The notes below the pieces were generated by a model. The model saw nothing but the letters and a program-made list of their open reading frames with translations, was not told the DNA's origin and did not search any database. A DNA stretch of 38,006 bases from Acetobacteraceae bacterium (lineage in GTDB: Bacteria > Pseudomonadota > Alphaproteobacteria > Acetobacterales > Acetobacteraceae): the NCBI GenBank assembly GCA_009693865.1, contig SHWL01000028.1:1-38006 (forward strand). The letters are read 5' to 3'. The translations under genes and the position numbers were made by a program. Within the stretch, counting starts at the first letter, position 1. Each line of letters starts with the position of its first letter. Positions 1-38,006 of this stretch are shown piece after piece.

Positions 1-93
1 TTCCGGCGTTCATGAGTGAGCCCTCCCCGGACAAGGGTCGGGCAAACCGCCACCAACTTCAAACCGACACCACCCAAAATCGTCGAAAAACCG

Positions 94-705
94 TTATAGG
101 TCAGACACTTCGGAACGGTTCGTTCGGAAAACTCCGGACAGTAGTGAAGCCAGATAAAAGAACCATTCCGTGCTGATCGACCAGGCGATCGATCCCACCC
201 GGTGAAATTGGTAGATCAGATTGTTCTCCCCAAGGATCGAGAAGAACCAGGATTGGCTCAACGTCAAATAGTATGGTCCCGCGACGAGCAATTTCTGGAT
301 CGCGGCTTCATCGCCGTTGAATGCCCGCTCGAAAAAGCCGCGATTGGCGATCTCCCACGCCATCAGGACAAAGTACAATGGATACAGCCGCGAAAACCGG
401 GCGGCGAAAAATCTCCAGTACCCGGAAGCGCCACCCGAGGTGATGGTTTCCTGGTAGTTGTAGTGGATCACGAAGCCGCTGAGGACAAAGAACAGCGTCA
501 TGCCGATCCCCGACAGGCTCGCGACATAATACAACGGGCCTGACGATGCGTCGTCGCGATAGATCATGACCAGGGTATGAGAGATCGCCACGAAAAACGC
601 CGCGAAGAATCTAAGTCCCGTCAACGCGGGAATGTCCGGCCGCCCTGGATGGGCGTTGCCGCCTCGCACGTCTGCCACGAAGCGTGTTTCGTTACTTTTC
701 GGCAC
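94..705 (-). CDS. Acyltransferase 3 family protein, N-terminal half (probably frameshifted)
   Basis: This is a membrane O-acyltransferase of the acyltransferase-3 family, whose members transfer acetyl or other acyl groups to surface polysaccharides. The N-terminus carries the family pattern: a first membrane segment with a conserved Arg (R32) and His (H43) in LTGLRFFAAFFVAISH, a second segment ending in FFVLSGFVIHYNY, an RFSRLYPLYF segment near residue 107, and SIAWSISTEWFFYL near residue 172. The frame stops after 203 residues, whereas family members usually have about 350-400. From about position 110 down to base 1, another minus-strand frame is open and reads hydrophobic sequence (CLTYNGFSTILGGVGLKLV), so a frameshift near 100-130 is likely. 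The neighbouring FkbM gene is also damaged, which suggests a decaying surface-glycan locus. The family call is firm; whether it is functional is doubtful. Confidence 0.7.
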   Translation of the reverse strand: MPKSNETRFVADVRGGNAHPGRPDIPALTGLRFFAAFFVAISHTLVMIYRDDASSGPLYYVASLSGIGMTLFFVLSGFVIHYNYQETITSGGASGYWRFFAARFSRLYPLYFVLMAWEIANRGFFERAFNGDEAAIQKLLVAGPYYLTLSQSWFFSILGENNLIYQFHRVGSIAWSISTEWFFYLASLLSGVFRTNRSEVSDL

Positions 706-935
706 TCTGTCGAATTCCCCCTGGTCGCCGGCCGTCGGGCTCAGCCTGTTCCGTGATCGCGTGGTGTCTTAGCCGCCGGTGAGCCCATCGGACAGGTTTC
801 GCTCCCCGCGAAGGCCGATTGCGGCCCAACCGCCGGGCGACCGTTGGCGCCGGATCGATGCCCTCGGGGATTGCCCGGGAGACGCCATGGCCTTCGCGGC
901 GATTTGGAAGAGCGGGAAATGTCAGGCTCCTGGCT

Positions 936-1379
936 TCAGATCGAACCGTCCAGAAACCGCCGTAACTTATGCGCCTGGTCGCGATGGCAAAAATTCGTCC
1001 GTTCCGCCAGTTCCTCGAATCCATTGGCGCGCAGATGTGCCTCGATCGGGCGGTCGGTCGTCGCATCCAGGTTGTCCAACAGTTGTGTAATTGGCACGCC
1101 GCCGGCTTCCTGTTCGGCGCGCCAGGCTCGCAAATCCATCATGCCCGGCCATTGGGCAATGTCGGGTTCGCGGGCGAAGCGCCGCATTTCATGGGCCGGA
1201 AGGATGTCCGGGAAGCGGGGCAGGAACAATGCCGGGGCCGCGCGGCCGGCGCGATGAAGTTCGTCGAGAAAGCCCAGCCATCCGGTTCGATCCGGTTCCG
1301 CGTACGAGGCACCCGCTGAGTCCAGCGCGGCGAACGCATGATCCAGGAACCCAAACACCACGGACGCGAAAGCAAGCCG
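936..1379 (-). pseudogene. In-frame C-terminal continuation of the FkbM methyltransferase after a TGA
   Basis: Directly downstream of the stop codon of the FkbM gene, and in the same reading frame, the minus strand stays open for 147 more codons (RLAFASVVFGFLDHAFAALD... to LRRFLDGSI). No convincing ribosome binding site precedes an internal start; the only early start codons are GTGs near 1361. Some FkbM proteins of polysaccharide loci carry an alpha-helical C-terminal extension, and this stretch fits that place. I read it as the tail of a roughly 386-residue protein cut off by one nonsense codon at 1380-1382 (one base from CGA). It could also be a separate small hypothetical gene. Confidence 0.5.
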
Positions 1380-2096
1380 TCACAATCCGTCTGTCCGCGC
1401 CAGACCGGTCACACTGTCGACCCGTCGCAGGAACAAGGCGTCCGCGGCGACCGGAAACCCATTTGACCGCCGCCCGATCGGCTGGCGCGACGCCTGGGCG
1501 TCGATCATGTCGTGGAACCCGGCGAAGTGGAACCCGGCGGCTTCAAGCTGTCCCGCGATCGCGCCAAAGCGCGGCACCCGTTCGTCGAGGTCGATGAACT
1601 CGACCTCGACGATCAGTCCGATCACCGACTCGCGGATCGAGTTCGCGGCCCCCGCGATGATCGCCAACTCGCTGCCCTGGGTGTCGAGCGACAGGAAATC
1701 CGGCGCCGGGATGTCCGGACGGGACGCCAGCAGCGTGTCCAGCCGGCTCGCTTTCAGCCGGCGGCGTTCGATCACGGTCGCGCATCCCGCGACATCCCAA
1801 TCGATGCCGAAGATCGGCTGCACGAAACCACGGGACGCCTCCGACGGCTCAAGCAGCGAACTCGCGGAGGCATTGACGGTCAGCCGGAATTCCACCTCGC
1901 CGTCGGTATCCGACAGCCAGGTGGACACGATGCGCCGCCGCACGCCCGCGGCCGCGTCGCGTTCCAGCAACCCTTCCACGCAATCGTCGTCGGCGTCGAA
2001 CAACACCACCTCGACATCGCGGGTGAATTGTTCGGGGATCGGGAAGGGGGAGTTGCCGAAACGAGCGCCGACGTGATGGATGATGAACGGGCCCAT
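1380..2096 (-). CDS. FkbM family SAM-dependent methyltransferase
   Basis: FkbM-type enzymes O-methylate sugars or other small groups, often in lipopolysaccharide or glycan loci. The diagnostic motif FLSLDTQGSELAIIAGA is present in the second half, preceded by the acidic strand VEVVLFDADDDCVEGLL and followed by IVEVEFIDLDERVPRFG. I start it at ATG 2096 (MGPFIIHHVGARFGNSPF), which resembles the usual family N-terminus and has GAGG just upstream; a longer start at 2144 is open but adds unfamiliar residues. The frame ends at a TGA (1380-1382), beyond which the same frame continues for 147 codons, so the gene may be interrupted. It lies upstream of the acyltransferase on the same strand, which fits a glycan-decoration cluster. 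Confidence 0.75.
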   Translation of the reverse strand: MGPFIIHHVGARFGNSPFPIPEQFTRDVEVVLFDADDDCVEGLLERDAAAGVRRRIVSTWLSDTDGEVEFRLTVNASASSLLEPSEASRGFVQPIFGIDWDVAGCATVIERRRLKASRLDTLLASRPDIPAPDFLSLDTQGSELAIIAGAANSIRESVIGLIVEVEFIDLDERVPRFGAIAGQLEAAGFHFAGFHDMIDAQASRQPIGRRSNGFPVAADALFLRRVDSVTGLARTDGL

Positions 2097-2240
2097 CAAA
2101 CCTCGATCCTGGCGCTTCGAATTTCGGACGATCTTGGCCGGCACGCTCGCATCTGGCTGATTCGCTCGCTATCTGATTCGACGGGATCATAGCCCCGAGG
2201 GATACCGGCACAAGGCGCCCGAAGGCCGCGCGACCGCGGC

Positions 2241-2825
2241 TCAGCGCAGCAGCGCCCGGATCGCCTCCAGTTCCGCCAACGTCTCGGTCAGCACCGCGCG
2301 AAGCCGCTCCGCCTCCGGATCGGCGCGGCGGCGTCGCGCGGTCTGCGTCGGCCCGGTTTCCGCCGCATCCACCGCGAGGCCAAGCCCGGGCATCGGCAGG
2401 TCGGCCTGCTCGGAGCGCACTCCTTCATGTTCGGCTTCGGCGGTGGCGCGTTCCGCCTCCGAGGCGGGGGGGATGTCCTCGGACAACTGCCCGCCGCCTT
2501 CGCGCAACAGACGCTGCACGCCCTTGATCGTGTAACCCTGAGTATAAAGCAGCCCGGAGATCCGGCGCAGCAGCGCGATATCGTCGGGGCGGTAGTATCT
2601 CCGCCCGCCGCCGCGTTTCATCGGCTTTACCTGCGGGAATCTGGTTTCCCAGAAGCGCAGAACATGCTGCGGGATATGCAGGTCGTCGGCGACCTCGCTG
2701 ATCGTACGGAAAGCGTTCGGGGCTTTCTTGACCCTCGTCCGCCCAGAGGGATCAGCCGCCGGATCGCTCGAGGGATCGCCGCTGGGGTCCGCGTCGGGGT
2801 CCGGCGGGCGAGGCTCAGTCGTCAT
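2241..2825 (-). CDS. MerR family transcriptional regulator
   Basis: This is a one-domain DNA-binding regulator of about 194 residues. After a Pro/Asp/Ser-rich low-complexity N-terminus (repeated DPSG/DPSSD units) comes a MerR winged helix-turn-helix: [20 protein letters not shown], then a WETRFPQ segment, [18 protein letters not shown] and [12 protein letters not shown]. The C-terminal part is Ala/Glu-rich and ends in a helix ([17 protein letters not shown]) of the kind used for dimerisation; no metal-binding Cys is visible. ATG 2825 is chosen because it overlaps the end of ihfA by 11 bases, indicating translational coupling. An ihfA-merR pair like this is common in alphaproteobacteria. The target genes are not known from the sequence. 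Confidence 0.85.
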
Positions 2826-3129
2826 CGTCCATCTCGACCACCGCGCCACCATTGATCCGGGTCCGCAGCACATGACTGGGCCGGAACACCAGCACCCGGC
2901 GAGGCAGGATGGGCACCTCTTCGCCGGTTTTCGGATTGCGGCCGACGCGGCGCCCCTTCTGCCTCACAGAGAAGGTTCCGAACCCACTGATCTTAACGGA
3001 TTCTCCCGCTTCTAAAGTCGATCTGATCCGGGTCAGAACGCTTTCCAGCAGATCGGCGCATTCGTTCCGCGACAGGCCCACCTCGGCATGAATGATATCG
3101 GCCAGATGGGCACGGGTCACGGTGAGCAT
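2815..3129 (-). CDS. ihfA: Integration host factor subunit alpha
   Basis: IHF-alpha pairs with IHF-beta to bind and sharply bend specific DNA sites in the nucleoid, acting in replication, recombination and transcription. The 104-residue product has the HU/IHF fold throughout: [60 protein letters not shown] and the arm region [18 protein letters not shown]. The GRNPKTGEE signature, with the Pro that intercalates into DNA, is intact. The tail ends in MDDDD. It precedes and overlaps the MerR-type gene on the same strand. The alpha rather than beta assignment rests on the EVGLSR N-terminus and the neighbour. Confidence 0.95.
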
Positions 3130-3280
3130 CCGGTAACCTTATGGGCGGTGAGGCCAATCGTCAACAAACTCCGGGGAAAATCGCCCAGGATCAGAGGCTT
3201 GCGCGATCATCTCGTGGTTCGCGCGCAAGGTGGGGCCGCGCTCTCCCCAAGCCGCGCGGATCGTGGGATGGTCTTGTGGC

Positions 3281-4132
3281 ATGAGCATAACCGATCCCGG
3301 CCGTCTCCCTTCCGGCCGTTTGGCCGAATGCCGCGCTGCCTACGCGAGCGACGTCGTGGCGCGTTTCGGTGGCCGTGACCAAGCTGTCGTCGCGGCCTTC
3401 GCCAAGGTCCCGCGCGAGCCGTTTCTCGGACCGCCGCCTTGGTCCATCGGCGGCCGAGGCGATGCGTTCTGGTCCGAGACCCGCGATCCCGCGGACGTGT
3501 ACCAGGACCGGCTGGTCGCGCTGGATCACGCGCGGGGCATCAACAACGGCCAACCCTCACTCCATGCCATGTGCATCGAGGCTCTGGGCCTGACGCCAAC
3601 CGAACATGTGCTGCACATCGGCGTGGGCACGGGTTACTACACCGCGATCCTGGCCGAATGCGCCGCGTCGGTGGATGCGTATGAAATCGAGGCGGACCTC
3701 GCGGAGCGCGCGGACGTCAATCTTCGTCCCTGGCCGCGGGTCGCGGTCCACGCGGAAAGCGCCACCGGGCGGCCCTTGCCGGACGCGGACGCGATCTATG
3801 TCAGCGCGGGCGCGTCCGCCCCCGATCCGTTCTGGCTCGATACGCTTCGGGATGGCGGGCGTCTGCTGTTTCCACTGACGGCCGATGACGGGCGGGGTGG
3901 CATGCTGCTGGTGACGCGGCGGGGAACGGCTTTCGCCGCTCGTTTCCTGGGACCGGTCTCGTTCATTCCCTGCATCGGTGCTCAGGATCCACAAGCTGGC
4001 GCGCGTCTGCGGGTGGTGTTTCAGGGTGGCGGGGAGGACGCCGTGCGATCCTTGACCAGAACACCACCGTCTGTTGCCTCTGTCTGGTTCGCGGGCGACG
4101 GATGGTATCTGTCGACCGCTCCGGCCCCATGA
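3281..4132 (+). CDS. Protein-L-isoaspartate O-methyltransferase (PCMT) family protein
   Basis: A 283-residue SAM-dependent methyltransferase of the PCMT family, whose classic members methylate L-isoaspartyl residues in aged proteins. The SAM-binding motif HIGVGTGYYTAILAE is clear, followed by the acidic strand SVDAYEIEADLAERA and the family pattern of a strand leading to GGRLLFPL. Upstream sits VPREPFLGPP and, at the usual substrate-loop position, NNGQPSLHA, which departs from the canonical sequence, so the true substrate may differ. ATG 3281 is preferred over the GTG/ATG at 3230 because it begins a typical N-terminus. The next gene starts inside its stop codon (ATGA at 4129-4132), so the two are probably co-translated. 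Confidence 0.8.
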   Translation: MSITDPGRLPSGRLAECRAAYASDVVARFGGRDQAVVAAFAKVPREPFLGPPPWSIGGRGDAFWSETRDPADVYQDRLVALDHARGINNGQPSLHAMCIEALGLTPTEHVLHIGVGTGYYTAILAECAASVDAYEIEADLAERADVNLRPWPRVAVHAESATGRPLPDADAIYVSAGASAPDPFWLDTLRDGGRLLFPLTADDGRGGMLLVTRRGTAFAARFLGPVSFIPCIGAQDPQAGARLRVVFQGGGEDAVRSLTRTPPSVASVWFAGDGWYLSTAPAP

Positions 4133-4695
4133 GCGGCGGGGATCCTGTCCTGGTAAACGTCCCGCTGCTGGACGCGGTGGCCGAGCCGCCGCCGCACGCG
4201 CGGGTTCGGGCGTTGAAGAAGCACCTGATCGGTGCGTTGCGGGACCTTCGCGTGGCCAAGCGGCCGGACAAATTGATCCAGACTCCAACCCGGGAGCCCA
4301 CCGGCTTCACCGCGACAGTTCTGGCGGCGGGGTGCGCCACCTGCCAGGGACATTGCTGCATGGGCGGTGGCGAGCACGCTTATATCGACGAGCGCACCAT
4401 GGCTCGTGTCCGGTCCGACCATCCCGGCCTCCCGGAGGGCGCGGTCATCCGGTTGTTCCTGGACCGCATCGCGCCGCTGTCTTATCGCGCGTCATGTCTG
4501 TTTCATGGACCCGAGGGCTGCACGCTTGGCCGGGGATTACGTGCTGAACTGTGCAATGCCTATTATTGCAATGGTTTGCGGGATTTCCTGAAACTCGGCC
4601 CGGTAAGCGGTCCGGTTCGGATCGTCGCGGCGCGGGATGGACGGGAGCGGCGATCGCCTGTTCTCCGGCCGGGTGAATTCAACGATCCCGCGTGA
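4129..4695 (+). CDS. YkgJ-like cysteine-cluster protein (putative Zn/Fe-binding)
   Basis: This small protein of 188 residues has eight cysteines in two groups: CATCQGHCC followed by MGGGEHAYID, then CLFHGPEGC and ELCNAYYC. This matches the general CxxCxxxCC...C...C layout of the YkgJ/zinc- or iron-chelating family, whose biochemical role is poorly known. The N-terminal 60 residues are basic and unremarkable. The start ATG overlaps the stop of the PCMT-like gene in an ATGA junction, so the pair forms an operon. The sequence shows metal-binding potential only; the metal is not determined. Confidence 0.65.
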   Translation: MSGGDPVLVNVPLLDAVAEPPPHARVRALKKHLIGALRDLRVAKRPDKLIQTPTREPTGFTATVLAAGCATCQGHCCMGGGEHAYIDERTMARVRSDHPGLPEGAVIRLFLDRIAPLSYRASCLFHGPEGCTLGRGLRAELCNAYYCNGLRDFLKLGPVSGPVRIVAARDGRERRSPVLRPGEFNDPA

Positions 4696-4764
4696 CCGTC
4701 TCGTGACACCGGTGGAACCGCTGGTTCGCCGATGCCCGCGGACGCTCGAAGATAGCGCGCGGTC

Positions 4765-4793
4765 TTGACTTTTCTGTCCTATATTCCGATACG
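4765..4793 (+). promoter_or_regulatory. Possible sigma70-type promoter before the helicase gene
   Basis: A good -35 hexamer TTGACT (4765-4770) is followed after 17 bases by GATACG (4788-4793), a weak -10 element. It lies in the 150-base gap ahead of the RNA helicase. The downstream half is poor, so this is only a candidate. Confidence 0.3.
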
Positions 4794-4846
4794 AGGCGCG
4801 TTCTGGGCTGGTTTGCGTATGACGCCTCGCCAGGTTCCCGGTCGCC

Positions 4847-6856
4847 GTGGTCCGGACCACGGCCGTCACAACGACTGGATCCAATTTGAACGACACTGAT
4901 CCCGCCCAGGTGGAGCAGGAAGCAAGCTTGTCCGAGCCGAATGGGGCCGCGGCGACGCACGATCCGATTGCCGAATCCGCGTCCGAAGCGGCCGCGCCGG
5001 ATGATCACCCCCATACACCCGACGCCGGATCCGCCGCGGACATGGCAGGGACTGGCAAAACCGAGCCTGTCGACGATCCTCAAATCATCGAGCCGAAAAT
5101 CGGCGACGATGACCCGGATGACGATGACCCGGATGACGATGAGGATGACGCCGGGTACGCGTCGCATCTGGCCGCGCCGGACGAACCGGCCCGCGCGCTT
5201 TTCTCCGATCTCGGCTTGTCGGAACCCGTGCTGCGGGCGATCGCGGACATGGGCTACCGTCACCCCACGCCAATCCAGGAACAGGCGATCCCCATCGTTC
5301 TGATGACCCGCGACGTGTTGGGCGTGGCGCAGACCGGCACCGGCAAGACCGCCGGATTCACGTTGCCCATGCTGGATATTCTGGCCGGCTCGCGCGCCCG
5401 CGCCCGCATGCCGCGCAGCCTCATCCTGGAGCCAACCCGCGAACTGGCGTTGCAGGTGGCGGAGAATTTCGTTCAGTACGGGAAATACCTGAAACTCACG
5501 CACGCCTTGATCATCGGCGGCGAGAGCGTGTCGGATCAAAAAGACGTTCTGAACAAAGGCGTCGACGTGCTGATCGCCACGCCCGGCCGCCTGATCGACA
5601 TGTTCGACCGCGGCACGATCCTGCTGACCGACACCCGCATCCTGGTGATCGACGAAGCGGACCGGATGCTCGACATGGGATTCATCCCCGATGTCGAGCG
5701 GATTGTCTCGCTGCTGCCGAAGACGCGCCAGACGCTGTTCTTCTCGGCGACGATGGGGCCGGAGATCAAGCGGCTCGCCGACGCGTTCCTGCAAAACCCG
5801 AAGGAGATCTTCGTCACCCGCCAGGCGTCGGTCGCGCCGACGATCAGGGAGGGGCTGGCGCTGGTCGCCGAACACGACAAGCGGGAAGCGCTGCGGCGGC
5901 TGATCCGGACGCAGAATGTTCAAAACGCGCTGATCTTCTGCAACCGCAAGACCGAGGTCGATATTCTGCATAAGTCTCTGGTGCGGCATAAGTTCGACGC
6001 GGGCGCGCTGCATGGCGACATGGCGCAGACCGTGCGCTTTACCACGTTGGAAAAATTCAAGGCCAACGAGTTGCGGTTGCTGGTGTGCAGCGATGTCGCC
6101 GCGCGCGGTCTGGATATCATGGGCCTGTCGCACGTCTTCAATTTCGACGTGCCGCACCACGCCGAAGATTACGTCCATCGCATCGGCCGCACCGGCCGCG
6201 CTGGGCTTGAAGGCCATGCCTTCACCATCGCGATGCCGGAAGACCGCATGGCCGTGAGCGCGATCGAGCGGCTGATCGGGCATTCGATTCCGCCGATGAT
6301 CGTCGAAGGACTCGACCCCGTCGATTGGTCGGAGGGCGACAGCCGCAAGCGGCGTGGACGGAAAGCGCCAGCCGGTGCGAGGCCCCCCGCGAAGACCGCC
6401 GCGCGTGGCAGACGCCCCGAGCCGGGAGCCGAGCGCGCGCCTCGGGTTCGTGCCGCGCCATCGCCCGTCCCCGTGTCGGCCGAGGCGCCGGATGGGCCTG
6501 TTTCTGACGCGGAAGCGCCCGCGCGGATGCGCGAGGAGGCGGCGCGATCCCGTGAGGCGGCGCCGAGGATGCGTCCGCCCAGAGAGGAACCGAGACGAGA
6601 GGAACCGAGACGCGAGGAACAGAAGCGCCCTGAACCCAGGCGGGACGAATCCAGGCGGGACGAATCCAGGCGGGAGACGCCGGTTTTCAGGGATCGGCCC
6701 CCCGAGGGGCGTCCCCAGGGGCGCACCGAGGGACGCCCCGACCGGTGGCGCCGGGACGACGATCTGGGTGCCTCGGTTGTCGGGTTCGGCAACGACGTTC
6801 CCGCTTTCATGATGGCGCGCCGCCGCCCGGCGCCGGTGCCGGAGGCCGACGCGTGA
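4847..6856 (+). CDS. DEAD-box ATP-dependent RNA helicase, RhlE type
   Basis: This helicase unwinds RNA duplexes with ATP and probably acts in ribosome assembly or RNA turnover. All motifs are present in order: Q motif ([14 protein letters not shown]...[10 protein letters not shown]), I (AQTGTGKT), Ia (PTRELALQ), Ib (TPGRLID), II (IDEADRML), III (SAT), IV (ALIFCNRK), V (ARGLDI) and VI ([10 protein letters not shown]). The core is flanked by a roughly 115-residue acidic N-terminal extension with a nearly pure Asp/Pro run around residues 88-102, and by a C-terminal tail of about 160 residues rich in Arg, Pro and Glu with tandem EEPRR and RRDES units, a likely RNA-binding tail. The GTG at 4847 is the longest start; TTG 4886 is an alternative. 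It overlaps the next gene by 4 bases. Confidence 0.9.
6580..6680 (+). repeat. Short tandem repeats coding the Arg-rich helicase tail
   Basis: Within the helicase 3' end the units GAGGAACCGAGACG and, just after, AATCCAGGCGGGACG recur in tandem two to three times, encoding EEPRR and RRDES repeats. Such repeats can vary in copy number between strains by slippage. Confidence 0.6.
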
Positions 6857-8058
6857 ACGGCCAGCCCGTGAAATCCACCAGTCAATTTACCCCGTTTCAG
6901 TGGGACGACGCGCTGCGCCTGGACTCGGAATTGTCCGAGGACGAACGCGCGATCCGTGACGCGGCCCATGCGTTCTGCCAGGAGAAACTCTTCCCGCGTG
7001 TTCTGATGGCCAACCGGTTGGAAAAATTCGACCGCGAAATCATGAACGAAATGGGCGAGATGGGTTTCCTGGGCGCGACCCTCGACGGTTATGGATGCGC
7101 GGGGGTAAACTACGTCAGCTACGGCCTGATTTCCCGTGAGGTCGAACGCGTCGATTCCGGTTACCGGTCCGCGTTTTCCGTGCAGTCCTCGCTGGTGATG
7201 TTCCCGATTTACACGTTCGGAACGGAGGCGCAACGGCAGAAATATTTGCCGAAACTGCGCACCGGCGAACATGTCGGGTGTTTCGGTCTGACCGAGCCCG
7301 ACGCGGGCTCCGATCCCGCGTCCATGCGCACGCGCGCCAAGGCGGTCGATGGCGGGTTCGTGCTGAACGGATCGAAGACCTGGATCACCAATGCGCCGAT
7401 CGCCGATACGCTGGTCGTGTGGGCCAAAGACGACAAGAACGATATCCGCGGTTTCATCCTCGAACGCGGGATGCAAGGACTGACGCAGCCGAAGATCGAG
7501 GGGAAATTCTCGCTGCGCGCGTCGGTCACCGGCATGATCATGATGCAGGACGTGTTCGTTCCGGCCGAGAACATGTTTCCCGAGGTGAAGGGGCTGCGCG
7601 GTCCATTCTCCTGCCTGAACAACGCTCGCTACGGCATCGCCTGGGGCGCCCTGGGCGCCGCCGAGTTCTGCTGGCACGCGGCGCGGGACTACACGTTGCA
7701 ACGTATGATGTTCGGCCGCCCCCTCGCGGCGACGCAGTTGATCCAGAAGAAACTGGCGGACATGCAGACGGAGATCACCCTCGGTTTGCATGCGGTACTT
7801 CGCCTGGGACGGCTGATGGACGCGCATGAGGCGGCGCCGGAAATGATCAGCCTGTTGAAGCGCAACAACTGCGGCAAGTCGCTGGATATCGCCCGTATGG
7901 CGCGCGATATGCACGGCGGCAACGGTATCGCCGACGAATATCATGTCATCCGCCACGTGATGAACCTGGAAACGGTCAACACCTATGAGGGCACGCATGA
8001 CGTGCATGCGTTGATCCTCGGGCGGGCGCAGACGGGTATTTCCGCGTTTGGAGGGTGA
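6853..8058 (+). CDS. gcdH: Glutaryl-CoA dehydrogenase (acyl-CoA dehydrogenase family)
   Basis: A FAD enzyme that oxidises and decarboxylates glutaryl-CoA to crotonyl-CoA in lysine and tryptophan degradation. The 401-residue protein matches the family in length and motifs: [13 protein letters not shown] (flavin and substrate binding), [35 protein letters not shown] and the C-terminal [21 protein letters not shown]379 in YEGTHD is the expected catalytic base, placed as in characterised glutaryl-CoA dehydrogenases rather than in other acyl-CoA dehydrogenases. GTG 6853 overlaps the helicase stop (GTGA); GTG 6868 is an alternative start. The overlap suggests co-translation with the helicase although the functions are unrelated. 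Confidence 0.9.
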
Positions 8059-8168
8059 CGATCCGTCAGCGTGACGATGCGCGCGGGCCCCGGTCAAGCC
8101 GCGGAGGCATCGGCACAAAGTCGAAGGAATGCGAGGTTCGCTCCCAAAGCCGTCACGGCCCGGACGAG

Positions 8169-8375
8169 CCGCATAAGCATCAGGATAACGGAGGACCGGA
8201 GACGGATACTCTCTTTTCATCGTCATGGCCCGGCTGGACCGGGTCATCCGTTCAGCACAGTACCGCAACGGGTGGCCCGGAACGCAGCCTGCCCCTGCGA
8301 AGGCGGGGGCAGGGCCATGACGGTAAAAAGGGGAACGGCCGTCTCCAAACCAGCGTTATCCTGACGCTTATGCGG
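8169..8375. repeat. 207-bp nested inverted-repeat element (MITE-like)
   Basis: The gap between gcdH and the rRNA methyltransferase gene (8059-8431) holds no gene but a long imperfect hairpin. Its ends are 22-bp inverted repeats at 8169-8190 and 8354-8375 (starting CCGCATAAGC, one mismatch). Inside, GGAGACGG is mirrored near 8198 and 8338, and the core 8221-8322 is a degenerate member of the CGTCATGGCCCGG palindrome family seen at 20437 and 31639, with a small extra hairpin (CTGCCCC/GGGGCAG). No transposase is encoded, so it would be a non-autonomous element or REP/BIME-like cluster. Confidence 0.7.
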
Positions 8376-8431
8376 TTAAGCCGGGCCACGACGATGAACG
8401 GGAGGCGCGTCCAATTCAATCCGGTTGAAGA

Positions 8432-9802
8432 ATGTTCCAAGCCCATCCGGCTACGTTCATGCTAACCCCGTCCCGGCCATCGTCGCGGTACAATCCGAAT
8501 TCTGCCCGTCCCGCGCCGCCCGAATCGGTCACGGCACACATCACCCATATTGGCGCCGACGGCGACGGCATTGGCGTTCATGCCGATGGCTCAACGCTTT
8601 ATGTCCCGCTGACCGTACCAGGCGACATCGTTCGCGTTCGTCCGCTCGCCCGCCGCGGCGAAGGCTGGGCCGCGGAAATTGAAGACATCGAGCACCCGGG
8701 CCCAGGCCGCCGGGAACCAGCCTGCGGGCATTTTGGTGTGTGCGGTGGCTGCACGTCGCAGCATTGGGATGACGCTGCTTACCTCGCATGGAAAACGTCT
8801 CGCCTGACCGAGGCACTGCGCCGCGCGGGTTATGACAACCCCCCCATGGCGCTGATCGTGAGCGGAGTCGCGGGAACGCGGCGCCGAATGGACCTCGCGC
8901 TACGCCGGATTCAAGGCGGCATGGTCGCCGGCTTACATCGCGCCCGCGGCGGCGAGGTCGTCGATATCGAAGAATGTCCCGTTCTGCACGCGACATTGTT
9001 CCGCCTGATCGCGCCATTCCGTGCCTTATCGACCAGCCTCAGCGCGATCCGGCGCGAGGCGTCGCTGGCCGCCAATCTGCTTGATAGCGGTCCCGACCTT
9101 CTGCTTCGCACCGACGGCGAACTGACCCTCCCGGACCGCACCAAACTCATCGCTTTCGCCCACACTCACCGACTTCCAAGAATCTCCTGGGCTTTTGGCA
9201 ACCGGCCAACGGAGGCCGTGTGCATCTTGAACCCACCGGTCATGACGTTCTCGGGCGCGACGGTCGTTCCGCCTCCCGGAGCGTTTCTCCAGGCCACCGT
9301 GGAGGGAGAAGCGGCGATCGTCGCGGCGGTCCTGGACGGTCTGCCCACGAAACGGACCGCCCGGGCCCGGGTGCTGGAACTTTACTCCGGCTGCGGAACG
9401 ATCAGCTTCGCGTTGGCAGAACGGATCAGGGTGCTTGCGATCGAGGGCGACGCGGAGTTGGTGACCTCGTGTCACAACGCGATCAACCAGGCCGGGCTGA
9501 TGGGGAAAGTGGAAATCAATCGCCGCGATCTCGCCCGGCAGCCGTTTTTGGCAAAGGAACTGGCGGCCTTCACGGCGGTGGTTCTCGATCCGCCGCACGC
9601 GGGCGCGGCGGCGCAAATGCCGCATATCGCACAGGCGAAAGTTCCCACCGTGATTTATGTCAGCTGCGATCCCGTGTCCCTGGGCCGCGACGCAACGGAA
9701 CTACACCGCGCGGGATACCGGTTGGAAAAGGTAACCCCGATCGATCAGTTCCTTTGGTCCGCGCGGTTGGAGGCGGTGGCCGTGTTCAGGTTGGGACGAT
9801 AA
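8432..9802 (+). CDS. 23S rRNA (uracil-C5)-methyltransferase, TrmA/RlmC/RlmD family
   Basis: This SAM-dependent RNA methyltransferase makes 5-methyluridine. A TRAM RNA-binding domain covers about residues 33-90 (HITHIGADGDGIGVHADGST). Then come the Fe-S ligand cysteines (CGHFGVCGGC and the later ECPVLH), as in RumA/RlmD. The catalytic part has the SAM motif LELYSGCGTISFALA, the VVLDPPHAGA loop and the nucleophile Cys in IYVSCDPVSLGRD. The 456-residue length is normal. ATG 8432 and ATG 8459 are both possible; neither has a clear Shine-Dalgarno site. Which uridine it modifies cannot be told from the sequence. Confidence 0.88.
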   Translation: MFQAHPATFMLTPSRPSSRYNPNSARPAPPESVTAHITHIGADGDGIGVHADGSTLYVPLTVPGDIVRVRPLARRGEGWAAEIEDIEHPGPGRREPACGHFGVCGGCTSQHWDDAAYLAWKTSRLTEALRRAGYDNPPMALIVSGVAGTRRRMDLALRRIQGGMVAGLHRARGGEVVDIEECPVLHATLFRLIAPFRALSTSLSAIRREASLAANLLDSGPDLLLRTDGELTLPDRTKLIAFAHTHRLPRISWAFGNRPTEAVCILNPPVMTFSGATVVPPPGAFLQATVEGEAAIVAAVLDGLPTKRTARARVLELYSGCGTISFALAERIRVLAIEGDAELVTSCHNAINQAGLMGKVEINRRDLARQPFLAKELAAFTAVVLDPPHAGAAAQMPHIAQAKVPTVIYVSCDPVSLGRDATELHRAGYRLEKVTPIDQFLWSARLEAVAVFRLGR

Positions 9803-10193
9803 AACCGCCCTGACCGTTCCCCCGCGCCATCTCGCGGCGCGCGATCGCGATCCGGCACCCGGGGTTCGCCGCGAGGTTCCCTCCTGGCATGCACGCGTCG
9901 CCGATCGTCAACTCCATGCCGTGCTGACGCGCGACGGCGGCGGCGAGCGCCGGTCCAAGGCCGCTGCCGGGCGTATGCCGGCTCGCCTCGGTCCGGTAGA
10001 ACCGCTTCAGCACGGCGTCGCGCTCCTCCGGCGGAATACCCGGCCCGGAGTCTATCACCTCGATACCGATCATGTCGGCCCGGGCGAAACTCCGTACCGT
10101 GACGACGCTGCCGCATGGGGCAAACTTCAGCGCATTGTTCAAGCGATTCCCGACAGCCGCGAACAGCAGACTCGGGTCGCCGCGCGTCATCAC
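9786..10193 (-). pseudogene. Sensor histidine kinase remnant (HATPase domain only)
   Basis: The 135-residue frame encodes only the catalytic ATP-binding end of a two-component sensor kinase. The N box is GNRLNNALKFAP, the G1 box VIDSGPGIPPEER, the F box RFYRTEASR and the G2 box GSGLGPALAAAVARQHG. No membrane sensor, HAMP or phosphoacceptor His domain is found upstream: the same frame runs back through plausible sequence (PGPDPHAVMTRGDP) but meets a stop near 10306, and no response regulator is nearby. It ends convergently, overlapping the rRNA methyltransferase gene by 17 bases. I take it as a degraded gene end; a stand-alone ATPase domain is less likely. Confidence 0.65.
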
Positions 10194-10360
10194 CGCGTGA
10201 GGATCGGGCCCAGGGATCGGACGTGACGTCGATGAACCATGCGCATCAAGCGGCCCCGTTCCCGCCCGAGGGGAGCCTGTGATCGGGCGAAGCCTGGAAG
10301 AAGTTCAACGAGGACCATCCGGAAGTCATCGGTGACTGATCGCTGACGTCCGAGCCGACC

Positions 10361-10395
10361 AAAACCCGCCGGACATCGAATGTCCGGCGGGTTTT
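10361..10395. terminator. Rho-independent terminator hairpin
   Basis: Perfect 16-bp inverted repeat AAAACCCGCCGGACAT / ATGTCCGGCGGGTTTT with a CGA loop, flanked by A-run on one side and T-run on the other, so it can work in both directions. On the plus strand it follows, after 23 bases, a stop codon (10335-10337) ending a short coding-like tail (EAWKKFNEDHPEVIGD), whose gene body is missing. Confidence 0.85.
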
Positions 10396-10566
10396 GCGTT
10401 CGCGTCCCCGGCGGCTTCCGTGTCGTATACAAAGCGGAATACGGCAACCAGAAAGCCGTCCGCATTTACGATCGCTTAACCTGTTGGTGTCAGAGTGTCC
10501 GTCACGCTCTCCGTCGGGTCAGGTTCCTGGTCCGCCGATGGGCAGAGAATGACAGGGACAGGACGC

Positions 10567-11667
10567 ATGACGCGACTGCCGCCGGCTGATACAATCGCAT
10601 TGTTCCCGCAGGACGTCCTGGGGCTGCTGGATATCGGCGTCGTGCTGCTCGGCCCGGACATGCGTGCCCGGTTCATCAACAAAAGCTACCTGGAAATCTG
10701 GCATGTTCAGCGGGCGCGGTTAGGGCCGTTCCCGCTGTTCCGCGATCTTCTGGCCCAAACCAGGGATTGTTTCCCGCGGGACATGGATGCGCCCGAGATC
10801 GCCGATCATTTGGACAATCAGGCGGCCGCGGTTCGCGCCGGTGCGATCCCTCCCGCCCAAATCAAACTGGCCGGCGGGCGGCACGTGCAGTTCAGTTGTG
10901 CCGTTTGCCCCGATGGCGGGCGCGTACTGACTTACACCGATATTTCTGAGGTGGTGCGGCGTGAGGTCCAGGAGGCCGTGGACCAGATCGACGCCGATCT
11001 GCGATTTGGCAACGAACTCATGGAGAACCACGCGTCCTCGCTGGCCACTCTGGCGGAGGCGGCGGACGAAAGCGCCCGCTCGGTAGAGGCCGCGAGGCTG
11101 GAACTCGAACGTGAAATCGCCGAACGCCGTGAGTTGGAGGCGCGGTTACGCCATATGGCGACGACGGATGGGCTGACCGGCGCGTTGAATCGAGCGGCGT
11201 TTCTTGCGGGCGGGCAGACGGAACTCGATCGGGCGCGCGACTCCGGTCACGCGCTCGCGCTGCTGATGATCGACGTCGATCACTTCAAGGCGGTGAACGA
11301 CCGGTATGGCCACCCCGGCGGCGACCTCGCGCTGCGGCATCTGGTCACGACGCTGCGCTCCGAGGTGCGGGGGAGCGACCTGCTGGGACGATTGGGCGGC
11401 GAGGAATTCTCCCTCGTGCTGCCCGCCACATCGCCCGAGGAGGCGGAGCGTGTGGCCGAGCGGCTTGTGGCCCGGGTCGCCCGGACCCCGGTGCCCTTTG
11501 GCGATAGGCTCATTCATATGACGATCAGTGTCGGTCTGGCGATCGCGGACAAGCAGGAATACTCCATCGAGCAGATTACCGGGCGCGCCGATACCGCGCT
11601 GTACCGTGCCAAGGGCGGCGGGCGAAATCGCATGGTGGTCGATCGGCGCGCGGAGGTGGTTTTCTGA
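10567..11667 (+). CDS. Diguanylate cyclase with N-terminal PAS-like domain
   Basis: This enzyme makes the second messenger cyclic di-GMP from two GTP. The 366-residue protein has a PAS-like sensor region (about residues 15-130, DIGVVLLGPDMRARFINKSY to VLTYTDISEV), a coiled-coil linker with heptad-like Leu/Glu/Ala (about 135-197, ending ERRELEARLRHMATTD), and a GGDEF domain from about 200. The active-site signature GGEEF (277-281) is intact, and RGSD five residues upstream is a canonical inhibitory I-site, so product feedback is expected. There is no signal peptide or membrane segment. ATG 10567 is chosen for its AGGA upstream; ATG 10549 and GTG 10495 are possible. It stands alone after the terminator at 10361. 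Confidence 0.88.
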   Translation: MTRLPPADTIALFPQDVLGLLDIGVVLLGPDMRARFINKSYLEIWHVQRARLGPFPLFRDLLAQTRDCFPRDMDAPEIADHLDNQAAAVRAGAIPPAQIKLAGGRHVQFSCAVCPDGGRVLTYTDISEVVRREVQEAVDQIDADLRFGNELMENHASSLATLAEAADESARSVEAARLELEREIAERRELEARLRHMATTDGLTGALNRAAFLAGGQTELDRARDSGHALALLMIDVDHFKAVNDRYGHPGGDLALRHLVTTLRSEVRGSDLLGRLGGEEFSLVLPATSPEEAERVAERLVARVARTPVPFGDRLIHMTISVGLAIADKQEYSIEQITGRADTALYRAKGGGRNRMVVDRRAEVVF

Positions 11668-11691
11668 TATCCCGGGCATCGATGAACCTGG

Positions 11692-12255
11692 TCAATGGTG
11701 GGGATCGCCGCCTCGCGCCAACATCAGGTGGTGCGCCTGGTGGTGCATTCCGCGAGTCATGGCGCCAATAAACCCGAGAGCGCGCAATTTTCCGGCATCT
11801 TTGACCGGGGTTCTGACGGTGATGGCTGCTCCGCTCTCCGTCGGGATCGCGGCGAATTGCCAGCCATCGACACCATTCATCGTCGCGGCATGCGCCATCG
11901 TCATGCGCCTGATCGACTCTCGTACCGCTTCAACGCCCGCCACGTTGAATTTGATCCCGCCTTCGATGTCCTCGTTCGTTACGTCGGTGCGGAGCGTGAC
12001 ATTGTCCATATCGATCAAATGCTGGCGGAGCGCCTCGATGTTCACGCGGTTCCAGTCGGTCGCGGGGTCTGCTTCCAAAATCTCGACGATTTCCTGAATG
12101 GCGGCGAAGGCGGCCTGACCCGGCTGGCTCGGTGGTATCGTACTTCCGCGACTGGCGGTGGGGTCCGATGTCCCGCCGTGGCGATGGTTGTGCGCGGGCT
12201 GAGCGGAAGCCCCCGCGGTTATCAGCAGGACGAGAAGAAAAGCGGTGAGTCGCAT
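11692..12255 (-). CDS. Exported His-rich hypothetical protein
   Basis: A 187-residue protein with a Sec signal peptide (MRLTAFLLVLLITAGASAQP, cleavage likely after ASA) and a His-rich segment right after it (HNHRHGG), plus a His/Met-rich C-terminus (TRGMHHQAHHLMLARGGDPHH) that could bind metal. The middle part is predicted helical (EIVEILEADPATDWNRVNIE, ALRQHLIDMDNVT). I do not recognise a named family. ATG 12255 has a strong AAGGAGG five bases upstream, which fixes the start. It is divergent from the Crp-type regulator and shares a 75-base intergenic region with it, so it may be a target of that regulator (inference). Confidence 0.7.
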   Translation of the reverse strand: MRLTAFLLVLLITAGASAQPAHNHRHGGTSDPTASRGSTIPPSQPGQAAFAAIQEIVEILEADPATDWNRVNIEALRQHLIDMDNVTLRTDVTNEDIEGGIKFNVAGVEAVRESIRRMTMAHAATMNGVDGWQFAAIPTESGAAITVRTPVKDAGKLRALGFIGAMTRGMHHQAHHLMLARGGDPHH

Positions 12256-12304
12256 GATGGCCTCCTTGACCGGATTGCGTCTTGCCATCCCGCGACGTCG
12301 CCTG

Positions 12305-12322
12305 ACATGATCGTTATCATGT
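12305..12322. promoter_or_regulatory. Candidate Crp/Fnr-type operator (ACATGAT-N4-ATCATGT)
   Basis: A perfect palindrome with 7-base arms around CGTT lies in the divergent intergenic region, 8 bases before the preferred start of the Crp/Fnr-type gene. Its core TGAT-N4-ATCA matches the half-site and spacing of FNR-type sites, so it is a natural autoregulatory operator candidate that might also control the exported protein gene. Confidence 0.55.
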
Positions 12323-12330
12323 TATCGGCA

Positions 12331-12858
12331 ATGGAAACCGGCCTGCGCGCCATGCCCTCGCGCACGCATGTCTTTGGGCCGGGCCGCCATTTGTTTCATC
12401 TTGGCGACCCCGTGGAGGTCGTCCATTGGGTCCAATCCGGCATGGTTCTGCTGGCCCGGCACCAGCAAGACGGCTCACCGTTGGTGCTGCAAAAGGCTGG
12501 TCCGGGATCGATCCTGGCGGAAGCTTCCATCTATGCGGACGCATATCACTGCGACGCGATCGCCTCCGCGCCCACGCGCACACTCGCCTTCGCCAAAGCC
12601 GAATTCATTGAGCATCTTCGCACCCGTCCCGCCTTTGCCGAGGCCTGGGCCCAGTACCTCGCGCACGAACTGCTGAGAACCCGGCGGCAGGCGGAAATTC
12701 TTTCGCTCAAGACAGTCGCCAAACGATTGGATGCCTGGATCGCGTGGCGCGACGGTGGCCCGCCTCGCAAAGGGGAAGGCATCACGATCGCCGCCGAAAT
12801 CGGTGTCAGCCCCGAGGCGCTTTACCGGGAGATCGCGAGACGGCGCGCCGTGTCCTGA
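12331..12858 (+). CDS. Crp/Fnr family transcriptional regulator
   Basis: A 175-residue regulator with an N-terminal cyclic-nucleotide-binding-like beta-roll (HVFGPGRHLFHLGDPVEVVH, then VQSGMVLLARHQQDGSPLVL and GPGSILAEASIYADAYHCDA), a dimer helix (EHLRTRPAFAEAWAQYLAHE) and a C-terminal winged helix (GITIAAEIGVSPEALYREIA). There is one Cys only, so it is not an Fe-S FNR; the cAMP-binding residues of Crp are not obvious either, leaving the signal unknown. Upstream ATGs at 12307 and 12319 fall inside the palindrome at 12305-12322, so I prefer ATG 12331. It heads the plus-strand run continuing with the Nudix gene 49 bases on. Confidence 0.82.
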   Translation: METGLRAMPSRTHVFGPGRHLFHLGDPVEVVHWVQSGMVLLARHQQDGSPLVLQKAGPGSILAEASIYADAYHCDAIASAPTRTLAFAKAEFIEHLRTRPAFAEAWAQYLAHELLRTRRQAEILSLKTVAKRLDAWIAWRDGGPPRKGEGITIAAEIGVSPEALYREIARRRAVS

Positions 12859-12907
12859 CGCGGCCGCCGCTGTTCGCCGCCGGTTCAGGACCGTGTATAC
12901 GTCCCAC

Positions 12908-13555
12908 ATGCCCGCTCGAACGCCTCGCCCCATTCCCGCGCATCCTGACGCGATCGTCGAGTCCCAGGAACGTGCCTGGTCCGGCCGTTACGCGGTCGAT
13001 GTCGTCCGCTTCCGTCACCGTCGCTTCGATGGCGCGATGTCGGATGTTCGCGCCTGGGAACTCTGGCGCCGGGGCCGCGCCGTCGCCATGGTTCCATACG
13101 ACCCCGTCACGGACTGCGTGGTGCTGATCGAGCAGTTTCGTTTCCCCGCCCTCGCCGCCGGGATCGATCCGGTGCTGGTCGAACTCCCCGCTGGGCTGAT
13201 TGAGGACGGCGAGGACCCCGAGCTCGCCATGCATCGCGAGCTGCACGAAGAAATGCGGCTGGAAGCCGATCGCCTCGAAAAAATCGGCACCTATCTGCTG
13301 ACCGCCGGTGCCTCCGACGAATTGCTGGACCTGTATATCGGCCGTGTCGTCGCGCCCACCGCCGGGCCTGACGGCATCGCGGGACATGCCGGGGCCGAAG
13401 CTGAGGGCGAGGACATCCGCGTCCGCGTTTGGCCCGCCGACAAGGCGATCGCGCTCGCGTTGTCCGGCGCGGTGCCGAACAGCGTCACGACGATCGGTCT
13501 GTTATGGCTGGCCGCGAAACGAGACATTCTTCGAAAGCAATGGAGCGAACCGTGA
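12908..13555 (+). CDS. Nudix hydrolase, ADP-ribose pyrophosphatase-like
   Basis: A 215-residue Nudix enzyme, probably hydrolysing ADP-ribose or a similar nucleoside diphosphate sugar. The Nudix box spans G96 to L118 (GLIEDGEDPELAMHRELHEE...) and keeps the metal-binding RE-x-x-EE residues, but the Gly near its end is Arg117. The following TAGASDELLDLYIGRVV resembles the loop of ADP-ribose pyrophosphatases, and the preceding VLIEQFRFPALAAG and VELPAGLI are typical of that subfamily. The next gene begins in its stop codon (GTGA at 13552), indicating co-translation. Confidence 0.85.
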   Translation: MPARTPRPIPAHPDAIVESQERAWSGRYAVDVVRFRHRRFDGAMSDVRAWELWRRGRAVAMVPYDPVTDCVVLIEQFRFPALAAGIDPVLVELPAGLIEDGEDPELAMHRELHEEMRLEADRLEKIGTYLLTAGASDELLDLYIGRVVAPTAGPDGIAGHAGAEAEGEDIRVRVWPADKAIALALSGAVPNSVTTIGLLWLAAKRDILRKQWSEP

Positions 13556-14874
13556 TCAGAGACGCCCAGGAGCAGGCTGTTACGGGGGCGACGGCGGAGT
13601 CTGTCGCGCTGTACGATCAGGCCGTCCGTGCCTTCAACCTCGTCTGTGGCGACACGCTGCGTTTGTTCGATGCGGCGCGGCAGGCCTCACCCGGCTTCGT
13701 AATGGCGCATCTTGCAAAAGCCTGGGCTTTTGCTCTGGCTCGCGACCCTGGCCTTACGGCGCAGGTCCGGACGCTGATCGAGACGGCCGCGCCGTTGGCG
13801 ATGAACGAACGGGAAAGCGCGCACCTGGCGGCGTTGCGGCATGTGGCGGACGGTGCGCTGCATGACGCGGTGCTGGTTCTGGATCGCCATTTGATGCGGT
13901 ACCCGTTCGATATGGTGGCGCATCAGGTCGCCCTCTTGCTCGACCTGTTGCAGGGGCGGGTCCGATGGATGCGGGACCGGACAGCGCGCGCTTTGCGGGT
14001 CTGGTCGCCGGACATGCCGGGTTATCCGGTGTTGCGCGCGTTGCATGCGTTCGGGTTGGAGGAAAATGGCGATTACGCCCGCGCCGAGGCCGAATCTCGC
14101 GCCGCCCTGGAAGGTGAGCCGCTGATGCATTGGCCGCATCACACCGTCAGCCATGTCATGGAAATGACCGGCCGACCGGAAGATGGGCTTGGCTGGATGC
14201 TGGCGCGCGAGGCGTCGTGGTCGACGAAAGGCCACGCCAATCAGGCGCATATCTGGTGGCACCGCGCGTTGTTTCATATCGAGCTGGGGCAATACGATGA
14301 GGCCTTGGCCCTTTACGACGGGCCAATCCGCGCGACGCAACGGCCGATCGGGGTCAGCCTCACCAATGCCTCGGCGTTGCTATGGCGGCTTTCGACAATT
14401 GGCCACGACGTCGGGGACAGATGGCGGGACGTGCTGACGACGTGGGATGGCCATGCCGATGGCCGCCACGGTGTGTTCAACGACCTGCACGCGGCGATGG
14501 CGGAACTGGGCGCGGGCGAGGCGGCGGCGACCGAACAGCGCCTGACCGCGATGCGCGACACCGCCGAGAGCGATAATCCAGCGGCCGCGACATACCGTGA
14601 GGCGGGGGTGCCGCTGGTCGAGGGGTTGCTGGCGTTCCATCGCGGGGCTTACGAGCAGGCGGTCGCGACGCTGGTTTCCGCGCGATTCGAGCTGTGGCGG
14701 ATCGGCGGCAGCCACGCGCAGCGCGATGTCGTCGACTGGACTCTGACCGAGGCCGCGATCCGCGGCGGACTCCGCGATACCGCCTTGTCGCTGGCGCATG
14801 AGCGGCTGGCAGCTCGCCCGCGCGATCATGTGAACCGGCTGTTCCTGAGCCGCGCCGAAGGGATCGCCGCATGA
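13552..14874 (+). CDS. TTC38-like tetratricopeptide repeat protein
   Basis: A 440-residue helical-repeat protein resembling the TTC38 family, widespread but of unknown role. It contains repeated TPR-like helices: [78 protein letters not shown] and [20 protein letters not shown]. The conserved family segment [20 protein letters not shown] with clustered His is present. No signal peptide or catalytic motif is evident. GTG 13552 overlaps the Nudix stop and has GGAG 6 bases upstream; ATG 13540 is an alternative. Its stop codon overlaps the ATG of the left copy of a 17-bp repeat that duplicates the start of alaX. Confidence 0.8.
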
Positions 14875-14886
14875 CCGAGCGTTTGT
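14870..14886 (+). repeat. Left copy of 17-bp direct repeat bracketing the ATPase-nuclease module
   Basis: CATGACCGAGCGTTTGT is identical to 16637-16653, where it forms the start of alaX. Here its ATG overlaps the stop of the TPR gene (ATGA) and would encode MTERL before reading into unrelated sequence and a stop 26 codons on (14946-14948). Upstream, GGAT is also shared at the same distance from both ATGs. Confidence 0.85.
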
Positions 14887-15034
14887 CCACGAGCGCATTT
14901 CGCGGTCCTGGAGGATGTATGACGGCCCCTTCCTGGGCCGGGTTCTGATATACGATGCGAATCGTCCGAACGGCGTGCTCGGTTCGACCCATGGTCATTG
15001 TTCGCGATTCCGGCATAACACCCGGGAGGCAATC

Positions 15035-16084
15035 TTGCTCAAGCGGATGACCGTCAGGAATCTGACAGTGTTTCCCGAGGTGGATTGTCAGTTCGGCCGG
15101 AATCTGAACGTTGTTGTCGGCGAAAACGGTACTGGCAAGACCCACTTGTTGAAGATGGCGTACTCCGTGCTGGCGGCGAGTTGGGAAGAAAGCCGTAAGC
15201 CGAATGCCGCGGCGCCGACCAAAGCGTTGCTTCAGTCACGGCTGGCCGAAAAGCTGATCAATGTCTTCCGTCCCGAGCATTTGGGACGCCTTGTCAGCCG
15301 CCAGCGTGGGCGCGCGAGGTGCGATATTGCTGTCGAGTGCGAGCCTGAAGAGGCGAATGTCTCATTCAGCTTCGGAACCATCAGCAAGCGAGAAGTCGCC
15401 ATCGAGAAATTGCCGGAACGTTGGATCGAAGTATCTCCGGCCTGGTTTCCGACCCGTGAATTATTGACGATCTATCCGAATTTCGCGTCGATTTATGAAA
15501 GCCGCTACCTGGAGTATGAGGAAACGTGGCGGGACACCTGCCGGCTTTTGGGCGAACCGCTCCGGCGTGGTCCGCGCGACCACATTGCCGATACCCTGTT
15601 GGTGCCTTTGGAAGACGCGATGGACGGCAAGCTCGTTCTGGAAAACAACGGAAGATTTTATCTCAACGGCTCAAAAGGCAACATTGAAATATCCTTGGTC
15701 GCGGAAGGCTTGCGCAAATTCGGTATGCTTGCCCGCCTGATCTCCAATGGCACATTGCTCAATAACTGCTATCTGTTCTGGGACGAACCGGAGGCAAATC
15801 TCAATCCGCGCCTGGTCGCGAAACTCGCGGACGCGATTGTCGGTCTGAGTGTGGTGGGGGTCCAGGTGTTCATCGCGACTCATAGTCTGTTTTTGCTCCG
15901 AGAGTTTGAAATGCTCCTGGGCTCGCGAAACCATGAGGCCTACGATGCACGCTTTTTTGGTCTCCATGCGGAGAAGGATGGCGTTCGTATCGATCAAGGC
16001 TCTTCCATTGACGACGTTGGCGATATCGGTTCGCTCGACGAAGAACTGGCCCAGTCGGATCGATATATGAACAGTGAGATTTGA
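15035..16084 (+). CDS. AAA_21/ABC-type ATPase of a putative two-gene defence module
   Basis: A 349-residue ATPase of the OLD/RecF-like ABC class, with no membrane domain. Walker A is GENGTGKT (residues 29-36), a signature-like [17 protein letters not shown] lies near 220-236, Walker B with the catalytic Glu is [14 protein letters not shown] (D250, E251), and the H-loop is IATHSLFLL (His283). The start is set at TTG 15035 by a GGGAGG site at 15024-15029; ATG 15047 is an alternative, and the frame open from 14915 lacks support. The gene ends 2 bases before the nuclease-like gene, so the two are coupled. Base composition seems lower in GC than the neighbours (30 of 60 in 15661-15720). Together with its partner it resembles ATPase-plus-nuclease anti-phage systems; function is inferred. 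Confidence 0.85.
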
Positions 16085-16086
16085 AC

Positions 16087-16614
16087 ATGCCGCGAGTCAA
16101 CGTGGATGGCCTGATTTTTGAATTTCACGATATTTGGACGGTCAGCAAATACGATGAGTGGCGGTTTTACCGGGACAGACTGATCCCCACGGGGAATGAT
16201 TTGAAAGCTGTCGATCTTCTTGCGATCGGTCCTGATCGGGCGGGATGGCTGATCGAGGTCAAGGACTATACGAAGATGGAAATCGGACGGGAAGATCGGC
16301 CCCCGGCAAGCGATCTCGCGCGGTTCGTTGCCCGCAAGATCTTCGATACGTTGGCGGCGATCCTGTTGGCGAGTATGAGCGCATCCGACGGCCGCGAAAA
16401 GAGCGTGGCCTTGTCGATGACGAACGCCACCAGGCTGAGGGTTGTTTTGCATCTTGAACAACCGGCAAGGAAATCTTCCGTATGGTCACGGACAATCGAC
16501 CCCGCGAACATTCATCAGAAATTGAGGCGTCTATTGAAACCAGTCGATCCCCGGGTCATCGTCGCGAGCATGAGACAGATGGGTCGCTGCGACTGGGACG
16601 TCGTCCGCCCATAA
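16087..16614 (+). CDS. PD-(D/E)XK nuclease-like protein, partner of the ATPase
   Basis: A 175-residue protein with a restriction-endonuclease-like signature: Asp43 in LKAVDLLAIGPD and Glu57-Val-Lys59 in WLIEVKDY, the D-x(n)-ExK arrangement of PD-(D/E)XK nucleases. An aromatic N-terminus (VSKYDEWRFYRDRL) precedes it; a helical stretch (LARFVARKIFDTLAAILLAS), a strand (ATRLRVVLHLEQP) and a C-terminal helix (PANIHQKLRRLLKPVDP) follow. No named domain is recognised beyond the nuclease core. ATG 16087, with GAG 8 bases before, lies 2 bases after the ATPase stop. DNA cleavage is an inference from the motif; another role such as sensing is possible. Confidence 0.7.
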   Translation: MPRVNVDGLIFEFHDIWTVSKYDEWRFYRDRLIPTGNDLKAVDLLAIGPDRAGWLIEVKDYTKMEIGREDRPPASDLARFVARKIFDTLAAILLASMSASDGREKSVALSMTNATRLRVVLHLEQPARKSSVWSRTIDPANIHQKLRRLLKPVDPRVIVASMRQMGRCDWDVVRP

Positions 16615-16636
16615 CCGCACGCGGAAAGGATGACTA

Positions 16637-16653
16637 CATGACCGAGCGTTTGT
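16637..16653 (+). repeat. Right copy of 17-bp direct repeat, at the start of alaX
   Basis: Identical to 14870-14886. Here the ATG is preceded by AAGGA seven bases upstream, supplied by the inserted DNA, so it serves as the working start of alaX. Confidence 0.85.
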
Positions 16654-17357
16654 TTCTGGATCAACCCTCTCTGCCGCGCACCGAGGCGCGTGTCATCTCC
16701 GCCGCGCCCGAGGGCATCGTGCTGGACCGGACCGTGTTCTACGCAAGGGGCGGCGGCCAACCTGGCGATACCGGCGTGCTGCGGTGGGACGGCGGAGAGA
16801 CCCGGATTTCCGACACGGTAAAGGGCGAGGGCGACTCGATCCTGCATGTCCCGGAACCGGAGGCGGAATTGCCTCCACCGGGAACGCCGGTCAACGCCGA
16901 AATCGACTGGGATCGCCGCCACAAGCTGATGCGGATGCACACCGCGATGCATCTGCTGTGCAGCCTGATCAAAGGCGCGGCGGTGACCGGGGGCTCGGTT
17001 GGCGCGGACCGCTCGCGGTTGGATTTCGATTTGCCCAATCCGCCGGCCAAGGACGAGATCGAAGCCGGGCTGAACGCGCTGATCGCGGCGGATTACCCGG
17101 TGCGGATCGAGTGGGTGGACGAGGCGGTCCTCGATACCGATCCTGGCCTCGTTCGGACGATGTCGGTCAAACCGCCGCGCGGCACCGGCCGGTTGCGCCT
17201 GATGCGGATCGGTGAGGGCGATGTCGTCGATCTGCAACCCTGCGGCGGGACGCATGTCGCGCGCACCGGGGAAATCGGGCCGATCCGGATCGTGAAGATC
17301 GAGAACAAGGGCCGGCAAAACCGCAGGATCATCCTGGCACCTCGCGATCCACCCTGA
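16638..17357 (+). CDS. Alanyl-tRNA editing protein (AlaX-type)
   Basis: A free-standing editing domain related to alanyl-tRNA synthetase, which removes Ser or Gly wrongly attached to tRNA-Ala. The 239-residue protein has the N-terminal beta-barrel (VLDRTVFYARGGGQPGDTG) and the zinc ligands HxxxH (H101, H105 in RMHTAMHLL) and CxxxH (C202, H206 in PCGGTHVART), all intact. There is no aminoacylation domain. ATG 16638 is the start of the 17-bp duplicated sequence, so its 5' end was apparently rebuilt by insertion of the upstream ATPase-nuclease module. Sulfur-metabolism genes follow on the same strand 58 bases on. Confidence 0.9.
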   Translation: MTERLFLDQPSLPRTEARVISAAPEGIVLDRTVFYARGGGQPGDTGVLRWDGGETRISDTVKGEGDSILHVPEPEAELPPPGTPVNAEIDWDRRHKLMRMHTAMHLLCSLIKGAAVTGGSVGADRSRLDFDLPNPPAKDEIEAGLNALIAADYPVRIEWVDEAVLDTDPGLVRTMSVKPPRGTGRLRLMRIGEGDVVDLQPCGGTHVARTGEIGPIRIVKIENKGRQNRRIILAPRDPP

Positions 17358-17415
17358 TTGACTCCTGGCAACGCCCTGGGACACTCCCCCCGCGACTGGA
17401 CCGGGAGGGAATGCG

Positions 17416-18261
17416 ATGGGGCCGCTTGTGACAACGGAATGGCTGGCGGGCGAGCTTGGCAAGCCCGGTCTTCTGGTCTTCGACGCCACGAAATACCTGC
17501 CGAACGAGGACAAGGACGGCAAAGCCGAGTTTCTGAAAGCGCACATCCCCGGCGCCCGGTATTTCGACATCGATGAGGTCGCGGACACCGATACCGACCT
17601 GCCGCACATGGTACCCTCGCCCGGCCGTTTTTCGAAGCTGATGAGCGCGATGGGGATCGGCAATGCCAGCCGCGTTGTATTTTACGACCAAAAGGGGCTC
17701 GCGTCCGCGGCGCGCGGCTGGTGGTTGATGGGCCTGTTTGGCCACGACCAGGCTGCCGTGCTGGATGGTGGCTTGCCAAAATGGGTCAAGGAAGGGCGGG
17801 CCACCGCGACCGGAGCTGCCTCCGCGCCCACGCCGTCCGTATTTCAGGCCGATTTCCGCGCCACCAGGTTACGCGGGGTTGGCGATGTGCTGCTCAACGT
17901 GGCTTCTCAGGCGGAGTTGGTGCTGGACGCCCGCGCCGCTGGACGCTTCACAGGCGCGACTCCGGAGCCGCGGCCGGGTATGCGGTCAGGTCACATCCCT
18001 GGCTCCGCCAACGTACCATACACGGAATTGTTGAACGGCGACGGCACGTTCCGTCCGGCGGCCGAGGTGAAAGCGCGGCTCGCCGCCGCGGGGGTCGATG
18101 GATCGCTGCCTGTCGTGACAAGCTGCGGCTCCGGCGTCACGGCGTGCATCCTCACGCTTGGCCTGCGCCTGTCGGGTCTACCCGAGGGCGCGGTTTACGA
18201 CGGGTCCTGGAGCGAATGGGGCGGCCGGTCCGATACGCCGGTGGAGACAAACCGTTCATGA
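17416..18261 (+). CDS. sseA: 3-mercaptopyruvate sulfurtransferase
   Basis: This two-domain rhodanese transfers sulfur from 3-mercaptopyruvate to acceptors such as thiols or cyanide. The 281-residue length is typical. The N-terminal domain (FDATKYLPNEDKDGKAEF, AHIPGARYFDIDEVAD) is non-catalytic; the C-terminal one ends in the active loop SCGSGVTACI with nucleophile Cys237. The CGSGVT loop is the one that marks mercaptopyruvate rather than thiosulfate sulfurtransferases. metC starts inside its stop codon (ATGA at 18258), tying the two sulfur-amino-acid enzymes together. Confidence 0.9.
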   Translation: MGPLVTTEWLAGELGKPGLLVFDATKYLPNEDKDGKAEFLKAHIPGARYFDIDEVADTDTDLPHMVPSPGRFSKLMSAMGIGNASRVVFYDQKGLASAARGWWLMGLFGHDQAAVLDGGLPKWVKEGRATATGAASAPTPSVFQADFRATRLRGVGDVLLNVASQAELVLDARAAGRFTGATPEPRPGMRSGHIPGSANVPYTELLNGDGTFRPAAEVKARLAAAGVDGSLPVVTSCGSGVTACILTLGLRLSGLPEGAVYDGSWSEWGGRSDTPVETNRS

Positions 18262-19451
18262 CCGATCCGAAAAAGCGTGGATTTCGCACAACATTGTCGC
18301 ATGTTGGGCGGAAGTCCAAGCACGAGCATGGGTTCGTCAATCCACCGCTGAACCGCGGCTCCACCGTGCTGGCGCCGACCGTGGCCAAGCGGCAGGAGAT
18401 GCAGGCCCGTCGCGGCGAGCGGGTGCTGACCTATGGCCTTGGGGGGTCCGAGACGCACTGGGCGCTGGAAGACGCGATGGCGGCGGTCGAAGGCGGCACA
18501 CGATGCTTTGTCGTGAGTTCCGGTCTCGCCGCGGTAACGACTCCCCTGCTCGCCTGGCTGAAGGCGGGCGATCATTGCCTGGTGCCGGATCATGTTTATG
18601 GTCCCGCGCGGAATTTCTGCGATGGGCTGCTGAAACGGTATGGGGTCGAGACGACCTATTACGCGCCGGAAATCGATGAGGCGGGGATCGCGGCGTTGAT
18701 GCGGTCCAACACCACCGTTGTTTATACGGAAAGTCCGGGCAGCCATACGTTCGAGGTGCAGGATGTTCCCGCGATCGCACGCGCGGCGCATGCGGGCGGC
18801 GCCAAGGTGTTGATGGACAATACCTGGGGCATTCATCATTTCCAGCCGTTCCGGCATGGCGTCGATGTGTCGATCCAGGCGGCGACGAAATACCCGGCGG
18901 GACACTCGGATATTCTGATTGGCACTGTGACCGTGAACAACGACGCCGATTGGATGACATTGCATGGCACTGCCCGCGGTCTCGGCCAGTACGCCAGCCC
19001 CGACGATTGCTGGCTGACATTGCGCGGCATGCGTACGATGGCGGTTCGGCTGCATGCGCAAATGGAGTCGGCGATTCAGGTCGGTCACTGGCTGCGTCAG
19101 CAACCGGAGGTGGCTCATGTGTTGAATCCAGCGTTGCCGGGGGCGCCGGGGCATGAGATCTGGAAACGTGATTTCAGTGGCGCGTGCAGCTTGTTTGGCG
19201 TCGAGTTCAAACCGGAATTTTCCCCGCTGGCGACGCATAAGTTCGTTGAGGCACTGGAACTGTTCGGCATCGGCTCGTCCTGGGGCGGATTTGAAAGCCT
19301 CGCCGTGCCGACGACCGGGTTTATCACCCGGACCGCGAGTGTCCCGAAATTCGCCGGCCCGGTGGTGCGGATACATATCGGATTGGAGGACGTCGACGAT
19401 CTGACGGCCGATCTGCGTCAGGGACTGGATGTCATGCGGAAAAGTGTCTGA
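18258..19451 (+). CDS. metC: Cystathionine beta-lyase
   Basis: A PLP enzyme of the Cys/Met metabolism family that splits cystathionine to homocysteine, pyruvate and ammonia. The 397 residues show the family elements: VLTYGLGGSETHWALEDAMA, FVVSSGLAAVTTPLLAWL, MDNTWGIHHF with the PLP-binding Asp187, and ATKYPAGHSD with the Schiff-base Lys211. The C-terminus carries GIGSSWGGFESLAVP, characteristic of cystathionine beta-lyases. It overlaps sseA by 4 bases; both would act on sulfur amino acids. A 21-bp-arm hairpin 36 bases after its stop may terminate the transcript. Confidence 0.9.
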   Translation: MTDPKKRGFRTTLSHVGRKSKHEHGFVNPPLNRGSTVLAPTVAKRQEMQARRGERVLTYGLGGSETHWALEDAMAAVEGGTRCFVVSSGLAAVTTPLLAWLKAGDHCLVPDHVYGPARNFCDGLLKRYGVETTYYAPEIDEAGIAALMRSNTTVVYTESPGSHTFEVQDVPAIARAAHAGGAKVLMDNTWGIHHFQPFRHGVDVSIQAATKYPAGHSDILIGTVTVNNDADWMTLHGTARGLGQYASPDDCWLTLRGMRTMAVRLHAQMESAIQVGHWLRQQPEVAHVLNPALPGAPGHEIWKRDFSGACSLFGVEFKPEFSPLATHKFVEALELFGIGSSWGGFESLAVPTTGFITRTASVPKFAGPVVRIHIGLEDVDDLTADLRQGLDVMRKSV

Positions 19452-19487
19452 TACCAGCGGCCCTACGGTTCGACTCTTACCCCTCAA

Positions 19488-19568
19488 CGTCATCCACGGA
19501 CTTGTTCGGTGGACCGGCCGCTGTACTGTGCCGGTTCCGATCCCCGGAACAAGTCCGTGGATGACGTA
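19488..19568. repeat. 81-bp palindromic repeat, possible terminator
   Basis: Perfect 21-bp inverted arms (19488-19508 and 19548-19568), with core GTCATCCACGGACTTGTTC, flank a 39-base loop that includes CTGTACTGTGCCGG. The arms continue imperfectly outward (ACCCCT/AGGGGT). GTCAT ends and the loop resemble the other hairpins in this window. It lies between metC and the TauE gene. Confidence 0.75.
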
Positions 19569-19645
19569 GTAGGGGTGGCGCGAGCGGCCGATCTTCCGGG
19601 CCGTTGGTATAAGGCCGGGCGGACGCTGTCCTCGCCGTCGCGGAT

Positions 19646-20389
19646 GTGACCTCGCAAATTCTGATCGTCGCGCTTGGCGCCGCCGTCGCGGGGTTCGTGC
19701 AGGGCCTGTCGGGCTTCGCGTTCGGCCTCGTCGCCATGGGCATCTGGGCGTGGACGCTCGATCCCGCGCTGGCGGGTCCATTGGTCGTCTTCGGATCGTT
19801 GATCGGGCAGCTGATCGCGGCCCGCCCCGTCCTTCGAGGGGCAAGCCCTTGGCGCGCGCTACCCCTGGTCGTCGGAGGCATCTGCGGTGTCCCGATCGGC
19901 GTTGCTTTGCTACGCTACATCGACCCGGTTTCGTTCAAGGCCTGCGTCGGCGCGCTTTTGGTGCTATGGTGTCCCGTCATGTTATTCGCGGGCGATCTGC
20001 CACGGATATCGTGGGGCGGGCGATGGGCTGACGCGGCGGCCGGCTGGGTCGGCGGTGTCATGGGCGGACTGGGCGGGTTGACCGGCCCAGCGCCGATCCT
20101 CTGGGGCACGCTGCGCGGCTGGGACCGGTGGGAACAGCGCGTCGTGTTCATGATCTTCAATCTCTGCCTGAGCGCGCTGGTCATCGTGATATATATCGTG
20201 TCGGGAACGATACGGCGTGCCGACCTGCCGCTGTTTGGCATCATGATCCCGGCGATGCTGCTTCCCTCGCTGGCGGGTTTTCGCCTTTATCACCGGATCG
20301 ACGACGCGACGTTTCGCCGCGTCATTCTTGGGTTGCTGACGGTGACCGGCGCGGTCCTGATCGTTTCCAGTGTTACGGCGTGGATGTAG
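19646..20389 (+). CDS. Sulfite exporter TauE/SafE family membrane protein
   Basis: A 247-residue inner-membrane protein with about seven to eight membrane segments, e.g. IVALGAAVAGFVQGLSGFAF at the N-terminus with the family's GxxxGxxGxG-like opening, then ALPLVVGGICGVPIGVALL and ILGLLTVTGAVLIVSSVTAW at the C-terminus. The middle WVGGVMGGLGGLTGPAPILW repeats the inverted-topology motif. Members export sulfite, sulfonates or other organic anions; the substrate is not known here, though the sulfur enzymes upstream are suggestive. The start is GTG 19646. It converges on the DUF3604 gene. Confidence 0.85.
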   Translation: MTSQILIVALGAAVAGFVQGLSGFAFGLVAMGIWAWTLDPALAGPLVVFGSLIGQLIAARPVLRGASPWRALPLVVGGICGVPIGVALLRYIDPVSFKACVGALLVLWCPVMLFAGDLPRISWGGRWADAAAGWVGGVMGGLGGLTGPAPILWGTLRGWDRWEQRVVFMIFNLCLSALVIVIYIVSGTIRRADLPLFGIMIPAMLLPSLAGFRLYHRIDDATFRRVILGLLTVTGAVLIVSSVTAWM

Positions 20390-20436
20390 CGGGTGGGATT
20401 ATGGCGACCATCTTGACGCCGAACGCTCATATACTC

Positions 20437-20515
20437 CGTCATGGCCCGGCTCGTCCGGGCCACCCATTCCAGCACAGTGCCGCGACGGGTGGCCCGGACG
20501 ATCCGGGCCATGACG
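20437..20515. repeat. 79-bp palindromic repeat between convergent genes
   Basis: Arms 20437-20465 and 20487-20515 (29 bp, one mismatch; outer part CGTCATGGCCCGG, inner part TCGTCCGGGCCACCC) flank a loop containing CAGCACAGTGCCGCG. It is the same family as 31639-31717 and the core of 8169-8375. It sits between the ends of the TauE and DUF3604 genes and could terminate both. Confidence 0.8.
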
Positions 20516-20547
20516 TGGGTTGAGCAATATCGATAATCGGTTGGGTC

Positions 20548-22800
20548 TTACGTCCGCGTGAGATAAATCGGGCTCGACCACATCCGATGGCCGTCCTCCT
20601 GCTGCACGCGAATGAACAGGCGCGTATCGCCGCGGTTTCGAACATTGATTTTTCGGCGTAATGACACGCGCGTCCCGGTCATGGCCGCGGGGAGGCGCTG
20701 CAAGCGGATCGCTCGTTGAAGTCCGCCTGCGTCGAAGACCATCGGTTCAACTCCCAACGCCCGGATGGGCGACCCGCCCGAAACCGGCGACGTCCTGAAG
20801 GCGATCGAGCCATCGGTGGCGGATTTCAGCCACAGGTCGATGGCGCCGTAATTGCCGGTTGTCACGGCCTTCCATGCCAAAGACGTCTCATCCTGCCGCT
20901 GAATGCCCCGATCGAGGTTCCAGGCATTGATGACATGCGTTCGCAGGATGGCGTTACCCTCGATTTCCAGCGTACCGTCCCAGGTCGTCGCGCGCGCCCT
21001 GCCGCGAACTTCGGCGCCCTCATAGACAAGGCGAACGCGGGCGCCGAGATCGGCGTCCGCGTAAGGCCGTATGGTCTCCAGAAGATCGAGGCCGTCATAA
21101 ATGTCGAGCCGCTCGACCGGCGCGGACCCCACGATGTCGATGACAAGTTCCGCGGTGTCGTCCACGACGCGCGCGATATCGCCCATCAGCAGGCGATTGA
21201 CGCGGCTCGATGAGGGCGTGCCCGGCAAAGCGGGATCCCGCTCGTACAAATCGGCGCCCGAGGGAAGTTCCACCGCCACATCCAGCAGTGCGCGGTTGCC
21301 CGTGGTCGCGTAATGCCGACGCTGGCGCATCGATTGAAAGATTGCGTCCCGGTCAAGCCGTTCGGCGAGAAAACACGTCAGCCCACCGTAGCTACCGAAG
21401 AACGACGCACCCGGATAACAAGCGCCAGGCCGTCCCTTGTGGCCGTCCGAGTTCGCGACGATGCCGACGCGGTATCCCTCCTCCAGCGCGTCGCGCAGAA
21501 TCCATTCGAATGTGCCCCAGGCCGAGTGCACCTCCACCGCTGGCTCCAACGCGACGTCGTGCGCGAACCTGACGTCCGCGTAGCGTCCGCCGACATGAGC
21601 GAGCACCACGCAGTCTTTGCCTCGCAGCCTGTCGAACAGCGCATGAGCGTCATGAGCGTCGTTGGTCTCATCGCCCAAATCACCCACCTGGGCGTGGGAG
21701 GAGCGGTAAATGGTTTCCCCTTCATGCCGGTAATGCACATTGCGATCGCCGCCGACCGCCGTATTGGCCGACCATTCGTACCCGGGGATGCAAACGAACC
21801 GGCCAGGCTTGTCGAATTCCCGCGTCAGGTCGTTGAGGTCATTCCAGAATTCGCCGGTAATTTGAAAGTCGTTGCCCTGGTGACCCATGACGTCGACGTG
21901 CGCTTTGTCACGGCCAAACTCGAAATATTCACGCGCGGTGTTGGTGCCAAGCGTCTCGTTGGATTGTCCGTGCGTATCGCCCCAATAGTGCACAAGACCG
22001 GCTTCCTTGGGGGCGACGCGCAAAGGATTCGAACAGGCGGCTGCGTTGCCTGCGTGGTCAATGACACGGATCGTGACGTCGCCGGTTTCATCAGCCCGCA
22101 AGCCGTCGATGACGGCGCCGAATGCGCCAGCACGCAGCCGCACCGTGGACGGCAAACCGTCGATTGGCCGGCTGGCCTCCAGACGCATGTCCCGATCGAC
22201 ACGATCCGACGGGTTGCCCCAGATATCATCGATTTTGAGCGCCAGCCGGAATGGCTCACCCATTCGAACCAGCGTCGGCAGGATCGCGAACCAGCGCACC
22301 CCGGGTCCGGGGACGATCGCGATTTTCGGGCTGACAGGCAACGCGACATACTCGTATGTCGCGATGGCGTCGACCAGCATGTGAAACTCAAACGCGCTTT
22401 CGCAATAAGTCTGCATGCGGATGCCGGGCGAGCCCTGGCGCCGGTCGCCAAACCGGATCGTGATGGTGTCGCCTGGCGCCAGAAAGTCCTTCACGACGCC
22501 GATGTACAGCGAGCGGCTCCATGGCCGGATGTTTCGCTTGAACTCCCATTTGGCTTCCAGCGTGGCGCCATTGGAGGCCTCGACGGTCGTGTAGCCCGCT
22601 GCCCGCGGACCGGCGAACTGCACCGGACCGAAATCGGTGGCAAAGCGAAAACCGATCTTGATCGATCCGGTATCGTCGATCCCAAAGCGGCCGGCAGTGT
22701 AAACCAGAGTGAAACTCTGCCAGGAACCGGCTTCGAATGTGCCCGCGGGTTCAAGCGAGGCGTGGCCCATCAAATCGGGGCGATAAGTGGAATCTGGCAT
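20548..22800 (-). CDS. DUF3604 / CehA-McbA-like metallohydrolase family protein
   Basis: A 750-residue protein with an N-terminal beta-rich part (about residues 1-260) and a PHP-like metal-dependent hydrolase domain starting at HYWGDTHGQSNETLGTNTAR (residues 271-290). Further conserved metal-site segments are AHVDVMGHQGNDFQI, CIPGYEWSA, VVLAHVGGRYAD, VEVHSAWGTFEW and VANSDGHKGRPG. No signal peptide is seen. It is the last gene of a minus-strand group downstream of two sugar ABC permeases and two binding proteins, 29 bases after the second permease, so it probably processes the imported compound. The substrate is unknown; phosphodiester or aryl-ester cleavage is only suggested by relatives. 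Confidence 0.75.
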   Translation of the reverse strand: MPDSTYRPDLMGHASLEPAGTFEAGSWQSFTLVYTAGRFGIDDTGSIKIGFRFATDFGPVQFAGPRAAGYTTVEASNGATLEAKWEFKRNIRPWSRSLYIGVVKDFLAPGDTITIRFGDRRQGSPGIRMQTYCESAFEFHMLVDAIATYEYVALPVSPKIAIVPGPGVRWFAILPTLVRMGEPFRLALKIDDIWGNPSDRVDRDMRLEASRPIDGLPSTVRLRAGAFGAVIDGLRADETGDVTIRVIDHAGNAAACSNPLRVAPKEAGLVHYWGDTHGQSNETLGTNTAREYFEFGRDKAHVDVMGHQGNDFQITGEFWNDLNDLTREFDKPGRFVCIPGYEWSANTAVGGDRNVHYRHEGETIYRSSHAQVGDLGDETNDAHDAHALFDRLRGKDCVVLAHVGGRYADVRFAHDVALEPAVEVHSAWGTFEWILRDALEEGYRVGIVANSDGHKGRPGACYPGASFFGSYGGLTCFLAERLDRDAIFQSMRQRRHYATTGNRALLDVAVELPSGADLYERDPALPGTPSSSRVNRLLMGDIARVVDDTAELVIDIVGSAPVERLDIYDGLDLLETIRPYADADLGARVRLVYEGAEVRGRARATTWDGTLEIEGNAILRTHVINAWNLDRGIQRQDETSLAWKAVTTGNYGAIDLWLKSATDGSIAFRTSPVSGGSPIRALGVEPMVFDAGGLQRAIRLQRLPAAMTGTRVSLRRKINVRNRGDTRLFIRVQQEDGHRMWSSPIYLTRT

Positions 22801-22829
22801 GCGGCGAAGCCTCCCGGGCGGACTTCAGG

Positions 22830-23681
22830 TCACCCCTTCACCGATCCGGTCAATCCCGCCACGTAATGTTCGACGAAGAACGAGTAAACCACCGCCACCG
22901 GGATCGATCCCAGCAAGGCGCCCGCCATCAGCGAACCCCAGTAGAACACGTCGCCGCGCACCAGCTCGGACACGACTCCCACTGGGATGGTTTTCTGTGC
23001 GGACGACGACAGAAACACCAGCGCGTAGATGAATTCGTTCCACGACAGCGTGAACGCGAAAATGCCGGCCGAGAGGATCCCGGGCACCGCCACCGGCAGA
23101 ATGATATAAATCATCGCCTGCCAGCGGGAGGCGCCGTCGATCCGCGCGCATTCCTCCAACTCCTTCGGGATCGCCTTGAAGTAGCCCATCATCAGCCAGG
23201 TACTGAACGGGATCAGGAAGGTCGGATATGTCAGGATCAACGACCAGGGCGTGTCCCCGAGTTGGAAGTTTCGGATGACATCCGCCAGCGGAATGAACAG
23301 CAGCGTCTGCGGCACCAGGTAGGTCACGAAAATGCCGGTGCCCAGACTGCCGGCGAAGCGGAATTTCAGCCGCGACAGCGCGTAACCCGCGAACACCCCG
23401 CACACCAGCGAGATCGCGGTGGAAGCAAGCGAGATCAACATCGTGTTCCACAGCCAGGTGGAGAACAGCGTGTCCTCCACCAGCAGCCGGATATGCTCGA
23501 GCGTCGGGTGCCACGTCCAGAACGGGTTGTAGTTCTTCGCATTCCAGGGGCGGTACAACTCGCCGTCGGGGCGGAACGTGGTGATGACCATCCAGTAGAA
23601 CGGAAACAGCAGCAGGACCACGAACATCACCAGCGGGAGATGGAAGTAGACCGAACGTCTCCAGCGCGCGCCCTCAATCAT
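22830..23681 (-). CDS. Carbohydrate ABC transporter permease (MalG/UgpE type)
   Basis: A 283-residue inner-membrane permease with about six helices, from LPLVMFVVLLLFPFYWMVIT to VVYSFFVEHYVAGLTGSVKG, the last being a typical MalG-type C-terminus. The cytoplasmic EAA loop that docks the ATPase is EECARIDGASRWQAMIYIIL. It follows the MalF-type permease gene (25-base gap) on the same strand. It would form the membrane channel with that partner; the ATPase must come from elsewhere since none is encoded nearby. Confidence 0.92.
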   Translation of the reverse strand: MIEGARWRRSVYFHLPLVMFVVLLLFPFYWMVITTFRPDGELYRPWNAKNYNPFWTWHPTLEHIRLLVEDTLFSTWLWNTMLISLASTAISLVCGVFAGYALSRLKFRFAGSLGTGIFVTYLVPQTLLFIPLADVIRNFQLGDTPWSLILTYPTFLIPFSTWLMMGYFKAIPKELEECARIDGASRWQAMIYIILPVAVPGILSAGIFAFTLSWNEFIYALVFLSSSAQKTIPVGVVSELVRGDVFYWGSLMAGALLGSIPVAVVYSFFVEHYVAGLTGSVKG

Positions 23682-23706
23682 CAGCGCGTCTCCACGAGTT
23701 TGTTCA

Positions 23707-24654
23707 TCAGCGCGTCTCCACGCGACGTATATATAGCAACTGCAACAGCACCACGATGAACAGCACCGGGAAGATGGCCAGCGAGATCGCCGCGCCCTCC
23801 GACAGCAGCCCTGTGCCGACCCCGATCTGATAGGCGTAGGTCGCGAACAGATGTGTCGCGTTGGCGGGCCCTCCGCCGGTCAACACGTAGACCAATTGGA
23901 AGTCCGCGAACGTCTGAATGACCGAGAACAACGTCACCACCATCGTCACCGGCAGCAACAATGGCCAGGTGATATGGAGGAACCGCTGCCACGCGTTGGC
24001 GCCATCGATCGCGGCGGCTTCCTGCAACTCGGGACTGATGGTTTGCAGCCCGGCGAGAAGGCTGATCGCGTAGAACGGCACCCCGCGCCAGATATTCACC
24101 ACGATGATCGAGAAGAACGCGAGGTCGGGCTCGCCCAACCAATTGATGCGTTTGGTGATGAAGCCCATTTGCCAGAACAGCCAGTTCAGCACGCTGAACG
24201 TGGGGTCGAACATCCATTTCCAGGCGAAGGTGGACAGCACCGTGGGAATGATGAAAGGCAGCAGGATGAACGCCCGCACCCAGGCCTTGCCTTTGAAGTG
24301 ACGGTTCAGCAGTTGCGCCAGCCACAACCCGAGCACCAGTTTCACAATCGTGGTGATGAACGTGTACCAGCAGGTGTTCCACACCGCCGTGCGGAAGATC
24401 GAGTCATTCCAGACTTTCTCGAAATTCTTCAGACCGACGAAGTTTCCGGGCACGCCGACACGCGTATCGGTCAGCGCCAGCCAGATCCCCTGGAAAAACG
24501 GGTAGGCGATGAACAGGCCAAGCAGCACCGCGGTCGGCAACAGCAAAGCGGCGGCGAACCAGCGCTCATCCTCGAGCAGTCCCGCCTTCTGGTGGACCCG
24601 CCCGGCGGGCATCGCCGATCTCATCATCGTCGTGGTTGTGGTGGCGCTTGCCAT
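23707..24654 (-). CDS. Carbohydrate ABC transporter permease (MalF/UgpA type)
   Basis: A 315-residue permease with a short N-terminal cytoplasmic part rich in Thr and Met, then six helices (WFAAALLLPTAVLLGLFIAY first, ISLAIFPVLFIVVLLQLLYI last). The EAA loop is LQEAAAIDGANAWQRFLHIT. ATG 24654 is chosen because the frame upstream (to 24813) includes a hairpin and codes for no recognisable sequence; GGAAGAG lies just before it. It is expressed after the binding-protein genes and before the MalG-type permease. Confidence 0.9.
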   Translation of the reverse strand: MASATTTTTMMRSAMPAGRVHQKAGLLEDERWFAAALLLPTAVLLGLFIAYPFFQGIWLALTDTRVGVPGNFVGLKNFEKVWNDSIFRTAVWNTCWYTFITTIVKLVLGLWLAQLLNRHFKGKAWVRAFILLPFIIPTVLSTFAWKWMFDPTFSVLNWLFWQMGFITKRINWLGEPDLAFFSIIVVNIWRGVPFYAISLLAGLQTISPELQEAAAIDGANAWQRFLHITWPLLLPVTMVVTLFSVIQTFADFQLVYVLTGGGPANATHLFATYAYQIGVGTGLLSEGAAISLAIFPVLFIVVLLQLLYIRRVETR

Positions 24655-24759
24655 GTCCGGCTCTTCCGATTTCGCACCTTGGTTTAGCAGTGCCCGCCCC
24701 AAACGCAACCGGGGGGCGCGCGTCGTGGCGATTCGCATTTCGGCGCTGACGATCGCTTT

Positions 24760-24794
24760 TTCGTCATCCTCCGGACAAGCCGGAGGATGACGAA
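24760..24794. repeat. Intercistronic hairpin between binding protein and permease genes
   Basis: Perfect 15-bp arms (TTCGTCATCCTCCGG and its complement) around a 5-base ACAAG loop. It lies in the transcript between the second binding-protein gene and the permeases, where hairpins such as those between malE and malF protect upstream mRNA or reduce downstream expression. The GTCAT end resembles the other palindromes here. Confidence 0.75.
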
Positions 24795-24855
24795 GGGGCG
24801 GCGGAGGGGTCACCAGCCAAAATGAGAATTATTGCTCACATGGCTCCCCGGGCGA

Positions 24856-26184
24856 TCAGACTGAATAGATCTTCTTCAGCTCTCCCTCGGCCCAGGACAC
24901 TGAGGCTTCCGCCGCCATGCCCTGAACCGCCTTCGCGTACATATCGACGACGATATATTTGGTCAGCGCCTCGGCGGCCTTCTGGTTCGGCCGGCCGGCG
25001 TAGCCTGGCACGCGCCCGACCGAGGCCGCGGTGCGGAAGGGCTTCATCACCGGGTCCTCGTCCCACATTTTGTTGGTTTCCCACACCTTGGTCGGGCCGG
25101 ACGCGAAGCCTTTCTGCGACGTGAACCATGGCTCGAAGTTGGCGGGGGTGTGGAACCAGCGCAGGAAATCCACCGCCGCCTTTTGGTTCTTCGAATAACC
25201 CATCACCATCGTGGACTGGCTGCCGTGGAAGGCGGACGCTCCGCCCGGACCGCGTGGCATGGGCGCGTGTGCGATATCGGTGCGCATCTCCTTGCCATCT
25301 TCCGTCATGTATTGGGCCGCGCGGCGTACCGACTCGATATAGATTGAAGCCCCATTCAGCGTCGCCGCGATGGTGCCGGACAGAAAGGCGCGATTGTTGC
25401 TGGAGTCGTCCCAGGCCAACCCGCCTTCGTCATGCGCGTCCTTCCAAAAACCAGCCATGAACTTCACCGACTCGATGGTCTCCTTGGAGTTGATCGCCAC
25501 GGTCTTGCCGTCGGCCTCGACCTCTTTGCCGCCGAACGACCACATGAACGGATAGGCGAAGCCTGGTGCGTCGCCGAATGTGTGGCCAAGGGTCTGGCCG
25601 AGTGGGTGGCCTGCCGCCTTCAGCTTCATGCCGACGGCGCGATATTCCTCCCAGGTCGCGGGGAACGTCGTGGCGCCAACCGCGTTGAACCAGGACTTGC
25701 GATAGGCGATCAGGCCGGGGATGACGCAATAGGGCACCGAAATCCAGTTCTTGCCGTCGTGGCAGTTGCCTTTCATGGTATCGTAATAACCGCCCTGGGA
25801 CGGGCCGACCGCCTCGCACAAAGCGGTCACGTCGGCCAGCGATTCCGCGTAGAGCTGGCAATTGCTGTTGAATGCCATGATCAGGTCGGCGCCGGATTTG
25901 GACTGGATCGCCGCGGTGGTGCGCGCCTGCAGGTCGTTGGCGTTGATGGTTTCCAGCGTGATCTTGATGCCGAGTGCCTTCTCGGCCTCGGGGATGGCTT
26001 TCTTGCGCAGGTGCTCATCGGCGGCGGGCACGAAATCGTTCCATTTCAGCCAATGCACGGTGGATGTCTGAGCGTACGCCGGGGCGCGGCCACTGGCCAG
26101 GATGCCAGCCAGGCCCCCCGTGGTGGCGGCCGCCGCCGTGGTGCCCGTGACCTTGAGCAGACTACGCCGTGATACCCGAGCCAT
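24856..26184 (-). CDS. ABC sugar-type substrate-binding protein, Tat-exported (copy 2)
   Basis: A 442-residue periplasmic binding protein of the extracellular solute-binding family 1. It starts with a Tat signal (SRRSLLKVTGTTAAAATTGG, cleavage after AYA) followed by STVHWLKWNDFVPAADEHL. It contains WEEYRAVGMKLKAAGHPLGQ, the cluster NSKETIESVKFMAGFWKDAH and the C-terminal SWAEGELKKIYSV. It is clearly a paralogue of the next gene upstream (26338-27657), sharing almost every segment, so the two arose by tandem duplication. A GGAGAAAACAAC site precedes ATG 26184. The ligand is not predictable. Confidence 0.92.
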   Translation of the reverse strand: MARVSRRSLLKVTGTTAAAATTGGLAGILASGRAPAYAQTSTVHWLKWNDFVPAADEHLRKKAIPEAEKALGIKITLETINANDLQARTTAAIQSKSGADLIMAFNSNCQLYAESLADVTALCEAVGPSQGGYYDTMKGNCHDGKNWISVPYCVIPGLIAYRKSWFNAVGATTFPATWEEYRAVGMKLKAAGHPLGQTLGHTFGDAPGFAYPFMWSFGGKEVEADGKTVAINSKETIESVKFMAGFWKDAHDEGGLAWDDSSNNRAFLSGTIAATLNGASIYIESVRRAAQYMTEDGKEMRTDIAHAPMPRGPGGASAFHGSQSTMVMGYSKNQKAAVDFLRWFHTPANFEPWFTSQKGFASGPTKVWETNKMWDEDPVMKPFRTAASVGRVPGYAGRPNQKAAEALTKYIVVDMYAKAVQGMAAEASVSWAEGELKKIYSV

Positions 26185-26337
26185 GTTGTTTTCTCCGAGC
26201 TAATTGAAACGCAATTCCCCGGTCGCGCCATCGCGCGGCCGGGGGGTCTTTACAGGCATTCTTCCACGCGGGCCAATCGCGGTCGCATGATCCATCCGCT
26301 GGATTGGCCCGTGGCCGGGCTCAGCCCCTCGCCTGGC

Positions 26338-27657
26338 TCAAACGGAATAAACCTTCTTCAGTTCGCTTTCGGCCCAGGCCACGGCCGCCTCCGCCGGCAT
26401 GCCCTGCACCGCTTTGGCGTACATGTCCGCGATGATGTATTTCGACAGCACCTCGGCGGCCTTCTGATTGGATGGACCGGCGAACCCCGGCACGCGTCCG
26501 AAAGAGGGTGCGTTGTGGAACGGCTTCATCACCGGATCCTCGTCCCACAATTTGTTGGTTTCCCACACCTTGGTCGCGCCGCAGGCGAAGCCCTTCTGGG
26601 AGCGGAACCACCCCTCGTAGTTGGCCGGGGTGTGGAACCAGCGCAGGAAATCGATCGCCGCCTTCTGGTTCTTCGAATAACCCATCACCATCATGACCTG
26701 GGCGGAATGGAAGGCATATTGTCCGGCCGGCCCTGCGGGCAGCCGCGCATGCAGAATGTCGCCCTTCATCGGCGTGCCCTGATCGGTCTTGTACTGATCG
26801 GGCTTGCGCAGCGACTCGATATAGATCGAGGCGCCGTTCAACGTGCACGAAATCGTGCCCGACAGGAACGCGCGGTTGTTGGAGCTGTCGTCCCAGGCCA
26901 GGCCGCCATCGTCGTGAGAATCCTTCCAGAATTCGGTCATGAACTTCACCGACGCGATCGTCTCCTTGGAGTTGATCGCCACCGTCTTACCGTCGGCCTC
27001 CACTTCCTTGCCGCCGAAAGACCACATCAACGGATAGGTGAACGCGACCGGGTCGCCCACGCTGTGGCCAAGCGACTGTCCCAGCGGGTGGCCGGCCGCC
27101 TTCAGCTTTTTGCCGGCGGCGTGATATTCGTCCCACGTCTTCGGGAAACTCGTGATGCCGGCGGCGTCGAACCAGGATTTCCGGTAGGTCATCAAGCCGC
27201 CGACGATGCAATAAGGCACCGCGATCCAATTCTTGCCGTCGTGACAGTTGCCCTTGGCGATGTCGTAATAGCCGCCCTGGGCTTTGTCGATCGACTCGCA
27301 CAGGCTGGAGACATCGGCGAGCGAGGCGGCATAGAGTTGGGCGTGGTTGTTGAAGCCCATGATGATGTCAGCCCCCGCCTTGGACTGGATTGCGGCTGTG
27401 GCGCGGGCCTGCAGATCGTTGAGGCCGATGGTTTCCATGTTGATCTTGATGCCGAGGGCCTTTTCCGCCTCGGGGATCGCCACCTTGCGCAGATGCTCAT
27501 CGGCGGCCGGGACGAAATCGTTCCATTTCAGCCAATGCATCGTCGTGCCCTGGGCGTAGGCCGGGGCGCGGCCTGAGGCCAGAATCCCGGCCAGACCACC
27601 GGCGGCCACGCCGGTTCCGGATAGCTTCAACAGATTGCGTCGCGAAACCCGAGGCAT
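26338..27657 (-). CDS. ABC sugar-type substrate-binding protein, Tat-exported (copy 1)
   Basis: A 439-residue paralogue of the downstream binding protein. The Tat signal is SRRNLLKLSGTGVAAGGLAG with cleavage after AYA, then TTMHWLKWNDFVPAADEHL. Shared segments with copy 2 include GGKEVEADGKTVAINSKETI, LAWDDSSNNRAFLSGTI and KGFACGATKVWETNKLWDED. Differences cluster in the middle (NNHAQLYAASLADVSSLCES versus NSNCQLYAESLADVTALCEA), which could shift ligand choice. It is the first gene of the ABC locus; GGGAG precedes ATG 27657. Its promoter should lie in 27658-27760 but I cannot fix it. Confidence 0.92.
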   Translation of the reverse strand: MPRVSRRNLLKLSGTGVAAGGLAGILASGRAPAYAQGTTMHWLKWNDFVPAADEHLRKVAIPEAEKALGIKINMETIGLNDLQARATAAIQSKAGADIIMGFNNHAQLYAASLADVSSLCESIDKAQGGYYDIAKGNCHDGKNWIAVPYCIVGGLMTYRKSWFDAAGITSFPKTWDEYHAAGKKLKAAGHPLGQSLGHSVGDPVAFTYPLMWSFGGKEVEADGKTVAINSKETIASVKFMTEFWKDSHDDGGLAWDDSSNNRAFLSGTISCTLNGASIYIESLRKPDQYKTDQGTPMKGDILHARLPAGPAGQYAFHSAQVMMVMGYSKNQKAAIDFLRWFHTPANYEGWFRSQKGFACGATKVWETNKLWDEDPVMKPFHNAPSFGRVPGFAGPSNQKAAEVLSKYIIADMYAKAVQGMPAEAAVAWAESELKKVYSV

Positions 27658-28194
27658 TTTGTTTTCTCCCTGCGGACTGACCCGGACTTTTCCAGGCTGT
27701 ATTGGATTTGTTCTAGGTTGGCATCAATTCAGGCACATCCAGACGCCGACCCTAACGCCGGATATGAGGCGATGGCAACCGCCGGTCGCGGATGTGTCGG
27801 GAGCGCGCGCGTCGTCCGCGGTCTGAGGCGGATTAGCTGTCCGAATTGTTCGCAGCCTGTTCCAGGGAACCGGGCATGCGTCGGCTCCCGGTATCACGGG
27901 AGGCGCGTGTGGCGTTTTCAGGATGCTTTTGAGCGCTCCAAGAGAGGCCGCGTGGCGGCGAACGACGACGTATTGCGTGCGCGGGAAATGGACCGGGAGG
28001 GCCAGGGCTCGCGTCAGGCAAGTTCGGAGGTGCACTGGAAAAGCGCCGGCGCCCCTTGAGGAGCGCGGTTGTGCCCGGCGGGACAGGTTCGAGGCCGAGG
28101 CACGATGGACGTCGACAGCGTAGCGGCGGTTCACCATAACGTCCGAGCGCTTTGATTGCCGCGTGTCTGATTTTCAAGCAAGCGGAGCGACGGA
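27658..28194. other. Gene-free stretch upstream of the ABC locus
   Basis: About 540 bases between the start of the first binding-protein gene and the end of yoeB. Open frames here on both strands are rich in Arg/Pro/Ala and show no family pattern. The part next to 27657 must hold the promoter of the ABC locus; nothing else is recognised. Confidence 0.5.
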
Positions 28195-28467
28195 TCAAGA
28201 TTGGCCATAATGAGACCGGCAGTATACAATTGTCACACTCTGATCGTCGTCCTTGCCGGACACACGGTATACAATCCGGTGTTCTTTGTTGATCCTTCGT
28301 GGCCAGCAACCGGAAAGCGGTTTTTTCAGGGGCTCCGGCTTTCCGGTGCCGGTGAAGGGACTCCTGCGAATGTCTTCGATCAATTGAATGATCTTGCGCA
28401 TTGTATCGACGTCCGATTGCCACGACAGGAAGTGATCCCATCCAACGACCGTAAAATGAACCCTCAC
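28195..28467 (-). CDS. yoeB: YoeB/Txe family toxin (RelE superfamily mRNA interferase)
   Basis: A 90-residue ribosome-dependent mRNA-cleaving toxin. It matches the YoeB family from end to end (WDHFLSWQSDVDTMRKIIQL, PEPLKKPLSGCWPRRINKEH, RIVYRVS, YCRSHY) and keeps the catalytic set Glu45, Arg64 and His86, so it should be active. GTG 28467 overlaps the stop of the upstream antitoxin-position gene (GTGA), the standard coupling of yefM-yoeB pairs. The partner gene is unusual: only its C-terminal part looks like YefM. Confidence 0.92.
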   Translation of the reverse strand: MRVHFTVVGWDHFLSWQSDVDTMRKIIQLIEDIRRSPFTGTGKPEPLKKPLSGCWPRRINKEHRIVYRVSGKDDDQSVTIVYCRSHYGQS

Positions 28468-29123
28468 GTGGCCGGACGATGGATGGCCGCGACAGAATTA
28501 TATTCGTTTGTCATGTCCTGTGCATCCGAATGAGCTGATTGCACAAGTGTTACCAGATTTCCGGTGTCGCACATCAGGTAGGCTGTTTCGTGCCAGCTTT
28601 CGACTTCATCGAGCGGGGCGGACATGAGTGTCTCATTGAAGTCTTGAGGAAGATTTGTGTTCTCCACGCCTCGCCGTTCGGCGCGCAGATAGACCTCTTC
28701 AATTACCATCAGCCGAAGCCGCCGAATATGTGGCAGGTAGTCACCGCGCATGTCACCCAGGAACCGTTGAATGTCAAAAAATATGGCGCCATCCGAGGCG
28801 GCATTCACAAGAGCCTGGAATTTCGGTTTCATGACGCGATTGACCATATCGGCCCCTTCCGCCAGAACCCGCTCGGTTATACCCAGGCAATCGAGCGAAT
28901 CCCGCAATTGGACATCCGACCCGGCTTCCACGGAACCGCTGAATGTCTTGATTTCCGTCCATCCATTCTCGAAAGCAAGACGAAATTCTTTCATCGCGTC
29001 CCGCACGCGCTGTATCGCCGCGTTAATCTCAGGCTGACCATCGGCTAAGGCAACTCCGGCAACCGAAATACCGAAACCAATCATCTCGGGGGCCAGAAGG
29101 AAGTTCGTTGGCACCGCGGTCAC
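28464..29123 (-). CDS. Chimeric antitoxin: unknown N-terminal domain fused to a YefM-like toxin-binding tail
   Basis: A 219-residue protein occupying the antitoxin position before yoeB. Residues about 166-197 (LMSAPLDEVESWHETAYLMC... to LVQSA) match the YefM C-terminal half, where ETAYL and the following N-x-x-x-L segment wrap YoeB. The usual 50-60-residue Phd/YefM DNA-binding domain is missing; instead residues 1-160 form an unrecognised, mostly helical sequence with a mildly hydrophobic start (FLLAPEMIGFGISVAGVALA). GTG 29123 has a strong AAGGAG seven bases upstream, so the long form is the genuine product and not a spurious extension. It is co-translated with the toxin. How it is autoregulated without a YefM domain is unclear. 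Confidence 0.72.
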   Translation of the reverse strand: MTAVPTNFLLAPEMIGFGISVAGVALADGQPEINAAIQRVRDAMKEFRLAFENGWTEIKTFSGSVEAGSDVQLRDSLDCLGITERVLAEGADMVNRVMKPKFQALVNAASDGAIFFDIQRFLGDMRGDYLPHIRRLRLMVIEEVYLRAERRGVENTNLPQDFNETLMSAPLDEVESWHETAYLMCDTGNLVTLVQSAHSDAQDMTNEYNSVAAIHRPAT

Positions 29124-29251
29124 GAATTTTCTCCTTCCTTCAACGGGTCACATCATAGCCTCGGCTGAATAAGGTAATGCGCGCAAAAGCGCCAGAGTTG
29201 CTTTCTCGCGCTGTTCATGGCCCTGTAGCCATCGTGGTCTTCGACCCCCGC

Positions 29252-30223
29252 TCAGAATCCCTGCCGCGCGATGTCCATCGCGAAATACGTCAGGATCAAA
29301 TCCGCTCCGGCGCGCTTGATGCCCCCCAGAGTCTCCCGCACCACCCGATGCTCATCGATCGCCCCCGCCTGGGCCGCGAACTTGATCATCGCGTATTCGC
29401 CGCTCACCTGATACGCCGCCAGAGGCAGAAGACTGCGCGCGCGCACCTGGCTCAGGATATCCAGGTAGGGCAAAGCGGGTTTGACCATCAGGATGTCGGC
29501 GCCCTCGGCCTCATCGATCAGGGATTCCCGAATAGCCTCCCGCCCGTTCAACGGGTTCATTTGATACGCCTTGCGGTCGCCGATCAGGTCGCATCCCGCC
29601 GCCGCGCGGAACGGTCCATAGAACGCCGAGGCGAATTTCGACGAGTACGCCATGATCGGCAGGTTGCTGAATCCGTTGCCGTCCAGCGCACCCCGGATCG
29701 CCGCCACCTGCCCATCCATCATCGCCGAGGGCGCGATCATGTCCGCCCCCGCGCGCGCCGCGACCACCGATTGGCGGCCCAGGTTTTCGATGGTGTGATC
29801 GTTGTGGACGTCCTCGCCGTGGATGACACCGCAATGGCCGTGCGAGGTGTATTCGCAGAAACAGGTGTCCGAGATCACCAGCAATTCCGGCGCCGCGTCC
29901 TTGGCGCGTTTGATCATCCGCGCCAGCAGGCCGTTTTCATTCCATGAGTCGCTACCGGTGTCGTCCTTGTGGCGGCTGACACCGAAGGTCATCACCGCCT
30001 TGATGCCCGCGCGATGGATCTCCTTGATCGCGGCTCCGAGCTTCCGTTCGGGGATACGATGGACGCCGGGCATGCTCTCGACCGGGGCGTAATCGTCCAG
30101 CTCTTCCTCGACGAAGATCGGATAGATCAGGTCGTCAAGCGAAACGGTCGTCTCCCTGAACATATCGCGCAACGCGGGGTTGGCGCGCAGGCGGCGCAGG
30201 CGGGCGGTCGGGAAGGACGCCAT
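29252..30223 (-). CDS. hemB: Delta-aminolevulinic acid dehydratase (porphobilinogen synthase)
   Basis: This enzyme condenses two 5-aminolevulinate molecules to porphobilinogen in haem and chlorophyll synthesis. The 323-residue protein has both active-site lysines (Lys196 in YSSKFAS, Lys248 in [11 protein letters not shown]). The metal cluster region is [11 protein letters not shown] with Cys121, Cys123 and Cys131, the zinc-type arrangement, whereas some alphaproteobacterial enzymes use Asp-rich, Mg-dependent versions. It begins 12 bases after the FAD oxidoreductase gene ends, so both are probably one transcript. Confidence 0.96.
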
Positions 30224-30235
30224 CGAACGAATCTC

Positions 30236-31567
30236 CTATGCCAGAGGCGACGGGCGGGAACGCGGACGCTCCGCGAAGCGGCTGTAGCGGAAAGGCGTGG
30301 GGTCCACCATCGGGGCTTGTCCGGAAACCAGTTGCGCCATCAGCTTGCCCGCGCCCGGGGAGATGCCGAACCCGTGTCCGGTGAAGCCGGTGGCGATGAA
30401 AAATCCCGGGATGGTGTCGACGGGCGAGATCACCGGCAGCCCGTCCGGTGTGACGTCCACCGCGCCGCCCCAGGAATCCGAGATGCGCATCCTGTGCATC
30501 ATGGGAAACGCTTCGATCAGGCGCTGCTTTGCCTGCTCGAGAATCCGCTCTGACGGCACCGGGTCCAGGATGCGGAGTTTTTCGAATGGCGTCACCTGAT
30601 CCGGTTTCCAGCGCCGCGGGACCAGGCTTTCCCGGACCCAGGCGCGGCCAAAACCCAGCCGCGTCTCCTTGCGATGGAGCCACCACATGCGCAGGAAATC
30701 GCGGGAGAAGCGGGCGGAATCCGGCACGAGATCGGCGGTATTCCGGCTCCAGTTGCCGACCGTGTAGCCTCCGTCCAGCCGTTTGCGTAGGCCGAACCCC
30801 GGCCCGCCGGTGGAGGTCTCCGGCCCACCCACCACCGGATCGATCCGCATGACGGCGGACGTGACCTTCAGTTGCGGCAGGCGCAGGCCCAGATTGCCGC
30901 AGAACAGACGCGACCAGACGCCGCCCGCCAGCACCACCTGCTCGCACGCGATCGGGCCCTTCTCGGTGATGACGCCCGAGATTCGACCGCCCTCGGTCTC
31001 GATCCCGCGCACCGCGCATTGTGTCAGCAGAATCGCGCCGTGCCGCCGCGCCGCTTCGGCGATCGCGGGCGCGGCGTGCGCCGGTTCCGCCCGTCCGTCA
31101 CTGGGCGTCGACAAGGCGCCAGCCCAGTTGCCGGCGAGTCCGGGGGTCACGATGGCCATCTGATCGCGGGTCAGCAGGCGGCTGTCGATCTGGTGCGGTT
31201 GTCCCACCTGTTCCAGCCATCTCGCGCGGCGGGCGAGGTCCCGTTGGGTGCGGCACAGATAAACGATGCCGGAACGGCGGAACCCGCTCTCGGCCTCGAT
31301 CAGTTTGTTCATGTCGTTCCAAAGCCGCATGGCCTCGATCGCGAGCGGCATTTCGCGGGGGTCGCGACCCATTTTGCGGCACCAGCCCCAGTTGCGGCTG
31401 GATTGTTCGGCCGCGATCTCGCCCTTTTCGCAGAGGACGACGGGGATGCCCTCGCGTGCGAGAAAAAAGGCCGTGCACACGCCGACGATCCCGCCGCCCA
31501 CGATCACGACCGTGGTCCGGGCGGGCAGTGAGGGGTCCGATTGCACGGGATCGACGGGTGGTGACAT
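30236..31567 (-). CDS. FAD-dependent oxidoreductase, DAO/DadA-like
   Basis: A 443-residue flavoenzyme of the D-amino acid/sarcosine oxidase superfamily. It has the dinucleotide-binding motif VVIVGGGIVGVCTAFFLARE (residues 19-38), the family stretch AEQSSRNWGWCRKMGRDPRE, and the C-terminal FAD contact GFFIATGFTGHGFGISPGAG. Members oxidise secondary or D-amino compounds; the specific substrate cannot be read from the sequence. There is no signal peptide, so it is cytosolic or membrane-peripheral. It is the gene immediately before hemB on the same strand. Confidence 0.85.
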   Translation of the reverse strand: MSPPVDPVQSDPSLPARTTVVIVGGGIVGVCTAFFLAREGIPVVLCEKGEIAAEQSSRNWGWCRKMGRDPREMPLAIEAMRLWNDMNKLIEAESGFRRSGIVYLCRTQRDLARRARWLEQVGQPHQIDSRLLTRDQMAIVTPGLAGNWAGALSTPSDGRAEPAHAAPAIAEAARRHGAILLTQCAVRGIETEGGRISGVITEKGPIACEQVVLAGGVWSRLFCGNLGLRLPQLKVTSAVMRIDPVVGGPETSTGGPGFGLRKRLDGGYTVGNWSRNTADLVPDSARFSRDFLRMWWLHRKETRLGFGRAWVRESLVPRRWKPDQVTPFEKLRILDPVPSERILEQAKQRLIEAFPMMHRMRISDSWGGAVDVTPDGLPVISPVDTIPGFFIATGFTGHGFGISPGAGKLMAQLVSGQAPMVDPTPFRYSRFAERPRSRPSPLA

Positions 31568-31638
31568 CAGTCTCGCCTGTCGGGGTTACGCGATCAGTCG
31601 TGTAGTACCAACCTCTGAAAGATCGACATCACGTATCC

Positions 31639-31717
31639 CGTCATGGCCCGGCTCGACCGGGCCATCCGGTCCGGTACAGTGCCGCTACAGATGGCCCGGT
31701 CGAGCCGGGCCATGACG
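31639..31717. repeat. 79-bp perfect palindromic repeat
   Basis: Perfect 28-bp arms (31639-31666 and 31690-31717; beginning CGTCATGGCCCGGCTCGACC) around a 23-base loop with GGTACAGTGCCGCTACA. It is the same family as 20437-20515. It lies between the arsC stop and the start of the FAD oxidoreductase gene, in a 210-base gap that holds nothing else clear. Confidence 0.85.
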
Positions 31718-31777
31718 CGGGAGGGGTAGCGACATGGGTCAAGCGTTGGACGGCTGGTATAACAAAGACGGCCGAGC

Positions 31778-32134
31778 CTACGGTAATATTTCCACGACCT
31801 TGTCCGCTGGCCGGCACAGCGCGACGCCCTTGGCGGTGACGACGATCGGGCGCTCCATCAGGATCGGATGGCGGACGATCGCGTCGATCAACGCGTCATC
31901 CGGCTTGCCCGGATCGGCGAGCCCCAGTTCGGTGTAAGGGGCCTCCTTACGGCGTAGCAACTGGCGGGGCGTCAGGCCCATCTTCGCCAGAAGGTCTTTC
32001 AGTTCACCCCGGGAGGGCGGTGTTTTCAGATACTCGACGATCCGTGGTTCGGTTCCCGCCTCCCGCAGCATGCCCAGTACTTTCCGCGACGTGCCGCATT
32101 TCGGATTGTGGTAGATCGTGACATTCTGGGCCAT
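31778..32134 (-). CDS. arsC: Arsenate reductase, glutaredoxin-coupled ArsC type
   Basis: A 118-residue thioredoxin-fold enzyme that reduces arsenate to arsenite with glutathione/glutaredoxin. The active Cys13 sits in IYHNPKCGTSRKVL, and the EYLKTPPSRGELKDLLAKMG and RHPILMERPIVV segments, including the Arg residues that bind the oxyanion, are typical. ATG 32134 has an excellent AAGGAGGTGA site 5-8 bases upstream; longer frames to 32335 are not real. No arsenite efflux or arsR gene is nearby, so it may serve general detoxification, or act as a YffB-like ArsC homologue. Confidence 0.92.
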   Translation of the reverse strand: MAQNVTIYHNPKCGTSRKVLGMLREAGTEPRIVEYLKTPPSRGELKDLLAKMGLTPRQLLRRKEAPYTELGLADPGKPDDALIDAIVRHPILMERPIVVTAKGVALCRPADKVVEILP

Positions 32135-32211
32135 GGCGTCACCTCCTTCGGGATGGACGGGAATGAACGCCATTGTCCGCACGTCCATAAAAAGAACAAG
32201 TGGAGGCTTCC

Positions 32212-32820
32212 ATGAATCGACGTCTGTTTTTGGCGACCGCGCTGCTGGCCGGCGTGTCCGGCGCGGCGGCCCTGGCGCAAACCGCGCCGCCCGTCCGTGT
32301 GCGCGGGACCATCGCATCGCTTGACGGCAACACACTGAACGTCAAAGCCCGGGATGGGCAAATGCTGGCGATCGTGCTGACCGACCCTCTGGTGGTCATG
32401 ACCGTGAAGAAGGCGGAACTGAGCGAGATCGGTCCCAACACCTATATCGGCACGACAACGCGCACGGCCGCGGATGGGAAACTCACCGCGATCGAGGTGC
32501 GGATTTTCCCGGAATCGATGCGCGGCTCGGGCGAGGGGCATCGCGACTGGGATCTGGAGCCGGGCAGCAAGATGACCAACGGCACGGTGACCGGGGCGGT
32601 CACGGGCGCCTCGGGCCGGGAGCTGACGTTCGGGCACAAGGACGGCGCCAACACGGTGTTCGTGCCGCCCTCGGCCGGGATCATGACGTATGTGACCGGG
32701 GCGCGAACGGACCTGAAAGCCGGCGAGGTGGTGTTCATCGCGGCCACGAAGAACGCCGAGGGCAAGTGGACCGCCGCGCGGGTGAACGTCGGGAAGGATG
32801 GCGTCGCGCCGATGATGTAA
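32212..32820 (+). CDS. Exported hypothetical protein with repeated beta domains (DUF5666-like)
   Basis: A 202-residue protein with a signal peptide (MNRRLFLATALLAGVSGAAA, cleavage near ALA-Q). The mature part consists of two or more OB-like beta units starting VRVRGTIASLDGNTLNVKAR and TVTGAVTGASGRELTFGHKD, with Asp/Gly-rich turns; this resembles DUF5666-type periplasmic proteins of unknown role. GGAGG five bases before ATG 32212 fixes the start. It is divergent from arsC, sharing a 77-base promoter region. Confidence 0.7.
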   Translation: MNRRLFLATALLAGVSGAAALAQTAPPVRVRGTIASLDGNTLNVKARDGQMLAIVLTDPLVVMTVKKAELSEIGPNTYIGTTTRTAADGKLTAIEVRIFPESMRGSGEGHRDWDLEPGSKMTNGTVTGAVTGASGRELTFGHKDGANTVFVPPSAGIMTYVTGARTDLKAGEVVFIAATKNAEGKWTAARVNVGKDGVAPMM

Positions 32821-32874
32821 TTCTGGCGGTCGCATATGGGCGTCGCCGGACGACCCGCCAGAGGTGGGATCGCG

Positions 32875-33293
32875 TCATGGTTGGCGGAGTTCTGTGAGGT
32901 GACCACCTTGCGGGGGCGGCGGCCATTCTCGCGGGTGGTGGCGCCCTTCGCGTCCGAGTCGTGCAATTTCGCCATCCAGCGAGGTGACCCGAAGACACCC
33001 TCCAGCAACGCCGGGACATACCGGTCCGCCTCCAGCCTGGGCCAACGTAGACCAAGACCGGCCGCAGTGATTTCGATCATCGACAGGTCGGCCGGTTTCG
33101 CATCGGCCAGACCTTCAGCCAAATGCGGCGGAAATGCCGGCTCAAGTCTGTAGCTCAGGGTGACCATCACCCGCGCCACCCGTCGGTCGTAACGCGCCGC
33201 GACGGCGTGAGGCGTCGATGCCAGACGCTCCCGCATGCGTTCTTCCGCCTGTTGGACCGCGGTGTCGGAGATTTCCGCGGATCGTCTCCCATC
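32875..33293 (-). pseudogene. DUF2442 domain gene, frame-disrupted
   Basis: Between about 33272 and 32904 the minus strand encodes a DUF2442-like domain: ISDTAVQQAEERM, TPHAVAARYDRRVARVMVTL, IEITAAGLGLRWPRLEADRY and LLEGVFGSPRWM, followed by an NGRRPRK tail. No suitable in-frame start is present; ATG 33293 in another frame would give MGDDPR and join after one base change. At the 3' end this frame runs on to 32442, antisense into the neighbouring exported-protein gene, while a shifted frame stops at 32875. I read it as a decayed antitoxin-like gene; DUF2442 proteins often pair with DUF4160 toxins, not seen here. Confidence 0.5.
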
Positions 33294-33489
33294 TGCCGCA
33301 AAACGTTGGGATATGTCCCACGAGTGCGGTGGCCACCTGGTGTATCTCGGGTCCGTTGAACCTATGGCTCTCGCGTAAATCCGCTGTGCCAACCGGCGAG
33401 CCAGGCGAGATGAAAAGGTTGGCGCCCGGGATCGCGTAGCCAAACGAACCAGGGCGATCGCCTGAACAACGCAGCAAGCAAGGTCGAAT

Positions 33490-33628
33490 CACGGGTTCTC
33501 GCGGATTCGGGCACGGATTACGCGGACCCTGGCACAAACGAACGTGGCCTGGCGGAAAGTTGTTCAGGTGGTCGCTGAACGACCTCGAGAGTCCGCGTAA
33601 TCCGTGCCCGAATCCGCGAGAATCCGTG
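33490..33628. repeat. 139-bp inverted repeat (MITE-like) with 38-bp arms
   Basis: Arms at 33490-33527 and 33591-33628 match at 37 of 38 positions. Each contains CGGATT or CGGGTT three times at short spacing (CACGGRTTCTCGCGGATTCG...). The 63-base centre codes nothing. Further out, GGCGATCGCCTGAAC (33453-33467) is repeated inverted at 33756-33770. The surrounding gap 33294-33828 has no gene. The structure is probably a mobile non-autonomous element. Confidence 0.75.
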
Positions 33629-33828
33629 TGACACCGCTTGCTTTCCGACCCGATCAACGCAATGGCGGAAGGATTGGCGCAAGACCTCTCGGTTCACTTG
33701 CAAGCTCTGAACGCGCCGCGAAATGCCCGCTTGGTCCCGATCGGCGCTCTGACAAGTTCAGGCGATCGCCTCGCCCGACGAACCGCCCAGGTTGACGCGG
33801 CCCCGCCCGCGCCGCGATAAGGGGACTT

Positions 33829-34767
33829 GTGTTTTACCCTCAGAAACATCTCCTCCAGATCGAAGGGCTGCAACCGCCCGAGATCGGGGATTTGCTCGAC
33901 CTTGCCGAGAGCTATGTCCTGCTCAACCGCTCCGGCAAGACCCAGCGCGATCTGTTGCGCGGCCGCACCCTGATCAATCTGTTCTTTGAGGACTCGACCC
34001 GGACCCGCACCTCGTTCGAGCTCGCGGGCAAGCGGTTGGGCGCCGACGTGATCAACATGTCGGTGTCCACGTCCTCGGTGAACAAGGGCGAGACGCTGCT
34101 GGATACCGCCGCGACCCTGAACGCAATGCACTGCGATTTGCTGGTCGTCCGGCACGGCCAGTCCGGCGCGCCTCGTTTGCTGGCCGAGGAAGTGGACGCC
34201 GCCGTCATCAACGCGGGTGACGGCACGCACGAGCATCCAACGCAGGCGCTGCTCGACGCGCTGACCATCAAACGCCGCAAAGGCCGGATCGAGGGCCTGA
34301 CGGTCGCCATCTGCGGCGATATCGCGCATTCCCGCGTGGCCCGCTCCAACATTCACCTCCTCACGACATTGGGCGCCCAGGTGCGGGTGGTGGGTCCGCC
34401 GTCGCTGGTGCCGCCGGAGGTGGCGATGTGGGGCACAACCGTGTTCCACGACATGGCGAGCGCGTTGGACGGCGCGGATATCGTGATGATGCTGCGCCTG
34501 CAACGAGAACGCATGTCGCGCGGGCCGGTGCCAAGCGAGCGTGAATATTTCCGCTTCTGGGGGCTGGATTTCGAAAAACTGGCCGCCGCGAAACCGGACG
34601 CGCTGGTGATGCATCCCGGCCCGATGAACCGCGGCGTGGAGATCGACAGCGCCGTCGCCGACGACCCGCGCCGCAGCGTGATCCGCGAGCAGGTCGAAAT
34701 GGGCGTCGCGGTTCGCATGGCCGTGCTCGACACGCTGTCGCGGGGGCACGGCCGGAATGTCCCCTGA
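33829..34767 (+). CDS. pyrB: Aspartate carbamoyltransferase catalytic subunit
   Basis: Catalyses carbamoyl phosphate + aspartate to N-carbamoyl aspartate, the committed step of pyrimidine synthesis. The 312-residue protein has the phosphate-binding STRTRTSFE (from Ser56) and the [10 protein letters not shown] motif (from His136), with [13 protein letters not shown] at the C-terminus. GTG 33829 is preceded by AAGGGG. No pyrI regulatory gene is present; the following pyrC-like gene overlaps by 11 bases, as in bacteria where catalytic PyrB forms a dodecamer with an inactive PyrC homologue. Confidence 0.96.
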
Positions 34768-36058
34768 CATTCTGTTCACCGGCGTCCGCATCGTCTCGGA
34801 CGGGATCGACCTGCACGGCGACCTGCTGGTTCGCGACGGGCTGATCGCCGATTTCGGACCCTCATTGGGCCGTCCCGACGGCGCCGTGGTGGTGCACGAG
34901 GACGACGCCATCCTGTGTCCCGGCCTCGTCGATATGCGCGTCGCACTGGGCGAGCCGGGGTTCGAGTATCGCGAAACGATCGCCTCGGCGGCGATGGCGG
35001 CCTCGGCGGGCGGGGTCACGACATTGGCGGCGCTGCCTGACAGCCAACCCGCCATTGACGATCCCGCGCTGGCGCACCTGCTGATTACCCGCGGCCGGGA
35101 AACCGGGGCGGTGACCATCCTGCCCTATGGCGCCGTCACCCGCGGCTGCAAAGGCGAGGAACTCGCCGAAATTGGTCTGCTACGGGAGGCGGGGGCGGTG
35201 GCCTTCACCGATGGTGCGCGTGCTATCGCCTCCACCGGGATGATGCGGCTGGCGTTGACCTACGCCCGCGGTTTCGGTGCCCGCATCGTGCAGCACCCCG
35301 AGGATCCGTCTTTGGCCCTGGGAGGCAGCGCGACCGAGGGCGAACTCGCCGCCCGCCTGGGCTTGCCCGCCATTCCGGCGGCGGCGGAGGCGATCATGGT
35401 CGCGCGCGACATCGCTCTGGCGGCGTTGACCGGAGGCGCGGTTCATTTCGCGCATGTCTCGACCGGGGCCGCGCTGGCGCTGATCCGGCGCGCCAAGGAC
35501 GAGGGCCTGGCGGTGACCTGCGATACCGCGCCGCCGTACTTCGATCTGAACGAGAACACGATCGGCGATTACCGGACTTATGCGAAACTCTCGCCACCGC
35601 TGCGGCGGGAGGAGGATCGGCTGGCGGTCGTCGCCGGGTTGGCGGATGGCACCATCGACGCGATAGCCTCGGACCATCAACCGCGCGACGCCGATGATAA
35701 ACGCTTGCCTTTCGCACAGGCGAGCGCCGGCGGGGTTGGACTGGCGACGCTGCTCGCGGTGACCTTGGTCCGGGTCCATAACGAGGAACTCTCCCTGGGC
35801 GCCGCGATCGCGTTGCTGACCAGCCGGCCGGCGGCGCTGTTGGGGATCGATTCTGGGCATGTCGAAAAAGGCGCGGTGGCGGATTTGTGTCTGTTCCACC
35901 CAGACCGGGTCTGGCGCGTGCGGGCGAAGACGCTGCCGGGCAAGGCACGGAATACGCCATTCGATGGGCGGGCGCTGGAGGGCACGGTGCTGGGGACGTG
36001 GAAAGCGGGCAGGCGGGTCTACGACGCGGCCCTTGCGCTTCGGACCGGTTCGGCCTGA
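34757..36058 (+). CDS. pyrC: Dihydroorotase-like protein, probably catalytically inactive PyrC homologue (PyrX/PyrC')
   Basis: A 433-residue amidohydrolase-fold protein of the dihydroorotase family. The fold is intact: [24 protein letters not shown] (His180), FAHVSTG (His233), IASDHQPRD (Asp306) and the C-terminal [12 protein letters not shown]. However, the HxH metal pair after PGLVD is replaced by Arg61-x-Ala63, so the binuclear site is broken. Such non-catalytic homologues occur beside pyrB in Pseudomonas and many alphaproteobacteria and act as structural partners of aspartate carbamoyltransferase; a true PyrC should then be elsewhere. It overlaps pyrB by 11 bases. Confidence 0.88.
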
Positions 36059-36151
36059 CTGAAAATCGGCGGTAGGCCAGACGATGGCAGGGAACGCGTC
36101 GCCTCCGCGTGCGCCTCAGCCGATGCACGGCGCGCGGTTTGGGTTGGCCAC

Positions 36152-36694
36152 CTACGCCGCCATCCGATCCCACGCCTCCACGGCCTCATAAGTTCCCTTC
36201 ACCACGACCCGTCTGAATACGAGAGGCGGGAACTCAAACCCGTCGGCCACGTCAAGGATTTTCATCCGCGTAATGACCGCCGGTTCATAAGCTATCGCGT
36301 TCACCTGCCGATGCAGCAGTGCGCACACATTATGGCGGAGCAACTTCTCGCTATCGCCACCGACGCCGCGCAGGCCTGTCTCCCATCGCGACACGGTCTC
36401 CGGCGTCAGCTCCATTGCTTCCGCGAATTCCCGCCCGGTCATGTCCAAGGCGCGGCGAAGGAATCGAATTTCCTTCCCCGCCAACCGGAACGGCGTCAGG
36501 GCTCGTGCCAACGCGGCGGCCTTCGCGAGCCCCTCCAGGTCCGGCACCTCGATGGTTGCCTCATCGCACCGGTCGCAGGCGTCGCGGATGACGGTGTTCA
36601 CCAGCCGGACCGTTAGCCCGCCCAGGTCCATTTCGTAGGACGGGAGAAGGGCCGCCGTCATGGTTCCTTCGCCGCACGCCTTGCACCTCGTCAT
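36152..36694 (-). CDS. MqsA-type antitoxin (Zn-finger plus Xre HTH)
   Basis: A 180-residue protein with an N-terminal zinc-finger (Cys4, Cys7, Cys39, Cys42 in MTRCKACGEG and RDACDRCDE) and a helix-turn-helix (MTGREFAEAMELTPETVSRW) ending in ETGLRGV. This is the MqsA domain plan, with a C-terminal extension of about 60 residues. GAGGAG before ATG 36694 supports the start. It follows the DUF4258 gene by 24 bases on the same strand, giving the toxin-then-antitoxin order seen in mqsRA. A longer C-terminus than usual is the only oddity. Confidence 0.82.
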   Translation of the reverse strand: MTRCKACGEGTMTAALLPSYEMDLGGLTVRLVNTVIRDACDRCDEATIEVPDLEGLAKAAALARALTPFRLAGKEIRFLRRALDMTGREFAEAMELTPETVSRWETGLRGVGGDSEKLLRHNVCALLHRQVNAIAYEPAVITRMKILDVADGFEFPPLVFRRVVVKGTYEAVEAWDRMAA

Positions 36695-36718
36695 GTCAGT
36701 CTCCTCGCGGCCGGGGTC

Positions 36719-37036
36719 TCACCATTGGTGCCGCCAGGCGGTGATGACCTTGATTGTGATCTCATCCTCATCGATGACGACGACCGCGGTGATCCGGGTT
36801 TCGTCGCGATCGGTCGCAACCGAACAGCGCTTCAACATTGACTTTATGTCCAGTTGGCTGATCCCGTCCTTCGCCATTTCCCTCAGCGCGTGTTCCCGGA
36901 ACCTGAGACGAACCGCCAGGTTGTGCGCAAACGCTCTGAGGCGGCGTCCCTCATCGTGATGACTTCCGGCATTTCGCGTCGAGCCTCCAATGCCGGGCTG
37001 TTCAGTAAGATATAATTGACTGTCAGTCAAGTACAT
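36719..37036 (-). CDS. DUF4258 protein, putative toxin of an MqsA-linked pair
   Basis: The C-terminal 60 residues carry the DUF4258 pattern (LRFREHALREMAKDGISQLD, then VVVIDEDEITIKVITAW), a small RNase-like fold found in toxin-antitoxin pairs. The first 45 residues (from ATG 37036) are unlike family members, which usually begin near the LRF segment, so the true start may be nearer 36900 or the protein carries an extension. It precedes the MqsA-type antitoxin gene. Palindrome TTGACTG-T-CAGTCAA (37016-37030) covers the upstream end and may be the antitoxin operator. Confidence 0.7.
   Translation of the reverse strand: MYLTDSQLYLTEQPGIGGSTRNAGSHHDEGRRLRAFAHNLAVRLRFREHALREMAKDGISQLDIKSMLKRCSVATDRDETRITAVVVIDEDEITIKVITAWRHQW
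37016..37030. promoter_or_regulatory. Palindrome at the start of the DUF4258-mqsA-like pair
   Basis: TTGACTG-T-CAGTCAA, 7-base arms with a 1-base centre, at the 5' end of the toxin-antitoxin pair. MqsA-type antitoxins repress through palindromes in this position, so it is an operator candidate. TTGACT inside it could also serve as a -35 on the minus strand. Confidence 0.4.
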
Positions 37037-37207
37037 GTTGGCCGCGTTACCCGGATCGCCCGGATCCTGACGCGAAAAGATTGATGGGCAGTTAACGGCG
37101 GGCCCTTTCCCGCCGCCCTCGCCTTGCCCACTTGGAAAACCCCGTCAGCCGCCGATTTTCATCCCACCCGTTGTCGTGGGTGCTATATCTTTTGCCCAGG
37201 AGGCCGA

Positions 37208-37390
37208 ATGGACACCACGGTCGAGGTTACTATTCCGGTCGATCCCGAGGCCGCCGCGGCTCTGGCCGACACGCGTAACCGTGAGGCCATTGGGCGATTG
37301 GTCAGCCGTATTCTGACCCGCCGTGCGGGCCCGGGTCCGCTTGCCCTGGCCATCGCGGAATTGAAGGCGGAAGTGCGACGTGGGTCTTGA
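37208..37390 (+). CDS. Short antitoxin-like protein, probably truncated
   Basis: A 60-residue protein (MDTTVEVTIPVDPEAAAALA..., ending LAIAELKAEVRRGS) with strong AGGAGG upstream of ATG 37208. The VTIPVDPEAAAAL-ADxRN pattern looks like the N-terminal ribbon of small alphaproteobacterial antitoxins that sit before PIN-domain toxins and run about 75-80 residues. Here it stops short, and no PIN toxin follows. I treat it as a remnant with low certainty. Confidence 0.45.
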   Translation: MDTTVEVTIPVDPEAAAALADTRNREAIGRLVSRILTRRAGPGPLALAIAELKAEVRRGS

Positions 37391-37440
37391 TTTATTGGTA
37401 ACCGACGCTGCGAACTTCTGGCAGCAAAAGGGATACTATC

Positions 37441-37608
37441 ATGGTCGATCCGTTCATCACGCCCGGTCTTGTCGTGGGAGAAGTCATAAAAGGAGTGGCA
37501 GCGGCGACGGCCGCGTGGGGAACGAAGCGGCTTCTCAAGCAGAATTTCCCGAACCCGCCCATTCCCAATCGCCAGTTATTTCGCCACCTGTCCACGCGAC
37601 GGCAGTGA
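37441..37608 (+). CDS. Small hypothetical protein
   Basis: A 55-residue open frame from ATG 37441 with AAGGG nine bases upstream. It begins MVDPFITPGLVVGEVIKGVA, has an Ala/Trp segment (AAATAAWGTKRLLKQ) and ends LSTRRQ. No family is recognised; composition is compatible with a short amphipathic protein. It lies between the antitoxin remnant and the IS end and may be real. Confidence 0.35.
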   Translation: MVDPFITPGLVVGEVIKGVAAATAAWGTKRLLKQNFPNPPIPNRQLFRHLSTRRQ

Positions 37609-37677
37609 CCACAGTTCATATTGAGATACAGATTCAAGTCGTCGTCCTCCCGCCAATCTATCTTACAGGGTAGTTGC

Positions 37678-37821
37678 CTATGCCAAGGAAGGGTGCGCCT
37701 GAGTATCTCTGATCGTCATGGGCATGGTACCGAGCGCCTTAATCTCCTCCCTGATTTTCGCATATCCCGAGGCTCCTGATGTTCTGCGAATTGCTTGAAA
37801 TCCGCGCGGGTATTTGACCAT
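37678..37821 (-). CDS. Possible 47-residue protein
   Basis: A short minus-strand frame encodes MVKYPRGFQAIRRTSGASGY followed by an acidic/basic stretch (AKIREEIKALG) and TIRDTQAHPSLA. No homologue is recognised and there is only a weak upstream Shine-Dalgarno (GGGCGG). It may be a remnant; the 320-base stretch before the transposase holds nothing better. Confidence 0.2.
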   Translation of the reverse strand: MVKYPRGFQAIRRTSGASGYAKIREEIKALGTMPMTIRDTQAHPSLA

Positions 37822-37927
37822 CCGCCCGATTTCCCGCCAACGTGAAACCCCGGTCGCCCGGCCCCCTGTGTCAGAGAAGTTGCCGCCCGGATAGGATCAA
37901 GACCTCAGGGGGCGCTGGAAGACGAAC

Positions 37928-38006
37928 ATGGCTCGGTATGGACAGACGTTTAAGGACAACGCGGTGGCGCGACTGCTGCCGCCGCAGAGTTGCCCGGTAG
38001 AGGCGC
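37928..38006 (+). mobile_element. Insertion sequence, start of transposase ORF (partial)
   Basis: From ATG 37928 the plus strand reads MARYGQTFKDNAVARLLPPQ then SCPVEA, closely resembling the first residues of IS3/IS911-like OrfA transposases, and runs off the window end. The left inverted repeat is probably near 37869 (TGTCAGAGAAGTTGCC), but without the right end it cannot be confirmed. Confidence 0.65.

Follow-up and report, generated by a model that had tools for sequence, protein, structure and literature searches.

The question raised by this locus is whether two adjacent genes in the window (the whole 38,006-nucleotide stretch of DNA that was analysed) form an anti-phage defence system and, if so, whether that system already has a name. 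The original prediction was that an ABC-type ATPase and a small nuclease form a compact, mobile defence module for which no named system could be found, and that the nuclease appears to be a family of its own.

The gene pair in the window

The upstream gene (15035 to 16084, + strand) encodes a 349 amino acid ABC ATPase, the putative sensor or regulator, which was characterized using PADLOC, AF2 and Foldseek. The downstream gene (16087 to 16614, + strand) encodes a 175 amino acid PD-(D/E)XK-like protein, the putative nuclease effector, which was characterized using PADLOC, AF2 and conservation. The two genes are on the same strand and separated by 2 nt, as originally described. The ATPase begins with TTG, and GGGAGG lies 5 nt upstream of it. 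The TTG at 15035 was taken as the start because it is supported by the N-terminal consensus of the family, MLKxLxIKNLTVF. The ATPase has a Pfam match to AAA_21 (60.8 bits), and the Walker A, Walker B and H-loop motifs read from the sequence at the outset are intact, with K35, D250/E251 and H283 all present.

The base composition is also as first noted. GC content is 55.6% across 14887 to 16619 versus 63.5% for the window as a whole, and only 3/726 segments of this length (step size 50 bases, segments covering the cassette itself counted) are equally low. Promoter and terminator scans produced no excess over shuffled sequences. A 219 amino acid ORF (28464 to 29123, − strand), possibly another acquired gene, lies in the window's second stretch of low GC content (∼55–56%).

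Both genes match the HEC-02 models

Models of PADLOC-DB 2.0 match both genes, so the pair can be assigned to a named candidate defence system, HEC-02. The ATPase matched PDLC04146 HEC-02B over residues 1–347 (476.7 bits, E 9.3e-144). For the nuclease the match was to PDLC04145 HEC-02A over residues 5–171 (131.1 bits, E 1.1e-38). The labels A and B swap roles between PADLOC model sets. The window pair resembles HEC-02 in that both models are matched, the ATPase gene precedes the nuclease gene, and the genes are adjacent. It differs in that it is not inside an Hma operon, the setting in which this kind of candidate was discovered, no Hma gene being recognised among the window ORFs. The idea of a nameless new system was rejected on these matches.

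The HEC candidates were reportedly defined in a 2024 preprint by Payne et al. HEC stands for Hma-embedded candidate (PMC12988326, PMC10855318, PMC12111858). Several HECs, including HEC-06, are described as active in the defining preprint (PMC12988326), and HEC-04 activity is reported in PMC12111858. A search of 5.39 million open papers, a scope that excludes preprints, found no paper on HEC-02 in this sense; the sole match was an unrelated paper on nano-silver. The pairing of an OLD-ABC ATPase with a PD-(D/E)XK nuclease is itself already known and in print (PMC12137116, PMC12839542), which is a further reason why the pair cannot be called unmatched.

The nuclease

The view of the nuclease as a family of its own must likewise be given up. 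It has no Pfam or NCBIfam family, yet all 61 aligned nuclease sequences, the window's included, match the same PADLOC HEC-02 model, so the family cannot count as undescribed. Pfam gave nothing above the cut-off for the window nuclease, with NERD below threshold (18.1 bits against a cut-off of 22.1), and NCBIfam gave no match for it or for any of the 61 aligned sequences. At E 0.01 the 61 sequences produced a few matches, to pPIWI_RE_REase (4), NERD (3) and DUF6661 (3).

The key residues of the nuclease are D23, D43, E57, K59 and K84. The D43...E57-x-K59 motif lies where the original prediction placed it, and its residues are kept in 60, 61 and 61 of the 61 sequences, respectively (window included); D23 and K84 are invariant in the same set. 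When 18 divergent sequences were added, D43 was retained in 78/79, E57 in 79/79, K59 in 78/79 (one has Arg), and K84 and D23 in 79/79 each. In one divergent nuclease outside the 79-sequence set (L137), Thr replaces the motif Lys.

The AlphaFold model of the nuclease has a pLDDT of 94.1. D43 immediately precedes a strand, the next strand holds E57 and K59, and K84 falls in the helix that comes after it. A strand with the Asp, a strand with E-x-K and a helix is the order of elements expected of PD-(D/E)XK enzymes. Foldseek comparison of the model with the PDB found no chain at E 0.001. A hyaluronidase ranked first (E 0.05), followed at rank 2 by the highest-placed nuclease, Shedu SduA (8ps5; E 0.06, TM 0.30, rmsd 8.6). 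A sequence-profile search of the PDB likewise gave nothing significant for the nuclease (best E 0.34).

Profile comparisons were made with NERD (8 of 10 picked proteins), with proteins found as weak NERD matches, which we presume to be YraN-like (15 of 17), and with Mrr (18 proteins). The sequences left out of the NERD and YraN-like sets came from loci that had cut ends or contained a stop. Each half of the ATPase alignment served as a control. NERD aligned with the D...E-x-K motif in register at E 0.0016 (61 sequences) and 0.0007 (79 sequences), and the YraN-like proteins did so at E 0.0045 and 0.0006, versus E 0.15 and 0.29 (61 sequences) and 0.46 and 0.13 (79 sequences) for the controls. 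Mrr reached E 0.022 with 61 sequences and 0.15, no better than the controls, with 79. The 18 divergent sequences alone gave E 0.0001 for the YraN-like proteins, 0.022 for NERD, and 0.076 and 0.54 for the controls; in that comparison NERD barely surpassed the better control. The hhalign probability against PD-(D/E)XK families was at most 56%. The nuclease likely has a PD-(D/E)XK fold, because the motif is conserved, the model is confident and the weak profile matches are in register. The predicted fold draws partial support from these weak profile matches, and no solved structure matched significantly.

The ATPase

K35, D250, E251, E224, G225, K228 and H283 are invariant in 68/68 aligned ATPase sequences, counting that of the window. 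The AF2 model has a pLDDT of 92.7. In the Foldseek search of this model, ranks 1–4 were occupied by chains of Septu PtuA and rank 5 by Rad50; the nearest structures are PtuA, Rad50 and SMC heads, with TM about 0.5. The P-loop region has RecF/RecN/SMC-type similarity in Pfam and NCBIfam. The longest helix between the Walker motifs has 19 residues in the model. Rad50 or SMC identity was rejected, as the model lacks a long coiled coil in the stretch from Walker A to Walker B.

The next-best PADLOC profiles after HEC-02 were AriA (62 bits), PD-T4-4_A (49 bits) and AbiLi; GajA and Old were also matched. Because AriA, PD-T4-4_A and AbiLi are next in line, the OLD type, as the term is used in PMC12137116 and PMC12839542, fits this ATPase, a placement made by the nearest PADLOC profiles only.

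Conservation of the two genes as a pair

A scan anchored on the ATPase and covering 84,980 species, with one genome per species, yielded 201 relatives, and the top 80 were retained. Nuclease sequence, whole or partial, lies directly downstream in 76 of these best 80 ATPase loci, a count obtained with a nuclease profile that had been refined on those same loci. The exceptions, with no adjoining nuclease, are L021, L041, L067 and L076. In a search across phyla the ATPase was found in 24/398 genomes. Nineteen loci besides the window's own were fetched from this search, with ATPase identities of 31–56%, and 17 of them carry the nuclease downstream, 14 with a 4-nt overlap; L139 and L144 have none. 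The two genes are therefore conserved as neighbours, which was the test proposed for the original claim of a pair.

The same arrangement was found in the other direction. The ATPase is directly upstream in 5/6 nuclease-anchored loci (L003, L006, L007, L134 and L135). The sixth, L004 (E 6e-4, 28% identity), was taken as spurious by judgement and dropped, because its match falls inside a 336 amino acid ORF on the other strand.

The distances of the two proteins are correlated across 62 loci (r 0.76, whereas 2000 permutations reached at most 0.24), a value not controlled for species relatedness. Neighbour conservation and correlated divergence mean that the pairing of the ATPase and the nuclease exceeds chance. 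In every close pair of relatives for which it could be computed, dN/dS was below 0.5 for both genes; these pairs did not include the window copy. The genes are thus under purifying selection in the relatives.

The pair is widespread but uncommon. Its relatives come from many phyla, and some copies are on plasmids. The nuclease was detected in 3/200 genomes of the family (one of them spurious), 1/346 of the order and 3/337 of the class, with the window's genome counted each time. In the ATPase tree the smallest well-supported set containing the window copy has 27 members, from Pseudomonadota, Cyanobacteriota, Chlorobiota and Myxococcota. A window ATPase placed among several phyla fits transfer.

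The state of the nuclease was surveyed in 84 ATPase-bearing loci (L008–L091), all fetched with the ATPase query. The nuclease covers at least 80% of its profile in 63/84, is broken or absent in 14/84, and is cut by the contig end in 5/84; L081 and L083 have single nuclease ORFs with partial profile matches and were counted in none of these groups. In L019, L036, L044, L055, L062, L064, L066, L074 and L082 the ATPase is intact and the adjoining nuclease is broken by a frameshift, stop or deletion; the nuclease fragments of L019, L036, L044, L055 and L064 miss the active-site region. Because the ATPase was the query for all these loci and some of the frameshifts may be sequencing errors, the 14/84 does not establish a greater tendency to lose the nuclease.

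Probable insertion at a gene junction

The pair is carried on a low-GC cassette (14887 to 16636) that is missing between the same two genes in three genomes of the same genus. The insert is 1.75 kb and stands alone at the gene junction. The pair are the only genes recognised inside it, and no recombinase was recognised within it. It is bounded by a 17-bp exact direct repeat. The left copy (14870 to 14886, + strand) is the end of a 34-nt repeat (14853 to 14886), and the right copy (16637 to 16653, + strand) belongs to a 34-nt repeat (16620 to 16653) and lies at the start of the alaX-like gene. The two 34-nt copies are 82% alike. No third copy of the 17-bp repeat was found in the genome sequence (81% complete) with one mismatch allowed.

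The left flanking gene (13429 to 14874, + strand; listed ORF start uncertain) is TPR-like by inspection, and the left repeat overlaps with its stop codon (ATGA). The right flanking gene (16638 to 17357, + strand) is, also by inspection, putatively AlaX-like, a type that functions in alanyl-tRNA editing. Both look like ordinary genes, and no defence gene was recognised beside the window pair.

All 33 genomes of the genus, the window's included, match some part of a 4.9-kb query, and the ATPase was found in 2/33, one of these being a fragment. The site is empty in 3/9 flank regions that were retrieved; the pieces retrieved for the remaining 6 do not have the TPR gene next to alaX. In G418 the flanks adjoin without the insert, at GCATGACCGAGCGTTTGT. 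In G307 and G319 the flanks are 54 and about 94 nt apart in the alignment, again without the insert. The simplest reading is a precise gain of the insert at this site, and repeated precise loss through the repeat is possible. G307 has an ATPase fragment elsewhere (contig C131, L123/L127) that covers query residues 41–225 with 64% identity and has no nuclease that could be found; it is perhaps an independent gain followed by decay.

The claim of a compact, mobile defence module therefore holds for the conserved two-gene pair and its mobility, and a defensive role is plausible, but the window copy has no recognised defence gene beside it.

Genomic neighbourhood of relatives

Some relatives are found within defence operons. 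In Endozoicomonas (L038) the gene order is HmaB-ATPase-nuclease-HmaC. In Desulforhopalus (L041) it is HmaA-HmaB-ATPase-HmaC, with no nuclease, and in L067 the ATPase again precedes HmaC with no nuclease. Two plasmid copies are in BREX operons. The Methylomonas plasmid (L215, pair at 9001 to 10616) has BrxC-ATPase-nuclease-PglX, and the Polaromonas plasmid (L217, pair at 5992 to 7611) has PglX-ATPase-nuclease-one gene-PglZ. Both plasmid pairs match the HEC-02 models, and their annotations read simply ATP-binding protein and hypothetical protein.

A defence neighbourhood is not the norm, because no PADLOC family matched more than 2 of 121 neighbour ORFs (mechanically called, from 32 of the 80 loci), among the matches listed, which comprise 25 of the 95 families matched at E 1e-15. 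The commonest Pfam matches among the neighbour ORFs were metabolic.

Some long ORFs were seen beside individual pairs. L013 has an ORF of 1195 amino acids (3101 to 6685) upstream of its pair, with matches to mad3 (172 bits) and LmuB (126 bits). In the Methylobacter loci L008, L010 and L012 an ORF of about 1,360–1,390 amino acids follows the pair; that of L008 had no PADLOC match at E 1e-10. A glutamine amidotransferase is upstream of the pair in L008, and L010 and L012 look alike.

A few contigs classed as viral do carry the pair. Among 50,697 phage records none matched the nuclease, and scanning viral contigs with the nuclease as anchor confirmed no locus. An ATPase-anchored scan of viral contigs produced five loci (L088–L092). 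L088 and L090 have a full nuclease, the nuclease of L089 is cut by the contig end, and L091 has none. L092, a partial ATPase match, was dropped. Two unannotated fecal fragments labelled ‘Bacteriophage sp.’ have a distant ATPase (32–33% identity).

Comparison with characterized systems

By its published description, WonAB is similar in design, a two-gene operon of an OLD-type ABC ATPase and a small PD-(D/E)xK nuclease (PMC12137116). Judged by residue numbers only, the Walker A to Walker B spacing is 266 in WonA (K34–E300) and 216 in the window ATPase (K35–E251), about 50 residues less, and WonA also has C-terminal extensions (PMC12137116). WonAB is described as aborting phage infection, with the ATPase motifs and the nuclease Lys both required for defence. 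Its nuclease is toxic only with the ATPase, and translation stops while chromosomal DNA stays intact (PMC12137116).

OLD-ABC ATPases with HNH, PD-(D/E)XK or PIN partners are reported from 594 taxa, in BREX and related contexts (PMC12839542). The BREX-linked OLD-ABC plus PD-(D/E)XK pairs are the same kind of pairing as HEC-02, and L215 and L217 are also in BREX operons. The name HEC is absent from the main text of that paper, and the likeness is at the level of the pairing, the exact subfamilies not being matched.

Septu (PtuAB) also combines an ABC ATPase with a nuclease, and PtuA is the best structural match of the window ATPase. However, PtuB is an HNH nuclease and the window partner had no PtuB match at E 1. 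PARIS (AriAB) and PD-T4-4 have related ATPases, as the AriA and PD-T4-4_A scores given above indicate, but the PARIS partner is a TOPRIM nuclease and the window partner matched neither AriB nor PD-T4-4_B at E 1. Septu and PARIS identities were rejected on the partner. Septu is reported to cleave tRNA-Tyr (PMC13096335) and PARIS to cleave host tRNA (PMC12839542).

Proposed function

Judged from sequence and by analogy, the HEC-02 pair is probably an ATPase-gated anti-phage defence module. The OLD-type ABC ATPase would sense infection, and its binding or hydrolysis of ATP would control the PD-(D/E)XK-type partner. Infection would activate the nuclease, and the cell or the phage would be stopped, as in abortive infection. 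Complex formation, the trigger, the nuclease activity and its substrate, and the defence phenotype are what we infer. The analysis itself shows intact motifs, a conserved operon, correlated divergence and, in relatives, purifying selection, together with relatives inside Hma and BREX operons and an insert that is missing from this site in relatives. The RNA target is the least secure of these steps. WonAB, Septu and PARIS suggest by analogy that RNA such as tRNA may be likelier than chromosomal DNA, a proposal we make tentatively and at somewhat less than even confidence.

The pair could instead act on DNA directly, with the ATPase recognising foreign or replicating DNA and the nuclease degrading the invader so that the cell survives. 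This alternative shares the module with the preferred explanation and differs in target, so that the odds of the two overlap. The placement of the ATPase by PtuA, Rad50 and SMC heads favors it, as do weak matches between the nuclease and families of DNA nucleases (NERD in 3/61 sequences, pPIWI_RE_REase in 4/61, and the YraN-like proteins). We nevertheless consider it unlikely. The ATPase model has no long coiled coil, inspection of the window ORFs by eye revealed no DNA methylase, and WonAB, the nearest tested analogue, is described as sparing chromosomal DNA (PMC12137116).

A toxin-antitoxin or addiction pair, in which the ATPase restrains a nuclease toxin, would account for the tightly spaced two-gene operon, the patchy spread and the plasmid copies, and loss of the toxic part would fit the broken or absent nucleases at 14/84 loci. 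That asymmetry is biased, however, by the use of the ATPase to fetch the loci. The Hma- and BREX-embedded relatives point instead to defence, and the dependence of WonAB nuclease toxicity on its ATPase excludes simple sequestration in that system (PMC12137116). We therefore hold an addiction pair to be quite improbable. Housekeeping DNA repair of the RecF or Rad50 kind is least credible, with very little to recommend it beyond the resemblance of the P-loop region to the RecF/RecN/SMC type. The pair is rare and patchy at every rank from family to class, its site is empty in relatives, and other relatives are within defence operons.

HEC-02 gains a clear anatomy here, comprising residues to mutate and an operon conserved across many phyla. 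The window copy is a complete stand-alone cassette with a known empty site, which makes it a clean test case and provides an easy test of whether small OLD-ABC plus PD-(D/E)XK pairs behave like WonAB. HEC-02 is also tied to pairs embedded in BREX and Hma that carry other names in other authors' catalogues.

As a long shot, HEC-02 might be a minimal plug-in whose ATPase is the sensor and whose nuclease can be discarded, a module able to pass between genomes without its own recombinase, to insert through short homology and to lend its sensor to a host system. Insertion by short homology at a stop/start junction would leave both neighbours intact. The ATPase may even serve Hma directly as a sensor, because the Desulforhopalus locus keeps the ATPase without the nuclease.
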